Assembly: GCF_000174355.1 (NCBI RefSeq)
Contig: NZ_ACIS01000001.1
Coordinates: 186,001-250,000 of the forward strand
Length of the DNA stretch: 64,000 nucleotides
Origin: Pseudogulbenkiania ferrooxidans 2002
GTDB lineage: Bacteria; Pseudomonadota; Gammaproteobacteria; Burkholderiales; Chromobacteriaceae
Direction: 5' to 3'
Both the position numbers and the translations under genes were made by a program. Under the pieces are notes generated by a model that made no database searches, was not told where the DNA came from, and worked only from the letters and a program-made list of their open reading frames with translations. The first letter of the stretch is position 1; each line of letters opens with the position of its first letter. Positions 1 to 64,000 of this stretch are shown one piece after another.

Positions 1-2
1 GT

Positions 3-386
3 CATCAGCTGGCTTCGCTGGAAGTGATGGCGCTGGTGTCGCGCGCCTATTTCGTCGCCGAGGTGAACGGGGAAAAGCAGCTGCTGCGCCGCGAGATGCT
101 GGCCGACGGCAGCCTGGGCGCCGCCACGCTGGTGGCGGACGGGGTGGCCTTGCTCAGCGTGGACTACGGCGTGCTGGACGATTGCGACGCCGACTCGACA
201 CCGCGGCTGCATTACGCCGCCGCCGGCGAGGTGGCCGACTGGCGGCAGGTCGGCACGGTGCGCCTGACGCTGACGCTGCAGCAGGCTTCGGCGCTGCAGG
301 CGGGGCAGAAGGTGAGCGTGGCCTACCCGCTGACGGTGGCCTTGCGGGGAGGGGTGCAATGCGCACAGCGTCCGCTGCAGGGCTGA
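3..386 (+). CDS. pilW: Type IV pilus assembly protein PilW, C-terminal part (5' truncated by window edge)
   Basis: This is the 3' part of a gene that enters from the left edge; the frame is open from base 3 to TGA at 384-386. No pilin leader is visible because the N-terminus lies outside. The assignment to PilW (a minor pilin/pilus assembly protein) rests mainly on context: it overlaps pilX, which is followed by pilY1 and a pilE-like gene, the usual pilVWXY1E order. The visible portion is beta-rich and ends in a short Cys-containing tail, as PilW C-termini often do. The stop overlaps the pilX start, so the two are translationally coupled. It could instead be another minor pilin of the operon. 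Confidence 0.7.
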   Translation, partial: HQLASLEVMALVSRAYFVAEVNGEKQLLRREMLADGSLGAATLVADGVALLSVDYGVLDDCDADSTPRLHYAAAGEVADWRQVGTVRLTLTLQQASALQAGQKVSVAYPLTVALRGGVQCAQRPLQG

Positions 387-1009
387 GGCAGCGCGGCAGC
401 GCCCTGATCGTGGCTCTGATGGTGCTGCTCATGATGACCCTGGTGGTGCTGGGGTCGTCGCGCCTGATCGTCGACGAGCAGCGCATCGGCAGCAACCAGA
501 GCGACCGCCAGGCCACCTTCCAGCTCGCCGAACTGGCGTTGAAGGCGGCCGAGGCGCGGGTGGCGGAGATGGACCAGGCGCTCGACGTGGCGGGCAAGAG
601 CGACGACGCCTTGTTCGGCGCCGGCGGCGTGTTCAGCGCCAGCTGCCGCAACGACGCCAACCCGGCCGGCTGGCAGAGCGGGCTGTGCGCCACCAGCGCG
701 CAGGTGGGCGGCGGCGCGCTCCAGCCCTGGGAGCGCACCGTCAGCGTCGGCAAGCAGAGCGTGCCCGCGCTGCACCCCTGCGGCAACGCGCTGGAATACG
801 CCTTCAAGAGCGGCGCGGTGCAGAACCGCTGCCCCGACGTGGTGACGCTGGACGGGGTGTGGGCCAACCCGCGCTACCTGATCGAGCTGGTCGACCGGAA
901 CTACCAGGACAGCGACGGCGGCGGACGGCTGTACCGTCTCACCGTGCGCGCCTGGGGCAAGAACGCCAACAGCGTGGTGACGCTGCAAAGCTATTACGTG
1001 GTGCCGTGA
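359..1009 (+). CDS. pilX: Type IV pilus assembly protein PilX (minor pilin-like)
   Basis: 216-aa protein. The ATG at 359 lies inside the end of pilW (28-bp overlap) and is preferred to upstream starts because it places the short basic leader (MRTASAAGLRQRGSALIVAL) just before a hydrophobic helix at about residues 13-36, as in the PilX N-terminal domain family. The rest is an extracytoplasmic domain with four or so cysteines. PilX proteins act with PilV, PilW and PilY1 at the pilus tip or in the priming complex for type IV pilus assembly in the inner membrane and periplasm. The stop TGA shares its last base with the pilY1 start, so the operon is tightly coupled. Confidence 0.85.
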   Translation: MRTASAAGLRQRGSALIVALMVLLMMTLVVLGSSRLIVDEQRIGSNQSDRQATFQLAELALKAAEARVAEMDQALDVAGKSDDALFGAGGVFSASCRNDANPAGWQSGLCATSAQVGGGALQPWERTVSVGKQSVPALHPCGNALEYAFKSGAVQNRCPDVVTLDGVWANPRYLIELVDRNYQDSDGGGRLYRLTVRAWGKNANSVVTLQSYYVVP

Positions 1010-3996
1010 TGATCTCCCGCTTCCTGCCCCTGCTCGGCCTGGCCGGGCTGCTGCTGCCGATGCCAACCTATCCGGCCAACAGTTGCACGCTGCCGGCCTA
1101 CAACAGCCCCTATCCGAGCGCACCGTTGCAGCTGTCGGTCAAGGTCACGCCCAATATCCTGCTGTTCTTCGACAACTCGGGCAGCATGGCCTGGGATGTG
1201 TACGGCAATACCGGCCAGAAGCGCGAGAGGCATTGCAACTGGCGCGGCTGCTGGTATGGCGACGTGCTCGACCCGTTGCAGGGCGAGACGCGGCTGTCGA
1301 TCGCCAAGGACGTCACCAAGAGCATGATCGATGCCTATCCCGACATGCGCTGGGGCTTGTTCTCGTTCGATCCGTCCAGCAGCAAGGACTACGTCAACGA
1401 CCGTGAGGATCTGCGCTACAACCGGGCGGGGCGGCTGGTGGCGGAGGTCGGTGGCGGCAAGGACCATCTCGACCGGGTCAAGAGCGCTATCGACAGCCTC
1501 GGCGCCGACACCAACACGCCACTGGCCGAGGCCTACTACGAGATGACGCGCTATTACCGCGGCATGAGCTCGGCCTATTACAAGCCGGTCAATCCGGCGT
1601 CGGGCAGCCGCGGTTCCGGCCGCTACGCCAGCCCGGTGCAGTACCGCTGCCAGGCCAACTTCGTCCTGATGATGACCGACGGCGAGCCGACCGAGGACAA
1701 CGAGTTTCCGCTGTCTGGCGACCCCCTCTTCGCGGGGCTGTCGCTGGGCAAGGACAATCCCCTGCCGTCCTTCGCCGGGCGCGCCGCTGCCGGCGACCTG
1801 TTCACCTCCGGCAGCGACGGCGAGGGCCAGGGCTGGGACGCCGAGACGTTCGCCCGGCAGTCGATCAAGACCTACACCATCGGCTTCACCGTCGATAACA
1901 CCCTGCTGCAGAAAACCGCCATGCAGGGCGGGGGGCGTTATTTCACCGCCAGCAACCGGGAACAGCTCAAGGCCAGCTTCACCTCGGCGATGGACGACAT
2001 CTACCGCCAGAACTCGACCTCGACGCCGCCGGTCAGCGGCGAGCGCCAGACCAGCGCGCTGCTGCATACCACCTACGACACCCGCAGCTGGACCTCGCGT
2101 CTGCTGAGCTACCCGGTCGACGCCAAGGGCAGGCCGGACTTCAGCCGGCCGAGCGAGGCGCTGCTGCCGGACTGGGACAAGCGCACCGTCTATACCCGCT
2201 ACTACGACAATCGCAGCAACAACTGGGTGTGCAACAAGAACGGCAGCAACAAGGCCATCGACAGCAACGTCGTGGCGCAGGCGTTCAAGCCCGGCATGGC
2301 CGACAACGACAAGCTCACCTTCGGCAGCCAGCCCAACGACGTGATCCACTTCGTGCTGGGCCACGCCATGCCGGGGCAGCGCTTCGATAAGCGCACCACG
2401 CCCTGGCTCGGCGACGTCATCGACTCGCCGCTGACCACGTTCTCGGCCACGGACGCCCAGCTGGTGGCGGTGGGCGGCAACGACGGCATGCTGCACGTGT
2501 TTCGCAAGGCGACGGGCGAGAGCGCCTACCAGGAGGTGCTGGGCTACGTGCCGTTCGAGGTGCTGACCCGGCTCGTCGATCTCACCGACCCCGACTACGG
2601 CTCCGCGGCCAAGCCGCACCGCTACTACGTCAACGGCGCGAGCGTGGCGCAGACCCTGGACAATGGCCGCACCTACCTGGTGGGCGCGTTGGCGCAGGGC
2701 GGCAAGGCGCTGTTTTCGCTCGATGTCAGCTCGCTGATGTCGGCCAGCGGCAAGGCGGCCGCGCCGGCCGAGGTGGTGCGCTGGGAAGCCGGCGCGGCGA
2801 GCGGCGCGAGCGCGCTCGGCTACGTCTTCGGCCAACCGGTGATCGCCAAGGTGCGCCATCCGGTGAGCGGCGCCAGCGTGTGGGCGGCGATCAGCGGCAA
2901 CGGCTACGACAGCGCCAGCGGCCAGGCCGCGCTGCTGGCGTTCGAACTGGACAGCGGCACCCTGCTGGGCGAGATCAAGGTCGGCCGCGTCGGCGGCAAC
3001 GGCCTGTCCGGGCCGGCGGTGCTGGACTTCGATGGCGACAAGGTGGCCGATGCGGTCTACGCCGGCGACCTCAAGGGCAATGTCTGGCGCTTCGACCTGC
3101 GCGGCGACTGGGCGGCGCCGGCCAGCCCGTTCTGGCAGGGCGACGCCAGCCAGCCGGTCACCGCCACGCCGGCGTTGTACCGGCGCCCGGGCGGCGACGG
3201 CTACATGGTGCTGTTCGGCAGCGGCCAGCTGCTGTACGACAGCGACCGCCGCTCCACCACCGGCCAGAGCGTGTACGGGCTGTGGGACACGCCGCAAAGC
3301 GGCAAGTATTACCAGTACGGCGACCGCGAGGGCGCCGGCGGGCGCGGGCTGATCGTGCGCCAGAGCCTCGATGGCGAAGTCGGCAGCACGGTGAAGATGG
3401 CCGATGGCAGCCTGCACGACTACACCGTGCGCCGCACCACCAGCCACCCGGTCGCCATCGGCGAGAAGGCGGCCGGCGGCTGGTACCTGGACCTGGCGGC
3501 CGGCAGCGGCGAGCGCCTGCTGCACGCCCCGGTGCTGGTCGGCGAGCGGCTCTACTTCACCACGCAGATTCCCTTCGTGGCGAACCTGCAGTGTTCGGTC
3601 GGCGGCGACGGCTGGCTGATGTCGTTGGACCCGCTCTCCGGGGCGGCGCCGGCCAAGACCGCGTTCGACCTGAACGGCGACGACAAGGGCACGATCGCCG
3701 ACTGGGCCGTGTTCGAAACGGGCAAGGTGGCCCAGATCCCCAGCGGCGTGCGTTCCGAAGTCGGCATGCCGTCGGCGCTGCGGCTCTACGTCAGTGCCGC
3801 CAGCAACTATCAATGGCAGAGTTATGCCGACCAGAACGGCCAGATCAACAACCGCGACAACGCCAGCATCGCCAAGGCCGGCAAGGGGCTGCGGCTGGCG
3901 TTCGGCGGCAGCAACGACGGGACGCCGGCGGGGGTAGGCATCCCCGGCGACGCCAGCAAACAAGGCAGGCGCATCGCCTGGCGGGAGATATTCTGA
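1009..3996 (+). CDS. pilY1: Type IV pilus tip/biogenesis protein PilY1
   Basis: 995-aa secreted protein with an N-terminal signal peptide (residues 1-24). Near the N-terminus DNSGSM (residues 55-60) is a von Willebrand A MIDAS motif. The C-terminal half, from about residue 460, is a PilY1 beta-propeller domain (GDVIDSPL start). Two aspartate-rich calcium-binding loops are visible: DFDGDKVAD near residue 673 and DLNGDDKGT near residue 886. PilY1 is a pilus-tip adhesin and retraction regulator whose calcium site controls pilus extension and retraction. The ATG at 1009 overlaps the pilX stop; the stop at 3994-3996 overlaps the following pilin start. Length and domain order match the family. Confidence 0.93.
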   Translation: MISRFLPLLGLAGLLLPMPTYPANSCTLPAYNSPYPSAPLQLSVKVTPNILLFFDNSGSMAWDVYGNTGQKRERHCNWRGCWYGDVLDPLQGETRLSIAKDVTKSMIDAYPDMRWGLFSFDPSSSKDYVNDREDLRYNRAGRLVAEVGGGKDHLDRVKSAIDSLGADTNTPLAEAYYEMTRYYRGMSSAYYKPVNPASGSRGSGRYASPVQYRCQANFVLMMTDGEPTEDNEFPLSGDPLFAGLSLGKDNPLPSFAGRAAAGDLFTSGSDGEGQGWDAETFARQSIKTYTIGFTVDNTLLQKTAMQGGGRYFTASNREQLKASFTSAMDDIYRQNSTSTPPVSGERQTSALLHTTYDTRSWTSRLLSYPVDAKGRPDFSRPSEALLPDWDKRTVYTRYYDNRSNNWVCNKNGSNKAIDSNVVAQAFKPGMADNDKLTFGSQPNDVIHFVLGHAMPGQRFDKRTTPWLGDVIDSPLTTFSATDAQLVAVGGNDGMLHVFRKATGESAYQEVLGYVPFEVLTRLVDLTDPDYGSAAKPHRYYVNGASVAQTLDNGRTYLVGALAQGGKALFSLDVSSLMSASGKAAAPAEVVRWEAGAASGASALGYVFGQPVIAKVRHPVSGASVWAAISGNGYDSASGQAALLAFELDSGTLLGEIKVGRVGGNGLSGPAVLDFDGDKVADAVYAGDLKGNVWRFDLRGDWAAPASPFWQGDASQPVTATPALYRRPGGDGYMVLFGSGQLLYDSDRRSTTGQSVYGLWDTPQSGKYYQYGDREGAGGRGLIVRQSLDGEVGSTVKMADGSLHDYTVRRTTSHPVAIGEKAAGGWYLDLAAGSGERLLHAPVLVGERLYFTTQIPFVANLQCSVGGDGWLMSLDPLSGAAPAKTAFDLNGDDKGTIADWAVFETGKVAQIPSGVRSEVGMPSALRLYVSAASNYQWQSYADQNGQINNRDNASIAKAGKGLRLAFGGSNDGTPAGVGIPGDASKQGRRIAWREIF

Positions 3997-4421
3997 TGCG
4001 GTACAAGGTTGGCCGAAGCCGGGGCTTCACCCTGATCGAACTGCTGATCGCGCTGGCGGTGGTCGGCATCCTGGCGTCGCTGGCGCTGCCCTCGTACCGC
4101 GAGCACGTGATCCGCGCGCGCCAGAGCGAGGCGAGAGCCGCGCTGCTCGACAATGCCCACTTCCTCGAGCGCTGGTACAGCGAGAAGGGCACCTTCAAGC
4201 AGTCGTCCACCGCCTGGCCCACCCTGCCGGTGACCGCCACCGAGTTCTACGACATCGCCTTCGCCAGCACCGCCAAGAACACCGACGACGGCGAGTACCA
4301 GCTGGAGGCCTCGCCCAAGGCGGGCAAGGACTGGGTCGGCGGCACGCTGACGCTGGACCAGGACGGCAACATCAAGCTGTGCCAGACCGGGAAGGACGGC
4401 AAGGAAAGCTGCACCTTGTAG
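3996..4421 (+). CDS. pilE: Type IV minor pilin, PilE family
   Basis: 141-aa prepilin with a short basic leader (MRYKVGRSRG) cut before F in GFTLIELLIALAVVGILASL, the class III signal recognised by prepilin peptidase PilD; Glu at mature position 5 is present. A C-terminal cysteine pair (CQTGKDGKESC) would make a small disulfide loop. It ends the pilWXY1E operon (1-bp overlap with pilY1). Short minor pilins of this family include both pilus-priming subunits and the DNA-binding competence pilin ComP of Neisseria; the sequence alone does not decide which. The leader codons contain a copy of the AGGTTGGCCGAA word (4006-4017). Confidence 0.88.
   Translation: MRYKVGRSRGFTLIELLIALAVVGILASLALPSYREHVIRARQSEARAALLDNAHFLERWYSEKGTFKQSSTAWPTLPVTATEFYDIAFASTAKNTDDGEYQLEASPKAGKDWVGGTLTLDQDGNIKLCQTGKDGKESCTL
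4006..4017 (+). repeat. Signal word copy 1 (AGGTTGGCCGAA)
   Basis: Exact 12-mer in plus orientation inside the prepilin leader codons of the PilE-like gene, where it encodes part of K-V-G-R-S. This reading frame differs from that of the RLAE copies. Confidence 0.7.
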
Positions 4422-4437
4422 CGCGCCGTTGGGCGGC

Positions 4438-4449
4438 TTCGGCCAACCT
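4438..4449 (-). repeat. Signal word copy 2 (AGGTTGGCCGAA)
   Basis: Exact 12-mer on the minus strand, intergenic, 17 bp after the pilE-like stop and just before the hairpin that ends the efflux operon. Confidence 0.7.
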
Positions 4450-4462
4450 TTGGGCGACAAAA

Positions 4463-4485
4463 ACCCGGCGTGGCTCACGCCGGGT
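4463..4485 (-). terminator. Rho-independent terminator of the emrB operon
   Basis: A 10-bp perfect stem (ACCCGGCGTG / CACGCCGGGT) with a 3-nt loop. On the minus strand it is followed by TTTTTGT, so it terminates the efflux operon that ends at 4506. It may also slow read-through from the pilus operon. Confidence 0.8.
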
Positions 4486-4505
4486 GTTGACGGTGAGCGG
4501 ACGGC

Positions 4506-6038
4506 TCAGTGCGCGCCGCCGTCGCCACCAGAGTGCCCGAACGGCGGTTTGGCGAACCAGATCAGCCCGAGCAGCAGCACGAACAGGCAACCCGCGCCCC
4601 AGAACACCTCGTTGGACGCCAGCACATAGCCCTGTGTGGTGATCTCGCGTGCCGTCAGCGCCGCCTGCTGGCCGGCCGACAGCCCGGCCTGGCCCAGCAG
4701 CCCGAACCACTGCTGTGCGACGCTGCCGCCGCTGTCGATGGCGGCGGTGAGCTGGGTGTGGTGGACCGCCTCGCGCGTATCCCACAGCGTGGTGCTGACC
4801 GAGGCGCCGATGCTGCCGGCCAGGATGCGCAGGAAGTTCGACAGGCTGGAGGCGCTCGCCACGCGGTTGGGCGCCACGCGCGACAGCGTGATGGTGGTCA
4901 GCGGCATGAAGAAGCAGGCCAGCCCGATGCCCTGCACGAACTGCGGCCAGATCACGTAGGCCAGGTCCATCTGCGGCGAGAAATGGGTGCGCCAGAAGAA
5001 GCACAGCGCGAACACGCTGAGGCTCACCGTCACCAGCCAGCGCATGTCGAGGCGGTGCGCGTTCTTGCCGATGATCGGGGAGAGCAGCACCGGCAGGATG
5101 CCGACCGGCGCCGAGGCGATGCCGGCCCAGGTCGCGGTGTAGCCCAGCTGGGTTTGCAGCATCAAGGGCAGCAGCACCACGCCGCCGAAGTACATCATGT
5201 AGCCCAGGCTGATGCAGATCACGCCGACCGTGAAGTTGCGGATGCGGAACAGCGACAGGTCGATGATCGGGTGCTCCTCGCCCAGCTCCCAGATCACCAG
5301 GTAGGTCAGCGCCACCACCGCGACGATGGCCATCATCACCACCTCGCTGGAGTGGAACCAGTCGAGCTCCTTGCCCTTGTCCAGCATCAGCTGCAGCGCG
5401 CCCACGCCCAGCACCAGCAGCGTCAGGCCGACGCGGTCGATCGGCAACGCCTTGATCTCGCTCTCGCGTCCTTGCAGCTCGCGCCGCGCCACGGCGGCGG
5501 CGAACAGACCGACCGGGATGTTGATGAAGAAGATCCAGGCCCAGTGCCAGTTGTCGCTGATCCAGCCGCCCAACAGCGGGCCGAAGATCGGCGCCACGAT
5601 CACCGTCATCGCCCACAGCGCCAGCGCCATGCCCTTCTTCTCGGGCGGATAGCAGGCCAACAGCAGGCTCTGCGACAGCGGGATCAGCGGCCCGGCCACC
5701 GCGCCTTGCAGGATGCGGAAGGCGATCAGCAGCGGCAGGTTCGGCGCTAGTCCGCACAGCCACGAGGCCAGCACGAACAGCACGGTCGAGGCGACGAACA
5801 GCCGCACCTCGCCGACGCGCTTGGCGAGCCAGCCGGTGAGCGGCACGGCGATGGCGTTGGCGACGCCGAACGAGGTGATCACCCAGGTGCCCTGGCTGGT
5901 GGCGGCGCCGAGGTTGCCGGCGATGGTCGGCAGCGCCACGTTGGCGATGGTGGTGTCGAGCACCTGCATGAAGGTGGCCAGCGACAGCGCCAGCGTGATC
6001 CATACCAGGCGCGCGCCGGTGAGCGGAGGAGGCGTCAT
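4506..6038 (-). CDS. emrB: EmrB-type multidrug efflux MFS transporter (DHA2, 14 TM)
   Basis: 510-aa inner-membrane protein with about 14 hydrophobic segments, typical of the DHA2 drug:H+ antiporter family. Visible signatures are the motif C-like N-terminal stretch (LATFMQVLDTTIANVALPTI), with the D-x-T-I-A-N-V-A-L-P sequence, and the motif A region between TM2 and TM3 (GWLAKRVGEVRLF). It would export lipophilic toxic compounds with the adaptor EmrA and the outer-membrane factor encoded upstream. It is the last gene of the marR-omf-emrA-emrB operon, 15 bp after emrA, with GGAG upstream of the ATG. Substrates cannot be told from sequence. Confidence 0.93.
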   Translation of the reverse strand: MTPPPLTGARLVWITLALSLATFMQVLDTTIANVALPTIAGNLGAATSQGTWVITSFGVANAIAVPLTGWLAKRVGEVRLFVASTVLFVLASWLCGLAPNLPLLIAFRILQGAVAGPLIPLSQSLLLACYPPEKKGMALALWAMTVIVAPIFGPLLGGWISDNWHWAWIFFINIPVGLFAAAVARRELQGRESEIKALPIDRVGLTLLVLGVGALQLMLDKGKELDWFHSSEVVMMAIVAVVALTYLVIWELGEEHPIIDLSLFRIRNFTVGVICISLGYMMYFGGVVLLPLMLQTQLGYTATWAGIASAPVGILPVLLSPIIGKNAHRLDMRWLVTVSLSVFALCFFWRTHFSPQMDLAYVIWPQFVQGIGLACFFMPLTTITLSRVAPNRVASASSLSNFLRILAGSIGASVSTTLWDTREAVHHTQLTAAIDSGGSVAQQWFGLLGQAGLSAGQQAALTAREITTQGYVLASNEVFWGAGCLFVLLLGLIWFAKPPFGHSGGDGGAH

Positions 6039-6053
6039 GGCGGGCGCTCCGGC

Positions 6054-7205
6054 TTAGTGGCTGGCGCCGGCGTTGGCGGCGAGCAGCTGCGCCACCAGCG
6101 CATCGGCCTGCGCCAGGTCCGGGGTCAGGGCGCGCGTGACCTGGGCCGGCGCAGTGCGCGGCGCCTCGGCCAGGGTGGGGCCGTCCTGCTTGCGGGTCTG
6201 CACCTCGACCTGCATCGACAGCCCGACGCGCAGCGGGTGCGTCTTCAGCTCGGCGGCGTCGAGTTCGATGCGCACCGGCACGCGCTGCACCACCTTGATC
6301 CAGTTGCCGGTGGCGTTCTGCGCCGGCAGCAGCGAGAAGGCGCTGCCGGTGCCGGCGGCCAGCCCGGCCACCTTGCCGTGATAGGTGACGTCGCCGCCGT
6401 ACATGTCGGCGTGCAGTTCCACCGGCTGGCCGAGGCGGATGGTGTGCAGCTGGCTTTCCTTGAAGTTGGCGTCCACCCACACCTTGTCGAGCGGCACGAT
6501 CGCCAGCATCGGGCTACCGGCGCTGACGCGCTGGCCGACCTGCACGCTGCGGCGCGCCACATAGCCAGCCAGCGGGGCGCGCACCTCGGTGCGCTGGAGC
6601 GCGAGCCAGGCTTCCTTGAGACGGGTGGCGGCGCGCGCCACCGCCGGCTTGCTGGCCAGCGTTTCCTGGCCGAGCAGGGCCTGGGTGCTGGCGGCCTGTT
6701 CCTGCGCCACCGCCAAGGCGGCGCGCGCGGTGGCCACGGCGTCGCGCGCGTGCGCCAGCTCCTCGGCCGACAGCGCCTCGCTGCCCGCCAGCTGCTGGCG
6801 TCGTTTCAGGTCGTCTTCTGCCCGTGCCAGCTCGCTCTGGCGCAGGCTGACCTGGGCGCTTTGCTGGCGTTCGCTGCCGATCAGCTGGCGCGTTTCGCGC
6901 ACCGCCTGCACGAACTCGTTGCGCGCCCGTTCGAACGCCAGGCGGGCGTCGTTGGCTTCCAGCGTCACCACGGTCTGGCCGGCGTTGACGCGGTCGGTGT
7001 CGTCGGCGGCGATGCTGACCACGGTGCCGGCGATCTCCGGCGTGAGCTGGATCAGGTGGCCGTTGACGTAGGCGTCGTCGGTGGCTTCCTGGTAGCGCAG
7101 CACGGTGGCCCAGTAGGCGCCGTAACCGATGGCGGCGATGGCGAACACCAGGCTGGCCAGGATCAGGCCGCGCTGGCGCGAAGGGTTTTTGGCGGGTTTT
7201 TCCAT
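6054..7205 (-). CDS. emrA: EmrA-type membrane fusion protein of drug efflux (HlyD family)
   Basis: 383-aa periplasmic adaptor with one N-terminal TM segment (about residues 14-33), then a split biotinyl-lipoyl-like domain around a long alpha-helical coiled-coil hairpin (roughly residues 75-190, Ala/Gln/Arg-rich). The second half of the lipoyl domain and beta-barrel follow (AGYVARRSVQVGQRVSAG, then WVDANFKESQL, a hallmark of EmrA). It links EmrB to the outer-membrane channel. The start has GAGGAAC 8 bp upstream. It lies 10 bp after the outer-membrane factor gene and 15 bp before emrB. Confidence 0.93.
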   Translation of the reverse strand: MEKPAKNPSRQRGLILASLVFAIAAIGYGAYWATVLRYQEATDDAYVNGHLIQLTPEIAGTVVSIAADDTDRVNAGQTVVTLEANDARLAFERARNEFVQAVRETRQLIGSERQQSAQVSLRQSELARAEDDLKRRQQLAGSEALSAEELAHARDAVATARAALAVAQEQAASTQALLGQETLASKPAVARAATRLKEAWLALQRTEVRAPLAGYVARRSVQVGQRVSAGSPMLAIVPLDKVWVDANFKESQLHTIRLGQPVELHADMYGGDVTYHGKVAGLAAGTGSAFSLLPAQNATGNWIKVVQRVPVRIELDAAELKTHPLRVGLSMQVEVQTRKQDGPTLAEAPRTAPAQVTRALTPDLAQADALVAQLLAANAGASH

Positions 7206-7215
7206 GGAGTGTTCC

Positions 7216-8646
7216 TCAGGGCTGCGCCGGGGCCAGCAGGCCGCCGCCCAGCACGGTATTCAGGTTGACGAAGGCGAGCTGGCCGGCGGCCTGGCTGTCG
7301 AGGCGGGCGGCGCGCTGCACCAGCTCCGCATCCTGCGTGCCGAGCAGGTCCAGCTTGTTGCTCAGACCGGCGCGCAGCCGTGCCACGCCGGCGTCGCTGG
7401 CGCGGCGGGCGCTGTCTTCGGCCTGGCGCGCGTCGGCCAGCTGCTGGCGCGCCTGGTCGCGGCCGGACAACGCGTCGGCGGCCTGGCGCAGGGCGTCGAG
7501 CACGGTCTGGTTGTAGCTCTCCACCGCCTCGTCGTAGCGCGCCTGCTCGCGGCTCAGGTTGGCGCGCAGCGCGCCGCTGTGGAAGATCGGCAGGGTGACC
7601 GCCGGGGCGATGCCGAGCATGCGCGATTCGCTTTGCAGCAACTGGCCGATGTCGAGCGACGATAGGCCGATGAAGGCACTCAGCTGCACGTTGGGGTAGA
7701 ACGCGGCACGCGCCGCCTTGACGCTGTGCGCCGCCGCCTCCAGCCGTTCGCGCTGCGCCACCACATCGGGGCGCTGGCCCAGCAGGGCGGCGGTGAGCGC
7801 TGCCTCGTCGAGGTCCGGCGTGGTGCCGAGCGGGGCCGGGCTCAGGGCGTCGAGCGCGTTCGGCGCTTGGCCGGTGAGCGCCGCCAGGGCATGGCGGGCG
7901 CGCGCCGCATCGCCTTGCTGGGCGCTCAGCTGCTGTTTCAGCTGCGCTTGCAGCACTTCCAGCGGGCGCAGGACATCGGCGCTGAGCAGGCCGGCGCTGA
8001 CGCGGGCGCGCAGCAGTTGCAGGCGGCTGTCGGCCAGCTTGAGGCGGCCGGTGCTGAGTTGCTGCTGCGCCAGGGCGCGCTGCAGCACGGTGTACTGGCT
8101 GGCCACGGCCTGGGTTAGCAGCAGTTCGGCCTGGCGGGCGTCGAGCGCCTGGGCACGCTGCTGCCCCAGCGCGGCGTCCAGCTCGGCGCGGTGCTTGCCC
8201 CATAGGTCGAGCTCCCAGCCGCCGTCGAGCGAGATCGCGTACAGCGTCTGGTAGCTGCCGCCGATCGGCGGCGGCAGCAGGCCGTTGGCGGAATAGCGTT
8301 CGCGGTCGAGGCTGGCGTTGGCGTCGAGTTGCGGGCCGCGCCGGCTGTCGGCCAGCCCGCTCAGCGCGGCGGCTTCGCGCACGCGGGCGGCGGCCAGTTT
8401 CAGCGACGGTGCTTGCCGGCGCGCGCTGGCGATCAGCTGGTCGAGTGCCGGGTCGCCCAGCGCCTGCCACCAGTTGTCGTGCACCGGGTCCGCCTTGGCG
8501 GCCGGCAGCGCCAGGCGCTCGGCGTTGAGCGGGGTGGCGGGGGCGGCGCTCGGGGCCGGGGTGGCGCAGCCGGCCAAGAGGCCGGACAGCAGCAGCATTC
8601 CCAGGGCGGGCTGCCAGTGGGGGCGGGGGAGTGGAGGTTTAGTCAT
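7216..8646 (-). CDS. NodT/OprM-family outer-membrane efflux lipoprotein
   Basis: 476-aa RND/EmrAB-type outer membrane factor. Signal peptide ends in a lipobox (LLSGLLAGC), so the mature protein is probably a lipoprotein. Two OEP repeats follow (roughly residues 70-260 and 280-465), each with long Ala/Gln/Leu-rich helices, as in TolC-like trimers. The ATG at 8646 was chosen because it starts just before the signal peptide; an in-frame ATG four codons upstream (8658) is possible. It is the first structural gene after marR, and an operator (8666-8685) sits immediately upstream. Confidence 0.9.
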   Translation of the reverse strand: MTKPPLPRPHWQPALGMLLLSGLLAGCATPAPSAAPATPLNAERLALPAAKADPVHDNWWQALGDPALDQLIASARRQAPSLKLAAARVREAAALSGLADSRRGPQLDANASLDRERYSANGLLPPPIGGSYQTLYAISLDGGWELDLWGKHRAELDAALGQQRAQALDARQAELLLTQAVASQYTVLQRALAQQQLSTGRLKLADSRLQLLRARVSAGLLSADVLRPLEVLQAQLKQQLSAQQGDAARARHALAALTGQAPNALDALSPAPLGTTPDLDEAALTAALLGQRPDVVAQRERLEAAAHSVKAARAAFYPNVQLSAFIGLSSLDIGQLLQSESRMLGIAPAVTLPIFHSGALRANLSREQARYDEAVESYNQTVLDALRQAADALSGRDQARQQLADARQAEDSARRASDAGVARLRAGLSNKLDLLGTQDAELVQRAARLDSQAAGQLAFVNLNTVLGGGLLAPAQP

Positions 8647-8665
8647 GCAATTATTCATTTGCAAA

Positions 8666-8685
8666 ATAATAACTGTGGTTACTAT
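8666..8685. promoter_or_regulatory. MarR-type operator 2, upstream of the outer-membrane factor gene
   Basis: ATAATAA-N6-TTACTAT, a near-perfect inverted repeat that matches the site upstream of marR in 13 of 14 half-site bases. It lies 20 bp upstream of the efflux gene start, where a bound repressor would block transcription. Confidence 0.75.
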
Positions 8686-8698
8686 ATGGTCGACAAAA

Positions 8699-8715
8699 AA
8701 CCGGCCAGGCCGGTT
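8699..8715 (-). terminator. Terminator between marR and the efflux genes
   Basis: Stem AACCGG/CCGGTT with loop CCAGG, followed on the minus strand by TTTTTTG. It separates marR transcripts from the efflux genes, which then need the promoter covered by operator 2. Confidence 0.7.
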
Positions 8716-8720
8716 CCTGC

Positions 8721-9215
8721 TCAGCCGCCGAGACGGGCGAGCAATTTGCGCAGCAGACCCTCCAGCTGCACTTTTTCGTCCCCGCTGAAGTCGGACCACA
8801 GCGAGCGGTTGCGGTCACGCGCCACCGGCATGATGAGCTCGACGAAACGGATGCCCGCGTCGGTCAGCACCAGCCGGATCTTGCGGCGGTCTTCGGCGCA
8901 GGGCTGGCGCTCTGCCCAGCCGTTCTTCACCAGTTCGTCCGAGATGCGGGTGGCGTTGGTGCGCGAGGAGTCGAGCGTGTCGCTGATGTCGGACGGATAC
9001 AGCACGTGGTCCGGGCAGGCGTACATCGTCATCAGCGTCATCCACACCGACTCGTGAATGCCGTAGTCCTTCAGCGCCTCGTTCAGATAGGCGCCGAGAC
9101 GCGGCATGATGTGGTAATAGAGCCGGGTGAGGATGACCTCCTGGCGCGGCACGCCGGGAAAGCGGCTGTCGACACGGTCTATCGCCTGTTCGAGCTGGTG
9201 AAAGGATTTGTTCAT
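8721..9215 (-). CDS. MarR-family transcriptional repressor of the efflux operon (EmrR/MprA-like)
   Basis: 164-aa winged helix-turn-helix regulator. The recognition region (YPSDISDTLDSSRTNATRIS) and the wing (CAEDRRKIRLVLTDAG, with the conserved D-R-R-x motif) are clear, and the length fits the family. Such dimers bind inverted repeats and let go when a hydrophobic drug binds. The ATG at 9215 was chosen because upstream codons run through the operator. Inverted repeats of the same sequence lie 9 bp upstream of its own start and upstream of the efflux gene, so it likely represses both itself and emrAB. Confidence 0.92.
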   Translation of the reverse strand: MNKSFHQLEQAIDRVDSRFPGVPRQEVILTRLYYHIMPRLGAYLNEALKDYGIHESVWMTLMTMYACPDHVLYPSDISDTLDSSRTNATRISDELVKNGWAERQPCAEDRRKIRLVLTDAGIRFVELIMPVARDRNRSLWSDFSGDEKVQLEGLLRKLLARLGG

Positions 9216-9224
9216 GGCTCGATT

Positions 9225-9244
9225 ATAGTAAACCGTGTTACTAT
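9225..9244. promoter_or_regulatory. MarR-type operator 1, upstream of marR
   Basis: ATAGTAA-N6-TTACTAT, a perfect 7-bp inverted repeat with a 6-bp spacer, 9 bp upstream of the marR start codon. It matches operator 2 (8666-8685) in sequence and spacing, which supports autoregulation. Confidence 0.75.
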
Positions 9245-9275
9245 TTCGCAAGAAACATTTTGCTGGTTGGCAGAT

Positions 9276-9626
9276 TCACTGCCCGAGCAGGGTCAGCACC
9301 CGCTCCGGAGGCCGGCCGATCACGGCCTGTTCGCCTTGTACCGCGATCGGGCGCTCGATCAGGCGCGGGTGGTCGACCATCACCGCGATCAGGTGGCGGC
9401 GCTCCAGCGTGACGTCGTCCAGGTGCAGCGCCTGGTACTCGTCCTCCTTGTGGCGCATCAGCTCGCGCGGCTCCAGCTGCAGCAGCGTCAGCAGCCGGTC
9501 GAGTTCCTCGGCGCTGGGCGGGGTTTTCAGGTAGTCGATGATCTCGACGTCGGCGCCGGCGTCCTGCAGCAGTTTCAGTGCCTCGCGCGACTTGGAGCAA
9601 CGCGGGTTGTGATAGAGGCGAATCAT
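9276..9626 (-). CDS. ArsC-family (glutaredoxin-type) reductase, YfgD-like
   Basis: 116-aa thioredoxin-fold protein. The N-terminal active-site loop NPRCSKSREAL (Cys at about residue 10) and the later HPRLIERPI block with the conserved arginines are the ArsC/YfgD family signature. These enzymes reduce arsenate with glutaredoxin and glutathione, but many members outside ars operons have other or unknown roles. No arsR, arsB or acr3 gene is next to it, so arsenate as a substrate is uncertain. A GGGGAAC ribosome site lies upstream of the ATG. It is transcribed divergently from the Bcr/CflA gene. Confidence 0.85.
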   Translation of the reverse strand: MIRLYHNPRCSKSREALKLLQDAGADVEIIDYLKTPPSAEELDRLLTLLQLEPRELMRHKEDEYQALHLDDVTLERRHLIAVMVDHPRLIERPIAVQGEQAVIGRPPERVLTLLGQ

Positions 9627-9741
9627 GCGGGGTTCCCCTTTTTTAGCGGACGGCTATTGTGACCCAATAGGCCGGCCGGGGCCAAGCCGCCGCCATCCGC
9701 GCGGCCGGGCCACTTTAGATTATTTGGAAAACGACGATTTG

Positions 9742-10980
9742 ATGCCTTCACAGACTGTTACTTCCCCGAGCGCCACGCGTTCGCGCGGCCTGGCCCTGGT
9801 GCTGGCGCTGCTGGCGACGCTCGGGCCGTTTTCGATCGATACCTTCCTGCCGGCGATGCGCGCCATCGGCGCCTCGCTCGGTGCGAGCCCGGTGGAAATC
9901 CAGCAGGCGCTCACCGTCTACCTGTTCTGCTACGGCATGATGATGTTGTGGCACGGCTCGATCTCCGACGCCGTGGGACGCCGTCCGGTGGTGCTGGTGA
10001 CCACCCTGTTGTTCGGGGCGGCCTCGGTCGGCTGCGCGCTGGCCGACAACCTGACCACGCTGTTGATCTTCCGCGGCCTGCAGGGACTGTGCGGCGGGGC
10101 CGGCCTGGTGGTGGGGCGGGCCATCATCCGCGACCGTTTCGACGGCGCCGAGGCGCAGCGCATGATGTCGCAGGTGACCATGCTGTTTTCGCTGTCGCCG
10201 GCGATCGCGCCGGTGGTGGGAGGCTGGCTGTTCGGCGCCTTCGGCTGGCATTCGATCTTCGTGTTCATGGCGCTGATCGGCTTCGGGCTGTTTGTCATGA
10301 GCTGGTTCTCGCTGCCGGAGACGCACGGCCACGAGCGGCGCCAGCGCCTGCACCTGGGCACGCTGCTCGCCAATTACACCCGGGTCGCGCGCCAGCGCGA
10401 GTTCCAGCTCCTGGCGGCGGCGGTGTCGTTCAACTTTGCCGGCTTCTTCGTCTACATTCCGGCCGCGCCGGTGTTCCTGATGCAGCACCTGGGGCTCGGG
10501 CCGGAGCAGTTCCTGTGGATGTTCGGCCCGGCGGTGGGCGGCATCATGTTGGGCGCCTTCCTGTCCGGGCGCCTGGCCGGGCGGCGCGGGGCGCGTGAGA
10601 TCGTCAACCTGGGCTACGGCGTGATGTTCACTGCGCTGGCGTGCAACCTGCTCTACAACCTGCTGTTTCCGCCCGCGCTGTTCTGGAACGTGGCGCCCTT
10701 GATGCTCTACACCACCGGCATGTCGCTGGTGGCGCCGTCGATCACGCTGATCCTGATGGACCAGTTTCCCGAGCTGCGCGGCACGGTGTCGTCGCTGCAG
10801 GGCTTCACACAGACCATGATGTCGAGCCTGGTGGCCGGCGTGATCGCGCCCTTGGTATGGGGCAGCCCGCTGACGCTGGCACTGACCATGGCGTGCTTCC
10901 TCTGCCTGGGCTTCGCCTTCCGCATGGCATTCCGGCGTCGTCTGGCGCGTGGCGTGGCGCTGGCCGGCTCATCGCGTTGA
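9742..10980 (+). CDS. Bcr/CflA-family multidrug efflux MFS transporter
   Basis: 412-aa inner-membrane protein with about 12 TM segments. Family signatures are LGPFSIDTFLPAMRAIG in TM1, the motif A region HGSISDAVGRRPVVL between TM2 and TM3, and RGLQGLCGGAGLVVGRAIIR in TM4. This DHA1 subfamily exports drugs such as bicyclomycin or chloramphenicol by proton antiport. The ATG at 9742 was chosen because it places TM1 at residue 20; upstream in-frame codons are not hydrophobic. The ribosome site is weak (GGAAAAC). The stop codon overlaps a perfect FNR-type palindrome that belongs to the next gene. Confidence 0.92.
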   Translation: MPSQTVTSPSATRSRGLALVLALLATLGPFSIDTFLPAMRAIGASLGASPVEIQQALTVYLFCYGMMMLWHGSISDAVGRRPVVLVTTLLFGAASVGCALADNLTTLLIFRGLQGLCGGAGLVVGRAIIRDRFDGAEAQRMMSQVTMLFSLSPAIAPVVGGWLFGAFGWHSIFVFMALIGFGLFVMSWFSLPETHGHERRQRLHLGTLLANYTRVARQREFQLLAAAVSFNFAGFFVYIPAAPVFLMQHLGLGPEQFLWMFGPAVGGIMLGAFLSGRLAGRRGAREIVNLGYGVMFTALACNLLYNLLFPPALFWNVAPLMLYTTGMSLVAPSITLILMDQFPELRGTVSSLQGFTQTMMSSLVAGVIAPLVWGSPLTLALTMACFLCLGFAFRMAFRRRLARGVALAGSSR

Positions 10981-10990
10981 TCTAGATCAA
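10977..10990. promoter_or_regulatory. FNR/Anr-type box upstream of ftrA
   Basis: TTGAT-N4-ATCAA, a perfect match to the FNR/Anr consensus, 117 bp before the ftrA start and overlapping the preceding stop codon. It suggests control by oxygen. Confidence 0.6.
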
Positions 10991-11043
10991 GATGAAATTC
11001 ATTCTCATCTATTGCGCTAGGTGAGATTAAGAATGATAATGAC
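10991..11043. promoter_or_regulatory. Candidate Fur boxes upstream of ftrA
   Basis: Two AT-rich stretches resemble the Fur 19-mer: one at 10991-11009, and a better one around 11025-11043 that contains the hexamer GATAAT. They fit iron repression of the ftr iron uptake genes. The matches are partial. Confidence 0.5.
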
Positions 11044-11106
11044 TCCCGTTAATTGATCGGTGCCGGCCGTTGCCGGCAGCCCGCCATCCTTCATTGGGAG
11101 AACCGA

Positions 11107-11652
11107 ATGATCCGTCGTCTGAGCCATGTCGTGCTGGCCCTTGCCGGTGTCGCCGCCGCCTCGTCCGCCCTTGCCGCCGAATACCCGATCGGCAAGCCGC
11201 AAATCAAGAACGGCATGGAAATCGGCGCCGTTTACCTGCAGCCGGTGAAAATGGAACCGGAAGGCATGATGCGCAAGGCCGCCGAGTCCGACGTGCACCT
11301 GGAAGCGGACATCCACGCCGTCAAGAACAACCCGAACGGCTTCGCCGAAGGCGACTGGATGCCGTACCTGGTGATCAAGTACGAGGTCAGCAAGGTCGGT
11401 TCTAACCAGACCATCAAGGGCGACTTCATGCCGATGGTGGCCTCCGACGGCCCGCACTACGGCGACAACGTCAAGCTGATGGGGCCGGGCAAGTACAAGC
11501 TGAAGTACACCATCCAGGCGCCGAGCGCCAACGAGCATGCCCATTTCGGCCGCCACGTCGACAAGGAAACCGGGGTCGGCGCCTGGTTCAAGCCGTTCGA
11601 GCTGAACTACGAGTTCACCTACGCCGGTACCGGCAAAAAAGGTGGCTACTAA
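11107..11652 (+). CDS. ftrA: P19/FtrA-type periplasmic iron-binding protein
   Basis: 181-aa secreted protein with a signal peptide (cleaved after ALA near residue 23). It belongs to the P19/Tpd iron transport family: metal-ligand residues include the Glu/Met-rich stretch KNGMEIGAVYLQPVKMEPEG, the HLEADIHA histidine pair and the later NEHAHFGRHVD histidines. It binds Fe and Cu in the periplasm and feeds iron to the FTR1 permease encoded by ftrC. The start is backed by GGGAG eight bases upstream. It leads the ftrABCD group but is separated from ftrB by a repeat element and a terminator. FNR-like and Fur-like boxes lie upstream. Confidence 0.92.
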   Translation: MIRRLSHVVLALAGVAAASSALAAEYPIGKPQIKNGMEIGAVYLQPVKMEPEGMMRKAAESDVHLEADIHAVKNNPNGFAEGDWMPYLVIKYEVSKVGSNQTIKGDFMPMVASDGPHYGDNVKLMGPGKYKLKYTIQAPSANEHAHFGRHVDKETGVGAWFKPFELNYEFTYAGTGKKGGY

Positions 11653-11655
11653 GAA

Positions 11656-11825
11656 CCTATCCCATTAGGTGGCTACACCTTCGCATCTTGAGCGCCGGTG
11701 CTGCTCTGAGCGTGCGAATCTTTAGATTCGCTCAGCCATGATCCTCATGGACTCTGTGTCCACTCCGGTTCCTGTGCTGCGTCGGCACTCAACCTGCCTC
11801 GGTTCGCACGCCCACTGGAATAGCT
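11656..11825. repeat. MITE-like structured repeat, copy A
   Basis: About 170 bp, between ftrA and ftrB. Its ends are imperfect inverted repeats (CCTATCCCATTAGG against the reverse complement of CCACTGGAATAG). It shares with copies B and C the blocks CATCTTGAGCG, CCTCATGGAC, TCCGGTTCCTG and CTCAACCTGC. An internal hairpin GCGAATC-TTTA-GATTCGC is present. No coding capacity is seen. Confidence 0.75.
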
Positions 11826-11855
11826 TCGAGCCACCTGTGCCACGATCTGATTGCC

Positions 11856-11882
11856 GCGTCGCAGCTTCCTGCGGCGCTTTTT
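11856..11882 (+). terminator. Terminator between ftrA and ftrB
   Basis: A 9-bp stem (GCGTCGCAG / CTGCGGCGC, one G-T pair) with loop CTTC and TTTTT after it. It would end ftrA transcripts or attenuate ftrBCD. Confidence 0.7.
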
Positions 11883-11907
11883 CCCTTTCTAGCAGGAGCG
11901 TTGTTTG

Positions 11908-12237
11908 ATGAAGCGTGCATGGCTGATGGTGTTGGCGCTGGGGCTGGCTTCGGCCAACGTGCTGGCCGAAGAGTTGCCGGTGTACCGGCTCGAACTCAAG
12001 GACGGCAAGCTCAATCCCGCCCGGCTGCAGGTGGCGGCCGGCAAGAAGTTCAAGATCGAGCTGGTCAATTCCGGCAAGACCCCGGTCGAGTTCGAGAGCA
12101 CCCAGCTGCGCAAGGAGAAGGTGCTGGGCCCCGGCGCCGACTCGTTCGTGGTGATCCAGCCCTTGAGCCCGGGCGAGTACAAGTTTTTCGACGAATTTCA
12201 CATGGCCACGGCGCAAGGCGTGATCGTCGCCAAGTAA
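11908..12237 (+). CDS. ftrB: FtrB-like periplasmic cupredoxin-domain protein
   Basis: 109-aa secreted protein: signal peptide to about residue 20 (ANVLA), then a single cupredoxin-like domain (residues 22-109) with a conserved EFEST segment and a final FFDEFHMATAQG region with His and Met. In ftrABCD systems FtrB works with P19, FTR1 and the FtrD electron-transfer protein, probably as a copper-dependent ferrous iron oxidase or chaperone. The canonical Cys copper ligand is not visible. AGGAG lies upstream of the ATG. It starts the ftrBCD part of the locus. Confidence 0.85.
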   Translation: MKRAWLMVLALGLASANVLAEELPVYRLELKDGKLNPARLQVAAGKKFKIELVNSGKTPVEFESTQLRKEKVLGPGADSFVVIQPLSPGEYKFFDEFHMATAQGVIVAK

Positions 12238-12259
12238 GCCGGCGGGCAGGGAGGCAACA

Positions 12260-13081
12260 ATGGGACAGGTGCTGTTCATCGTCTGGCGCGAGAGCGTCGA
12301 GGCCATGCTGGTCATCGGCATTCTCTACGCCTGGCTGAATAACCATGGCGAGGTGGCGGCGCGCGGCAAGCGCTATCTGTGGGGCGGCGTGCTGGTCGGC
12401 TTCTTGTGCGCCATCGTGCTGGCGCTGGGCCTGTTCGGCGCGGCCGAGCTGTTCGGCGGCGCGCAGGACAGCTTCCAGACCGTCATGGTATTCACCGCCG
12501 CCGCGCTGATCGTGCACATGGTGCTGTGGATGCGCGAGCACGGCCGCACCCTGAAGCGGGAGCTGGAAAGCGGCCTGGCGGATAACGCGGCGCGCAACAA
12601 CTGGTGGGGCGTGCTGACGCTCACCGCCATCGCCGTGGCGCGCGAGGGCAGCGAGACCGTGGTGTTCCTGTACGGCATGCTGGCTGGCGCCGACGGCAGC
12701 ACGCTGCTGTCGATGGGCGGCGCGGCACTGCTGGGCTTCCTGCTGGCGCTGCTGACCTTCTTCCTGTTGCAGCTGGGCGGGCGTTTCCTGTCGTGGCGGC
12801 TGTTCTTCCGCGTCACCGAGGTGATGCTGCTGCTGTTGGCGGCGGCGCTGTTCATGAACGGCATCGAGCACCTGATCTCGATGGGCTACCTGCCGGCGCT
12901 AGTCGATCCGCTGTGGGACAGCTCGATGCTGCTCGACGACATGTCGCCGGTGGGCGGCGTGGTGGCGGCGCTGACCGGCTATCGCGCCCATCCGGCGCTG
13001 ATGAGCCTGTTGGCCTACGGCATGTTCTGGTTGCTGATGACGGGGTTGATGAGATGGCGGCAACAACAGCCGGCGGCGTGA
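12260..13081 (+). CDS. ftrC: FTR1-family iron permease
   Basis: 273-aa inner-membrane protein with seven or so TM helices. Two REXXE-type iron-binding motifs are visible: WRESVEAML in TM1 (R-E-S-V-E) and VAREGSETVVFLYG (R-E-G-S-E), the hallmark of FTR1/EfeU permeases. It moves iron into the cytoplasm together with the periplasmic P19 and cupredoxin proteins. It lies 22 bp after ftrB with GGGAGG upstream of the ATG, and its end overlaps the ftrD start by 28 bp. Confidence 0.93.
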   Translation: MGQVLFIVWRESVEAMLVIGILYAWLNNHGEVAARGKRYLWGGVLVGFLCAIVLALGLFGAAELFGGAQDSFQTVMVFTAAALIVHMVLWMREHGRTLKRELESGLADNAARNNWWGVLTLTAIAVAREGSETVVFLYGMLAGADGSTLLSMGGAALLGFLLALLTFFLLQLGGRFLSWRLFFRVTEVMLLLLAAALFMNGIEHLISMGYLPALVDPLWDSSMLLDDMSPVGGVVAALTGYRAHPALMSLLAYGMFWLLMTGLMRWRQQQPAA

Positions 13082-14451
13082 GCCGCCTGTTGGCGAAGGG
13101 CGGCGACTGGCTGCGCGATCATGGCCGCCTGCTGCAGCGTCTGCAGTGGGTGGTGGTGCTGGTCTACGCTTTCCTGCTGGTGGTGCCGGCCTGTCTGCCG
13201 CTGCCGCCGGACACGGCGCGGATGGTCGACAACCTGACCATCTTCGCCCAGTTCGTGTTCTGGGGCATCTGGTGGCCATTCGTGCTGCTCAGCATGGTGC
13301 TGTTCGGGCGCGTCTGGTGCGGCGTGCTGTGCCCCGAGGGGGTGCTGTCGGAATGGGCGGCGCAGAAGGGCCTGGGCCGGCCGATCCCGCGCTGGATGCG
13401 CTGGGGCGGCTGGCCCTTCGTCGCCTTCGTGCTGACCACGGTGTACGGCCAGCTGGTGAGCGTCTACCAGTATCCGAAAGCCGCCCTGCTGGTGCTGGGC
13501 GGCTCGACCGTGGCGGCGGTGGCGGTGGGTTTCGTCTATACCCGCGGCAAGCGCGCCTGGTGCCGTTACCTGTGCCCGGTCAACGGCGTGTTCGGCCTGC
13601 TATCCAAGCTCGCCCCGCTGCACTTCAAGGTGCAGGAAGAAGCCTGGCAGGCGTCCATCGCCAACAAGAGCGTGATCCGCATCCAGGCGGTCAACTGCGC
13701 GCCGCTGCAGCCGATCCGCCACATGAAGGGCGGCAGCGGCTGTCACATGTGCGGGCGCTGCAGCAGCCACCGCGACGCGGTGACGCTGTCACTGCGCTCG
13801 CCCAGCGCGGAGGTGGTCGAGGTGGCCGAGCGCGAGGCCGACGGCTGGCAGACGCTGCTGATCGTCTACGGCCTGCTCGGCGTGGCGATCGGTGCCTTCC
13901 ACTGGAGTGCCAGCCCGTGGTTCGTCACGCTCAAGCAGATGGCCGCGGAGTGGCTGATCGCACGCGACATCTGGTGGCCGTTCGAGAGCAACGCGCCGTG
14001 GTGGCTGCTGACCCACTACCCGGAATTGAACGACAGCTTCTCCTGGCTCGACGGCACCATGCTGCTGGGCTACGTGTTCGCCACCGCGCTGGCGATGGGC
14101 ACGGTGATCAGCGTGCTGTTGGCGCTGGCGGTGCGCTTGGCCGGACCGTGGCAGCGCCAGCGTTGGCACCACCTGGCGCAGGCGCTGATCCCGCTCGCCG
14201 GCTGCGGCGTGTTCCTCGGCCTGTCGGCGCTGACGGTGACGCTGCTCAAGAACGAGGGGCTGCCGGTGTTCTGGGTCAACGACTTCCGCCTGCTGCTGTT
14301 GGCTTCGGCCAACCTGTGGTCGCTGTGGCTGGCGGCGCGCATCGTGCGGCGCTGGTGCGGCGGGGTGCGCTGGCTGGCGGCGCTGCTGCCGTTCCTCGGC
14401 ACGCTGGCCTGGGTGGACAGCGCCTGGGGCTGGATGTTCTGGTGGTGGTGA
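13054..14451 (+). CDS. ftrD: FtrD-like polyferredoxin membrane protein (NosR/NapH-type)
   Basis: 465-aa inner-membrane protein with several TM helices and cysteine motifs for electron transfer: CGVLCPEGVLSE, CRYLCPVNGVFG and CHMCGRCSSH. The first two are the CxxxCP loops typical of NapH/NosR/RdxA-like proteins; full 4Fe-4S ferredoxin quartets are less clear. In Bordetella and Brucella FtrD is needed with FtrABC for ferrous iron use, probably as an electron acceptor. The ATG at 13054 lies within the ftrC end, which implies coupled translation. A copy of the AGGTTGGCCGAA word (reverse) lies near its 3' end. Confidence 0.9.
   Translation: MAATTAGGVSRLLAKGGDWLRDHGRLLQRLQWVVVLVYAFLLVVPACLPLPPDTARMVDNLTIFAQFVFWGIWWPFVLLSMVLFGRVWCGVLCPEGVLSEWAAQKGLGRPIPRWMRWGGWPFVAFVLTTVYGQLVSVYQYPKAALLVLGGSTVAAVAVGFVYTRGKRAWCRYLCPVNGVFGLLSKLAPLHFKVQEEAWQASIANKSVIRIQAVNCAPLQPIRHMKGGSGCHMCGRCSSHRDAVTLSLRSPSAEVVEVAEREADGWQTLLIVYGLLGVAIGAFHWSASPWFVTLKQMAAEWLIARDIWWPFESNAPWWLLTHYPELNDSFSWLDGTMLLGYVFATALAMGTVISVLLALAVRLAGPWQRQRWHHLAQALIPLAGCGVFLGLSALTVTLLKNEGLPVFWVNDFRLLLLASANLWSLWLAARIVRRWCGGVRWLAALLPFLGTLAWVDSAWGWMFWWW
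14304..14315 (-). repeat. Signal word copy 3 (AGGTTGGCCGAA)
   Basis: Exact 12-mer on the minus strand inside ftrD, read by the gene as part of A-S-A-N-L, a reading frame different from both other coding classes. Confidence 0.6.
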
Positions 14452-14455
14452 ATCC

Positions 14456-14600
14456 GGCCCCATTAGGCGGCTATGCCTTTGCATCTTGAGCGCTGGATTC
14501 GCACAGCGATGCGGAATCCTCATGGACCCTGTGTCCATTCCGGTTCCTGCGCGTTGGCGGCACTCAACCTGCCTTGGCTCGCTCGCCTACTGAGATAGGC
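14456..14600. repeat. MITE-like structured repeat, copy B
   Basis: About 145 bp right after ftrD. Ends: CCCCATTAGGCGGC against the reverse complement TATCTCAGTAGGCGAGC. It shares long blocks with copy C, including CATTAGGCGGCTATGCC-like and GGCTCGCTCGCC stretches. The central hairpin differs in sequence from the other copies (GGATTCGCA ... TGCGGAATCC). Confidence 0.75.
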
Positions 14601-14627
14601 AGCGAGGACCAATGACCTGCCACCAAG

Positions 14628-14654
14628 CCGGCGCCGCACTGCGCCGGTTTTTTT
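14628..14654 (+). terminator. Terminator of ftrBCD
   Basis: CCGGCGC stem, 6-nt loop, GCGCCGG and seven T residues; a canonical rho-independent terminator after the repeat element. Confidence 0.85.
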
Positions 14655-14663
14655 GCGCCCGTT

Positions 14664-15146
14664 TTAGGCGGCGGCGTTGACTAGCGTCGGCTTCAGCACG
14701 CGCACCAGGTCGGCGGCGCTGATGGCCACCAGGAAACCGCGCTTGCCGCCGTTGATGTAGAGCGTGTCGAGCTCGGCGATGCTCGCCTCCATGTACACCG
14801 GCATGGCGTGGCGCGTGCCGAACGGGCTGGTGCCGCCCACCTGGTAGCCGCTGTGCTTGTCGGCGGTCTTGGGGTCGCACGGGTTCACCTTCTTGGCGCC
14901 GATCTGTTTCGCCAGCATGCCGGTGCCCACCTCGCGGTCGCCGTGCATCAGCACGATCAGCGGCTTCTTGTGTTCGTCTTCCATTACCAGGGTCTTGATG
15001 ACGACGTGTTCATCGACCCCCAGTTCACGCGCCGACACCGTGGTGCCGCCTTTTTCCTCGTAGGCGTAGAGATGGGGGCTGAAGGGCACGCCGTGCTCGC
15101 GCAGCACGCGCACCGCCTGGGTCACCGGGGTCTTGTCCTTGCTCAT
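14664..15146 (-). CDS. ybaK: Cys-tRNA(Pro)/Cys-tRNA(Cys) deacylase YbaK
   Basis: 160-aa YbaK/EbsC-family editing enzyme. Hallmarks are KTLVME with the catalytic Lys (about residue 51), the GDREVGTGMLAKQIGAKKV segment and the substrate loop YQVGGTSPFGT. It hydrolyses mischarged Cys-tRNA(Pro) in trans to keep proline codons accurate. Single gene on the minus strand, convergent with ftrBCD; the ftr terminator lies between. Full length for the family. Confidence 0.92.
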   Translation of the reverse strand: MSKDKTPVTQAVRVLREHGVPFSPHLYAYEEKGGTTVSARELGVDEHVVIKTLVMEDEHKKPLIVLMHGDREVGTGMLAKQIGAKKVNPCDPKTADKHSGYQVGGTSPFGTRHAMPVYMEASIAELDTLYINGGKRGFLVAISAADLVRVLKPTLVNAAA

Positions 15147-15252
15147 GGCTGTTGTCGTGGCGGTAGAAAGGGTGAAAGGGTAGGGCGAAACCGCGTGGCT
15201 GCCAAGATGCCGCCGCCGATTTGCGCTAGGTCAAGCCAGCCCGGATGAAGGC

Positions 15253-15280
15253 CTTGAAAATCAGCGGCTAAGGACCATAC
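15253..15280 (+). promoter_or_regulatory. Candidate heat-shock (sigma-32) promoter of the Hsp20 gene
   Basis: CTTGAAA at 15253-15259 is a perfect sigma-32 -35 element; 15 bases later CCATACC at 15275 resembles the -10 element CCCCATNT. It lies 75 bp before the Hsp20 start. Confidence 0.55.
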
Positions 15281-15354
15281 CTAAGGTGAGTGGCTACCGG
15301 TTGTGCCGGCGGCCGGGCGATTGTTTCTTGTAACCCGACAGGAGGAGTAACACC

Positions 15355-15783
15355 ATGAAAGACCTGATTCGTCGCACCAGTCTTGAACCGCTGCTCGACG
15401 ACATGTTCAAGGGCTTCTTCGTGCGGCCGTTCGGCTTCGAGGCCGGCGCCGACCTGGCCGGCGGCATCAAGCTCGACGTCAAGGAAGACGACAAGGCGTA
15501 CACCGTGCACGCCGAGATTCCCGGCGTGAAGAAGGAAGACATCAGCGTGCAGATCGAAGGCGGACGGGTGCAGATTTCCGCCGAGGTGAAGAAAGAGTCC
15601 GAGACCAAGGAAGGCGAACGCGTGCTGCGTTCCGAGCGCTACTACGGCCAGGTATCGCGCAGCTTCCAGTTGGCGCAGGACGTGGACCAGAGCACGGCCA
15701 CGGCGCGCTACAACGACGGGGTGCTGGAACTGACGCTGCCGAAGAAGACCGGCGGCACTTCGCGCCAGCTGACCATCGAGTGA
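15355..15783 (+). CDS. Small heat-shock protein, Hsp20/alpha-crystallin family
   Basis: 142-aa ATP-independent holdase chaperone. The alpha-crystallin domain spans about residues 36-140, with typical motifs: ...AEIPGVKKEDISVQ, then ERYYGQVSRSFQL, then ARYNDGVLELTLPKK near the C-terminus. The short N-terminal arm and absent IXI tail resemble class A-like bacterial sHsps. It has a very strong ribosome site (AGGAGGAG) and a sigma-32-like promoter, so heat induction is likely. A hairpin terminator follows. Confidence 0.93.
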   Translation: MKDLIRRTSLEPLLDDMFKGFFVRPFGFEAGADLAGGIKLDVKEDDKAYTVHAEIPGVKKEDISVQIEGGRVQISAEVKKESETKEGERVLRSERYYGQVSRSFQLAQDVDQSTATARYNDGVLELTLPKKTGGTSRQLTIE

Positions 15784-15804
15784 GCCGTCCGTTCTGTGCT
15801 GAAA

Positions 15805-15827
15805 GGCCGCCGCGAGGCGGCCTTTTT
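15805..15827 (+). terminator. Terminator after the Hsp20 gene
   Basis: GGCCGCC-GCGA-GGCGGCC followed by TTTTT, placed between convergent hsp20 and msrQ. Confidence 0.8.
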
Positions 15828-16493
15828 CATGCCTGTGGCTTGCCCTGAGCCGTGATCCGTGCCGCGCGTGCACGCCAGTACAGCCGCAGCCCCAGCAGCA
15901 GCGTCAGCACCGCGGCGTAGATCAGCGGCTGGCGGATGTCCTTCTTCACCAGCCACCAGTAGTGAGTGACGCCGAGCACCGCCACCGCGTACACCAGGCG
16001 GTGCAGCCGACCCCAGTTGCGCTTGAGCCGGCGCAGCCAGCCGTCGGTGGAGGTCACGGCGAGCGGCGTCATCAACAGCAGCGCGGCGAAGCCGACGGTG
16101 ATGAAGGGGCGCTTGGCGATGTCCTTGACGATGGCGTGCCAGTCGAAGAACTGGTCCAGCCACACATAGGTGGTGAAGTGCAGCGTGGCGTAGAAGAAGG
16201 CGAACAGGCCGAGCATGCGGCGAAAGCGCTGCAGCACGTTCCAGTCGGCGAGCCGGCGCAGCGGCGTCACGGCCAGCGTGGCCAGCAGCCAGACCAGGGT
16301 CCAGGTGCCGGTGGAACGGGTGATGAACTCGATCGGGTTCACCGCTTCGCCGTTGAGCACGATCCACGCTGTGCGCATGAGCGGCAGCAGGCAGGCGACG
16401 AAGACCAGCGCCTTGGCCAGCGCCAGCGGCCGGGAGGCGGGACGGGCGGGGTTGGCCGAAGCCCGCGCGCGCGCCGGCGAGGGCAGGGTCTTG

Positions 16494-16504
<11 letters not shown>
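15827..16504 (-). CDS. msrQ: Heme-binding membrane subunit MsrQ of the MsrPQ repair system
   Basis: 225-aa inner-membrane protein with about six TM helices of the ferric reductase-like/YedZ family. Histidines in HFTTYVW and [19 protein letters not shown] fit the heme ligands. MsrQ passes electrons from the quinone pool or a flavin reductase to MsrP in the periplasm. Its start overlaps the end of msrP by 11 bp, the usual msrPQ operon. Family members are around 200-220 residues. Confidence 0.92.
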
Positions 16505-17402
<898 letters not shown>

Positions 17403-17489
17403 GGTGGTAGCCTCCACGGGGAATATGCCTTAGTCGGCGTTCCCGGACTGATCTGACAGCCGATCGTCGAAACGGTTTCGCCGCCGCGC

Positions 17490-18409
17490 TCAGGCTCCCG
17501 TCCAGGGGCGGCCCAGCGCGCTGCCCTGCGGCCCGGCGGCGGCCAGGTTCGCGGCGATCGCCTGCAGCGCCGGCCAGCGCGGGCCGCACCACGCCGGGGC
17601 GATCAGGGTCGGCGCCTGCGCGGTGGCGGAGATGCGATGATAGACCACCTCGGGCGGGTGTGGCGGATCAGTTCGGCCGCCAGCGCGGCGTAGTGCTGCT
17701 GCGTCAGCGGGGCGATCTCGCCGCGCCGGTACTGCGCCGCCATGCGGCTGCCGCGCACGATCATCAGCGGGTGCAGCTTGAGCCCCTCGACGCCGATGTC
17801 GAGTACCGTGGCCAGGGTCTGGTGCACGTGGGCGTCGTCCTCGCCGGGCAGCCCGGCGATGAGGTGGGTGCAGACCTTGAGCCCGCGCCGGTGCGCCCGC
17901 TGCACCGCGTCGCGGTAGTCGGTGAGGCCGTGGCCGCGGCGGATGCGTTCCTGGGTGGCGTCGTGCGCGGTCTGCAGGCCGAGCTCGAGCCAGATCTCGT
18001 AGCCCTGCTGCTGGTAGTCGGCGAGCAGCTCGAGCGCGCTGTCCGGTACGCAGTCCGGGCGCGTGCCGACGCACAGCCCGACCACGTCGCTCTGCGCCGC
18101 CGCCTCGTCGTACAGCGCCTTGAGCGTGGTCACTTCGGCGTAGGTGCTGGTGTAGGCCTGGAAGTAGGCCAGATAGCGCCGGGCGCGGTCGGTCTTGTGT
18201 TTTTCGCGCGCGATCTGCTCGGCGATGGAAAGGGCGGCGGCGTCGCGGCCAAAGCTTTTGACGTCGCAGAAGGTGCAGCCGCCGCGGTCCAGCGTGCCGT
18301 CGCGGTTGGGGCAGGTGAAGTCGCCGGCCAGCGACAGCTTGTGCACCTTTTCCCCGAAACGGGTCTTGAGGTAGTGGCCGAAGGTATGAAGGTGGCGGGT
18401 CAGATCCAT
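17490..18409 (-). pseudogene. yhcC: YhcC/TIGR01212 radical SAM protein, frameshifted near its C-terminus
   Basis: From 18409 the frame codes for a radical SAM protein with the cluster motif FTCPNRDGT...GGCTFCDV (a C-x11-C-x2-C spacing) and GLQTAHDATQERIRRGH. It is open to 17603. The conserved family ending (H-T-P-P-E-V-V-Y-H-R-I-S-A-T-A) is, however, found in another frame that continues to 17490. Adding one C to the C-run at 17656-17658 would join the two parts into a 306-residue protein, about the normal length. So the gene carries a 1-nt deletion, or the assembly has an error there. The first 250 residues, including the catalytic core, stay intact. The function of YhcC is not established; it is thought to be an RNA- or cofactor-related radical SAM enzyme. 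Confidence 0.75.
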
Positions 18410-18531
18410 GCGCGGCCGGGCTCGTCGGCGGAAAAGCCGGCAGTCTAGCGGCTTTGCCGCGCCGCCGGCCTGAGCCGGATCAAGGATTCCGGGGCGCGGC
18501 GCCGGTCTGGTGCGGGGCGTGCGTCGGGGGG

Positions 18532-18714
18532 CTACAGCCGGTGGAAGCCCGCCAGGTAGAGCCCGACGAAGATCAGCGAGCTGATCAGGAGCGCTTGCGC
18601 CAGAGTCTGGAACAGTTCGCGCAACGTCTCCTTCTGGCGGCGGTTGAGCAGCCAGCGCGCCACGGCGTAGAGCACGGCGCAGAGCACGAAGAACTTGAAC
18701 AGGCGACCGATCAT
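18532..18714 (-). CDS. Small conserved-looking membrane protein (60 aa)
   Basis: 60-aa ORF with two hydrophobic segments (residues 5-22 and 41-56) joined by a charged linker (LLNRRQKETLRELFQ). Function unknown. It is upstream of and divergent to metX, a place where small membrane proteins of unknown role are often found. Codon usage fits the neighbours. No strong ribosome site was seen. Confidence 0.5.
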   Translation of the reverse strand: MIGRLFKFFVLCAVLYAVARWLLNRRQKETLRELFQTLAQALLISSLIFVGLYLAGFHRL

Positions 18715-18781
18715 GGGGGGCCCTGGCGGGAAGGAGAGGCGATTATCCGGCGCCGGTGCTATGCGCACAAGCCGATGCAGA

Positions 18782-18787
18782 TATAAT
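18782..18787 (+). promoter_or_regulatory. Candidate -10 element of metXW
   Basis: A TATAAT hexamer 86 bp upstream of the metX start, with no convincing -35. No SAM riboswitch fold was recognised in this leader. Confidence 0.35.
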
Positions 18788-18873
18788 CGTTCAAAACCGC
18801 GCCGGCCTGGACCGGCCATAACACGTACGCCTTGAAGCCGACAAAACCATATCAAAGAGGCACTGTTTTCACT

Positions 18874-20016
18874 ATGTCCACAACCGAATCGTCGGTCGGT
18901 ATCGTCAGCGCCCAGCAGGCGCTGTTCGACGTGCCGCTCGATCTGGCCTGCGGCAAGACGCTGACGTCGTACCAGCTGATTTTTGAGACCTACGGCGAGC
19001 TGAACGCCGCCAAGAGCAACGCCATCCTGATCTGCCACGCGTTGTCCGGCCACCACCACGCCGCCGGCCGCTACCAGCCGGACGACAAGAGCGCCGGCTG
19101 GTGGGACAGCATGATCGGGCCGGGCAAGCCGATCGACACGCGCCGCTTCTTCGTGGTGGCGCTCAACAACCTGGGCGGCTGCCACGGTTCTACTGGCCCC
19201 TCCAGCATCAACCCGGCCACGCGCCAGCCGTGGGGCTCGGCCTTCCCGGTGGTGACGGTGCCGGACTGGGTGACGGCGCAGGCGCGGTTGGCCGACCGGC
19301 TCGGCATCGACCGCTGGGCGGCGATCATCGGCGGCTCGCTCGGCGGCATGCAGGCGCTGCAGTGGAGCATCGACTACCCCGACCGCGTCGCCAACGCCAT
19401 CGTCATCGCCTCGGCGCCCAAGTTGTCGGCGCAGAACATCGCCTTCAACGACGTGGCGCGCCAGGCCATCCTCACCGACCCGGACTTCCACGGCGGCGAC
19501 TTCTACCAGCAGGATGCCATCCCGCGTCGCGGCCTGCGCCTGGCGCGCATGCTGGGCCACATCACCTATCTGTCGGACGACGGCATGGGCGAGAAATTCG
19601 GCCGCATGCTGCGCTCCGGCGAGTACAAGTTCGGCTACGACGTGGAGTTCGAGATCGAGTCCTACCTGCGCTACCAGGGCGACAAGTTCTCCGACTACTT
19701 CGACGCCAACACCTACCTCTTGATGACCAAGGCGCTGGACTACTTCGATCCGGCCAAGGACCACGGCGGCGACCTGGTGGCGGCGCTGAAGAAGGCGACC
19801 GCCAACTTCCTGGTGGCGAGCTTCACTTCCGACTGGCGCTTCTCGCCCTTGCGCTCGCGCGAGCTGGTGCAGGGCCTGATCGCCGCCGACAAGCGCGTGG
19901 CCTACGGCGAGATCGAATCCGCCCACGGCCACGACGCCTTCCTGATGACCGACCAACCCTACGTGGACCTGATGCGTGCCTACCTCGACCGTGTAGCCAA
20001 GGAGGTGGCGGCATGA
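18874..20016 (+). CDS. metX: Homoserine O-acyltransferase MetX
   Basis: 380-aa alpha/beta hydrolase that activates homoserine by O-acylation (acetyl- or succinyl-CoA), the first committed step to methionine. The nucleophile serine sits in [10 protein letters not shown] (about residue 155), oxyanion and substrate residues in [14 protein letters not shown], and the catalytic His in [10 protein letters not shown] near the end. Which acyl donor is used cannot be told here; betaproteobacterial enzymes with MetW are often succinyltransferases. The ATG at 18874 opens the conserved N-terminus. It overlaps metW by 4 bp (ATGA). Confidence 0.94.
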
Positions 20017-20618
20017 GCCAGCACTCCGCTACGACCTTGCGCCCCGATCTGCGACTGATCGCCGACTGGATTCCCGCGCGTGCCCGCGTGCTCGACCTGG
20101 GCTGCGGCGACGGCGCCCTATTGGCCCACCTGCAGAGCCACAAGCAGGTGGTCGGCTACGGCGTGGAGATCGACGTCGGCAACATTGCGCGCTGCGTCAC
20201 CGCCGGCGTCAACGCGGTGCAGGGCGACCTGGAGGCGGGGCTGGCGGATTTCCACGACGGCAGCTTCGACCACGTCATCCTGTCGCAGACCATCCAGGCG
20301 ATGCAGCACACCGAGGAAATCCTGCTGGAGATGCTGCGCGTCGGGCGCGAGGCCATCGTCACCTTCCCCAACTTCGGCTTTTGGGAAAACCGCTGGCAGA
20401 TCCTGCAGGGGCACATGCCGGTGTCGGAAACCATCCCTTACCAGTGGTACGACACCCCCAACATCCACTGGTGCATGCTGGGCGACTTCGAGGCGCTGTG
20501 CGCCAAGAACGGCATCGGCGTGCTGGAGCGGGTGGTGATGAACGAGGGGCGGCGCATCCGCTTCCTGCCCAACCTGCGCGGCAGCCTGGCGTTCTACCGC
20601 GTGGCGCGCCACGCTTGA
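20013..20618 (+). CDS. metW: Methionine biosynthesis protein MetW
   Basis: 201-aa SAM-methyltransferase-like protein. The SAM-binding loop [15 protein letters not shown] lies at residues 27-41. The family-specific block [17 protein letters not shown] follows at about residues 125-141. MetW pairs with MetX in Proteobacteria and is needed for full homoserine acyltransferase activity. It overlaps metX by 4 bp with GGAGG upstream, and a terminator follows it. Confidence 0.94.
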
Positions 20619-20623
20619 CGCGC

Positions 20624-20650
20624 GGGGCGGCTCGGGCCGCCCCGTTGTTT
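20624..20650 (+). terminator. Terminator of metXW
   Basis: GGGGCGGC-TCGG-GCCGCCCC followed by GTTGTTT, right after metW. Confidence 0.75.
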
Positions 20651-20698
20651 CGCGGACCCCGCGCCCGAACCACGCCATGGGCACGGGGTCTAGCCTCT

Positions 20699-20710
20699 TT
20701 CGGCCAACCT
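20699..20710 (-). repeat. Signal word copy 4 (AGGTTGGCCGAA)
   Basis: Exact 12-mer on the minus strand, intergenic, ending 9 bp before the ampG start, where a ribosome site would be expected. Confidence 0.7.
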
Positions 20711-20719
20711 TTGCCCCCT

Positions 20720-21985
20720 ATGACTGAATCCGCGATTTCCTGGCGCCGCGTGATCTTCTCGCGCACCATGCTCACCTGCGTGTTCACCGGCTTCGCCTCC
20801 GGCCTGCCGCTCTACACGCTGATCAACCTGCTGCCGGCCTGGCTCAGGAGCGAAGGGGTGGACCTCAAGGCGATCGGCCTGTTCGCGCTGATCCAGCTGC
20901 CGTTCACCTGGAAGTTCGTCTGGTCGCCGCTGATGGACCGCTACGCACCGCCGCTGTTCGGGCGCCGGCGCGGCTGGATGCTGCTCACCCAGCTCGCGCT
21001 GATCGCCACCATGGCGGGGTTCGGGGCGTTCACGCCGAAGCAGGAGCTGTGGGCCATCGCCGCGCTGGCGCTGGCGGTGGCGTTCTGCTCGGCGAGCCAG
21101 GACATCGTGCTCGACGCCTTCCGCCGCGAAATCCTGAGCAATCAGGAGCTGGGGCTCGGCAACACCATCCACATCAACGCCTACCGCCTGGCGAGCCTGA
21201 TCCCCGGCTCGCTGTCGCTGATCCTGGCCGATCACCTGCCGTGGGGCACGGTGTTCTGGATCACCGCACTGTTCATGCTGCCGGGGGTGGCGATGACGCT
21301 CGCGGTGAGCGAACCGAAACTGGCCGCGGCGGCGCCGAAGACGCTGCGCGAGGCGGTGGTCGAGCCGTTCCACGAATTCCTCACCCGCAGCGGCCTCAAG
21401 GGCGCCGCGCTGGTGCTGGGCTTCATCTTTCTCTACAAGCTGGGCGACAGCATGGCCACCGCGCTGGCCACGCCGTTCTACCTCGACATGGGCTTCACCA
21501 AGTCGGAGATCGGGCTGGTGGCCAAACACGCCGGGCTGTGGCCGGCGGTGATCGGCGGCCTGCTGGGCGGGGTGTGGATGATCAAGCTCGGCATCAACCG
21601 CGCGCTGTGGGCGTTCGGCGTGGTGCAGGTGGTGTCGATCCTGGGGTTCGCCTGGCTCGCCGGGCAGGGGCCGTTCACCAGTATCGGCGCGGCGGAGCTG
21701 TCGCGCCTGGCGTTGGTGATCGGCTTCGAGGCGCTCGGCGTCGGTCTCGGCACCGCCGCCTTCGTCGCCTACATCGCGCGCACCACGCACCCGGCCTACA
21801 CCGCCACCCAGTTCGCGCTGTTCACCAGCCTGGCGGCGGTGCCGCGCACCGTGGCCAACGCCGCCACCGGCTACCTGGTCGAGGCCATCGGCTGGGCGCC
21901 GTTCTTCCTGCTGTGCACGCTGCTGGCGCTGCCGGGTATGGCGCTGCTGGCAAAGGTCGCGCCGTGGGGGCGGGACGACGGCTGA
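20720..21985 (+). CDS. ampG: AmpG-type muropeptide MFS permease
   Basis: 421-aa inner-membrane transporter of the AmpG family, with about 12 TM helices. Signatures: FTGFASGLPLYTLINLLPAW in TM1, the WKFVWSPLMDRY loop and SASQDIVLDAFRREIL in TM4. It imports GlcNAc-1,6-anhydroMurNAc peptides for cell wall recycling; in many species this affects AmpC beta-lactamase induction. The ATG at 20720 gives the family N-terminus. No Shine-Dalgarno is visible, because the upstream bases are a copy of the signal word. Confidence 0.92.
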   Translation: MTESAISWRRVIFSRTMLTCVFTGFASGLPLYTLINLLPAWLRSEGVDLKAIGLFALIQLPFTWKFVWSPLMDRYAPPLFGRRRGWMLLTQLALIATMAGFGAFTPKQELWAIAALALAVAFCSASQDIVLDAFRREILSNQELGLGNTIHINAYRLASLIPGSLSLILADHLPWGTVFWITALFMLPGVAMTLAVSEPKLAAAAPKTLREAVVEPFHEFLTRSGLKGAALVLGFIFLYKLGDSMATALATPFYLDMGFTKSEIGLVAKHAGLWPAVIGGLLGGVWMIKLGINRALWAFGVVQVVSILGFAWLAGQGPFTSIGAAELSRLALVIGFEALGVGLGTAAFVAYIARTTHPAYTATQFALFTSLAAVPRTVANAATGYLVEAIGWAPFFLLCTLLALPGMALLAKVAPWGRDDG

Positions 21986-22428
21986 GAGCCACTTCACAAG
22001 CGTTCTCTATGCCGGTTATCGATCTGGATATTTGTGTCCGCTAGCGGTGGACGATGTGTAGGCAAGGGGGCTGTGTCGCCAGCTCCCTTGCAACCCCAGG
22101 CGACCCCGACGGCCCGTGAATTCCTGCCTGGCCTGGGTGGGGCAAGGCGCCGCCGAACGCCATGCGTGCAAATCCATCGCTGGGCCAATCGGAGATTGGC
22201 ACGCGGAGATTTGCTCAGCGGACCATTTGCTAACGTCACATCGCTCAAACAAGCGGCGGCTTAAAACCTCGCTCTACCCTGCCCAAGCGGCACGGGCCAA
22301 CGGGGAGTGGGGCGAGCACGTAGGATGGGTGGAGCGCAGCGCAACCCATCTCCGATGTGATCCGGCCCGGGCGGCGCAATATGGCGTGGCGGCGCGCAGG
22401 CCATGCCCTTGCCGCCGCTCTGGCCCTG
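21986..22428. other. 443-bp gene-free stretch with a palindromic repeat
   Basis: No credible gene: the open frames are short, overlap on both strands and lack ribosome sites. The segment at 22321-22351 is a known widespread bacterial palindromic repeat type. The rest is mixed in composition and may be the remains of a lost gene. Confidence 0.4.
22321..22351. repeat. Intergenic palindrome TAGGATGGGT...ACCCATC
   Basis: GGATGGGTGGAGCG...CGCAACCCATC: the arms GATGGGT and ACCCATC are inverted around GGAGCGCAGCGCA. Such WGGGTNGAGCGNAGCG palindromes are dispersed in many proteobacterial genomes; here one copy is seen. Confidence 0.55.
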
Positions 22429-23278
<850 letters not shown>

Positions 23279-23375
23279 CTGAGTGCAATTCAGCCGGCTT
23301 GCCGCGCCGCGCCCTGCGGAATTTTCCGTCGTTCAACGCACTCTTTAGTCCCTTTGCCGAAATTCTGATCCATTC

Positions 23376-24587
23376 ATGTGTCTTGCCAATCGAATTGAAC
23401 CCTACCGCGGCTTCGCCCGTTTTCTCGCCCGCCGGGTCGGCACGCACCGCGTGCTGCAGGTGGCCGGCAGCCTGACCTTCACCACCTTGCTGGCGCTGGT
23501 GCCGCTGTTGACCATCGTGCTGACGGTGGTGGCGGCGTTCCCGGTGTTTGCCGACTACAGCGCACGCTTCAAGCTGATGCTGCTGTCGACGCTGGTGCCG
23601 GAGTTCGCGGGCAAGGTGATCACCGTCTACATGCGCCAGTTCGCCGACAACGCCGAGAAGCTGACCGCCGCCGGCATCGTCATGCTGGGGCTGACCTCGC
23701 TGATGCTGATGTCCACCATCGAGCGCACCTTCAACGCCATCTGGAGCGTGCGCCGCAGCCGTCCCTGGCTGCAGCAGGGCATGGTGTACTGGAGCGTGCT
23801 GACGCTGGGGCCGATCGCCTTCGGCGGCGGCCTGATCGGCTGGCACTGGCTGCTCAAGGCGACCCATTTCGAGCGCTACTCGCGCCTGCTGGACGAGCTG
23901 CTGCAGCGCGGGGGCAGTATCTTCCTGACCACGGTGGTGCTATCGCTGCTGTACCGCGTGGTGCCGAACCGTTTCGTGCCCTACCGTCACGCGCTGTGGG
24001 GGGCGCTCGCCACCGCGCTGTTGCTGGAGGTGACCAAGGCGGTGTTCGGCTTCTACATCGGCGAGGTGGCGTCGTACAAGCTGGTGTACGGCGCCTTCGC
24101 CAGCATCCCGATCCTGCTGCTGTGGGTGTACTGCCTGTGGCTGGTGGTGCTGACCGGTGCGGTGTTCACCGCCTCGCTGTCGTACTGGGAGGGACAGGCG
24201 TGGCGCCGCCGCTTCGAGCCGCGGCGCCGCTTCCTCGACGCGCTGGAGGTGCTGCTGCTGCTCGACACCGCGCAGCGCCAGGGCGTGGCGCTGACGCCGA
24301 TGGAGCTGCGGCGCGAGGTGCAGGTGGGCTACGACGAACTCGGGCTGGTGCTCGACAAGCTGGCGCAGCTGGGTTACGCCCAGCGCGGCCAGCGCGACGG
24401 CTGGGTGCTGATGCGCAAGCTCGAGACGATCCCGCTCGCGGAGCTGTTCCAGCTCTTCGTCTACCGTTCCGACGTCGGCTACGACGACGACATCGGCCAG
24501 GGGCTCGACACCCTGCTGGCGCCGGCGCTGGAGCGGCTCGATCAGGAGACGCTGGCCGACTTCGCGCGCCGCGTCGGGCGGAAATAG
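23376..24587 (+). CDS. yihY: YihY/BrkB-family inner-membrane protein
   Basis: 403-aa protein. Six TM helices fill the first 280 residues (family signatures AGSLTFTTLLALVPLLTIV and LLLWVYCLWLVVLTGAV). A cytoplasmic C-terminal domain of about 120 residues follows that looks like a winged-helix fold. The family was once called ribonuclease BN in error and its real role is unknown; an envelope or transport role is suspected. The gene overlaps the convergent DUF3025 gene by 46 bp. Start chosen by family length. Confidence 0.88.
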   Translation: MCLANRIEPYRGFARFLARRVGTHRVLQVAGSLTFTTLLALVPLLTIVLTVVAAFPVFADYSARFKLMLLSTLVPEFAGKVITVYMRQFADNAEKLTAAGIVMLGLTSLMLMSTIERTFNAIWSVRRSRPWLQQGMVYWSVLTLGPIAFGGGLIGWHWLLKATHFERYSRLLDELLQRGGSIFLTTVVLSLLYRVVPNRFVPYRHALWGALATALLLEVTKAVFGFYIGEVASYKLVYGAFASIPILLLWVYCLWLVVLTGAVFTASLSYWEGQAWRRRFEPRRRFLDALEVLLLLDTAQRQGVALTPMELRREVQVGYDELGLVLDKLAQLGYAQRGQRDGWVLMRKLETIPLAELFQLFVYRSDVGYDDDIGQGLDTLLAPALERLDQETLADFARRVGRK

Positions 24588-25348
24588 TCGGTGTTGGCGT
24601 AGAACGCCGGATCCTCGTTGTCCGGCCACCAGCCGGGAATCCCCAGCAGCGGCAGCGGCCACAGTTCGCGCGGCCGCGCCAGCCAGCCGTCGTCGGCCAG
24701 CGCTTCGGCCAAGCGGTGATCGAGCTGGGCCAGTTGCCGGGCGTAGGGTTGGCCGAAGAACGCGTCATCCACCGCCAGCAGCAGCGCCTTGCCGCACCAG
24801 CCCAGGTGCGGTTCGAGGCCGGTCTCGAACAGCGCGTGGCCGAGCGTGAAGACGCCAATGCGCCGCCCCCAGTCGTGCCTTCTTGCCACGAACAGCTCGT
24901 GCCAGCGCATGTCGTCCAGCGCCGTGGTCAGCGCCGGGTCGGCGCTGGCGACGACCACACCGCATTCGTCCAGCAGCGTGGCGGCGTCGCGCAGCGGGCC
25001 GCGCCGCACCTCGCCGCGGGCGATGGCGCGGGCGTGGCGCGCGTTCAGCGCCGCCTTGCTGCGCGGCCACGCCAGCCAGGCCAGCGCGTTGAACCAGTCG
25101 TGCCAGTTGCCGTGGCGGGTCGGCACCTCGCCGCTCTGCGCGATGTGCAGTTCGTAATAGTCCTGCGGCTCCAGGTCGCAGACGAAGCGCAGGTAGTTCG
25201 GTACCGCGCAGCCGGCGGCGCGGGCGCGCTCCAGCAGGCGGTCGTAGTCGGCCTGGTTCGGCCAGTCGTCGCCGTCGGCGAGCGGGGCGAAGGCGCGCAG
25301 CGGGGCGTACAGCGGATGAGGGAAGTAAGTCGAGTGCCAGCGGGTCAC
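24542..25348 (-). CDS. DUF3025 family protein
   Basis: 268-aa soluble protein of unknown function. Visible family features are the aromatic block HGNWHDWFNALAWLAWPRSK near residues 78-97, the mid-region DECGVVVAS and the closing GIPGWWPDNEDPAFYAN. Proteins of this family are common single genes in beta- and gammaproteobacteria. It overlaps the convergent yihY end by 46 bp and is 30 bp from the downstream-read GGDEF gene. It contains an 11-of-12 match to the signal word (24747-24757). Confidence 0.85.
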   Translation of the reverse strand: MTRWHSTYFPHPLYAPLRAFAPLADGDDWPNQADYDRLLERARAAGCAVPNYLRFVCDLEPQDYYELHIAQSGEVPTRHGNWHDWFNALAWLAWPRSKAALNARHARAIARGEVRRGPLRDAATLLDECGVVVASADPALTTALDDMRWHELFVARRHDWGRRIGVFTLGHALFETGLEPHLGWCGKALLLAVDDAFFGQPYARQLAQLDHRLAEALADDGWLARPRELWPLPLLGIPGWWPDNEDPAFYANTDYFRPTRRAKSASVS

Positions 25349-25378
25349 GATGGGGCGCGATCAAGCAAAGGCGCCATT

Positions 25379-27592
25379 CTACCCCGCCAGCGGCAGCGAC
25401 GGCGGGTCGCCGTCGTAACGGATGCGGTTGCGCCCCAGCGTCTTGGCCTGGTAGAGCAGGGTGTCGGCGCGGCTGAGCGGGCCGTCGATGTCCTTGTCGT
25501 CGGGGAACACCGAGGAGATGCCGATGCTCACCGTGTAATGCACCGCGACGCCGCAGGCCATCACCACGCTGCCGTCGACCTCGGCGCGCAGGCGCTCGGC
25601 CAGGATGCCGGCCTCGGCCAGCGTGGTGAACGGCAGCAGCACGCCGAACTCCTCGCCGCCGAGCCGGCCGACGATGTCGGCATGGCGGAAGGTGTTGCCG
25701 CACAGCGTGGCGAAGTGCTGCAGCACCTGGTCGCCGGTGGCGTGGCCATGCTGGTCGTTGATGCCCTTGAAGTGGTCGAGGTCCATCATCATGATCGACA
25801 GGTCGTGGCCGTAGCGCTTGCTGCGCAGCACCTCGGCCTCGCCCACCTCCATGAAGGAGCGGCGGTTGAGCAGCCCGGTCAGGCCGTCGCGCGTGGCGAG
25901 GAAATACAGCTGCTTCTCGTGGCGGTCGCGCTCCAGCGCGATCGACGCCAGGTGCGTGCAGCGGTCGGTCAGGCGCAGCTCGGCCTTGCCGGGGTTGCGC
26001 GGGGTCGGATAGTAGATGGCGAAGGCGCCCAGCATCTCGCGGCTGCTGGAGTAGATCGGTGTCGACCAGCACGAGCGCAGCCCGTGCGGCAGCGCCAGAT
26101 AGCGATAGTTTTCCCAGCGCGGATCGTGGGCGATGTCGCTCACCACCACGCGCTCGCCGGAGAACACCGCGCTCCCGCAGGAACCGGTCTCGGGGCCGAT
26201 GGCCAGGCCGTGCAGGAAACCGCTGAAGCTGGCCGGCAACGACGGCCCGGCCGCCAGGTTGAGCTCGGTCTTCTGCTCGTTGAGCAGCATGATCGAGCAC
26301 ACCGCCTGCGGCCGCTGCGCCTCCACCAGCCGGCACAGCCGGGTCAGGATGTCGTTCAGCGGCTGGTTGTTGGCGATCATCTCCATCACCGCGTTCTCGT
26401 CGGCCAGCAGGCGCGAGCCTAGGCGCAACTCGGTGATCTCGCGCCCGATCGCTAGGATCGACACCAGTTCGCCGTGCGCCCCCAGCTCCGGAATCAGGTG
26501 GATGCTGAAGGTCGCCGCCTTGCCGAAGACGTCGAGCTCCACCTCGAGATGGCGTGCCTCGTGCCGCGCCAGCACCGCCCGGAAAGCCGGCTCCAGGGTG
26601 TCCAGCGCGCCCTGTGGCCAGCCCTGCTGGCGCAGCGTCTTGCCCAGATGCTCGTGGCGCGGCAGCGGCAGGTAACGGGTGATGCTGCGGTTGATGAACT
26701 GGCAGCACAGGTTCAGGTCATAGCGGGCGATCACGTCGTCGGCGTTTTCCACCAGGGTGCGAAACACCTGCTCGCGCCGCAGCAACTCGCTTTCGGCGTG
26801 CTTGCGCGAGGTGATCGATTGGCACAGGCCGACGATGGCGCTGATTCGGCCGTCCTCGTGGCGCAACTGGGTGCGCTGCTCCAGCCATTCCCAATGGCCG
26901 TGACCGTGGCGGAAGCGGAACTCGAGGTAGGCCGAGCCGGTGGCGAGCCGCTCCGGGTGCTCCAACATGGTGCGCAGGGCGTCGCGGTCGTCCGGGTGCA
27001 CCCGTTCCAGCCAGTGGTCGAAACCGATATCGACCCAGCCCGGCGGCAACCCCAGCACGTTATCCGCCGCCAGTACCCGGCCGTAGACGCGGCGTGGCGC
27101 CAGGCGGTACTCGAACAGCGCCAGGCGCGAATCTTGCAAGGCCTCCCGCCACAACTGCTGGCCACGCTCGTCGTCGTCCTCTTGGCTGATGTCGTGCAGC
27201 AGCAGCCAGCTGAGGCCGGCGTCCTGGCCATCGAGGTCGGCAAGGCGCTTTTCCAGCCGCAACGACAGGGGGGCGGCCGCCGGGCGGTTCAGCTCGCAGC
27301 GCCGGGTTTCGCCCCCGCCACCTTGCTCCGCCAGCCAGCTCCGGGCCTCGCTTGGCAGCGCCAGGTCGTCGAGGTGGGCGAGCGGGGCGCCCAGCAAGCG
27401 CCGCGCCGCCGTGTTGGCCTGCAGGATGCGGCCGTCCGCGTGCAGCAGCAGGCAGGGCGCAGCCATCTCCGCGCAGGCCTGCAGCCGGCGTTGGCGTTCA
27501 CGGTGGCGGCGCTGCAGCGTCGTGACGGCACTACCCAGTGCCATGCCCGCCAGCATGGCCAGTAGCGCCAGCAGCCAGCCCGATGACGGCAT
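25379..27592 (-). CDS. PAS/GAF-containing diguanylate cyclase
   Basis: 737-aa signalling protein. A short N-terminal hydrophobic helix (residues 5-24) anchors it. It is followed by three PAS-like domains (about 40-120, 150-265 and 275-390), a GAF domain (about 410-560) and a C-terminal GGDEF domain (about 570-735). The active site is GGEEF (near residue 644), so cyclic di-GMP synthesis is likely. An inhibitory I-site RHAD lies five residues upstream of it. No EAL domain. Ligand unknown; the GAF resembles those of sensor diguanylate cyclases. Single gene on the minus strand, upstream of divergent cysG. Confidence 0.9.
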   Translation of the reverse strand: MPSSGWLLALLAMLAGMALGSAVTTLQRRHRERQRRLQACAEMAAPCLLLHADGRILQANTAARRLLGAPLAHLDDLALPSEARSWLAEQGGGGETRRCELNRPAAAPLSLRLEKRLADLDGQDAGLSWLLLHDISQEDDDERGQQLWREALQDSRLALFEYRLAPRRVYGRVLAADNVLGLPPGWVDIGFDHWLERVHPDDRDALRTMLEHPERLATGSAYLEFRFRHGHGHWEWLEQRTQLRHEDGRISAIVGLCQSITSRKHAESELLRREQVFRTLVENADDVIARYDLNLCCQFINRSITRYLPLPRHEHLGKTLRQQGWPQGALDTLEPAFRAVLARHEARHLEVELDVFGKAATFSIHLIPELGAHGELVSILAIGREITELRLGSRLLADENAVMEMIANNQPLNDILTRLCRLVEAQRPQAVCSIMLLNEQKTELNLAAGPSLPASFSGFLHGLAIGPETGSCGSAVFSGERVVVSDIAHDPRWENYRYLALPHGLRSCWSTPIYSSSREMLGAFAIYYPTPRNPGKAELRLTDRCTHLASIALERDRHEKQLYFLATRDGLTGLLNRRSFMEVGEAEVLRSKRYGHDLSIMMMDLDHFKGINDQHGHATGDQVLQHFATLCGNTFRHADIVGRLGGEEFGVLLPFTTLAEAGILAERLRAEVDGSVVMACGVAVHYTVSIGISSVFPDDKDIDGPLSRADTLLYQAKTLGRNRIRYDGDPPSLPLAG

Positions 27593-27813
27593 CAGCGGCG
27601 ACCTCTGATCAACCCGAAGGGACGGGCTGCCACTGGAAAAGGCAGAAATACGGTCGTGCAGCGTGGGAAAATCGGTGTCAAGCGGGCCTCTGCGTGGCGG
27701 TCAGTCTCTTCCAGTATCATAGGACGTCCTGTGTTGCTCCGGATGAGTTCCACGGGTCGTCGTTTTTTTACAACATTTGCAGTATGCTTGGGGCATTGAT
27801 GGGAGCCGCCTGA

Positions 27814-29223
27814 ATGGATTATTTTCCGATCTTTATGAAACTGCGCGGCGAGCCCTGCTTGGTGGTGGGAGGGGGCGAGGTCGCCCTGCGCAAGGTGCGC
27901 CTGTTGCGCTCGGCGGAAGCGGCGGTAACCGTGGTGGCGCCGGAGCTGGTGGCCGAACTGCGCGCCATGGCCGGCGTGGGGGAAATCCGCCACGTCGACG
28001 GCCGCTTCAGCGGCGAACAACTGGCCGGCATGCGCCTGGTGGTGGCCGCCACCGACGACCGCCGCGTCAACCTGGCGGTGGCGGAAGCCGGCCGGGTGCA
28101 GGGCATCCCGGTCAACGTGGTGGACGACCCCGACATCTCCAGCTACATCACCCCGGCGATCGTCGACCGCTCGCCGCTGGTGATCGCCCTCTCCACCGGC
28201 GGCGGCGTGCCGGTGCTGGCCCGTTTGCTGCGCGCCCGGCTGGAAAGCCTGATTCCCGCCGGCTACGGCCGACTGGCTGGCTTCGCCACGCGTTTCCGCG
28301 ATCGGGTCAAGGCGCGCTTCGGCGACGTCGAGGCGCGGCGCATCTTCTGGGAATCGGTGCTGGAAGGCCCGGTGGCCGACGCGGTGATGCTGGGCAACGA
28401 CGAGGCCGCCTGTGCCGAGATGGAAAAGCGGCTGGCCAGCGCCGACGACAAGCCGACTGGCGCGGTCTACCTGGTGGGGGCCGGTCCGGGCAACCCCGAC
28501 CTGCTGACCTTCCGCGCGCTGCGCCTGATGCAGCAGGCCGACGTGGTGCTGTATGACAAGCTGGTGGCGCCGGAACTGCTGGAATTGGTGCGGCGCGACG
28601 CCGAACGCATCTACGTCGGCAAGGCGCGCGCCAACCACGCCTTGCCGCAGGAGGATATCAACCAGCTGATGGTGCGGCTGGCCCAGGAGGGTCGGCGCGT
28701 GGTGCGCCTCAAGGGCGGCGACCCGTTCACCTTCGGCCGCGGCGGCGAGGAGATCGAAACCCTGGCGGCGCACGGCATCCCGTTCGAGGTGGTGCCGGGC
28801 ATCACCTCCGCCAGCGGTGCGGCCGCCTACGCCGGCATCCCGCTGACGCATCGCGATTACGCGCAATCGGTGGTGTTCGTCACCGGCCATCGCAAGGACG
28901 ACAGCATCGACCTCGATTGGCCGGCGCTGACCCGTCCCGAGCAGACCGTGGTGGTGTACATGGGCGTTTCCACCGCGCGCGAGCTGTGCGACGCTTTTAT
29001 CGCCCACGGCAAGCCGGCCGAGACGCCGGCGGCGGTGGTCGAGTGGGCCACCACGGCGCGTCAGCGCACCGTCACCGGCACCCTGGCCAGCCTGCCCGAG
29101 GTGATCGCCCGGCATGGCGTGCAGTCGCCGGCGCTGATCATCATCGGCGAGGTGGTGAAGTTGGCCGAAACGCTCAGTTGGTACCGCCGCATCGAAAGCG
29201 AGCCTGTTACAATCAGAAACTGA
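27814..29223 (+). CDS. cysG: Siroheme synthase CysG (trifunctional)
   Basis: 469-aa fusion. The N-terminal precorrin-2 dehydrogenase/ferrochelatase (residues 1-205) has the NAD-binding loop VVGGGEVALRKVRLL. The C-terminal uroporphyrinogen III methyltransferase (about 215-460) has VYLVGAGPGNPDLLT, RLKGGDPFTFGRGGEE and VPGITSASGAAAYAG. It makes siroheme for sulfite and nitrite reductases. Full family length. The start has a weak ribosome site. No cys or nir genes are adjacent here. Confidence 0.94.
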   Translation: MDYFPIFMKLRGEPCLVVGGGEVALRKVRLLRSAEAAVTVVAPELVAELRAMAGVGEIRHVDGRFSGEQLAGMRLVVAATDDRRVNLAVAEAGRVQGIPVNVVDDPDISSYITPAIVDRSPLVIALSTGGGVPVLARLLRARLESLIPAGYGRLAGFATRFRDRVKARFGDVEARRIFWESVLEGPVADAVMLGNDEAACAEMEKRLASADDKPTGAVYLVGAGPGNPDLLTFRALRLMQQADVVLYDKLVAPELLELVRRDAERIYVGKARANHALPQEDINQLMVRLAQEGRRVVRLKGGDPFTFGRGGEEIETLAAHGIPFEVVPGITSASGAAAYAGIPLTHRDYAQSVVFVTGHRKDDSIDLDWPALTRPEQTVVVYMGVSTARELCDAFIAHGKPAETPAAVVEWATTARQRTVTGTLASLPEVIARHGVQSPALIIIGEVVKLAETLSWYRRIESEPVTIRN

Positions 29224-29277
29224 TTTCAAAACAAGGACTCTCCGCGCGGGCTGGCGGTTGCAGGAAACTGGATAGAC

Positions 29278-29679
29278 ATGGTTGGCGTACTGATTATTTC
29301 TCACGGCGGGCTGGGTGACAGCCTGGCCGATTGTGCCCGGCACATTCTGGGCCGCAACCCGGAAAACCTGGCGACCATGGCGGTGGACAAGAACGACGAT
29401 CCCGACCGCAAGCTGGCCCAGGCGCGGGCGCTGATCCAGCAGCTCGACCAGGGCGAGGGAATGCTGGTGCTGACCGACATGTACGGCGGCACGCCGTCCA
29501 ACATCGCCAGCCGTCTGGTCGACAGCGGGCGGGTGGAGGCCATTGCCGGCGTCAGCCTGCCGATGCTGGTGCGGGCATTGTGTTACAGCAGCCAGCCGCT
29601 GGATCTGGTGGTCAAGAAAGCCGTGACCGGCGGACTGGAAGGCGTGATCAATATTATTGCCGGGGAGGCAAATGCTTAA
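29278..29679 (+). CDS. PTS EIIA component, mannose family
   Basis: 133-aa EIIA(Man)-type domain. Phosphorylated His9 lies in IISHGGLGDSL, followed by TDMYGGTPSNIAS, typical of the family. It overlaps the HPr gene by 8 bp and precedes ptsI. No EIIB or EIIC permease is nearby. In betaproteobacteria this EIIA-HPr-EI set is usually a regulatory PTS rather than a complete sugar transporter; that is inference here. Confidence 0.92.
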   Translation: MVGVLIISHGGLGDSLADCARHILGRNPENLATMAVDKNDDPDRKLAQARALIQQLDQGEGMLVLTDMYGGTPSNIASRLVDSGRVEAIAGVSLPMLVRALCYSSQPLDLVVKKAVTGGLEGVINIIAGEANA

Positions 29680-29941
29680 ATCAGAGGTTGAAATCATCAA
29701 CAAGCTCGGGCTGCACGCGCGTGCCTCCAGCAAGTTCACCCAGACCTCCAGCCGTTTCAAGAGCGAGGTCTGGATCTCGCGCAACGGGCGTCGCGTCAAC
29801 GGCAAGAGCATCATGGGGGTGATGATGCTGGCCGCGGCCAAGGGCTCGACCGTGGTGCTGGAAGTGTCGGGCGACGACGAGCAGGCCGCGCTGGACGCGT
29901 TGATGACGTTGATCAACAACCGCTTTGACGAGGCAGAGTGA
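29672..29941 (+). CDS. ptsH: Phosphocarrier protein HPr
   Basis: 89-aa HPr. His15 in KLGLHARASSKF is the phosphorylation site by EI, and Ser46 in NGKSIMGVMML is the regulatory position for HPr kinase. It starts inside the EIIA gene end (8-bp overlap) with a GGGGAGG ribosome site and lies 30 bp before ptsI. Full length. Confidence 0.95.
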   Translation: MLKSEVEIINKLGLHARASSKFTQTSSRFKSEVWISRNGRRVNGKSIMGVMMLAAAKGSTVVLEVSGDDEQAALDALMTLINNRFDEAE

Positions 29942-29971
29942 TAACTGCCGGGTAACGGAGGGACGGGGACC

Positions 29972-31711
29972 ATGAGCATCATCATGCACGGCGTTGCCAT
30001 CGGTGGGGGGGTGGCCATCGGGCGCGCCCATCTGATTTCCCGCAGCATGGACGACGTGACCCACTACGTGCTGGTGGCGGACGAGGTGCCGGCGGAAATC
30101 GCCCGTTTCGACGAAGCGATCAAGGCGACCCGCAAGGAGCTCGAGATGCTGTGGGGCAGCATCCCGGAAAACGCCCCGGCCGAGCTGGGCGCCTTCCTCT
30201 CGCTGCACATCATGCTGCTGGGCGACGTCGCGATCTCGCGCGAGCCGCGCGACATCATCGCCACCCAGCGCTGCAACGCCGAATGGGCGCTAAAGCTGCA
30301 ATGCGATGCGCTGGTCGAGCAATTCGAGGCGATCGAAGAAGAGTACCTGCGCGAGCGTAAGCACGACGTGCTGCAGGTGGTCGAGCGCATCTTCAAGAAC
30401 CTCAAGGGCGAGGCCTCGTCGCTGGCCGCCCCGGAGGCGTTCGACGACGACATGATCCTGGTGGCGCACGATCTGTCGCCGGCCGACATGGTGTACTTCA
30501 AGGATTCCAGCTTCGCCGCCTTCGTCACCGACGTCGGCGGCACCACCTCGCACACCGCCATCCTCGGCCGCAGCCTGGACCTGCCGTCGGTGATCGCACT
30601 GCACCATGCGCGCGAGCTGATCCGCGAGGAAGAAATGGTGGTCGTCGACGGGCAGAGCGGCGTCATCATCATCAACCCCGACGAGGTGGTGCTGACCGAG
30701 TACCGCCGCCGTCAGCGTGCCTGGCGCGATGCCCGGCGCAAGCTGTCGTCGATCCGCAAGTCCAACGCCAAGACCCTGGACGGCACCCCGATCGACCTGC
30801 TGGCCAACATCGAACTGCCGCAGGACGTCGAAGGGGTGCTCTCCGCCGGCGCGGTCGGCGTCGGCCTGTTCCGCAGCGAATTCCTGTTCCTCGGCCGCGA
30901 CACGCTGCCATCCGAGGACGAACAGTTCGAGGCCTACCGCAAGGTGGTGGAGAACATGAAGGGCCTGCCGGTCACCATCCGCACCATGGACCTGGGCGCC
31001 GACAAGAATCCGCGCTGGCTCAATCACGGCGTGGCCGACAACCCGGCGCTGGGGTTGACCGGCATCCGCCTCTGCCTGGCCGAGCCGCTGTTGTTCCGCG
31101 CCCAGCTCAGGGCGCTGCTGCGTGCCTCGATGTTCGGCAAGCTGCAGATCCTGTTCCCGATGATCAACTCGCTGCACGAGCTGAAACAGGCGCTGGTACA
31201 GCTGGAGTACGCGCGCGAGGAACTGCGCGACGAGGGCATCGCCTATTCCGCCGAGCTGCCGGTCGGGGTCATGATCGAAATTCCGTCGGCGGCGCTGGTG
31301 GTGGGCAGCTTCCTCAAGCACGTCGATTTCATCTCCATCGGCACCAACGACCTGATCCAGTACACGCTGGCTATCGACCGCAACGACGACTCGGTCAGCC
31401 ACCTCTACGACCCGGTGCATCCGGCGGTGATCAAGCTGATCCTGCACACGCTGCGCACCGCGATCAAGGCCGGCACGCCGGTGTCGGTGTGCGGCGAGAT
31501 GGCGGGCGATCCACGCCTGACCCGGCTGCTCTTGGGCATGGGCTTGCGCAAGTTCTCGATGCACCCGGCCAACCTGCTGTCGGTCAAGGACATCGTGCTC
31601 AAGACCCACCTCGACCAGATCGCCCCGCTCGTCGGACGCATGCTGAGAAGCGAGGACCCTGATAAGATTGCCGACCTGCTACAACAATTGAACGCTGAGC
31701 CGGCTGTCTAG
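29972..31711 (+). CDS. ptsI: PTS enzyme I (PEP-protein phosphotransferase)
   Basis: 579-aa enzyme I. Phosphohistidine motif GGTTSHTAILGRS (His about 194), C-terminal PEP-binding TIM barrel with GLFRSEFLFL, and the active-site Cys in VCGEMAGDP near residue 510. It transfers phosphate from PEP to HPr. It ends the EIIA-ptsH-ptsI operon and is followed by a long hairpin. Family length. Confidence 0.95.
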   Translation: MSIIMHGVAIGGGVAIGRAHLISRSMDDVTHYVLVADEVPAEIARFDEAIKATRKELEMLWGSIPENAPAELGAFLSLHIMLLGDVAISREPRDIIATQRCNAEWALKLQCDALVEQFEAIEEEYLRERKHDVLQVVERIFKNLKGEASSLAAPEAFDDDMILVAHDLSPADMVYFKDSSFAAFVTDVGGTTSHTAILGRSLDLPSVIALHHARELIREEEMVVVDGQSGVIIINPDEVVLTEYRRRQRAWRDARRKLSSIRKSNAKTLDGTPIDLLANIELPQDVEGVLSAGAVGVGLFRSEFLFLGRDTLPSEDEQFEAYRKVVENMKGLPVTIRTMDLGADKNPRWLNHGVADNPALGLTGIRLCLAEPLLFRAQLRALLRASMFGKLQILFPMINSLHELKQALVQLEYAREELRDEGIAYSAELPVGVMIEIPSAALVVGSFLKHVDFISIGTNDLIQYTLAIDRNDDSVSHLYDPVHPAVIKLILHTLRTAIKAGTPVSVCGEMAGDPRLTRLLLGMGLRKFSMHPANLLSVKDIVLKTHLDQIAPLVGRMLRSEDPDKIADLLQQLNAEPAV

Positions 31712-31775
31712 TCGTACCGTTCGGGTAGCGCTGCGCGCTCCCGGCGCGACGCTCCGACCCGACTCATCCGGTCTG

Positions 31776-31809
31776 ACGCCGCCTTCCGCTGGTCGCGGAA
31801 TGGCGGCGT
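31776..31809 (+). terminator. Hairpin after ptsI (possible terminator)
   Basis: A 14-bp stem with one bulge: ACGCCGCC+TTCCGC pairs with GCGGAA+GGCGGCGT. The T-rich tract (ATTTT) follows only about 7-8 nt later, so termination is not certain. Confidence 0.5.
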
Positions 31810-31848
31810 TGGCGTATTTTAAGGGCCCCACAGCCGGCTGTTTTTCTT

Positions 31849-32934
31849 ATGCTCAAGGACGCCATCGATCTTGCCGCCGTGAAGCGGGTGCTGGTCATCA
31901 AACTGCGCCATCACGGCGACGTACTGCTGACCTCACCGGTGTTCTCGGTGCTGAAACAACACGCCCCGCACGCCGAACTCGACGCGCTGGTGTACCACGA
32001 CACGCGCGACATGATCACGCAGCACCCCGCCGTCAGCCGGGTATTCACCATCGACCGCCAGTGGAAAAAGCTCGGCATGTTCGGCCAACTCAAGGCCGAG
32101 CTGGCGCTGCTCGCCCGTCTCCGGGGGCGCCACTACGATCTGGTGGTGCATTTGACCGAACACAAGCGCGGCGCCTGGCTCACCCGGCTACTCAAGCCAC
32201 GCTGGGCGGTGGCGCGCAGCGGCAACTACGGCAAGCTGTTCGCCAAGAGTTTCAGTCACCGTTACCCGGTGGTGGCCGGCAACCGGCGCCATACCGTCGA
32301 GTTGCACCTGGACGCGCTGCGCCGTATCGGCATCCAGCCGGGCCCCGACGAGCGCGCCTTGACGCTGGTGCCCGGCGCCAACGCCGAGGCGGTGGCCGGG
32401 GCGAGGCTCACGGCGCTGGGGCTCGAACCGCAGCGCTACATCCTGATCCACCCGACCTCGCGCTGGCTGTTCAAGACCTGGCCGGTGCAGCACATGGCCT
32501 CCCTGATCGATGCCCTGACCGCACGCGGCGAGCAGGTGTTGCTCACTGCCGCGCCGGACCCCGCGGAACTGGCGATGCTGGAGCAGATCCAGCAGAAACT
32601 GGCGCGTCCGGTGGCGAGCCTCGCCGGACAGCTGACGCTGAAGGAACTGGCGGCGGTGATCGATCAGGCGCGCCTGTTCGTCGGGATGGATTCAGTGCCG
32701 ATGCACATGGCGGCGGCCTTGCAGACCCCGACCGTGGCCTTGTTCGGCCCGTCCGGCGACATCGAGTGGGGGCCGTGGAAGGTGCCGCACCGCGTGCTCA
32801 CCGAACCGCTGTCGTGCCGCCCCTGTGGCCGCGACGGCTGCGGCGGCGGCAAGGTCAGCGAATGCCTGACGCTGATCGGCTCCGAGCGCGTGCTGGCGGC
32901 GATCGACGACGTGCTGGCGGAGGTGGGGGCATGA
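31849..32934 (+). CDS. rfaQ: Lipopolysaccharide heptosyltransferase (GT9, RfaQ/WaaQ-like)
   Basis: 361-aa GT9 glycosyltransferase. Starts with VLVIKLRHHGDVLLTSPVF (acceptor domain). The nucleotide-sugar domain has HPTSRWLFKTWP and the near-invariant FVGMDSVPMHMAAAL; GPSGDIEWGPW is typical of the RfaQ branch (heptosyltransferase III). It adds a heptose to the LPS inner core on the cytoplasmic face of the inner membrane. First gene of the cluster; a TTTTTCTT run lies just upstream instead of a clear ribosome site. Overlaps the next gene by 4 bp. Confidence 0.88.
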   Translation: MLKDAIDLAAVKRVLVIKLRHHGDVLLTSPVFSVLKQHAPHAELDALVYHDTRDMITQHPAVSRVFTIDRQWKKLGMFGQLKAELALLARLRGRHYDLVVHLTEHKRGAWLTRLLKPRWAVARSGNYGKLFAKSFSHRYPVVAGNRRHTVELHLDALRRIGIQPGPDERALTLVPGANAEAVAGARLTALGLEPQRYILIHPTSRWLFKTWPVQHMASLIDALTARGEQVLLTAAPDPAELAMLEQIQQKLARPVASLAGQLTLKELAAVIDQARLFVGMDSVPMHMAAALQTPTVALFGPSGDIEWGPWKVPHRVLTEPLSCRPCGRDGCGGGKVSECLTLIGSERVLAAIDDVLAEVGA

Positions 32935-34076
32935 CCCGGCTCGCCATCGTGCGCCAGAAGTACAACCCGGCCGGCGGTGCCGAGCGCTTCGTCAGCCGCG
33001 CGTTGGCGGCCTTGCAGGCCAACGGCGCGCTGGAGGTCAGCCTGATCGCACGGCGCTGGGAGAAGCTGGATGGGGTGGCGGCGCTGACCGCCGACCCGTT
33101 CTACCTCGGCAACGTCTGGCGCGACTGGGGCTTCGCCCATGCCGCCCGCCAGCGGTGGCAGCGCGAGGGCTTCGACCTGGTGCAGTCGCACGAGCGCATT
33201 CCCGGCTGCGACATCTACCGCGCCGGCGACGGCGTGCACGCCGCCTGGCTGCAGCACCGCCGCCGCGCCTTGTCCGGCTGGTCCGCCTGTGCGCTCAAGC
33301 TGAATCCCTATCACCACTACGTCTGCGCCGCCGAGCGGCGCATGTTTCTCGATCCGCGCCTGAAGCTGGTGATCTGCAACGCGCACCTGATCAAGCGCGA
33401 GATTCAGCAGCATTTCGGCTTGCCCGAGGACAAGCTGACGGTGATCTACAACGGTGTCGACACCGAGGCTTTCCACCCGCGCCTGCGCGAGCAGCACCGC
33501 GCCCGGCGGCGTGCCGAGCTGGCCATTCCCGCCGAGGCGCCGACGCTGCTCTACGTCGGTTCCGGTTTCGAACGCAAGGGCGTGGAGCGCGCCGTGCGCG
33601 CCGTGGCGGCGCTGGACGGGGTGTACCTGGTGGTGGTGGGCAAGGACAAGCACGCTGCGCGCTACCAAAGGTTGGCCGAAGAACTGGGCATCGCCGAACG
33701 GGTGCGCTTCACCGGCGCCCAGGGCGACGTCAAGCCGTATTACGGCCTGGCCGATGCCTTCATCCTGCCGACCCTGTACGATCCGTTCCCCAACGTCTGC
33801 GTCGAGGCGCTGGCCAGCGGCCTGCCGCTGTTCACCACCACCACCTGTGGCGCGGCTGAGCTGATCGAAGAGGGGCGTAACGGTTGGGTGCATGACGCGC
33901 TGGACCAGCTGGGCCTGGTCGAATCACTGCGCGCCTGGCTGGCACGGCGGGCCGACTGGCCAGAACTGGCTGCCGCCGCCCGCGCCACGGCCGAGCCGCT
34001 GACGCTGGAGGCGATGGCCGCGCAATTGGTTAACGTCTATCAACGTTTCCTCCCCGGCCCCCACATCGCGGTATAA
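32931..34076 (+). CDS. Glycosyltransferase family 4 (WaaG-like)
   Basis: 381-aa GT4, two Rossmann domains. N-terminal IVRQKYNPAGGAERF is the WaaG/RfaG-like acceptor loop; the C-terminal donor site shows YVGSGFERKGVERAVRAV and the E-x7-E motif region FPNVCVEALASGLPLF. By similarity it could add a hexose to the LPS core; substrate not certain. It overlaps the heptosyltransferase gene (ATGA). It contains one exact copy of the signal word. Confidence 0.85.
   Translation: MTRLAIVRQKYNPAGGAERFVSRALAALQANGALEVSLIARRWEKLDGVAALTADPFYLGNVWRDWGFAHAARQRWQREGFDLVQSHERIPGCDIYRAGDGVHAAWLQHRRRALSGWSACALKLNPYHHYVCAAERRMFLDPRLKLVICNAHLIKREIQQHFGLPEDKLTVIYNGVDTEAFHPRLREQHRARRRAELAIPAEAPTLLYVGSGFERKGVERAVRAVAALDGVYLVVVGKDKHAARYQRLAEELGIAERVRFTGAQGDVKPYYGLADAFILPTLYDPFPNVCVEALASGLPLFTTTTCGAAELIEEGRNGWVHDALDQLGLVESLRAWLARRADWPELAAAARATAEPLTLEAMAAQLVNVYQRFLPGPHIAV
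33669..33680 (+). repeat. Signal word copy 6 (AGGTTGGCCGAA)
   Basis: Exact 12-mer in the WaaG-like gene, read as R-L-A-E (AGG TTG GCC GAA). Confidence 0.65.
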
Positions 34077-34108
34077 TCCGCTGTTTTTACTGGATACCTT
34101 TTACCCGC

Positions 34109-35869
34109 ATGGCGGATTCCAAAGAGATCGGCAGCCTCGTGCTGTACAAGCGGCTGTTGCGTTACCTGCGCTCCTACTGGCGCGTATTCGTTGCCTCCCT
34201 GCTCGCAATGGTGGTGGCGGCTGCTACCGAGCCGGCGTTCGCCCGGCTGATGAAGCCACTGATCGACGGCGGTTTCGTCCAGAAGAGCAGCGCGGCGATG
34301 ATCTGGACGCCGCTCGCCATCGTCGGCTTGTTCATCCTGCGCGGTGTGACCAGCTACATCAACGAATACTCCACCAGCTATCTGTCCGGCCACTTGGTGC
34401 AGCGCCTGCGCGAGGAGATGTTCGGCAAGCTGATGCAGCTGCCGGTGCGCTACTTCGATGATCATCCGTCCGGGCGGCTGCTGTCGCGCATTGCTTTCGA
34501 CGTGAACCAGGTTACCGAGGCCGGCTTCAACATCATCACCGTGGTGGTCAAGGACGGCATCACCGTGCTCGGCCTGCTGGGGCTGCTGCTCTACACCGAC
34601 TGGCAACTGACGCTGATCTGCCTGGCGGTGCTGCCGCTGGTGACGTTGATCGTGCGCATCGTTGGCAAGCGCCTGCGTGGCCTGTCGCGGCAGAACCAGC
34701 ACAATATGGCGCAGCTGACCCAGGTGCTGGGTGAGACCATCGACTGCCAGCGGGTGGTCAAGATCTACGGCGGTCAGACCTACGAGGCCGAGCGCTTCCA
34801 GCACGCCGCCGAGTCGATCCGCCACAACGCGGTGAAGCAGAGCTCGATGTCCTCGCTCAACACCGGCGTCACCCAACTGGTGATCTCGATGGCGCTGGCG
34901 CTGATCCTGTACTTCGCCACGGTACGCGCGCAGCATGGCGCCTTCACCGCCGGCGATTTCATGTCCTTCCTCACCGCGATGCTGATGCTGTTCGCGCCGG
35001 TCAAGCGCATCACCAGCATCAGCCAGTCGCTGCAGCGCGGCCTGGCCGCCGCCGAGAGCGTGTTCGGCTTCCTCGACGAGGCACCGGAGCTCGACCGCGG
35101 CACGAAAAGGTTGGCCGAAACCCGTGGCGCGCTGTCGTTCCGCCACGTCAACTTCCGCTATCCGCACGCCGAGCGCGACGCCATCGTCGATCTCAGCCTG
35201 GACGTGAAGCCGGGCGAAACCGTGGCGCTGGTCGGCAGCTCCGGTAGCGGCAAGACCACGCTGGTGAGCCTGATCCCCCGCTTCTACGACGTGGACGCCG
35301 GCAGCATCAGCCTCGATGGCGTGCCGCTCGCCGACATCGAACTGGCCAGCCTGCGCAGCCACATCGCGCTGGTGAGCCAGGATGTGGTGCTGTTCAACGA
35401 CAGCGTGGCCGCCAATATCGCCTACGGCCGCATCGGCCAGGTCAGCCGCGAGGAAATCGTCGCCGCGGCGCGCGCCGCCAACGCGCTCGACTTCATCGAG
35501 GCGATGCCGGAAGGCTTCGACACCCTGATCGGCGAGAACGGCGTGCGCCTGTCCGGCGGCCAGCGCCAGCGTCTGGCCATCGCCCGCGCGCTGTTGAAGA
35601 ACGCGCCGATCCTGATCCTCGACGAGGCCACCTCGGCGCTCGATACCCAGTCCGAACGGCTGGTGCAGGCGGCGCTGGAGCGCCTGATGGAAAACCGCAC
35701 CACCATCGTCATCGCGCACCGCCTCTCCACCATCGAGAGCGCCGACCGCATCGTGGTGATGCACCAGGGGCGGGTGGCCGAGGTTGGCAGCCACGGCGAG
35801 CTGATCGCGCACGACGGCCTCTACGCCAACCTGCACCGCATGCAGTTCAAGGAGCCGCAGCATGGCTGA
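34109..35869 (+). CDS. msbA: Lipid A export ABC transporter MsbA
   Basis: 586-aa half-transporter. Six TM helices in residues 1-320, then a nucleotide-binding domain: Walker A GSSGSGKTT (about residue 377), Q-loop LVSQDVVLF, signature LSGGQRQRLAIARALL, Walker B ILILDEATSALD and H-loop IVIAHRLSTI. It flips lipid A-core across the inner membrane. A TATAAT lies at 34072-34077 upstream. It is embedded in the LPS cluster and overlaps the next glycosyltransferase by 8 bp. Confidence 0.94.
   Translation: MADSKEIGSLVLYKRLLRYLRSYWRVFVASLLAMVVAAATEPAFARLMKPLIDGGFVQKSSAAMIWTPLAIVGLFILRGVTSYINEYSTSYLSGHLVQRLREEMFGKLMQLPVRYFDDHPSGRLLSRIAFDVNQVTEAGFNIITVVVKDGITVLGLLGLLLYTDWQLTLICLAVLPLVTLIVRIVGKRLRGLSRQNQHNMAQLTQVLGETIDCQRVVKIYGGQTYEAERFQHAAESIRHNAVKQSSMSSLNTGVTQLVISMALALILYFATVRAQHGAFTAGDFMSFLTAMLMLFAPVKRITSISQSLQRGLAAAESVFGFLDEAPELDRGTKRLAETRGALSFRHVNFRYPHAERDAIVDLSLDVKPGETVALVGSSGSGKTTLVSLIPRFYDVDAGSISLDGVPLADIELASLRSHIALVSQDVVLFNDSVAANIAYGRIGQVSREEIVAAARAANALDFIEAMPEGFDTLIGENGVRLSGGQRQRLAIARALLKNAPILILDEATSALDTQSERLVQAALERLMENRTTIVIAHRLSTIESADRIVVMHQGRVAEVGSHGELIAHDGLYANLHRMQFKEPQHG
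35108..35119 (+). repeat. Signal word copy 7 (AGGTTGGCCGAA)
   Basis: Exact 12-mer in the msbA linker, read as K-R-L-A-E-T with codon AGG. Confidence 0.65.
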
Positions 35870-36959
35870 GCGGCTGACCATCCTGCACACCGAGTCCTCG
35901 CTCGGCTGGGGCGGGCAGGAGCACCGTACCTTCAAGGAAATGGTGGGCTTGCGCAAGCTCGGCCAGCGCCTGCTGCTGGCCTGCCAGCCCGGCGCCAAGT
36001 TCGCCGTGCGGGCGCGTGAAGCCGGTTTCGAGGTATTCGAGGTGCGCATGCGCAACGGTGTCGATCTCGCCGCCGTTGCCAAACTGGCCGCCTTGATGCG
36101 CCGTGAGCGGGTGGATGTGGTCAACACCCACAGCGGGCGCGACAGCATCCTTGGCGGGCTGGCCGGCCGCATGGCCGGACGGCTGGTGGTGCGCACACGC
36201 CATCTGGCCTTGCCGATCACCTCGCGTTTCACCTACACCACGCTGCCGCACCACGTGGTCAGCGTCAGCGAGCATGTGCGCCGCTACCTTGAGGGCGAGG
36301 GGGTGCCACAGGACCGCATCGGCACCATCTATACCGGCATCGACCCGGAAGCGATGGTGCTGGACGGCGCGTCCACGTTGCGTGCCGAACTGGGGCTGCC
36401 GGACAGCGCGAAGCTGGTCGGCACCGTCGCCATCCTGCGGAAGAAGAAGGGCCACCAGCGCATCGTCGAGGCCGCACCGGCCATCCTCGCTGCCTGCCCC
36501 GACGCGCACTTCGTATTCGCCGGCGACGGGCCGCAGCTGGACAACCTGAAGGCGCAGATCGCCGCCGCCGGATTGAACGAGCGCTTCCACCTGCTGGGCC
36601 TGCGCCGCGACATCGCCAACGTGCTGGCCGGCTGCGACCTGTTCCTGCTGCCGACCGAGCAGGAGGCGCTCGGCACCTCCTTCATCGAGGCGATGGCGAT
36701 GGGCCTGCCGGTGATCGGCACCCGCGTCGACGGCGTGCCGGAGGTGGTGCGTCACGACGACAACGGCCTGCTGATCGAGCCGGACGACGTGGCCAGCCTG
36801 GCCGCCGCGGTGATCCGCCTGCTCGGCGACGACCCGTTGCACTCCCGCATGGCCGCGCGCAGCCGCGAGCTGGTGTCGTCGGTGTTCCACGTCGACACCA
36901 TGTGCCGCGACATGCTGGCGCTGTACCGCCGCTTGCTGGCCGCGAGGGGCAAGCGATGA
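35862..36959 (+). CDS. Glycosyltransferase family 4
   Basis: 365-aa GT4. N-terminal acceptor loop LHTESSLGWGGQEHRTFKE with GGQE; donor domain with VGTVAILRKKKGHQRIVEAA and the ...EALGTSFIEAMAMGLPVIG motif carrying the E-x7-E glutamates. It probably adds a sugar to LPS core or O-chain. It starts inside the msbA end (8 bp) and overlaps the deacetylase gene by 4 bp. Confidence 0.88.
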   Translation: MAERLTILHTESSLGWGGQEHRTFKEMVGLRKLGQRLLLACQPGAKFAVRAREAGFEVFEVRMRNGVDLAAVAKLAALMRRERVDVVNTHSGRDSILGGLAGRMAGRLVVRTRHLALPITSRFTYTTLPHHVVSVSEHVRRYLEGEGVPQDRIGTIYTGIDPEAMVLDGASTLRAELGLPDSAKLVGTVAILRKKKGHQRIVEAAPAILAACPDAHFVFAGDGPQLDNLKAQIAAAGLNERFHLLGLRRDIANVLAGCDLFLLPTEQEALGTSFIEAMAMGLPVIGTRVDGVPEVVRHDDNGLLIEPDDVASLAAAVIRLLGDDPLHSRMAARSRELVSSVFHVDTMCRDMLALYRRLLAARGKR

Positions 36960-37774
36960 AACCGGCCCGCGCCGTACCGGTGCTGATGTACCACCACGTC
37001 AGCCCCAGCAAGGGCCTGGTGACGGTGTCGCCGGCCACCTTCGAAGCGCAGATGCGCTGGCTGGCCGAGCACGGCTGGACCACCCTGAGCACCGACGACT
37101 TCGCCGGCTTTCTCGCCGGCCGCCCGGTGCCGGACAAGAGCGTGCTGGTCACCTTCGACGATGGCTACCTCGACAACTGGGTATACGCCCATCCCGTGCT
37201 GGAACGCTTCGGCCAACGTGCCACGCTGTTCACCATCACTGGCTGGATCGGCGACGGCGCGGTGCGCCCGCATGCCGCCAGCGGCCAGACGCTGCCCGAC
37301 ACCCCCGACCACAAGGCCTGCAAGCGCGCGGTGGACGAGGGCAGGGCCGACACCGTGATGATGCGCTGGAGCGAGATCGAGGCGGCGCGCGCCGCCGGTA
37401 CCTTCGATTTCCACAGCCACACCCACAGCCACGCCCGCTGGGACAAGCTGTGCGCCAGTGCGTCAGAGAAGCGCGACAGGTTGGCCGAAGACCTCGCCGC
37501 CTCGCGCCGCACGCTCGTCGAACGGCTGGGCGGTGTCAGCGATCACCTGTGCTGGCCGCAGGGCTATTTCGACGACGATTATCTGGACGTGGCGCGGGCG
37601 GCCGGGTTTCGCCATCTGTACACCACGATCAAGGACGTCAACACGCCGGCGACGCCGGCCGGTCATATTCACCGCCTTGTTACCAAGGACAAGCCGGGCG
37701 AGTGGCTCGGCAGCCGGGTTCGCTGGTTCGCGCGTCCCTGGCTCGGTCATCTGTACGCCAAGGTGAGCGGATGA
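36956..37774 (+). CDS. Polysaccharide deacetylase (NodB domain)
   Basis: 272-aa CE4-type hydrolase. Motif 1 TFDDGYLDN holds the catalytic base and metal Asp. Motif 2 HSHTHSH holds two metal histidines. Motif 3 near WPQGYFDD. No signal peptide, so it likely acts in the cytoplasm or at the inner leaflet. In LPS clusters such enzymes can deacetylate a core or lipid-linked sugar; the target is not known. Overlaps both neighbours by 4 bp. Contains an exact signal word copy. Confidence 0.88.
   Translation: MKPARAVPVLMYHHVSPSKGLVTVSPATFEAQMRWLAEHGWTTLSTDDFAGFLAGRPVPDKSVLVTFDDGYLDNWVYAHPVLERFGQRATLFTITGWIGDGAVRPHAASGQTLPDTPDHKACKRAVDEGRADTVMMRWSEIEAARAAGTFDFHSHTHSHARWDKLCASASEKRDRLAEDLAASRRTLVERLGGVSDHLCWPQGYFDDDYLDVARAAGFRHLYTTIKDVNTPATPAGHIHRLVTKDKPGEWLGSRVRWFARPWLGHLYAKVSG
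37478..37489 (+). repeat. Signal word copy 8 (AGGTTGGCCGAA)
   Basis: Exact 12-mer in the deacetylase gene, read as D-R-L-A-E-D with codon AGG. Confidence 0.65.
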
Positions 37775-38784
37775 GCGCGGCCTTGTACCTGCCGGAACGT
37801 CCGCGCCTGCTCGTCATCATCGTCGCCCGCTTCGGCGATACGCTGCTGGTGACCCCGACCCTGGCCGCGCTGAAACAGCGTTGGCCTGATGCCGAACTCA
37901 CCGTGCTGGCCCATCCGGGGCGCATGGAAGTATTGGAACACTTGCCTTTTATCGATCGACTGGCGCCGATAACCAAGCAGCGCGCGTTCTGGCGCGGACG
38001 CTGCCCGTTCCGGCCGCGCTACGATGCCGCCATCGTCTACGGCGGCGATGCCGCGTTGTACCGCTATGCCCGACGTGTGTCGCGCCAGGTGGTGGCATTC
38101 GCGGCGGAAGAGGCGGCATTGACGCGCTGCATCGACCACGCCGTAACACGCCCGCAGGAACCGATGCACGCTGTCGACGAGCGAGCGCTGCTATTGCAGC
38201 CCTTCGGCATCGTGCCTGCCAGCCGCCACCTGAGCTACCAAGTCAGCAGCCGCGAAGCGGCCTGGGCGGAGCAGTGGATGCGGCAGCAAGGGTTTGCGGG
38301 GCGGCGGCTCATCGGTTTCCAGTTGCAGAGCTTTCCCGCCAAGGCCTATCGCGACTGGCCGGTGGAGCGCTTCGAAACATTGGCTAAGCTCCTGTTCGAG
38401 CGCTACCCCGATGTCCAGCTGCTGCTGCTGGGCGGCCCGGAAGGGCGTGCCGCGGCCCAGGCGCTGGCCGACAAGTTGGGACCGCGCGCCACCTGCGTCG
38501 CCGGCACGCTGACGATGCGCCAGAATGCCGCGCTGCTGTCGCGCCTCACGTTGTATGTCGGCGTCGATACCGGCCCCACCCACCTGGCTGGGGCGCTCGA
38601 CGTACCGATGGTCGCCATGTACCACTGCTTCCATCGTGGAGCCTTGCTCGCTCCGCAAGAACACCCACGACTGGCCGTTATCGAACACCCCTGTCCGGAA
38701 GGCGAGGTACGACGCGAGGCCCGTATGGCCGAGATCGCGCTGCAACCCGTGCTGGATGCCGTTTGCAAACAACTAGATTCATGA
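37771..38784 (+). CDS. Heptosyltransferase-like glycosyltransferase (GT9)
   Basis: 337-aa GT9. N-terminus LLVIIVARFGDTLLVTPTL; donor domain FQLQSFPAKAYRDWPVERF and VGVDTGPTHLAGAL, the D-T-G-P-T-H signature. Probably adds heptose or a related sugar to the LPS core. It overlaps the deacetylase (4 bp) and the next GT4 (4 bp). Confidence 0.87.
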   Translation: MSAALYLPERPRLLVIIVARFGDTLLVTPTLAALKQRWPDAELTVLAHPGRMEVLEHLPFIDRLAPITKQRAFWRGRCPFRPRYDAAIVYGGDAALYRYARRVSRQVVAFAAEEAALTRCIDHAVTRPQEPMHAVDERALLLQPFGIVPASRHLSYQVSSREAAWAEQWMRQQGFAGRRLIGFQLQSFPAKAYRDWPVERFETLAKLLFERYPDVQLLLLGGPEGRAAAQALADKLGPRATCVAGTLTMRQNAALLSRLTLYVGVDTGPTHLAGALDVPMVAMYHCFHRGALLAPQEHPRLAVIEHPCPEGEVRREARMAEIALQPVLDAVCKQLDS

Positions 38785-39893
38785 AAATAGCTTTCATCGA
38801 CGTCACCACCACTGTCTCCTACGGCGGTATCCAGGTTGCCGTGTGGCAGTTGGCACGCGAGCTGACCGATCTTGGCCATGAGGTGACCGTATTCGGCGGG
38901 GATGGCCCGATTCGCCCCGACCTGGGCGGGCGTGCCGTCACCATCCAGACCTTCCCGTTCACGCCACGCGAGAAGGCGCTCGATCTAGGTAACCGCTTCC
39001 GCCGGCTGTGGGAGCGCTGGAGCTTTGCCAAGCACGCCAAACAGGCGGTGATCAAGGGAAATTTCGATTGGGTGGTGCTGACCAAACCGTTCGATTTCTT
39101 CTGGCCGCGATTGATGCCGCGTGGTTGCCGGACGCGTTTTGCCTTCATGAGCGGTGGCACCAGTTTCTTCAAGGGCGACAAGTGGCTTGCCAAACGGATT
39201 GATGCCTGGCTCGCCTGTAGCCACTTTAACGCCTGGCAGATCGGCGCTCACTTCAAGCGCTTTCCCAAGGTGATGTTCAACGGCGTCAACATCGATCATT
39301 TCCACCCGGCGCGGCGCAACGATGCACTGCGCAGCCAACTCGGCGTCGGGCTGGATGACGTGCTGGTGACCTTCGCCGGGCGTGTGGTCGGCTGGAAAGG
39401 CATGGGCATCGCCATCCGCGCGCTGGCCCAGCCGGCACTGGCCCAACTGCCTGTCAAGCTGCTGATCATCGGCAACGGCGGAGACAAGAAGGCATTGATC
39501 CAGTTGGCCGAAGAACTGGGGCTGAGCGAGCGGGTGATATTCCAGGAGCCCGTGCCGCATACCGAACTGCCTGCTTGGTATGCCATGAGCGACATTGGCG
39601 TTTTCCCGAGCATCGCCGATGAAGCCTTTGGAATCACCATCGCTGAAGCGATGGCCTGCGGCTTGCCGGTGGTCGGCAGCCATATCGGCGGCATCCCGGA
39701 AGTCATCGGCAACGAAGGACAGAGCGGCCTCTTGGCCCCGGCGGCCGACCCCGAGCAACTGGCCGCTACCCTGGCCTCTCTGGCACGCGATCCCGCCTTG
39801 CGCCAGCGCATGGGGCAGTCGGCACGCCGTCGTATCGAAGCCCTGTTCACTTGGCGTCAGTCCGCCGAACGGCTCGTGGCGGGGCTCAAGTGA
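38781..39893 (+). CDS. Glycosyltransferase family 4
   Basis: 370-aa GT4. Acceptor loop TTTVSYGGIQVAVWQLAREL, donor domain TFAGRVVGWKGMGIAIRAL, and the E-x7-E region DEAFGITIAEAMACGLPVVG. ATG at 38781 overlaps the previous stop; in-frame codons upstream (38763) would overlap more. The stop shares a base with the next start. Substrate unknown. Confidence 0.88.
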   Translation: MKIAFIDVTTTVSYGGIQVAVWQLARELTDLGHEVTVFGGDGPIRPDLGGRAVTIQTFPFTPREKALDLGNRFRRLWERWSFAKHAKQAVIKGNFDWVVLTKPFDFFWPRLMPRGCRTRFAFMSGGTSFFKGDKWLAKRIDAWLACSHFNAWQIGAHFKRFPKVMFNGVNIDHFHPARRNDALRSQLGVGLDDVLVTFAGRVVGWKGMGIAIRALAQPALAQLPVKLLIIGNGGDKKALIQLAEELGLSERVIFQEPVPHTELPAWYAMSDIGVFPSIADEAFGITIAEAMACGLPVVGSHIGGIPEVIGNEGQSGLLAPAADPEQLAATLASLARDPALRQRMGQSARRRIEALFTWRQSAERLVAGLK

Positions 39894-41068
39894 TGCGCCT
39901 CGCCTACCTCGATCCGCACCCGGTGCCGGATACGACTCCCTCGACTATGCAGATGCTTCAGACGGTGGATGGCCTGGGGCAGGCCGGCGTCGACGTCACG
40001 CTGATCACGCCGCAATCGGCGCTGCCTCCCGAGGCTGTTTTGGGACGCCCTCTGTCGAACCAGGTCCGCTTGGCCCACCAGTTCGATCCGCGCAAGAAAT
40101 GGTTTTTCCCCTTCTCCACACGCAAGCCGTTTTTCTGGCAAGCCAAACGGGCCTTGCAGCAGGGGAGTTTCGACGCAGTGCTGGTGCGCAACCTCAAACT
40201 GGCCGACTACCTGTTGCGCCAGGACCTCGGGGTCCGGATCTATTTCGAGACTCACGAAATCTTCGCCCAGACCTTCCTCGAGGAGCATCCCGGACTATCT
40301 GGTAACAAGCGCCGCAAGCATGCGTTGCTGAAAGCCCGCGAGCAGTTTGTCTATAACAACGCGGCCGGCGTGTTTGCGCTGACCTCGTTGCTGATCGACG
40401 ACATCAAACAGCACTATGCTATCGCTCACGATCGTTTTTGCATCCTGCCTGATGGCTTCGATCCTGCTCTGGCCCAAGCTGCCATGCAGCGTCACGCCGA
40501 CCGGCCACGCCAGCCGGGTCCGGTGCGTGTGCTGTATCTGGGAAGCCTGCACCCGTGGAAAGGGGTCGGCACGCTGATCGACGCCTTGCCGTTGGTGCAA
40601 AGCGAATTGGAATTGGTGATTGCTGGGGGAGAACCCCACCGCATCGACGAACTGCGTGCCCGGGCCGCCGCCTTGGGAGTTGAGAAACCAGTCCATTTTC
40701 TGGGCAAGGTGCCTCCGGCCGAACGCTTCGACGTGATCGCCCAGGCTGACATCTGCGCCCTGCCTCTGACCAACAGCAGCATCGCCAGCCGCTATACCTC
40801 TCCGCTAAAGCTGTTCGAGTACATGGCGATGGGTAAGCCGATTGTCATCGCTGATTTGCCAAGCATCAAAGAGATCGTTACGGACCAAGTAAGTGCCGTA
40901 TTTTTTGAGGCAGAGAATAAAGAGAGCCTAGCAGCCGTGCTTGATAAGCTGGCTATGCGTAAACAGTCCCAGCAGGAGTTGGGGGAAAATGCAGCGAGGC
41001 TTTCTTCAAGGTATGCGTGGATATCTAGGGCAGAAATTATTAAAAAGAAAGTCACAGAGTTTCGATGA
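39893..41068 (+). CDS. Glycosyltransferase family 4
   Basis: 391-aa GT4. Donor domain LYLGSLHPWKGVGTLIDAL and the conserved YTSPLKLFEYMAMGKPIVIA. The final 60 codons (from about 40870) turn AT-rich, so the transferred segment seems to begin inside this gene; the protein shows no break. 1-bp overlap with the preceding gene and 4-bp overlap with the next. Confidence 0.87.
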   Translation: MRLAYLDPHPVPDTTPSTMQMLQTVDGLGQAGVDVTLITPQSALPPEAVLGRPLSNQVRLAHQFDPRKKWFFPFSTRKPFFWQAKRALQQGSFDAVLVRNLKLADYLLRQDLGVRIYFETHEIFAQTFLEEHPGLSGNKRRKHALLKAREQFVYNNAAGVFALTSLLIDDIKQHYAIAHDRFCILPDGFDPALAQAAMQRHADRPRQPGPVRVLYLGSLHPWKGVGTLIDALPLVQSELELVIAGGEPHRIDELRARAAALGVEKPVHFLGKVPPAERFDVIAQADICALPLTNSSIASRYTSPLKLFEYMAMGKPIVIADLPSIKEIVTDQVSAVFFEAENKESLAAVLDKLAMRKQSQQELGENAARLSSRYAWISRAEIIKKKVTEFR

Positions 41069-42120
41069 AGATTCTGCAGATCCAATTCTGGGGGGATGCT
41101 TGCGAGCTTACTGGTAGCGTTGAAAAAGTTATTGATGGCTTTGCTAGGATGCAGTTTCCTAATGTCGAACTGGTAATTGCCAGTTTAGGTGTAAGGGAAA
41201 ATGACACGGTACGGCATGGGAAGCGCTACATTCATTTCCAGGAATCTTATTGGCAGAATAAAATTCTAAACAAAATTTTGCGGCTTGGCGCTTTTACCTT
41301 CCATGATTTGATACGAATCATTGAGGTGGAAAAGCCGGATATTGTGCATTTTCACAACAGGCCGGAGCAAGTGGATGCGCTGATTTCCAAACTGAGTTAC
41401 CGTCCTGTTGTTGTAATCCATTATCACCGGAGATTTAAGAAATTTACATTTGCATCATGCGCAGATAGGTTGCTTGCAGTTAGTCATGCGGTGCGTGATA
41501 GTTTGATTTCCGCTGGGGCAGACCCTGCCGTTGTTGATGTTGTTTATAACCCGATCCCTTGTTCAATAGTCAAGGGGAGTCGACAGCATGAGAATGACGA
41601 AGTTGTCTTTTTATACGCGGGGGGAGGGCATCGTCACAAGGGCTTTATGGAGATTATGGAGGTTGTCGGCAATGATTGCTTTCAGGGACGCGCCAAATTT
41701 TTGATATGTGGTCCGGAGTTGCCGATCGATTTGCCTGCTTATCCGTGGGTGGAGTATCTAGGGCTTCTGAAAGTAGATCGGTTTCAAGAGATACTCGCCA
41801 CGGCAGACGTAGTGTTGATGCCATCTGAACACGAAGGCTTCGGTCTGGTGGCGCTGGAGGCACTAGCCTCTGGTAAGCTACTCATTAGTACCAGAGGCGG
41901 AGGGCTTGCTGAATTAGTCGATCCAAGTGTGGCGTTGATCCATGAGTTTGGCGATACCAAAAGTATGTATGGAAAAATCACGGAAGCCATTGATATGCTG
42001 ACCGGAACTAACAAGACGCACTATCAATATCTCATGAAAAATGCTGAGGCCAAGATTGCCACTTTTTCTGTTGAGGCAGTGAATACTAGCCTTGTCCATT
42101 TTTATAGCTCTCTGATGTGA
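41065..42120 (+). CDS. Glycosyltransferase family 4 in AT-rich segment
   Basis: 351-aa GT4: ILQIQFWGDACELTGSVEKV start, donor domain YAGGGHRHKGFMEIMEV, and SEHEGFGLVALEALASGK with the E-x7-E motif. The gene is clearly AT-richer than the flanks and uses many A/T-ending codons, a sign of transfer. It is likely specific to the strain's core or O-chain structure. Overlaps previous and next genes. Confidence 0.87.
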   Translation: MKILQIQFWGDACELTGSVEKVIDGFARMQFPNVELVIASLGVRENDTVRHGKRYIHFQESYWQNKILNKILRLGAFTFHDLIRIIEVEKPDIVHFHNRPEQVDALISKLSYRPVVVIHYHRRFKKFTFASCADRLLAVSHAVRDSLISAGADPAVVDVVYNPIPCSIVKGSRQHENDEVVFLYAGGGHRHKGFMEIMEVVGNDCFQGRAKFLICGPELPIDLPAYPWVEYLGLLKVDRFQEILATADVVLMPSEHEGFGLVALEALASGKLLISTRGGGLAELVDPSVALIHEFGDTKSMYGKITEAIDMLTGTNKTHYQYLMKNAEAKIATFSVEAVNTSLVHFYSSLM

Positions 42121-42128
42121 GGTTACGG

Positions 42129-43322
42129 ATGCTTCTGTTGTGGCGTAAAACCCCTGCTTTGTATTGCCTCATATTGTCGGCCCTGGTGTTGATGCCCGCT
42201 TTCAATGTTGCGACTGATTTATATTCGGCTCCTATCTTCTTGCTGCTGATTTTTTCTGTTTTTCAACGCGATTTCTATCGCTTGGTGTATTGCATTGTCA
42301 GTCGTTATTGGCTGGCTTTTGTGTCCTTGTGTTTGGCCTTGGTTTCTTGTCTTTGGGCGGACAATCCAGATATTGTTCTAGCCTCTTGGAGAAATGAGCT
42401 ATTGATTCCATTTCTTGGGTTGTTGGTTTATTGTTTTTTTACGCTGAGGCTGGATGAAGAGAGCGCAAAAAGAGTGCTCTTTGGTGTTGTTGCTTTGTTC
42501 GTCTTGTTGTCGATTATTGGGTTTGTTTGGTTTGGCTATGGTGGTATATTTAGAATATTTTATGATAATGGTTATTACACCACTTATGTGGTGGTTGTGT
42601 TTTCAGCCTTCCTTCCGTTTGTTAAAAGTTGGTCCCGAATAGTATTTTATTCTTGTTTGGCCTTTTGCTTTTTCTTGACTGGGCAGAGAGTTGTCTGGTT
42701 GTTGCTGCCGGTGATGGCATTTGCTGATTTTATCTGCTCGGGTGGGAAGAGAAATTACCGAGCTATTGCAGGCCTTGTTTTTGTTGCCTTGGGCTCAATT
42801 TTGGTTCTCAAGTATTTGCAGTCTGTCAGGCCCGCTGATGCTTTTGATCCTCACGTCAAACCCAGTGGTTTGCTTGCATACTTGATGGCCAACGAAAGAT
42901 TATATTTATGGGGGCAGTGGCTAAATCGAGGCTTGGGTAGTCCTTGGCTTGGCATTGGGTTCGGTCGTGATAATGCTCTGGCGCACTTTTCACAAGGAGG
43001 TGTATGGCCCAAGGAGTATTTGACTCATGCCCATAATATGATCTTAAATCAGTTTGTTCAGCTAGGGCTGGTGGGGGTCTCTCTATTGGTCGCCACTTAT
43101 GGACAGCTTTTAAAGGGTTTTTCCAGTGCGCTGAAAAATCGCTTTGCTTGGAGTGGATTGTTTGTTCTGTTCTTCTTCTTTCTTAGAAATCTAACCGATG
43201 ATTATGAATTGAGAAGAATAATGATGTTTTATCTCGGTATGCTTGGCCTGTGTTTAGGGCCTTGTCTGAATGAGCATGTTGCAAAGAGTGATAGCAAGCC
43301 CCAATTTGAACATGCCCGTTAG
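42129..43322 (+). CDS. waaL: O-antigen ligase-like membrane protein (WaaL/Wzy_C)
   Basis: 397-aa protein with about ten TM helices and a large periplasmic loop (around residues 240-310). The Wzy_C signature is the H-x-H-N block with following helix, THAHNMILNQFVQLGLVGVS, plus an Arg in the earlier part of the loop. It ligates O-antigen to lipid A-core, or polymerises; ligase is more likely from its place in a core cluster. AT-rich like its upstream neighbour. The ATG at 42129 follows TGAGG at a good distance; a GTG at 42117 is the alternative. Confidence 0.82.
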   Translation: MLLLWRKTPALYCLILSALVLMPAFNVATDLYSAPIFLLLIFSVFQRDFYRLVYCIVSRYWLAFVSLCLALVSCLWADNPDIVLASWRNELLIPFLGLLVYCFFTLRLDEESAKRVLFGVVALFVLLSIIGFVWFGYGGIFRIFYDNGYYTTYVVVVFSAFLPFVKSWSRIVFYSCLAFCFFLTGQRVVWLLLPVMAFADFICSGGKRNYRAIAGLVFVALGSILVLKYLQSVRPADAFDPHVKPSGLLAYLMANERLYLWGQWLNRGLGSPWLGIGFGRDNALAHFSQGGVWPKEYLTHAHNMILNQFVQLGLVGVSLLVATYGQLLKGFSSALKNRFAWSGLFVLFFFFLRNLTDDYELRRIMMFYLGMLGLCLGPCLNEHVAKSDSKPQFEHAR

Positions 43323-44391
43323 TAGCCGGCTTCGTGTCTTGGTCATCCGTCGCGACAATATCGGCGACCTGATCTGTACCACGCCGCTGCTGCAGTTGCT
43401 TCGCGACGGTTATCCTGATGCACGGATCGATCTCTTGGTCAATGATTACAATGCCCCTGTAGTGATGGAGGGGCAGCCGGTCGATGCGGTGCATATCTAC
43501 CGCAAGGCCAAGCACCGGGATGTGGGCGAATCCAAACTGGCGATCTGGTGGCAGACGTTCAAACTGATCTTGTCATTACGCCAGCAAAGGTACGATTTTG
43601 CGATTCTGGCTGGCTCGACCTACTCGGCCCAGGCGGCCAAGTTCGCCCGCCTGATCGGAGCGAAGAGCGTGGTGGGCTACCTCCCGGGGCAAGGCGCTCC
43701 GGAGGTAGACCTTCCCGTCAGCCCATTGCCATCAGCCTGCCATCATGTCGAAGCGACGGCGCATCTGGCCTCGGCCTTGTCCATCGGCAAACGGCCGGGT
43801 GCTGTCAGGATCGTGGTGCCCGAGAGGGCCGCACGGCGAGCCGGAGATCGCTTGGCCACAATGTCGGCGATGGGCCGGGCCCAGCTTAGGGTAGGCATCC
43901 ACATTTCAGCGCGCAAGCCTTCCCAGCGCTGGTCGCTGGAGTGCTTCGAGGGCTTGATCCGTCGATTGCATACGGAACTGGATGCTGAATTCCTGCTGTT
44001 CTGGGCGCCAGGCACCGCGGATAATCCCAGTCACCCTGGTGACGACGAGAAGGCCGCTTCGCTGCTCGCGCGCGTGACCGACTTGCCCGTGCAGCCTTTT
44101 GCGAGCTCTACTCTTGACGATCTTATGGCCGGGCTCGACCTGTGCGACAGCGTGGTCTGCAGCGACGGCGGGGCCATGCATGTGGCCAATGCCTTGGGGA
44201 AACCGATCGTATGTTTCTTCGGAGGCAGCGATGCGACCCACTGGCGCCCCTGGAACGAGCCGTATCAGTTGTTGCAGCCAGCCTCGCAGAACGTTACGGA
44301 TATCACGGTTGAGCAGGCGGTCGACGCCTTTCTTCGGTTGCTGCGCTCATCTTCCGCTCTGCACGCTCTATCGAGCCAGTCACATCGATAA
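43312..44391 (+). CDS. Heptosyltransferase-like glycosyltransferase (GT9)
   Basis: 359-aa GT9. N-terminus RVLVIRRDNIGDLICTTPLL, donor region HISARKPSQRWSLECFEGL and CSDGGAMHVANALGKPIVCF. Start uncertain: the ATG at 43312 gives a typical family N-terminus and overlaps waaL by 11 bp; an upstream ATG at 43270 would add 14 residues. Base composition returns to GC-rich within this gene. Likely LPS core assembly. Confidence 0.85.
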   Translation: MPVSSRLRVLVIRRDNIGDLICTTPLLQLLRDGYPDARIDLLVNDYNAPVVMEGQPVDAVHIYRKAKHRDVGESKLAIWWQTFKLILSLRQQRYDFAILAGSTYSAQAAKFARLIGAKSVVGYLPGQGAPEVDLPVSPLPSACHHVEATAHLASALSIGKRPGAVRIVVPERAARRAGDRLATMSAMGRAQLRVGIHISARKPSQRWSLECFEGLIRRLHTELDAEFLLFWAPGTADNPSHPGDDEKAASLLARVTDLPVQPFASSTLDDLMAGLDLCDSVVCSDGGAMHVANALGKPIVCFFGGSDATHWRPWNEPYQLLQPASQNVTDITVEQAVDAFLRLLRSSSALHALSSQSHR

Positions 44392-44442
44392 GCAAGGCAC
44401 CCGGAAAGCCCCTTCCGTCCCATTAAATACAGGGAGGGAGGA

Positions 44443-44463
44443 GTATAATCATCCCATTTTTCG
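44443..44463 (+). promoter_or_regulatory. Candidate promoter of the nucleotide-sugar dehydrogenase gene
   Basis: A TATAAT box around 44445 in a short intergenic region after a purine-rich stretch; no clear -35. Transcript start would be about 30 bp before the GTG start. Confidence 0.35.
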
Positions 44464-44481
44464 TATTGAGAGAATCGAATC

Positions 44482-45765
44482 GTGCCGGATCGCAAAGTCT
44501 CTGTCGTTGGCCTGGGCTACGTGGGCCTTCCTGTCGCCGTTGCTTTCGGCCAGAAAAGCCGTGTGATCGGCTTCGATATCAACCAACAGCGCTTGGCCGA
44601 GCTCAGGAATGGCCATGACCGTACGCTGGAAGTGGAAGATGCCGAACTGGCGGCGGCCGATATCGTCTACACCGACGATGTTACGGTGCTGGCCGAGGCC
44701 GATTTCCATATCGTCGCTGTGCCGACCCCCGTTGACGATGCGCACCAACCTGACCTGACGCCGGTAGAGAAAGCGTCCGAGAGTGTCGCCAAGGCGCTGC
44801 GTCCCGGTGCGATCGTGGTGTACGAATCCACCGTCTATCCGGGGGTGACTGAGGAAGTTTGCGTGCCGATCCTGGAGCGGGTATCCGGTCTCAAGTGCGG
44901 GGTGGATTTCACCGTCGGCTACAGTCCGGAGCGGATCAATCCGGGCGACAAGGAACACACCTTCACCAAGATCAAGAAGGTCGTCTCCGGTCAGGATGCG
45001 GCAACGCTTGAGATTGTAGCGGACGTATATGGCTCGGTGGTGACAGCCGGCGTGCACAAGGCTTCGTCGATCAAGGTGGCCGAGGCTTCCAAGGTGATCG
45101 AGAATACCCAGCGCGACCTCAACATCGCGTTGATGAATGAGCTGGCTGTGCTGTTCGAGAAGATGGGCATCGACACGCTGGACGTGCTGGAAGCGGCCGG
45201 TACCAAGTGGAACTTCCTGCCGTTCCGCCCGGGGCTGGTGGGCGGCCACTGCATCGGCGTCGACCCATACTACCTCACTTATAAGGCGGAGCAACTGGGC
45301 TACATCCCGCAGGTGATCCATGCCGGACGCCGCATCAACAATGGCATGGGCACCTTCATCGCCCAGCGCACCATCAAGGAGATGATCCATGCCGGCATCA
45401 ACATCCTCGGCAGTACCGTCACGGTGCTGGGCCTGACCTTCAAGGAAAACTGCCCTGATCTGCGTAATTCGCGCGTGATCGACGTGGTTACCGAACTGCG
45501 CGAGTTCGGCGTCCAGGTACAGGTAGCTGATCCGCAGGCCGATGCCGCCGAGGCTCGCCACGAGTATGGCGTTGATCTGGTGCCGATGGAACAGCTGGCA
45601 CCTGCCGATGCGGTGATCGTCGCCGTGGCCCACCACGAGTTCGCCGAGTTCTCGGCTGCTGACTGGCTGAGCCAATGTCGTGGCGTACCGGTCATCATTG
45701 ACGTCAAGGGCCGGCTCGACAAGGCGACGCTGGCGGAGGCCGGGGCGCGTTACTGGCGCTTGTGA
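44482..45765 (+). CDS. tviB: Nucleotide-sugar dehydrogenase (TviB/WbpA-like, UDP-GlcNAc 6-dehydrogenase family)
   Basis: 427-aa four-electron dehydrogenase. The NAD loop VVGLGYVGLPVAVAFG is at residues 8-23. PTPVDDAHQPDLTPV and the active site FRPGLVGGHCIGVDPYYLTY with catalytic Cys (about residue 256) point to the Vi antigen TviB/WbpO-WbpA branch, which makes UDP-HexNAc uronic acids. Starts with GTG after GAGAG. Own promoter likely. It would feed O-antigen or capsule synthesis. A strong terminator follows. Confidence 0.9.
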   Translation: MPDRKVSVVGLGYVGLPVAVAFGQKSRVIGFDINQQRLAELRNGHDRTLEVEDAELAAADIVYTDDVTVLAEADFHIVAVPTPVDDAHQPDLTPVEKASESVAKALRPGAIVVYESTVYPGVTEEVCVPILERVSGLKCGVDFTVGYSPERINPGDKEHTFTKIKKVVSGQDAATLEIVADVYGSVVTAGVHKASSIKVAEASKVIENTQRDLNIALMNELAVLFEKMGIDTLDVLEAAGTKWNFLPFRPGLVGGHCIGVDPYYLTYKAEQLGYIPQVIHAGRRINNGMGTFIAQRTIKEMIHAGINILGSTVTVLGLTFKENCPDLRNSRVIDVVTELREFGVQVQVADPQADAAEARHEYGVDLVPMEQLAPADAVIVAVAHHEFAEFSAADWLSQCRGVPVIIDVKGRLDKATLAEAGARYWRL

Positions 45766-45815
45766 GCGGTGGCAGCGGCTCTTTTTCGGAGTCCGCTGCG
45801 GCTGTACAAAATGAC

Positions 45816-45845
45816 AAAAGCCTGTCGGGTGCGACAGGCTTTTTT
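45816..45845. terminator. Bidirectional terminator after tviB
   Basis: AAAAGCCTGTCG-GGTG-CGACAGGCTTTTTT: an 11-12 bp stem with A tract on one side and T tract on the other, between convergent tviB and the FimV-like gene. Confidence 0.88.
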
Positions 45846-45875
45846 GTATTGATTCAGCTTGCAGCTCAGCCAGGT

Positions 45876-46253
45876 TCAGGCATTGAACAAGGGGTTGGCC
45901 GGGTCGAGGTCGCGGCCATTCTGCTGAATGGTCTTCCAGACCGGTTGGCCGTGAAGACGGGCGTGGACATCGCGTGCCAGCTGCGAGTAAGCCTTGGCAT
46001 TGCGGTTGCTGGAGTAGGCACGGAGCAGCGCGACCTTGGCCGGCATATTATCCGGATCTTCGTCCAGCACGTCCTTGAGCACCCTGACGGCCTCGCCGGT
46101 TTTACCGTAGGCGAGGAACACTTCGGCTTCGGCCACGGGGTCGATGCCTCGGGCCTTGGGCGGCTTATACGTGATCGCCTTCCACAGCTTGCGTAGAAGG
46201 GAGAAAGCCACCATGAGCACCAAACTTGCGGTCAATCCTGCCAGAACGTCCAT
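45876..46253 (-). CDS. FimV C-terminal-domain-like protein
   Basis: 125-aa protein with one N-terminal TM helix (residues 4-22) and a TPR-like C-terminal region (IDPVAEAEVFLAYGKTGEA, then VLKDVLDEDPDNMPAKVALL), similar to the FimV C-terminal domain that binds other pilus or polarity proteins. It closes the pil-aro operon region. Start at 46253 with GGGGGA upstream; role in pilus function is inference. Confidence 0.78.
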   Translation of the reverse strand: MDVLAGLTASLVLMVAFSLLRKLWKAITYKPPKARGIDPVAEAEVFLAYGKTGEAVRVLKDVLDEDPDNMPAKVALLRAYSSNRNAKAYSQLARDVHARLHGQPVWKTIQQNGRDLDPANPLFNA

Positions 46254-46346
46254 TGCTTTTCCCCCTGTCTGTTTAAAAGCGGTCGGAGGATTATCAAGTC
46301 TAGTAGCCGGGCCGATCAATCCGTAGAAATTCGTAGTGTCGCTGGC

Positions 46347-47435
46347 TCAAGCGGTGACGTTCTGTCCGCTTAACACCCGTTGCAGCACGTCATGGCTGAC
46401 CTCGCTGCTGATGACAGCCTGGCCAAGCTGCTTCAGCAGCACGAAGCGCAATTTGCCTTGTTCGACTTTCTTGTCGTGCCCCATATGCTCCAGCCAGTTT
46501 GTCAGGCCGAGGTCGGGCGCCCTGACGGGCAGGCCGGCACGTTGGATGAGCGAGATCACGCGTTCGACGTCGGCGGCATTCAGCCAGCCCAGCTCCTGCG
46601 AGGTCGCGGCTGCCAGGACCATTCCGGCCGCCACCGCCTCGCCGTGCAGCCAGGCTCCGTATCCCAGCCCGGCCTCGATGGCGTGGCCGAAGGTATGGCC
46701 CAGATTCAGCAAGGCGCGCACGCCGCTTTCCTTCTCATCCTGCCCGACGATCTCCGCCTTCATTTCGCAGCAGCGCTTCACGGCATATTCGAGCGCAGCG
46801 GGGTCACGGGCACGCAGTTGTTCGATGTTGCTTTCCAGCCAGGCCAAAAACTCGGCATCACCCAGCAGGCCATACTTGATGACCTCGGCCAAACCGGCAG
46901 ACAGCTCGCGATCTGGTAACGTATCCAGCAGCACCATATCGGCGATGACCACTCGAGGCTGATAGAACGCCCCGATCATGTTCTTGCCGAGTGGATGATT
47001 GATGGCGGTCTTGCCTCCGACCGACGAGTCGACCTGGGCGAGCAGCGTGGTCGGAATCTGGATAAACGGTGCCCCGCGCTGGTAACAGGCGGCGGCAAAC
47101 CCGGTCATGTCGCCGATGACGCCTCCCCCGAGTGCGATCAGCGTGGTCTTGCGTTCGCAATTGCCGGCAAGCAGGGCGTCAAAGATCAGGTTGAGGGTGT
47201 CCCAGGTTTTGTACGACTCGCCATCGGGCAGCACCACGACGCGCGTTGCAATCCCTTCCGCCTTGAGTGCCTGCTCCAGCGGTGCCAGATACAGCGGGGC
47301 AATGGTGCTATTGGTGACGATGGCAGCACTGGGAATGGGCAGATGGGGCTTGAGCAGATCGGTCCGCGTCAGCAGGTTGCGGCCGATATGGATCGGGTAG
47401 TGGGCGTCGGGGAGCTTCAGGTCTAGAGTGATCAT
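46347..47435 (-). CDS. aroB: 3-dehydroquinate synthase AroB
   Basis: 362-aa second enzyme of the shikimate pathway (NAD- and metal-dependent). Signatures: [45 protein letters not shown] and the metal-site HGEAVAAGM. It overlaps aroK by 4 bp. Full length. Confidence 0.95.
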
Positions 47436-47980
47436 GGTCGGGAGTCTTGATGGCGGTGTTGGCGCTCGAACAGCTGCGCTTCAAGTTGACTGACCAGCAG
47501 GTTGACGTTTTGCTGGGTGGTGTCGACGATCAGGTCCGCCACCTCGGTGTAGAGCGGGTCGCGTTCCTTGAGCAGACTTTCCAGCTTGGCCTTGGGGTCA
47601 GCGGTCTGGAGCAGGGGACGGTTGCGGTCATGCTGGGTTCGGGCCAACAGGTCATCGATATTGGCACGCAGGTAAATCACGACTCCATTGTCTTTCAGCA
47701 ACTGGCGATTTTCCGGGCGCAGGATGGCCCCACCTCCTGTCGCCAGGATGATGTTGTCGCGTTGCACCAGTTCGGCGATGGCGCAGCTCTCCCGATCACG
47801 AAAACGCTGCTCACCTTCTATTTCGAAGATGGTGGCGACCTTGACGCCCGTTTTGGCCTCGATTTCGTGATCGGAGTCGTAAAAGGTCTTGCCGGTTTTG
47901 CGCGCCAGCGCACGACCTACCGTCGTCTTGCCGGCCCCCATCAGTCCGACAAGAAAAAAATTGCCTGCCAGTGTATCCAT
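47432..47980 (-). CDS. aroK: Shikimate kinase AroK
   Basis: 182-aa kinase. Walker [16 protein letters not shown] at residues 12-26, shikimate-binding [11 protein letters not shown] and [12 protein letters not shown], lid with R-N-R-P. It phosphorylates shikimate. Start at 47980 gives the N-terminus usual for AroK; an ATG three codons upstream (47989) is possible. Between pilQ and aroB, as in many proteobacteria. Confidence 0.94.
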
Positions 47981-48023
47981 GGCAGGCATTGTAGCGGAAG
48001 CACGCGCGATCGTCTGCGCTGTC

Positions 48024-50099
48024 CTAGCGGCTGTTTATGTCGAAATCGCTGACGACGCGTGGCGTCAGGAAAACCAGCAACTCCGTGCGGTTGTCTTTCT
48101 TCGTCTTGCTCCGGAACAGGGCGCCCAGCAGGGGAATGTCACCAAGTAGGGGTACCTTGCTGAGGCCTTCATTTTCGTCCTGGGTGTAGATGCCACCGAT
48201 AACCACGGTGCCTCCATTCTCGACCAGCACCTGGGTATTGACCTTTTTGGTCTTGAGCGAGGGAACCCCATTCGACAGGTTGGCGAAGTCGGCGGTGTCG
48301 TTGTTGATCTGGATGTCCATCAGGATGGTGCTGTCAGGAGTAATCTGAGGCTTCACCTTCAGGCTCAGTACCGCCTTTTTGAATGAGGTGGAGGTGGCGC
48401 CGCTGGAGGTGGCCTCCTGATAAGGAATCTCCTGCCCCTGCTCGATAGTGGCCTCGGTACGGTCGGAAGTCAGCACCCGCGGGCTGGCGACGATCTTGCC
48501 CTGGCTTTCGGTTTGCAATGCCTGCAGCTCCAGGCCGATCAGGTTGCTGGCACCGGCCTTGTAGACGGCGCCGATGGTCCCCGTAGCCGCACTGTTGGTC
48601 GGCAGATTCACTAAGGTGTCGGTGAGGCTGCCGTTGCCGGCTCCAGCGATATTGCCGCCCAGACTCAGACGGCCGATGCGGTCGTACGACAGCTTGACGC
48701 CCAGTTCGCGGCTGAAGTTGTCGGTGGCTTCGACGATGCGTGCCTCGATCACGACCTGTTTGACCGGGGTGTCGGTTTTTGTGATCAGATCACGAATCTT
48801 GTCGATAACCGTTGTCGTATCGTTGATGATCAGGGTGTTGGTTTTGGGGTCGATCAGGGCGCTGCCACGATCGGAGAGCAGGGTGCTGCGTCGTCCGCTA
48901 CCGCTACCGGTGCCTCCCTTGCTGTCTTCTTCCAGGATTTTCTTGAAATCCTCGGCGCTGCGGTAACGCAGCACGAAGGTTTCCGAGCGCAGCGGTTCCA
49001 GCGTGGTGAGCTGGTTCTTGGCCTCGTAAACCTGCTTGTCCCGGGCCAGCAGCTCTTCGCGCGGGGCGATGCGGATGATGTTGCCGCTACGCCGCTTGTC
49101 CAGGCCCTTGCTGTCGAGGATCAGGTCGAGTGCCTGATCCCATGGCACGTCTTTCAGGCGCAGTGTGATCTTGCCGTTGACCGAGTCGCTGGTGACGATG
49201 TTGAGCCCGGTGAATTCGGCGATGACCTGCAGCACGGTCCGGACTTCGATATCCTGGAAATTGAGCGAGAGCTTGTCGCCCTTGTAGACCGGCTTGTCCA
49301 ACTCGTTCTGTGCTTTTTGATCTTGGGTCAGTTTCTTCACTTCGACCACCAGTTTGCGGTCGGTCTGGTACGAGGAATAGTCCCAGTCGCCTTGTGGCTG
49401 GATGACGATGTGGCTGCTTCTGCCCTGGTTCATGGCGTCGATCTTGCTGACTGGGGTGCCAAAGTCGGTGACGTCGAGCTTGCGATCCTGGCCGGCAGGC
49501 AGATTGCTCCCCTGGATGTCCACCACGATATTCTTGCCCTGGCGTTTGATATCCACCGGGACATCGTTCGATGGCAGGTTGATCTCGACCCTGCCCTCGC
49601 CGTTATGGCCCCGCCGGAAGTCGAGAGCGAGCGGTGTGCGGTAGGCGACGCTTGCCGTTGGTGCCGGGCTGGCGGGGGTGGTGTCCAGCGGGACGGCGGT
49701 CCGCTGCTCTGCCTGCAGGTTGCTGTTCAGGCTGATCAGCAGCGTGTTGTTGCTGACTTTGGTGGAATAAGAGGCGTTCTTGGCCAGATTCAATACGATA
49801 CGAGCCCGGCCATTGCTGGCGATGGCAACGGCAGAGGGAACCAGGGGGTTGCCCAGTTCGGTGAAGCTGTTGGGTAGCTTGATCTCGGTATCGGCAAAGT
49901 CGAGCGCGATCCTGGGGGGATTGGAGATGGCGAAACTGTTGGGCTTGGGGGCCGGACCGTCGAAAGTCAGCTGAAGAACCTGTTCGTTGCCGTCGGTTTT
50001 GCTGATGTTGATCCCCGTAATGGCAACGCCGGCATGGGCCAGGCTGAAGGAGAGGGCAAGACCCAGTCCGGATAGCAGTTTGATGGCATGCGTGTTCAT
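48024..50099 (-). CDS. pilQ: Type IV pilus secretin PilQ
   Basis: 691-aa outer-membrane secretin. Signal peptide ending AHA; two AMIN domains (about 28-130 and 160-260), N0/N1 domains (about 290-450), and the secretin channel domain (about 450-690) with [17 protein letters not shown] and [15 protein letters not shown]. It lets pili, and in competent species DNA, cross the outer membrane. ATG overlaps the pilP stop (TAATG). Confidence 0.95.
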
Positions 50100-50611
50100 T
50101 ATTTCTGCCCTTGTTCTACGAGGTACATGGTCGTTGTGCGCTGTACCCATTCGCCGTTCAGGTCTTCCACTGTTTCGGCCAACTCGATTCCGGCTTCGGA
50201 GATGTGTTTGATCTGCCCGAAATTGGGCCCCACGAAGTTGCCAGGCTGAACCCGGTAGACCGTGTTCTCCGGTGTGCGGATCAGTCCGTAGGTCACTCCG
50301 CCGCGCTTCAGGATGCCGACCATTTTCAGCTTGTCCAGGTCGTAGTTTTCTAGCGTCTCGCGCGGACGATCAAAGTCCGGCGCGTTGGCACTGTTCTGGC
50401 GCTTGGCGGCCAGCAATTTTTGCGGGTCGAACGGGTCGCGCAGCTCGAAGGCCTGGTACACGAAGGGCTGATAGGGTTGTGCCATCGGGATGGGGTCGAT
50501 CTGACCGGCCAGGCCCTTGCCGGCTTCGTTCATCCAGCGGTCGAGGTCGTCGGTGCTGTTGCTGCCACAGCCGGCGAGGAGCAGCAGGCACAAGAAGCCA
50601 GGTTTGTTCAT
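50099..50611 (-). CDS. pilP: Pilus assembly lipoprotein PilP
   Basis: 170-aa lipoprotein with lipobox LLLLAGC; conserved beta-domain with MVGILKRGGVTYGLIRTPE. It links PilN-PilO to the secretin. Overlaps pilO by 4 bp and abuts pilQ. Confidence 0.94.
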   Translation of the reverse strand: MNKPGFLCLLLLAGCGSNSTDDLDRWMNEAGKGLAGQIDPIPMAQPYQPFVYQAFELRDPFDPQKLLAAKRQNSANAPDFDRPRETLENYDLDKLKMVGILKRGGVTYGLIRTPENTVYRVQPGNFVGPNFGQIKHISEAGIELAETVEDLNGEWVQRTTTMYLVEQGQK

Positions 50612-51243
50612 TTCTTGGCCTCTTTCTTGTTGATGGCGGCGAGGCGTTCTTCCGGTTCCAGCGAGCGGTAGGTTTTGGCCGTGGCCTCCATGCTCAACCG
50701 CGGGGTGCTGGTCGGTCCCTTGGCGTCTTGGGGGGCCAGCTTGATATCGCTCAGCGTGACGATCCGCGAGAGCTGGCCGACGTCGCTGACGAAGGAGGCC
50801 AGCTCCTTGTAATTGCCGGTCAGACGTATGCTGATGGGCAGCTCGGCCATTTCGGCGGACTTGATTTCTCCGCCGGGGCGGAACAGCTCGAACTGCAGGC
50901 CGCGGCCGATCCCGGCCTGGTTGATCTCGGTCAGCAGGGATTCCATTTCGGACTTGCTGGGGAGCTGCTTGAGCAGGGCGCCGAACGAGCGTTGGATCTC
51001 GGCCAGCTGCTGTTCCAGCGCGGCGAGGTTGATGGCCTGGCGTTTTTTGTCGAGATAGGTCTGCTTGAGTTGTTCTTCCTGGTGCTGGGCGCTGTTCAGG
51101 GTGTCAAGCTGGTCTCCCAGGACCAGGTAATAGCCGAGGAAAACGATCAGCCCGATCAGGCTGGCCAGAGCCCCGAGCTGGGCCGGCAGCGGCCAGTTCG
51201 GCATGTCCTTGGGGTCGAGGTTGCGCAATTCGTCGAGCGTCAT
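50608..51243 (-). CDS. pilO: Pilus assembly protein PilO
   Basis: 211-aa protein: N-terminal TM helix (residues 23-42), coiled coil (about 46-95), and a ferredoxin-like periplasmic domain. PilO dimerises with PilN in the alignment complex. Overlaps pilN and pilP by 4 bp each. Confidence 0.93.
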   Translation of the reverse strand: MTLDELRNLDPKDMPNWPLPAQLGALASLIGLIVFLGYYLVLGDQLDTLNSAQHQEEQLKQTYLDKKRQAINLAALEQQLAEIQRSFGALLKQLPSKSEMESLLTEINQAGIGRGLQFELFRPGGEIKSAEMAELPISIRLTGNYKELASFVSDVGQLSRIVTLSDIKLAPQDAKGPTSTPRLSMEATAKTYRSLEPEERLAAINKKEAKK

Positions 51244-51824
51244 GGCCGTGCTCCTTTCTTGCCTGGGGCGGGTGCGGCGGCTTCTTGTCCCTTCATGCCC
51301 AGTCGCAAGGTGAACTCGCTGACACGCTGGTTGTTGACGATGGCGGCCTTGACCTCGACCAGGACCGGGGCGTCGAACGTGGTGGATTGCGCCAGGGTGC
51401 GCATGTAGTTGGAGACGCGTGCACCGGACAGGGCGTAGCCCGACAGGTCGAAGCTGCGGCCTGTCTGTCTGAAGTCCCTGAGGTAGACGCCGTCAGGGGT
51501 CTGGCGTACCAGCTGGTCAAAGATGTGGGTGGCCTCGTTGCGACCCTGCTGCAATTGTTCGACCAGCTGTTTCCTGGCGAGCAGCTCGTCGCGTTCCTTC
51601 TTGAGTCCCTCGATCTTCTTGATCTGGCCGTCCAGTTGGGCAATGGCATCCTGCAAGTACTGGTTACGATGCTGTTGGTGGCCGATCCGGCTGTTCAGCA
51701 CCAGATAGCTCGAGGCTACCACCCCCCCGGCGATCAGGATGGCGGCAGCTAGAAGAAGCTGGAAGCGGTGGCGGTGCGCTTCCTTGCTCTGCTCTCGGTG
51801 CGGTAGCAGGTTGATGCGTATCAT
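51240..51824 (-). CDS. pilN: Pilus assembly protein PilN
   Basis: 194-aa protein starting MIRINLLPHRE, the conserved cytoplasmic PilM-binding tail (INLLPHR), followed by a TM helix (about 22-43), coiled coil and periplasmic domain. Part of PilMNOP. Overlaps pilO by 4 bp and pilM by 1 bp. Confidence 0.95.
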   Translation of the reverse strand: MIRINLLPHREQSKEAHRHRFQLLLAAAILIAGGVVASSYLVLNSRIGHQQHRNQYLQDAIAQLDGQIKKIEGLKKERDELLARKQLVEQLQQGRNEATHIFDQLVRQTPDGVYLRDFRQTGRSFDLSGYALSGARVSNYMRTLAQSTTFDAPVLVEVKAAIVNNQRVSEFTLRLGMKGQEAAAPAPGKKGARP

Positions 51825-52936
51825 CAGTCGAACCTCCTCATGGCCAGGCCGCAGGCAACCAGCAGCGAAGGGGCGTCGAGCAGCAGCTCCTTCAGGCGGA
51901 TGGAGGAGGACTGCACCATGGTGGTAAAGGGGTTGGCGATCATGGTGCTGATCTGGGTGCGTGCGGCCACCGTGTCGTCAAGCCCGCTCAACATGCTGCA
52001 GCCGCCGGCCAGCAGGATGTAGTCGACCCGCAGGTATTGCGAGACGCTGACCGTGGTGTAGAAGAACTGCAGGGCACGCTGGATTTCCTGCGCCAGCGAG
52101 TCGACAAAGGGGTGTAGCAGTTCGGATTCGTAGCCGTCGGGCAGTGTCATGGCGCGCTTGCCGGATTCGGCTTCGTCGAACGAGATACCGTAGCGGCGCT
52201 GGATGTCGCGCGTCAGCTGCTGGCCGCCAAAGGCCTGTTCGCGGAAGTAGATCTGCTGGCCGTTGCGCAGCACGCTGCAGTGCAGCTTGCTGCTGCCGAT
52301 ATCGAACAGGGCGAAGGTCTGGTTGTGGCCTTGTTCGGGCAAGTGCAACTGGATCTGCTCGAACGCGGTCATCATGGCGAAGGACTCGACGTCGACGATC
52401 TTGACCTTGAGTCCGGCCATTTCCGCCGCAGCCACCCGTTCTTCCACCTTCTCCTTGCGGGCGGCGCACAGCAGGACTTCCAGGTCGTCGACGCTGGCAG
52501 GCGAGGAGCCGAGAATCTGGTAGTCGAGGTTGACCTCTTCCAGCGGGAAGGGAATGATCTGGTTGGCTTCGGTTTCGGCCAGTGCTTCGAGGTCGTCGGC
52601 CTGGTTCGCCGGCACCAGGATCTTCTTGTAGATCGCCATGGTGGTGGGTATGGCGACGGCGACGTTGCGGGCTGAACTGCCGAGGCGCTGCCAGGCGCGG
52701 CGGATGGTCTCTGCCACGCCTTCGATATTGTTGATGTTTCCCTCGGTGATCGCTTCCTTGGGCAGGGGCTCGATGACGTAACGCTCGATTTGCAGGCTGT
52801 TGCCGGAGCGGGAAAGTTCTACCAGCTTGATGGCGCTGCTGCTGATATCCAGTCCTAGCAGCGGAACATTGCCGGATTTCCCTAATCCAACCAGGCTCAA
52901 CCAGTTGGCGCCGAATCCAAGTTTGTCGGATAGCAT
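51824..52936 (-). CDS. pilM: Pilus assembly actin-like ATPase PilM
   Basis: 370-aa actin-fold protein: phosphate loop LGLDISSSAIKLVEL, second loop FALFDIGSSKLHCSV and adenosine region LLAGGCSMLSGLDD. It binds PilN's tail in the cytoplasm. ATG at 52936 preferred to a TTG five codons upstream. First gene of pilMNOPQ-aroKB, divergent from mrcA. Confidence 0.94.
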   Translation of the reverse strand: MLSDKLGFGANWLSLVGLGKSGNVPLLGLDISSSAIKLVELSRSGNSLQIERYVIEPLPKEAITEGNINNIEGVAETIRRAWQRLGSSARNVAVAIPTTMAIYKKILVPANQADDLEALAETEANQIIPFPLEEVNLDYQILGSSPASVDDLEVLLCAARKEKVEERVAAAEMAGLKVKIVDVESFAMMTAFEQIQLHLPEQGHNQTFALFDIGSSKLHCSVLRNGQQIYFREQAFGGQQLTRDIQRRYGISFDEAESGKRAMTLPDGYESELLHPFVDSLAQEIQRALQFFYTTVSVSQYLRVDYILLAGGCSMLSGLDDTVAARTQISTMIANPFTTMVQSSSIRLKELLLDAPSLLVACGLAMRRFD

Positions 52937-53000
52937 CGGTGAGGGCCCCAAGTATTTTTAAGTGGCGATCCGTCGGGACGGTATCGCAATCTAATGTTGT

Positions 53001-53022
53001 GTCTTGTCCTGACTTACAAGAC
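53001..53022. promoter_or_regulatory. Inverted repeat between pilM and mrcA (possible operator)
   Basis: GTCTTGT-N8-ACAAGAC, a perfect 7-bp inverted repeat right before the TATAAT of mrcA (53025-53030). It overlaps the expected -35 region and lies in the shared pilM/mrcA promoter region. Confidence 0.4.
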
Positions 53023-53024
53023 GT

Positions 53025-53030
53025 TATAAT
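53025..53030 (+). promoter_or_regulatory. -10 element of mrcA
   Basis: TATAAT followed by CCGCT, 30 bp before the ATG. The same TATAATCCGCT sequence occurs before msbA (34072). Confidence 0.5.
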
Positions 53031-53059
53031 CCGCTTTCCAGCGAAAGCCCATTCTGATC

Positions 53060-55453
53060 ATGCTTAAACGAATTTTTGCGATTTTTGCCGGCTTGCTTAT
53101 TGGTGGTGCCATCCTTGCTGCAGGTGGCCTGGCAATCGCAATCATCATAACGTATCCGCGTCTTCCCAGTCTTGACGTCCTTACCGATTACCGGCCGAAG
53201 ATGCCGCTGCGCGTCTTTGCCGCGGATGGCCAGTTAATCGGCGAATTCGGCGAAGAACGACGTTCATTCATGCGCATCCAGGAGGTCCCGGTGCTGATGA
53301 AGGAGGCCGTGCTGGCCGCCGAGGACGATCGATTCTATCAGCATAGCGGTATCGATTATGTCGGCGTGATGCGTGCCGCTGTCGGCAATATCGTATCAGG
53401 CCATGCACGCTCTGGTGCCAGTACCATCACCATGCAGGTGGCAAAAAATTTCTTCCTTTCCAGTGAAAAGACTTTTAGCCGCAAGTTTAACGAGGCGCTG
53501 CTGGCTTTCAAGATCGAGCACGCGCTCTCCAAGGACCAGATTCTCGAGTTGTATTTCAACCAAATCTACCTGGGGCAACGTGCTTACGGCTTTGCCGCGG
53601 CGGCGCAGGCCTATTATGGCAAATCAATCAAAGACTTGAGTGTGGCGGAAATGGCCATGCTCGCCGGTCTGCCCAAGGCGCCGTCGGCGTACAACCCGAT
53701 CGTGAACCCGGCGCGGGCCCGTCTGCGCCAGCAGTATGTGCTGCGCCGCATGCACGAATTGAACTTCATCAGCCAGGAACAGTACGACAACGCGCTGGCG
53801 GAGAAACTGCACGTGGCGGGGCAGGGGGCGGAAGCCAGCATGCCGGCTCAATATGTGGCGGAAATGGTACGCCAGGCCATGTATGACCGTTACCGCGACC
53901 AGGCCTACACCCAGGGCTTCAGGGTCTTCACCACCATCGACAGCAAGCATCAGCAGTGGGCGTACGACGCACTGCGTGCCGGCCTGATGGATTACGACCG
54001 CCGCCACAGCTACCGCGGGCCGGAGGGGTTCGTCGACCTGTCCGGGCTGGAGGGTGATGACCGGATCGAGGCGCTGGACGAGGCGCTCGCGGAGATTCAC
54101 GATAGCGGCGACTTGCAGCCGGGCGTGGTGCTCGAAGCGTCGAACCGCGCGGTGAAGGTGTATCTGCGTGGCGGGCAGGAGGTGTCGGTGAGCGGGCGCG
54201 GCCTGGATTTTGCGCGCCGTGCCCTGAGCAGCAAGCTGACCCCGGCGCAGCAGCTGCGGCCGGGCGCCATCGTGCGCGTGCGGGCCGAGAGCAAGGGGGA
54301 CTGGAGCATCGGCCAGATGCCGGAAGTGGAGGGCGCCTTCGTGTCGATGGATACCCGCACCGGCGCGATCAAGTCGCTGGTGGGGGGCTTCGACTTCAAC
54401 CGCAGCAGCTTCAACCACGTGACCCAGGCCTGGCGTCAGCCCGGTTCCACCTTCAAGCCGTTCATCTACTCGGCCGGCATCGAGCGGGGTTTCACGCCGT
54501 CGACGCTGATCAACGATGCGCCGCTGACGATCGATCCGCAGGCGCTGGGCGGGCAGCGCTGGGAGCCGAAGAACGACGACGGCAAGTTCGCCGGCAAGTT
54601 CGCCGGCATGATCCCGATGCGCCGTGCGCTGGCGCTGTCGAAGAACCTGGTGTCGATCCGTGTGCTGATGGCCATCGGCACTGACTACGCCCAGCAGTAC
54701 ATCCAGCGCTTCGGCTTTGCCGCCAAGCAGCACCCGGCTTACCTGACCATGGCGCTGGGGGCCGGTTCGGCCACGCCGCTACAGATGGCGGAGGGCTATT
54801 CCACCTTCGCCAACGGCGGTTATCGTACCCGTTCCTACTTTATCGACCGTATCGAGGATGTGAACGGCCGCGTGTTGGCCAAGACCGTGCCGACGGTGGC
54901 GGGTCAGAATGCACCGCAGGCGATCGATCCGCGTAACGCCTTCATCATGACCAGCATGATGAAGGATGTGGTGCGCTTCGGGACCGCCAACCGGGCCATG
55001 ACGCTGGGGCGCCAGGATCTGGCGGGCAAGACCGGTACCACCAGCGATTTCCGCGATGCCTGGTTTGCCGGTTTCAATCCGAATCTGGCTGCCGTGGTGT
55101 GGGTGGGTTACGACCAGCCGCGCAGCCTGGGCCGTTACGGTTACGGCGGTACCGCGGCACTGCCGATCTGGATCAACTACATGGCCAACGCCTTGAAGGG
55201 GGCGCCCGAGATCGATCTACCGCCGCCGCCGGGGGTGGTGGTGCGTCCGGGGGGCGGCTTGCGTGGCGGCGACGAGTACTACTACGAGGAGTTCCAGCAC
55301 ACCAATCCGGAGTTGCGGCTGGATAACTCCGGTACCGTGCCGGGCGGTAGCGCGGCCAGCGATGCCAGCAATGGCGGTGCCGAGCCTCAGGGTGATGGCC
55401 AGACGCCGCCGGCGCGTGACGCGGTGGAGAACGTCAAGGAGCTGCTGTTCTGA
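53060..55453 (+). CDS. mrcA: Penicillin-binding protein 1A (class A)
   Basis: 797-aa bifunctional peptidoglycan synthase. TM helix at residues 7-32. GT51 domain (about 55-230) with EDDRFYQHSGIDYVG and the catalytic Glu, and GASTITMQVAKNFFL. An OB-like insert follows (about 300-410). Transpeptidase domain (about 420-720) has the nucleophile S-x-x-K in RQPGSTFKPFIYSAG, SKN-type motif SKN in ALSKNLVSIRV and KTG in LAGKTGTTSDF. Divergent from pilMNOPQ, the classic arrangement. Confidence 0.96.
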   Translation: MLKRIFAIFAGLLIGGAILAAGGLAIAIIITYPRLPSLDVLTDYRPKMPLRVFAADGQLIGEFGEERRSFMRIQEVPVLMKEAVLAAEDDRFYQHSGIDYVGVMRAAVGNIVSGHARSGASTITMQVAKNFFLSSEKTFSRKFNEALLAFKIEHALSKDQILELYFNQIYLGQRAYGFAAAAQAYYGKSIKDLSVAEMAMLAGLPKAPSAYNPIVNPARARLRQQYVLRRMHELNFISQEQYDNALAEKLHVAGQGAEASMPAQYVAEMVRQAMYDRYRDQAYTQGFRVFTTIDSKHQQWAYDALRAGLMDYDRRHSYRGPEGFVDLSGLEGDDRIEALDEALAEIHDSGDLQPGVVLEASNRAVKVYLRGGQEVSVSGRGLDFARRALSSKLTPAQQLRPGAIVRVRAESKGDWSIGQMPEVEGAFVSMDTRTGAIKSLVGGFDFNRSSFNHVTQAWRQPGSTFKPFIYSAGIERGFTPSTLINDAPLTIDPQALGGQRWEPKNDDGKFAGKFAGMIPMRRALALSKNLVSIRVLMAIGTDYAQQYIQRFGFAAKQHPAYLTMALGAGSATPLQMAEGYSTFANGGYRTRSYFIDRIEDVNGRVLAKTVPTVAGQNAPQAIDPRNAFIMTSMMKDVVRFGTANRAMTLGRQDLAGKTGTTSDFRDAWFAGFNPNLAAVVWVGYDQPRSLGRYGYGGTAALPIWINYMANALKGAPEIDLPPPPGVVVRPGGGLRGGDEYYYEEFQHTNPELRLDNSGTVPGGSAASDASNGGAEPQGDGQTPPARDAVENVKELLF

Positions 55454-55477
55454 GTGTCGGCCGGGGTGGGGCGGTGT

Positions 55478-55489
55478 TTCGGCCAACCT
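55478..55489 (-). repeat. Signal word copy 9 (AGGTTGGCCGAA)
   Basis: Exact 12-mer on the minus strand, intergenic, 25 bp after the mrcA stop and just before its terminator; same placement logic as copy 2. Confidence 0.7.
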
Positions 55490-55511
55490 TGGCAGCGATA
55501 GGATGAAGGTG

Positions 55512-55550
55512 ACGGCCCGGTCGGCAGTAGCTGAGCGGGCCGTTTTCTTT
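55512..55550 (+). terminator. Terminator of mrcA
   Basis: ACGGCCCG ... CGGGCCGT 8-bp stem with a 16-nt loop, followed by TTTTCTTTT. Confidence 0.7.
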
Positions 55551-55582
55551 TGTGCGAGCCGTGGGACGGGGGAGCGGGGTGT

Positions 55583-55855
55583 TCAGCCGCGGCGTGGTTT
55601 GATGAAGCCGGTCTTGCCGCTCGTCGGGGCGGCGGGAGCGCGCTTGAGCTGCAGGTACAGCGCCTCGACCTGGCTGCGTGCCCAGGGAGTGCGACGCAAA
55701 AAGGTCAGGCTGGACTTGATGCTGGGGTCGTGGTTGAAGCAGCGAATCTCGATCAGCTCACCCAGCCGCGCCCAGCCGTAGTGGGCCACCAGTTCGGTCA
55801 GCATGCTTTCCAGCGTGATGCCGTGCAGCGGGTTGTTGGGTTGCGGCGTGCTCAT
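55583..55855 (-). CDS. VF530/DUF2132 family protein
   Basis: 90-aa small protein. The core [20 protein letters not shown] followed by [20 protein letters not shown] with the closing aromatic motif defines the VF530 (DUF2132) family, a DNA-binding-like fold of unknown role. It overlaps the preceding Cys-cluster gene by 4 bp, forming a two-gene operon. Confidence 0.88.
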
Positions 55856-56235
55856 GGGGTGGTTTTCTTGCGGTAGGCGCAGTAGCCCGGGCGCGGCCCG
55901 ATGCGCGGATGGTTGCGGCAGGTGTCCGGCCGCTGGGCGTAGATGGTGCAGCGCCGGGTGTGCTTGTCGAGGTAGTGGCAGTCGCCGTTGGCGCGGCGCG
56001 CCAGGGTGAACAGTTCGCGCTTGAAGTTGAAGTGCTCGATCACGCCCTGCTTCATCAGGCGCTTGGCGATGTTCTTGGGTGGTTCGCCGGTTTCGAACTC
56101 GTCCACCACGCCGATGCGGATCAGGTCGGGCAGTCGGACTTCGACCGGCATGGTGCAGCAGCTGGCCATGCAGTCGTGGCACAACGAATCCTTGTACTTG
56201 AACCAGGTGCTGGTGCGGTCGATATCGGCGTACAT
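55852..56235 (-). CDS. YkgJ-family cysteine cluster protein
   Basis: 127-aa protein of the CxxCxxCC family: CHDCMASCC at residues 19-27, a later [21 protein letters not shown] and final CAYRK. The eight or so cysteines likely bind zinc or an iron-sulfur cluster. Function unknown. Start at 56235; upstream codons in the frame do not look coding. Overlaps the VF530 gene by 4 bp. Confidence 0.87.
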
Positions 56236-56430
56236 GATGTCAGACGGTAAAGCCGCGGCGGCGCAAGGGCCGGGCGCGGACGCAGGAAATGAAATGGCGC
56301 CCACCAGAAACCGGACTGTGGCCTGCAAGCCACGCCAGACAAGGATCTTGGTGTGCGCCGTTCAAAATTTACCGGCAAATATACCAACAAACGCGCGGTG
56401 CTGCCCCGCTTTTTGTCCGCGGGGGCGCCG

Positions 56431-56823
56431 TTATGCGTGCTTGTACGTGACGTGGCGGGGCGTTGCACGGCGGGCTAAACGGGGCGTCTTGGCCTGACGC
56501 GATGGCGGTTTAACCTGACGTGATGGTGCCTTGGCTTGGCTGATCTTTTTTGCGGTGGTCTTGCAGGGCTGCCACTTGCCTTTTGCGGTCGGCGCGGTGG
56601 GGGCGCCATAGCACCACCCATTGTTCTTGACGTGGGTAAACATCACGTCGCGCATATTGCAGGCCTTCAGTGTTTTCTGATCGTCGCCAATGCCGTTGCG
56701 GCATTCGCCATTCAAGTAGTCCGTGACGGTGAGCAGATCAGAGGCTTCCTTCTCTGACAGCGCCTGGGCCAGGGACGGCGCGGAAACGGCGGCAATCAGA
56801 ATGCAAGCGAAGAGGCGTCGCAT
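56431..56823 (-). CDS. Secreted hypothetical protein with basic repetitive tail
   Basis: 130-aa protein. Signal peptide (residues 1-20, ending SLAQA). A folded part of about 70 residues carries cysteines in NGECRNGIGDDQKTLKACN and NNGWCYGAP. The last 40 residues are Lys/Arg/Pro/Gln-rich with tandem S-R-Q-x-K-x-P units. I do not recognise the family. The basic tail may bind nucleic acid or polyanions. The real gene status is supported by codon use and the signal peptide. Confidence 0.65.
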   Translation of the reverse strand: MRRLFACILIAAVSAPSLAQALSEKEASDLLTVTDYLNGECRNGIGDDQKTLKACNMRDVMFTHVKNNGWCYGAPTAPTAKGKWQPCKTTAKKISQAKAPSRQVKPPSRQAKTPRLARRATPRHVTYKHA

Positions 56824-57069
56824 TGTGGCGGTCCAGAATGGTAAAGCCAGTGATGCTACATCATTCATTACGAGGCGGTTTCGAAACGTTCACCGTTTTG
56901 ATGGCTATTCGATAAATTGCCCATTCGACATGGGTTTGCGGCCATTTATATGACCATTGTTAAGTTCACGGGGCGGCTCACGCCGCAATGGACCGACCTC
57001 GCCGGGGGCTGGCCGCGGACATGACCGCAGGTGTGTTGGGCTTCGGCGGGATGCGCTCGACAGGTTTTG
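56824..57069. other. Gene-free stretch before the tRNA
   Basis: Region between the secreted-protein gene and the tRNA terminator. No credible ORF, repeat or regulatory site was recognised. Confidence 0.4.
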
Positions 57070-57077
57070 GCTAGCAA

Positions 57078-57109
57078 AAAACCCGCAGAGCCTTACGCTG
57101 TGCGGGTTT
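57078..57109 (-). terminator. Terminator of tRNA-Arg
   Basis: AAACCCGCA ... TGCGGGTTT stem, followed on the minus strand by a T run, 35 bp after the tRNA 3' end. Confidence 0.8.
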
Positions 57110-57143
57110 CTCGGTATCTTTCGGACTGCTTGGGAAGGTGATT

Positions 57144-57218
57144 TGGCGCCCCCACCAGGAATCGAACCTGGAACTGCCCCTTAGGAGGGGGCTGTTATAT
57201 CCATTTAACTACAGGGAC
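57144..57218 (-). tRNA. tRNA-Arg (anticodon CCU)
   Basis: 75-nt cloverleaf with encoded CCA: acceptor GTCCCTG/TGGGGGC, D-arm TAGTTAAATGGATATAA, anticodon loop CTCCTAA (anticodon CCT) in a CCCC/GGGG stem, T-arm CCAGGTTCGATTCCTGG. It resembles E. coli argW. It decodes AGG, the codon that the signal word repeatedly imposes. It is the likely attachment site for the adjacent integrase element. Confidence 0.95.
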
Positions 57219-57343
57219 GGGCTATTAATCTGTGGTGCCTTGTTTTGCCAGACTTTCTAGCAATGGCGCGGGTTTTGTTGCGATTTTCGGGGTGTCGTCA
57301 GTATGCGAACTAGCACGAAGTAATGCGAAGTTTTGACGCCTTG

Positions 57344-57381
57344 GTGCTACGATAGTGCTACCGAAAACAGCAAAGTGCTAC
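57344..57381 (+). repeat. Direct repeats GTGCTAC x3 (candidate integrase arm sites)
   Basis: GTGCTAC at 57344, 57355 and 57375, with a related inverted CTAGCAC near 57310. They lie between the tRNA and the integrase gene, as arm-type binding sites of tyrosine integrases do. Confidence 0.5.
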
Positions 57382-57395
57382 GCGCCGTAACACCG

Positions 57396-58697
57396 ATGGC
57401 ATCAATTATACCGATCAAAGGGAAGTGGCGGGCAACCGTCCGTATCAAGCAGGGCGGCAAGCTCGTTTTTCACAAGTCGATGACGCATGACACCAAGCGC
57501 CTAGCGGAGCAGTGGGCGCTGGATGTCGAGGCCAAGGCCCGGACCGAAACGGGTTTGGCTGAGCTGTTGGCGCGGGAGGGCTCGCGCGGGGTGCTGGTGC
57601 GCGACCTGATCGGCAGGTACATCCAGTATGTGGGAAAGCTCAAGCCGCTGGGGGCAACGAAGTCGGCGGTACTGAATACACTGGCGGCCTCGGACCTTGG
57701 CGATAATCCAGTCACGGCAGTGACGGCCGGCGTGCTGCTGGACTATTGCAACAAGCGACGCGAGAAGTACGGCAATAGCGCCGCCACCATCGCGCAGTAT
57801 TTTGGCTATCTTCGGCAGGTGTTCGACCTGGCAAAGCCGGTGTGGGGTATCGGCGTCAGTGCAGCGCCGTTTGATGAGGTGCGGCCGGTGTTGCTCAAGC
57901 TGGGGCTGATTGGCCAGGGTAGTGAGCGTGACCGCCGGTTGGTGGGTGATGAGTACGCCAGGCTATTGAAGTGGTTTGAGAACTACGACGCAACCCGGGC
58001 GCGTGAGCTGCGCATGGCACCGGTGTTCCGCTACGCAGTGGCAATGGCAGCGCGGCGTGGAGAGATTGTCGGCATCCTGCGGTCTGACGTGGACCGCCAG
58101 GCGCGCACGGTGGTGGTGCGTAATCGGAAAGACCCGCGCAACAAGATCGGCAACGACCAGGTGCTGCCGCTACTGGGTGAGGCTTGGGGTATCGTTGAGG
58201 CGCAGCTGGCCAGCCACGACGACTTGCGCGTATTCCCTTATACCGAGATCAGTATCAGTACATGCTTCCAACGGGCATGTGAGGTGCTGGGTATCGAGGA
58301 TCTGCATTTTCACGATCTGCGCCACGAGGGAACCAGTCGGCTGTTTGAAGCGGGGTACAGTATTGAGCAGGTGGCTCTGGTGACGGGGCACAAGACGTGG
58401 AACATGCTGCGCCGTTACACCCAGCTCCGGCCGGCGTCGCTGCATGAGCTGCCGGCTGCGGCCAACCTTGGCGGCAATGGTGGCGGTGTTGCGGTGCCAG
58501 AGGTCGACGCCAAGCCCAGGGTCAGGAGGCGGCGGTGGGTGGTGAAGACTGCGGATGGCTTCCTGGTGGGTATGGATGGAGAGCTGGGGTGGGTGGATGA
58601 TGAGGCGTCCGCCAGTGCCTGCGTATCGGAAGCCGAGGCGCAAGTTCTGGGTGAGTCGTCTGGTGAGATGTTTGAGATAGTGCGGGTATTAGTGTGA
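57396..58697 (+). CDS. Tyrosine recombinase / prophage-type integrase
   Basis: 433-aa integrase. N-terminal arm-binding region (1-65), core-binding domain (about 66-165), catalytic domain with Arg in AARRGEIVG (about 219), HDLRHEGTSR (about 306-315), GHKTW (about 331) and tyrosine in RRYTQL (about 340). After the tyrosine there are about 90 further residues, with a basic patch and an acidic end; most such enzymes stop soon after the tyrosine. It sits next to tRNA-Arg(CCU) and marks the left end of a mobile element. Confidence 0.92.
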   Translation: MASIIPIKGKWRATVRIKQGGKLVFHKSMTHDTKRLAEQWALDVEAKARTETGLAELLAREGSRGVLVRDLIGRYIQYVGKLKPLGATKSAVLNTLAASDLGDNPVTAVTAGVLLDYCNKRREKYGNSAATIAQYFGYLRQVFDLAKPVWGIGVSAAPFDEVRPVLLKLGLIGQGSERDRRLVGDEYARLLKWFENYDATRARELRMAPVFRYAVAMAARRGEIVGILRSDVDRQARTVVVRNRKDPRNKIGNDQVLPLLGEAWGIVEAQLASHDDLRVFPYTEISISTCFQRACEVLGIEDLHFHDLRHEGTSRLFEAGYSIEQVALVTGHKTWNMLRRYTQLRPASLHELPAAANLGGNGGGVAVPEVDAKPRVRRRRWVVKTADGFLVGMDGELGWVDDEASASACVSEAEAQVLGESSGEMFEIVRVLV

Positions 58698-58985
58698 TTG
58701 CTTGTTGTTGCGGCGATGGGGGCTGAGAACTGAGGATAGCTACTTGGTTGAGGTGGGTGGGAAGTGTTCAGATGGCTTGACGTGAGAGTCAACGCGTAGT
58801 GATCGTGAGAATTTACAATGTAAACTTGCGGGCCAACTATTTATCCATCAAACTTGCATCATAAATGATCAGTTTCGAGGTGCGCTCCATGTGAGCGCAA
58901 AAGGTTTTATTGATCCAGTCTATTGCCGTGATAGTTTTTTTAAATAATAAATTGTCTTGCATTAATATTCAAATAACTTGTAAAA
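58698..58985. other. AT-rich intergenic stretch upstream of the toxin cassette
   Basis: 288 bp with no gene. Composition drops sharply in GC from about 58800. It probably holds the promoter of the three-gene cassette; no clear -35/-10 pair could be chosen. Confidence 0.4.
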
Positions 58986-59504
58986 ATGCGCGGTTATCAC
59001 GGAACTTGTAAATCAAAGTGGCCACTCATACGAATGAGGGGCTTTAATTTTAGCAATGATCCCAAAGATTGGCTTGGGATGGGTGTTTATTATTTTGTTG
59101 ATGGTGTTATGTGCCCTGTCGAGGCTAGTGAGCGCTGGGCGTCTGTATTTAAGAGTCACCGTGATCCTTGTGTATTAGAGTCAGTTTTTAAGTTTGATTT
59201 TGATTATGTTCTAGACTTGCGGGATGAATCTGATCTAAAGGATTTCAATAAGGTAAGAGAGTACTTCTGTTCCAAGCTTGAGCTTGATAAAGGGAGGAAA
59301 AAGGCCTTTGATAGAAAAATAGTTTGCGATGCAATTTTGGAGTATGTTGGTGCCCAAGCTGTAATTAATCGAGAATACATTTCTGCTGTTGCGCCGAGTC
59401 CGGCAGAAAGAGAGCTTGCATTGGGGATGCCCAGTATTCCAAATTGCACGATAATGGCTGTTAGGGATAAAAGTAAAATTGAACAGACGCGCGTGTTCAG
59501 ATAA
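58986..59504 (+). CDS. ADP-ribosyltransferase-fold toxin-like protein (CmdT-like candidate)
   Basis: 172-aa AT-rich gene. The N-terminus shows the PARP/ART pattern: YHGT (residues 4-7), MRGFNFS (17-23) and LGMGVYYF (30-37), matching the H and Y positions of the H-Y-[EQ] ART fold. No signal peptide. Directly followed by a 79-aa gene and a SecB-like chaperone gene. This order fits toxin-antitoxin-chaperone systems, notably CmdTAC, whose toxin CmdT ADP-ribosylates mRNA to block phage growth. The third catalytic residue and target are not seen from sequence. No good ribosome site. Confidence 0.65.
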   Translation: MRGYHGTCKSKWPLIRMRGFNFSNDPKDWLGMGVYYFVDGVMCPVEASERWASVFKSHRDPCVLESVFKFDFDYVLDLRDESDLKDFNKVREYFCSKLELDKGRKKAFDRKIVCDAILEYVGAQAVINREYISAVAPSPAERELALGMPSIPNCTIMAVRDKSKIEQTRVFR

Positions 59505-59519
59505 GAAAAGGAATTGAAA

Positions 59520-59759
59520 ATGAAAGCCATGTTTGCGAAGGCATTGGAAAAACTACAACAATCAACGCCTGAAGAAATTTATGAGTTTGTTGCTAGGCAC
59601 GCAGAGACAATGGATCAGCGTGCACTACACGCTCGTTATTTTGATCTGGAAATAAGCTTGATTGAGTCAATTTCCATTGGCTCTGGAGTTTTCGTTGCTG
59701 CTGGAGAGAGGCATTCTAACTGCGCAGCACGGTCAGATGATTACAAACTGGCGGCGTAA
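59520..59759 (+). CDS. Small protein, candidate antitoxin of the cassette (CmdA-like)
   Basis: 79-aa, AT-rich, 15 bp after the ART-like gene with AGGA before its ATG, and 3 bp before the SecB-like gene. An N-terminal helical part (KALEKLQQSTPEEIYEFVAR) and a more hydrophobic middle with IESISIGSGVFVAAG. In toxin-antitoxin-chaperone systems the antitoxin has a C-terminal segment that makes it depend on the SecB-like chaperone; the glycine-rich and hydrophobic end here would suit that role. No family recognised; assignment rests on context. Confidence 0.55.
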   Translation: MKAMFAKALEKLQQSTPEEIYEFVARHAETMDQRALHARYFDLEISLIESISIGSGVFVAAGERHSNCAARSDDYKLAA

Positions 59760-59762
59760 GTA

Positions 59763-60176
59763 ATGTCGGAAAAAGAACAGCTTACGCTTCAGCTTGCAAA
59801 AACTGTCGCAGAAAGTTTTTCTCTTGTGAGCTTTGATGGTGATTCTCACAAGGATGTTCTTTCTGTTGGCGCTAGATTTGATGAAGGCTCGCCGCAACAT
59901 TTTTCAATAGTTTTTGATTTGTCGCTGCTGGCTGATTCTTGCAAAGAACTGTCAGTCGTGTATTGTGCTGATTTCAAGCTGAATAGGGATGTCGATCGAG
60001 ATTGGGTTGATAATTCGCCTTTTGCGAATGTTAATGCGCCTGCAATTGCCTATCCTTTTTTACGGGCATTTGTCGCAAATATCATGCTTAACTCAGGGTA
60101 TGAGCCCGTGATGCTTCCTGCGCTGAATTTTCAAAGTAGATTTAACGAAAAGAAGGCCGCAAGGTCTGCAGAATAA
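59763..60176 (+). CDS. SecB-like chaperone (candidate CmdC-like component)
   Basis: 137-aa protein with a SecB-fold signature in its C-terminal half: NAPAIAYPFLRAFVANIML then NSGYEPVMLPALNF, comparable to the CPNILFPYARE...PVNF end of SecB. It is not the housekeeping SecB: it lies in an AT-rich island cassette after the ART-like and 79-aa genes. In TAC systems such chaperones protect the antitoxin and can be triggered by phage proteins. It ends at a strong terminator. Confidence 0.75.
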   Translation: MSEKEQLTLQLAKTVAESFSLVSFDGDSHKDVLSVGARFDEGSPQHFSIVFDLSLLADSCKELSVVYCADFKLNRDVDRDWVDNSPFANVNAPAIAYPFLRAFVANIMLNSGYEPVMLPALNFQSRFNEKKAARSAE

Positions 60177-60201
60177 AACGCCCCGCTGTTGGGGCGTTTT
60201 T
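60177..60201 (+). terminator. Terminator of the three-gene cassette
   Basis: AACGCCCC-GCTGTT-GGGGCGTT with TTTTTC, starting right after the SecB-like stop; shows that the cassette is one unit. Confidence 0.85.
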
Positions 60202-60257
60202 CTTTGGTGCGATAAGCACCGTTATCGAACCTAGTAAAAAGTGAAAGTGTTTGCGGG

Positions 60258-61106
60258 CTATGCCGCCGTGCCGGCCGCGAACAGCCCTGCACCGTGAAGT
60301 GCTGCACTGCATGCTGGGTTTAGCCAGATGACTTCGGTGCGAGCCTTTGCGCCATCGGCAAGTGCCCTGCATTCATGCCGCTCCCAGTCGGCGAACAGTT
60401 CCTGGTCGTACAGTTCGCACGGATACCCCGACAGCACCACCATGCCGCGCAGCTCGCGCAGGCCTGCGGCCAACTGCCGGTGATCGTCGTCGCTCATTTC
60501 ATGCCGGTACGCCGGTGCCCGGGTGCGCAGATTGCGTGTGCTATGCACATAAGGCGGATCAACGTAGTGCAGAGTGGTTTCCGAGTCGTGATGCTGCATG
60601 CACTGCAGCGCATCACGGTTTTCGATGACTACGCCACGGAAACGGTCAACTATGCTGGCCAGCGCGCTGGGGAAGTCGGCCCAATCGTGTGCCGGCGTCT
60701 TGTTGGAGCGGTTACTGTTCGCCCGGAAGCCTGTGCTTTGCCCCGATGCGCCGGCGCTGCCAAAGCCCATGTAGGACCTGACGAGTGTGCGGCGGGCCTG
60801 CTCAATCGGATCGGCGCTCTCCTGATATGCCTGTTTGAACTCCTCGCGGGCAAACGGCGTAAGTTCGACCTGGCGCACCAGTTCATCGCCGCTGTCGCGC
60901 ACTACTCTGAACAGGTTTACCACTTCGCCGTCCAGGTCGTTGTACACCTCGGCGTGTGAGCGATCCTTGCGCAGCAGCACGCTGCCACCGCCGCCAAACG
61001 GCTCAACGTAGACTCGATGTTCCGGCAAAAATGACAGGATCCATGGCGCCAATCTGAATTTGCCGCCGTGGTAGCGCATTGCCGGGCGCGTGATATTGCT
61101 TGTCAT
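60258..61106 (-). CDS. D12-class DNA adenine methyltransferase (Dam-like, phage type)
   Basis: 282-aa N6-adenine methyltransferase. SAM loop VEPFGGGGSVLLRK with the N-terminal RYHGGKFRLAPWI (motif X), and catalytic DPPY in LHYVDPPYVHST. Between lies the target-recognition part. Likely protects the element DNA from restriction or modifies GATC-like sites; no partner endonuclease gene is seen. It overlaps the next small gene by 4 bp (ATGA). GC-rich, unlike the toxin cassette. Confidence 0.9.
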   Translation of the reverse strand: MTSNITRPAMRYHGGKFRLAPWILSFLPEHRVYVEPFGGGGSVLLRKDRSHAEVYNDLDGEVVNLFRVVRDSGDELVRQVELTPFAREEFKQAYQESADPIEQARRTLVRSYMGFGSAGASGQSTGFRANSNRSNKTPAHDWADFPSALASIVDRFRGVVIENRDALQCMQHHDSETTLHYVDPPYVHSTRNLRTRAPAYRHEMSDDDHRQLAAGLRELRGMVVLSGYPCELYDQELFADWERHECRALADGAKARTEVIWLNPACSAALHGAGLFAAGTAA

Positions 61107-61267
61107 GCGGCACCGCCTTTCTTGCCGTGCATACCGGCAGTGGCGTACTGGTACAGCTCATCTGCCCGGCGCTTCGCCTCGTTGGCCGCGTACTGGCAGC
61201 CCTGGCCTTTGCGTCGGCCGCAGTAGCCGCCGCAGGTGCGGCATTTCGGTTTCTTCGTGGCTGCCAT
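61103..61267 (-). CDS. Small Cys-rich protein (54 aa)
   Basis: 54 codons with KCRTCGGYCGRRKGQGC near the N-terminus, a zinc-ribbon-like cluster, and a basic end. It overlaps the Dam-like gene by 4 bp and shares one base with the gene before it, so it is probably translated. Function unknown; small zinc proteins are common in phage operons. Confidence 0.6.
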   Translation of the reverse strand: MAATKKPKCRTCGGYCGRRKGQGCQYAANEAKRRADELYQYATAGMHGKKGGAA

Positions 61268-61674
61268 CACGCACCGCCTTCCTGCAGGGTGGTCGGCAGG
61301 TAGATCGCCCGGGCCTTGCTTGGCGCGCGCGGTGTTGGCTTGTCAGTCTTGCCACAGTCCACCCGCGCCGCCAGCAGCGCGGCCCACTCCGTTTTCCCGT
61401 TCGGCACCACAACGTGGCTGTCACCGTCGTACAGCTTGCCCAGCGTGCCATCGCTACGGCGGTAGTACGGCGTGCCACGCGACAGCTTGGCGGCCTCGGC
61501 CTTCTTCACCGCGATGCAGCAGCCGTGCGAGCAAATGCCGCGTGCTTCCTGTTCGCTGTACAGGCCTGCTTTCTCGATGCAGATCGTGTAGCCCTTGCTG
61601 TCCGGGCGCCACCAGGTGATGTGTTCGTGGTCTTTGATGGTGTGCCCGATGTGGGCAATCAGGTATTCGCTCAT
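61267..61674 (-). CDS. Hypothetical phage-type protein (135 aa)
   Basis: 135-aa protein beginning MSEYLIAHIGHTIKDHEHIT, with cysteines in GICSHGCCIAVKKAEA and a Pro/Lys-rich C-terminus. I do not recognise its family. It sits between the C5 methyltransferase and the small Cys-rich gene, 1-bp coupled to the latter. A hairpin lies upstream. Confidence 0.65.
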   Translation of the reverse strand: MSEYLIAHIGHTIKDHEHITWWRPDSKGYTICIEKAGLYSEQEARGICSHGCCIAVKKAEAAKLSRGTPYYRRSDGTLGKLYDGDSHVVVPNGKTEWAALLAARVDCGKTDKPTPRAPSKARAIYLPTTLQEGGA

Positions 61675-61693
61675 CGTTATTCCTGAAAAAGTG

Positions 61694-61714
61694 AGGCCAC
61701 CGTTCTGGTGGCCT
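61694..61714. repeat. Hairpin AGGCCACC...GGTGGCCT between C5 methyltransferase and next gene
   Basis: 8-bp perfect stem with loop GTTCT. A matching hairpin lies at 63572-63594 upstream of the methyltransferase gene. No T run follows either. Confidence 0.55.
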
Positions 61715-61719
61715 GATGG

Positions 61720-63552
61720 TTACGCTGCCTGCAGCTGGCGCTGCTTGAGTTCCTTGTGGCTCCACGCGGCCAGATCCATGCAGTTGGCCTCAATGAGTGC
61801 TTGCGCCGGCCCGGGGCTGACGCTGTTGCCAACCATGCGTACCTGCGCCGTCTTGGTGAACGGCCTCCCGTCGTGGCCGCGGTCGATGATGTAGCTGGCC
61901 GGAAAGCCCTGGCACAGATACAGCTCGCGCGGCGTCAGCATGCGCAGGCAGATGTCCACGATCACGTATGGCTCGCCTTTTACCCATACAGTGACCAGCG
62001 CCAGCCGGTCACGGGTGGTGGCGGTCGGCATCGGCTGATCCACGCCGCTCACGTTGTCGGTGCCGTAGTAGCTGATAAGGAAGCTGGCGCAGCGCAGGGC
62101 AGCGTCCTCGTTTTCCTTGCTCAACATGTACGACGCGACGGCGTGGTGCTCGGCGCCGGCGGTGATGGCCGCCATCGGTGCGTTGAACTCACGGCCAAAG
62201 CAATTGCGGCGCAGGGTTACCAGGTGCGCGGCTACCAGCTGCTGCTGGCTGCCGGTGGTGGTGATCGTGGTCGCGGGCTCGTCCAGGCTGCGGCCAACCG
62301 TCTGATTGAACCCGCCGTTGGCTTGCATCAGGTAAGCGGTAGCCAGCGCCTGACCGCCGCAGCCAGATGCGGTGATGGTGTTCACCGGGCCAGTGGCCGG
62401 CTTGCTGCCATCGCCCCAGCGCTGCGCGCGCCCGGGCTTGCCTTCGCCGTGGGCGGCCTGCACAAGAACCGGCATGGCAACGGCAATTTCGCCGCGGTTG
62501 GCCGCAGTGATAGTGCGCACCGGCTCCATGGAGTCATGCACACGGTCGCCGCCCTGGTGCGTCAGCGGAACCAGTGACGGTTGCGCTACTGCAAAGCTTC
62601 CGCCCTTTGGGTGGGCGGTGATGGTGTTCAGCGGCTGCTCGATGTCATGCACACCGTTGCGGTTGCTCCAGTTGGCTAGCTCCACGATGAACGGCTTGGG
62701 GGTGTTCAGCACGTACTTGTGCATGCCCTTGGCGATGCGGCGCAGCGTGGCATCAGCCAGCGGCTTCTTGCGGGTGAAGATAGATTCGCCCAGGTTGCTG
62801 AAATCGATGTGGTCGGCGGCAGCGCGCCAAGCTTTTTGCCCTTTTTTGGGCTGCTTGAAGTGCGTCGGTTCGGGCCAAACAATTGGCCGTCCATCCCGGC
62901 GCGCAAACAGGAACAGGCGTTCGCGCGTGGTGGCAGCGCCGTAGTCGGCTGCGTTCATCAGGCGGTATTCAACTTGGTATCCCAGCTGCTCCAGCACGCT
63001 GACGAATCGCCGCCAGGTGCGGCCAACGTGTTTCGGGTCTGGGACGAGAAACTGCTGTTGCACTGGCACGCGCTCGCCAGGGGCGGCCACGGTGCCATCC
63101 AGCTTCATCACGCGCCCGGTCTGCTTGCAGCGCTTTGCGATCAGTGGCCCCCACTGCTGCATTTGCTTGACGTTTTCCATGCTGATGCTGCGCGGATGCA
63201 CCTGGCCGGCCCAGCGCGGTATCACCCAGCCAAGGCCGCGGATCTTCTTGTCGCGCGGCTGGCCGCCGATGGCCTGGCTGAAATGCGTGCAGTCCGGGCT
63301 GCCGTGCAGGTGGCCAACCGGGCGGCCGCGGGTGGCGGTGCGCGGGCAGACCTCGAAAACGTCGGCGCAGTAGTGCTCCGTCTGCGGGTGGTTCGCCTCG
63401 TGCATGCTTATCGCGTCACTATCGTGGTTGATAGCGATGTCCACGTGGCGGCCAAGAGCGTGCTCAATACCGGTGGATTTGCCTCCGCCACCGGCGAACA
63501 GATCGACAATGATTTCGTCGGTCGTCAGCAGGCTGAATTGTTCTCTGACCAT
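61720..63552 (-). CDS. Phage-type DNA cytosine-5 methyltransferase
   Basis: 610-aa enzyme. Motif I VDLFAGGGGKSTGIEHAL, catalytic motif IV as HGSPDCTHFSQA (Cys about residue 88; D-C replaces the usual P-C), motif VI SMENVKQM (about 125), motif VIII RERLFLFARR, closing motifs IX-X with LTPRELYLCQGFP and MVGNSVSPGPAQALI. Between about 310 and 530 there are six degenerate repeats built around P-x-x-T-I-T. This large repeated middle takes the place of the target-recognition domain. It lies in the mobile element, with no restriction enzyme seen; a protective role is likely. Confidence 0.9.
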   Translation of the reverse strand: MVREQFSLLTTDEIIVDLFAGGGGKSTGIEHALGRHVDIAINHDSDAISMHEANHPQTEHYCADVFEVCPRTATRGRPVGHLHGSPDCTHFSQAIGGQPRDKKIRGLGWVIPRWAGQVHPRSISMENVKQMQQWGPLIAKRCKQTGRVMKLDGTVAAPGERVPVQQQFLVPDPKHVGRTWRRFVSVLEQLGYQVEYRLMNAADYGAATTRERLFLFARRDGRPIVWPEPTHFKQPKKGQKAWRAAADHIDFSNLGESIFTRKKPLADATLRRIAKGMHKYVLNTPKPFIVELANWSNRNGVHDIEQPLNTITAHPKGGSFAVAQPSLVPLTHQGGDRVHDSMEPVRTITAANRGEIAVAMPVLVQAAHGEGKPGRAQRWGDGSKPATGPVNTITASGCGGQALATAYLMQANGGFNQTVGRSLDEPATTITTTGSQQQLVAAHLVTLRRNCFGREFNAPMAAITAGAEHHAVASYMLSKENEDAALRCASFLISYYGTDNVSGVDQPMPTATTRDRLALVTVWVKGEPYVIVDICLRMLTPRELYLCQGFPASYIIDRGHDGRPFTKTAQVRMVGNSVSPGPAQALIEANCMDLAAWSHKELKQRQLQAA

Positions 63553-63571
63553 GGGGTATCTCGGAATGAAT

Positions 63572-63594
63572 CAGGCCACCGATTTGGTGGCCTG
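63572..63594. repeat. Hairpin CAGGCCACC...GGTGGCCTG upstream of C5 methyltransferase
   Basis: 9-bp perfect stem with loop GATTT, 20 bp before the methyltransferase start, matching the hairpin at 61694-61714. Confidence 0.55.
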
Positions 63595-63623
63595 TTGGTA
63601 AGTTGGGCGCTGTTCTGTCTGGC

Positions 63624-63893
63624 TCATACCTGGCTGCGTTCCCATGATCTACGCGCAGCGTCGTGGCGCTCGTCGATCAGCTTGGCTAGGTCGTCGATGT
63701 GGACGTGGCGAGGGCTTTGGCGGCTGGGGCCGACGCGGTAGGTCGGCAACGGCAGCTTGTTGAGGGTGGCCAGACGGTTGGCCTCGGCGATGCTGACGCC
63801 GAAATGCTCGTCGCAGATGTTGGCGAGCGGGATGCTGGGGGTTTGGTGCTGGGCCATGAGTAGCCAAGCGGTGCGATTGGTTTTGTTTTCCAT
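63624..63893 (-). CDS. PrtN-like transcriptional activator (pyocin activator family)
   Basis: 89-aa protein: TAWLLMAQHQTPSIPLANIC, then HFGVSIAEANRLATLNKLPLP and HIDDLAKLIDERH, the shape of the pyocin activator PrtN family. In Pseudomonas PrtN turns on pyocin genes after RecA-mediated loss of PrtR. Here it may control phage-like genes beyond the window. Start at 63893 by family N-terminus; an in-frame ATG at 63944 is possible. Confidence 0.75.
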   Translation of the reverse strand: MENKTNRTAWLLMAQHQTPSIPLANICDEHFGVSIAEANRLATLNKLPLPTYRVGPSRQSPRHVHIDDLAKLIDERHDAARRSWERSQV

Positions 63894-63950
63894 GTTGGTC
63901 TCAAGTAACGAGTGCCCGTGAGTCATGGGCGTGTTCTTGTGCATGGCGCG

Positions 63951-64000
63951 TCACGCGCCCTCCATGGCGGCGTATGCGGAGCTATGGCCGCCGGGCAGGT
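63951..64000 (-). CDS. 3' end of a further island gene (partial)
   Basis: About 16 codons on the minus strand ending at TGA (63951-63953) come in from the right window edge, upstream of the PrtN-like gene. Too short for a function. Confidence 0.3.
   Translation of the reverse strand, partial: LPGGHSSAYAAMEGA

Follow-up and report, generated by a model that had tools for sequence, protein, structure and literature searches.

A prophage C5 cytosine methyltransferase carrying a non-redundant array of exchangeable units, probably target-recognition cassettes

The gene at positions 61720-63552 (minus strand) of the window, that is, of the whole 64,000-nucleotide stretch of Pseudogulbenkiania ferrooxidans 2002 DNA analyzed here, encodes a C5 cytosine methyltransferase with modular units. 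Across its family, whole units are gained, lost and exchanged, the arrays are non-redundant, and particular unit positions are class-specific. The protein is probably a prophage-borne orphan enzyme of the multispecific, anti-restriction type, equipped with non-redundant, exchangeable recognition cassettes and working like the multispecific methyltransferases of Bacillus phages.

The open reading frame is single and intact, with an ATG start, no internal stops and a product of 610 aa. The protein scores 106.1 bits against PF00145 (curated cut-off 22) and matches PHROG 116 (DNA methyltransferase) with an E value of 1e-95; its score of 83.7 bits misses the NCBIfam TIGR00675 (dcm) cut-off of 100.65. 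An alignment of relatives locates motifs I, IV, VI, VIII, IX and X, all in order and on the minus strand: motif I, DLFAGGGGKS (aa 17-26; 63475-63504), presumably the SAM-binding site; motif IV (aa 85-92; 63277-63300), which reads SPDCTHFS just as the first-pass annotation had stated, is preceded by G84 and contains the catalytic C88 with D87 immediately before it; motif VI, SMENVKQM (aa 124-131; 63160-63183); motif VIII, AATTRERLF (aa 206-214; 62911-62937); the motif IX region, RMLTPRELYLCQGFP (aa 537-551; 61900-61944); and motif X, VRMVGNSVSPGPAQ (aa 571-584; 61801-61842), the motifs being named and assigned roles as is usual for this enzyme class. C88, E126-N127-V128 and R210/R212 are invariant across alignment A1 (51 sequences). 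Judging from these sequence features, C5-methyl transfer would be the activity of the window protein itself.

In C5 methyltransferases the stretch from motif VIII to motif IX houses the target-recognition domain, and the unit region of the window protein occupies precisely this place, between residues 206-214 and the start of motif IX at 537. The motif P-x-x-[TA]-[IA]-T occurs at residues 307, 344, 389, 426, 459 and 507, spaced by 37, 45, 37, 33 and 48 residues; the first four copies are exact P-x-x-T-I-T and the last two are degenerate (PMAAIT, PMPTAT). Six motifs are far beyond chance, since 20,000 shuffles of the whole protein give a mean of 0.065 and a maximum of 2. The units, pairwise 15-41% identical, were delimited with a unit profile built from the six window units and then widened over relatives, and were assigned to classes by clustering. 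All on the minus strand, they are unit 1, class C (62578-62694, aa 287-325); unit 2, class D (62470-62580, aa 325-361); unit 3, class I (62332-62472, aa 361-407); unit 4, class B (62224-62340, aa 405-443); unit 5, class J (62128-62232, aa 441-475); and unit 6, class A (61984-62088, aa 489-523), so that the array reads C-D-I-B-J-A. Motif scan, shuffles and profile thus bear out the earlier description of six degenerate P-x-x-T-I-T repeats in the middle of the protein, and the profile-defined extent of aa 287-523 fits the 310-530 proposed then. When the interior units (aa 285-480) were scanned by themselves against Pfam, no family was listed.

The family set consists of nearer relatives, collected in scans that each kept the best 80 matches. 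L001 matches the window gene at 100% identity and was excluded; from 320 loci, seven truncated ones (L064, L065, L092, L100, L225, L281 and L299) were dropped, and 46 of the 313 full-length proteins were exact duplicates and were removed, leaving 267 distinct proteins, the window's own included. In each, one core is combined with several tandem units in the recognition region, an arrangement expected of multispecific enzymes: six units in the window protein and between 3 and 10 in the family (3 in 1 protein, 4 in 11, 5 in 56, 6 in 46, 7 in 51, 8 in 85, 9 in 15 and 10 in 2; n=267). Protein length grows by 35.8 aa per unit (r = 0.93; n=267). The 1795 units fall into 51 classes, which combine into 143 different arrays; divergent units are partly missed by the calling, an uncalled gap of at least 25 aa between interior units being present in 6 of the 267 proteins. 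Two classes are nearly fixed in place. Class A occupies the last position in 266 of 267 proteins, and of the 170 occurrences of class C, 168 are at the start of an array; interior classes are found in both orders (D-E 38 times and E-D 19; E-I 24 times and I-E 14). Unit 6 of the window protein is probably the fixed unit adjoining the core; classes C and A may both be structural, which would leave the window protein with four rather than six variable readers. A search of the open-licence PMC literature, as far as the texts were accessible, found no description of unit arrays for this methyltransferase family; the novelty lies in how the arrays are composed, combinatorially and without redundancy.

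The non-redundancy is readily apparent from the class counts. A class is repeated in only 4 of the 143 arrays, compared with 54 +/- 5 in shuffles keeping the same length and position (minimum 38 in 1000) and with 74 and 89 in looser null shuffles. When one protein is retained per core cluster at 90, 80 and 70% identity, repeats are found in 3/121, 2/79 and 2/46 arrays, as against 40, 20 and 11 by shuffling. Finer clustering of the units gives a repeated class in 1 of 147 arrays (46-50 in shuffles). Upon coarser clustering (cut-off 0.62-0.70) duplicates become commoner, from 31/133 to 76/120 arrays, yet they stay below the shuffled values of 81 to 98. The natural explanation would be that nothing is gained by carrying the same class twice, which would follow if each class corresponds to one target.

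P19 and T22 of the 36-position unit are the consensus in all 15 large classes. On either side of this P-x-x-T framework, positions 6-11 and 26-30 differ most between classes and vary little within them; grouping by similarity in itself accounts for part of the low variation inside a class, but not for where the variable blocks are placed. Positions 12-14 vary both within and between classes. M.HhaI reads DNA through two recognition loops, located before and at Thr250, and class-specific blocks flanking P-x-x-T are as expected of two DNA-reading loops. Each unit would probably confer its own DNA target, as the class combinations, the non-redundancy, the exchange of whole units and these class-specific blocks suggest.

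Comparison of closely related genes reveals that the units behave as discrete segments. In a DNA alignment of L204 and L098, the latter is without exactly one unit (36 aa), and L072 lacks an in-frame segment of 70 aa, two units long, that is present in L060, with identical flanking DNA on both sides. One unit is replaced between L180 and L316 and another between L307 and L086, where the adjoining spacer is also different; the rest of these genes is about 90-95% identical in both pairs. There are 415 pairs, not independent of one another, whose cores are at least 95% identical; 163 of them have different numbers of units, 117 show a replaced slot, and the remaining 135 are otherwise alike. An apparent difference between classes U and K in L256 and L262 proved to be a class-calling artefact, the genes being nearly identical there, and a minimum unit length of 30 was therefore applied in counting replacements. 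Compared with the window protein, L007 (core 85% identical) carries class H in place of the class D of unit 2, and in L002 (core 89%) D and I are replaced by an uncalled stretch resembling a unit, situated after the first unit, and a class-K unit. A single recognition domain overlaid with noise was also considered and was rejected, whole units being gained, lost and swapped among family members.

Several enzymes of reported activity belong to this family. ARM81mr_p29 and ARM81ld_p31 of Aeromonas phages, called relaxed-specificity m5C enzymes in the available part of PMC5537653, are 38-40% identical to the window protein and have SPDC and five units each. Pyei1_p05 (Paracoccus) is 33% identical, with SPDC and eight unit matches; according to the accessible text of PMC6536676, it is about 69% identical to the two Paracoccus enzymes JCM7686_0772 and JCM7686_2655, which are placed with the family through that stated identity. 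The JCM7686 enzymes are likewise reported as relaxed-specificity m5C methyltransferases (PMC3925955, in its available portion). All of these are orphan phage enzymes like the window's, with unit sets other than its own, and the protection assays of other authors, as excerpted, point to many sites; the excerpts of these publications make no mention of repeats or recognition arrays. Phi2LM21_p23, an m5C homologue, gave no protection in E. coli (PMC5537653, same portion). The gene 10 DNA cytosine methyltransferase of Pseudomonas phage F116 is closer (53% identity, SPDCTHHS, eight units), again with a different unit set, and the literature listing for it returned no function paper. By sequence relationship, SPDC and the unit array held in common, the window protein is thus assigned to a phage family that includes relaxed-specificity enzymes of the ARM81/Paracoccus type.

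Relaxed specificity, where protection is partial, could also reflect loose recognition and not a set of exact targets. In such an enzyme the whole array would serve as a single extended surface for binding DNA more tightly, and methylation would fall on a very short or degenerate word (e.g., one C of CC) in many contexts, no unit having a target of its own. We consider this rather unlikely: modules serving affinity alone should tolerate duplication, whereas hardly any duplicates occur at the class cut-off applied, and each class keeps loop residues of its own. The first-pass annotation had proposed several targets or an unusual one. The variable unit number, whole-unit exchange, avoidance of duplicates, class-specific putative loops and the published relaxed specificity of relatives all argue for several targets; the D-C pair offers no indication of an unusual one.

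Structure prediction had been proposed earlier as a check for residues 310-530. In the AF2 model built on 136 sequences picked for unit register, most 10-residue blocks up to residue 280 are above pLDDT 85 and the last unit region is modelled with block means of 55-87 (residues 481-530), whereas the interior units remain at low confidence, about 28-62; in the first model (alignment A1, 51 sequences) the repeat region reached about 28-47. Unit 4 shows two strands, 405-412 and 435-442, at low confidence, and a hairpin for each interior unit is thus only weakly suggested by the model. The structural comparison is headed, in a tie with other rows, by 1fjx, the T250G mutant entry of M.HhaI. The model aligns to M.HhaI with Z 27.4 and 2.8 A over 283/327 residues, and the rows of the search mostly concern the methyltransferase core.

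The best modelled part equals a single-domain, M.HhaI-like enzyme. This agrees with an arrangement in which only the last unit, of class A and adjoining motif IX, works as the recognition domain and the others are insertions with another role, e.g., binding a replication or packaging protein. The near-invariant terminal position of class A fits as well, as does the location of the ARM81mr_p29 gene, which adjoins replication genes in its sequence record and also in the available part of PMC5537653. However, the framework P and T of class A are common to the interior units, in which the same two stretches vary, and a recognition domain common to almost all members would leave the exchange of the remaining array unexplained. 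Class A is about as diverse as the other classes (mean pairwise identity 0.56 vs 0.49-0.65 in 79 thinned proteins), and diversity is consequently no argument against this arrangement. Overall, recognition by the last unit alone appears improbable.

Proline directly before the catalytic Cys is usual in C5 methyltransferases, although it is not known to be essential. The window protein has D87 instead, while proline holds this place in 3g7u, the one solved enzyme aligned at motif IV in the printed alignments (PPC), and in both phi3T enzymes (PPC and FPC). D-C as an oddity of the window gene alone was rejected, since D (261) or E (6) precedes the Cys in all 267 distinct family proteins, its own included. 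A first count had found SPDC in all of 65 sequences (truncated L065 among them), and a count of 143 gave SPDC in 141, SPEC in 1 and SSEC in 1. One later scan included WFHMSPDC among its six search peptides, so that the proteins it added lean to SPDC; the count of 143 predates it, and the peptides of the other scans are without SPDC. Among six distant phage relatives fetched (L362-L367), E precedes the Cys in five, from Gordonia, Mycobacterium, Arthrobacter and Cellulophaga phages and haloarchaeal phiH, and S in one, a Bradyrhizobium phage protein with SPSC. These relatives mostly give at least two unit-profile matches alongside the acidic residue, Cellulophaga phi4:1 giving one. The acidic residue, as judged from these sequences, marks the family rather than the window gene, and its co-occurrence with unit matches in actinophages, a Cellulophaga phage and a haloarchaeal virus suggests an old family.

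The first-pass annotation had set D-C against the usual PPCQ. The motif is real, but as a sign of an unusual target it fails, since the acidic residue is present throughout the family, including the ARM81 proteins reported as m5C methyltransferases. Its constancy there, its presence as E in five of the six distant relatives and the proline of 3g7u and both phi3T enzymes are what a different chemistry, with a non-methyl group or nothing at all being transferred, would have in its favor. We regard this as very improbable, given that the ARM81 relatives with SPDC are reported, in a secondary source, as m5C enzymes (PMC5537653, available part), that one distant relative has SPSC, and that CmoX, the known phage carboxymethyltransferase, has SPPC (PMC12783734, accessible part). 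CmoX enzymes have the phage C5-methyltransferase fold, and 8yf3 (372 residues) aligns to the window model with Z 26.3. Assignment to CmoX relies on SPPC together with a carboxylate-binding Arg (R350 of SpCmoX); judged on motif IV, the window protein has SPDC in place of SPPC.

An enzyme design of this kind has a precedent in the multispecific C5 methyltransferases of Bacillus phages, of the SPR, phi3T and rho11 type. For phi3T, we take the 444-aa enzyme to be the multispecific one. It has Pro before the catalytic Cys, where the window family is acidic, and the family carries 3-10 units drawn from 51 classes. Its best match to the unit profile scored 2.1 bits, with E 0.024 in a search of two sequences, and when profiles were compared the alignment was confined to the core, residues 86-282; both are weak tests for 36-residue units. 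Like the window protein, the Bacillus phage enzymes are orphan phage C5 enzymes with several recognition units arrayed in one polypeptide (EcoSal review PMC12707154, available part). The two groups thus appear alike in design, and common ancestry of their cassettes was not found in these sequence comparisons. Multispecific C5 methyltransferases are accordingly already known from Bacillus phages (PMC12707154, available part), and what is described here is a wide family with such arrays.

Under the multispecific reading favored here, a single catalytic core (motifs I-VIII plus IX-X) would bear an array of small target-recognition units. Each unit would probably be a short beta hairpin with the conserved P-x-x-T-[ILV]-T flanked by two loops that differ by class. 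The units would take turns in offering their loops to the DNA, so that a particular short cytosine-containing word reaches the single active site. The array would represent a non-redundant set, drawn by recombination from dozens of cassette classes common to phages, and its use would be to shield phage DNA from several host restriction endonucleases at once. From the features described above we infer the one-unit, one-target relationship, the hairpin of the interior units and the anti-restriction role.

A broader proposal is offered more tentatively, at somewhat below an even chance: tailed phages would share a pool of dozens of cassettes of about 36 residues, plugged serially into one core, with each class reading its own short word, and selection would keep the sets non-redundant, such that the restriction specificities met by the phage lineage could be read off its array. 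If each class is one word, the array of any member would predict its targets, and new combinations of cassettes could serve to write cytosine-methylation patterns of choice. The modular, exchangeable and non-redundant arrays make an old question testable, namely whether C5 specificity is encoded with one word for each unit. Once decoded, the cassettes would allow phage anti-restriction repertoires to be read from sequence and would provide a kit of cytosine methylation tools.

The gene sits in a prophage with a contractile tail. The same prophage contains an integrase (57333-58697), a D12-class N6-adenine methyltransferase in the same gene cluster (60258-61106, minus; PF02086, E 6e-22) and, upstream of the methyltransferase, a PrtN-like or excisionase-like gene (63624-63944, minus; PF11112, E 3e-19; PHROG 1300); beyond the window follow a CI-like repressor, terminase, tail sheath and tape measure. 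The host genome contains one match to the methyltransferase. Across 61 genomes of the same bacterial family, some profile match is found in 25, and a strong one (E below 1e-100) in only 6 (G000, G001, G013, G017, G025 and G032); presence is therefore sporadic, as for a phage gene. Among 50,697 phage records, 343 match, some of them GenBank/RefSeq doubles, and in 242 of the 343 the match spans 80% or more of the query. Several bacterial phyla are represented by named genomes among the best 80 matches kept.

Regarding the neighboring genes, the C5 and D12 adenine methyltransferase genes lie near each other in the window (60258-63552, minus), and in F116 (L081) the C5 gene is located between two annotated adenine methyltransferases; some phages seem to bundle C5 and N6 modification. 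A 135-aa ORF directly downstream of the methyltransferase (61267-61674, minus) has a single match, to PHROG 23101 (unknown function), with E 1e-8. In Halobacterium phage phiH (X80164; L365), two genes are annotated, dcm5a (283-1020) with PECTHFS and dcm5b (1041-2168) with unit-like repeats, a split of the family that could be a genuine two-gene organization or else reflect a frameshift in the deposited sequence. Beside the prophage integrase, a three-gene cassette on the plus strand (58986-60176) resembles the PD-T4-9 defence system, which we take to be the CmdTAC toxin-antitoxin-chaperone. It comprises a PD-T4-9_A-like gene with a weak match (58986-59504; E 4.5e-5), a middle gene to which PADLOC gave no match (59514-59759), and a PD-T4-9_C-like gene (59763-60176) that matches PD-T4-9_C with E 1.4e-34 and SecB with E 2e-8.
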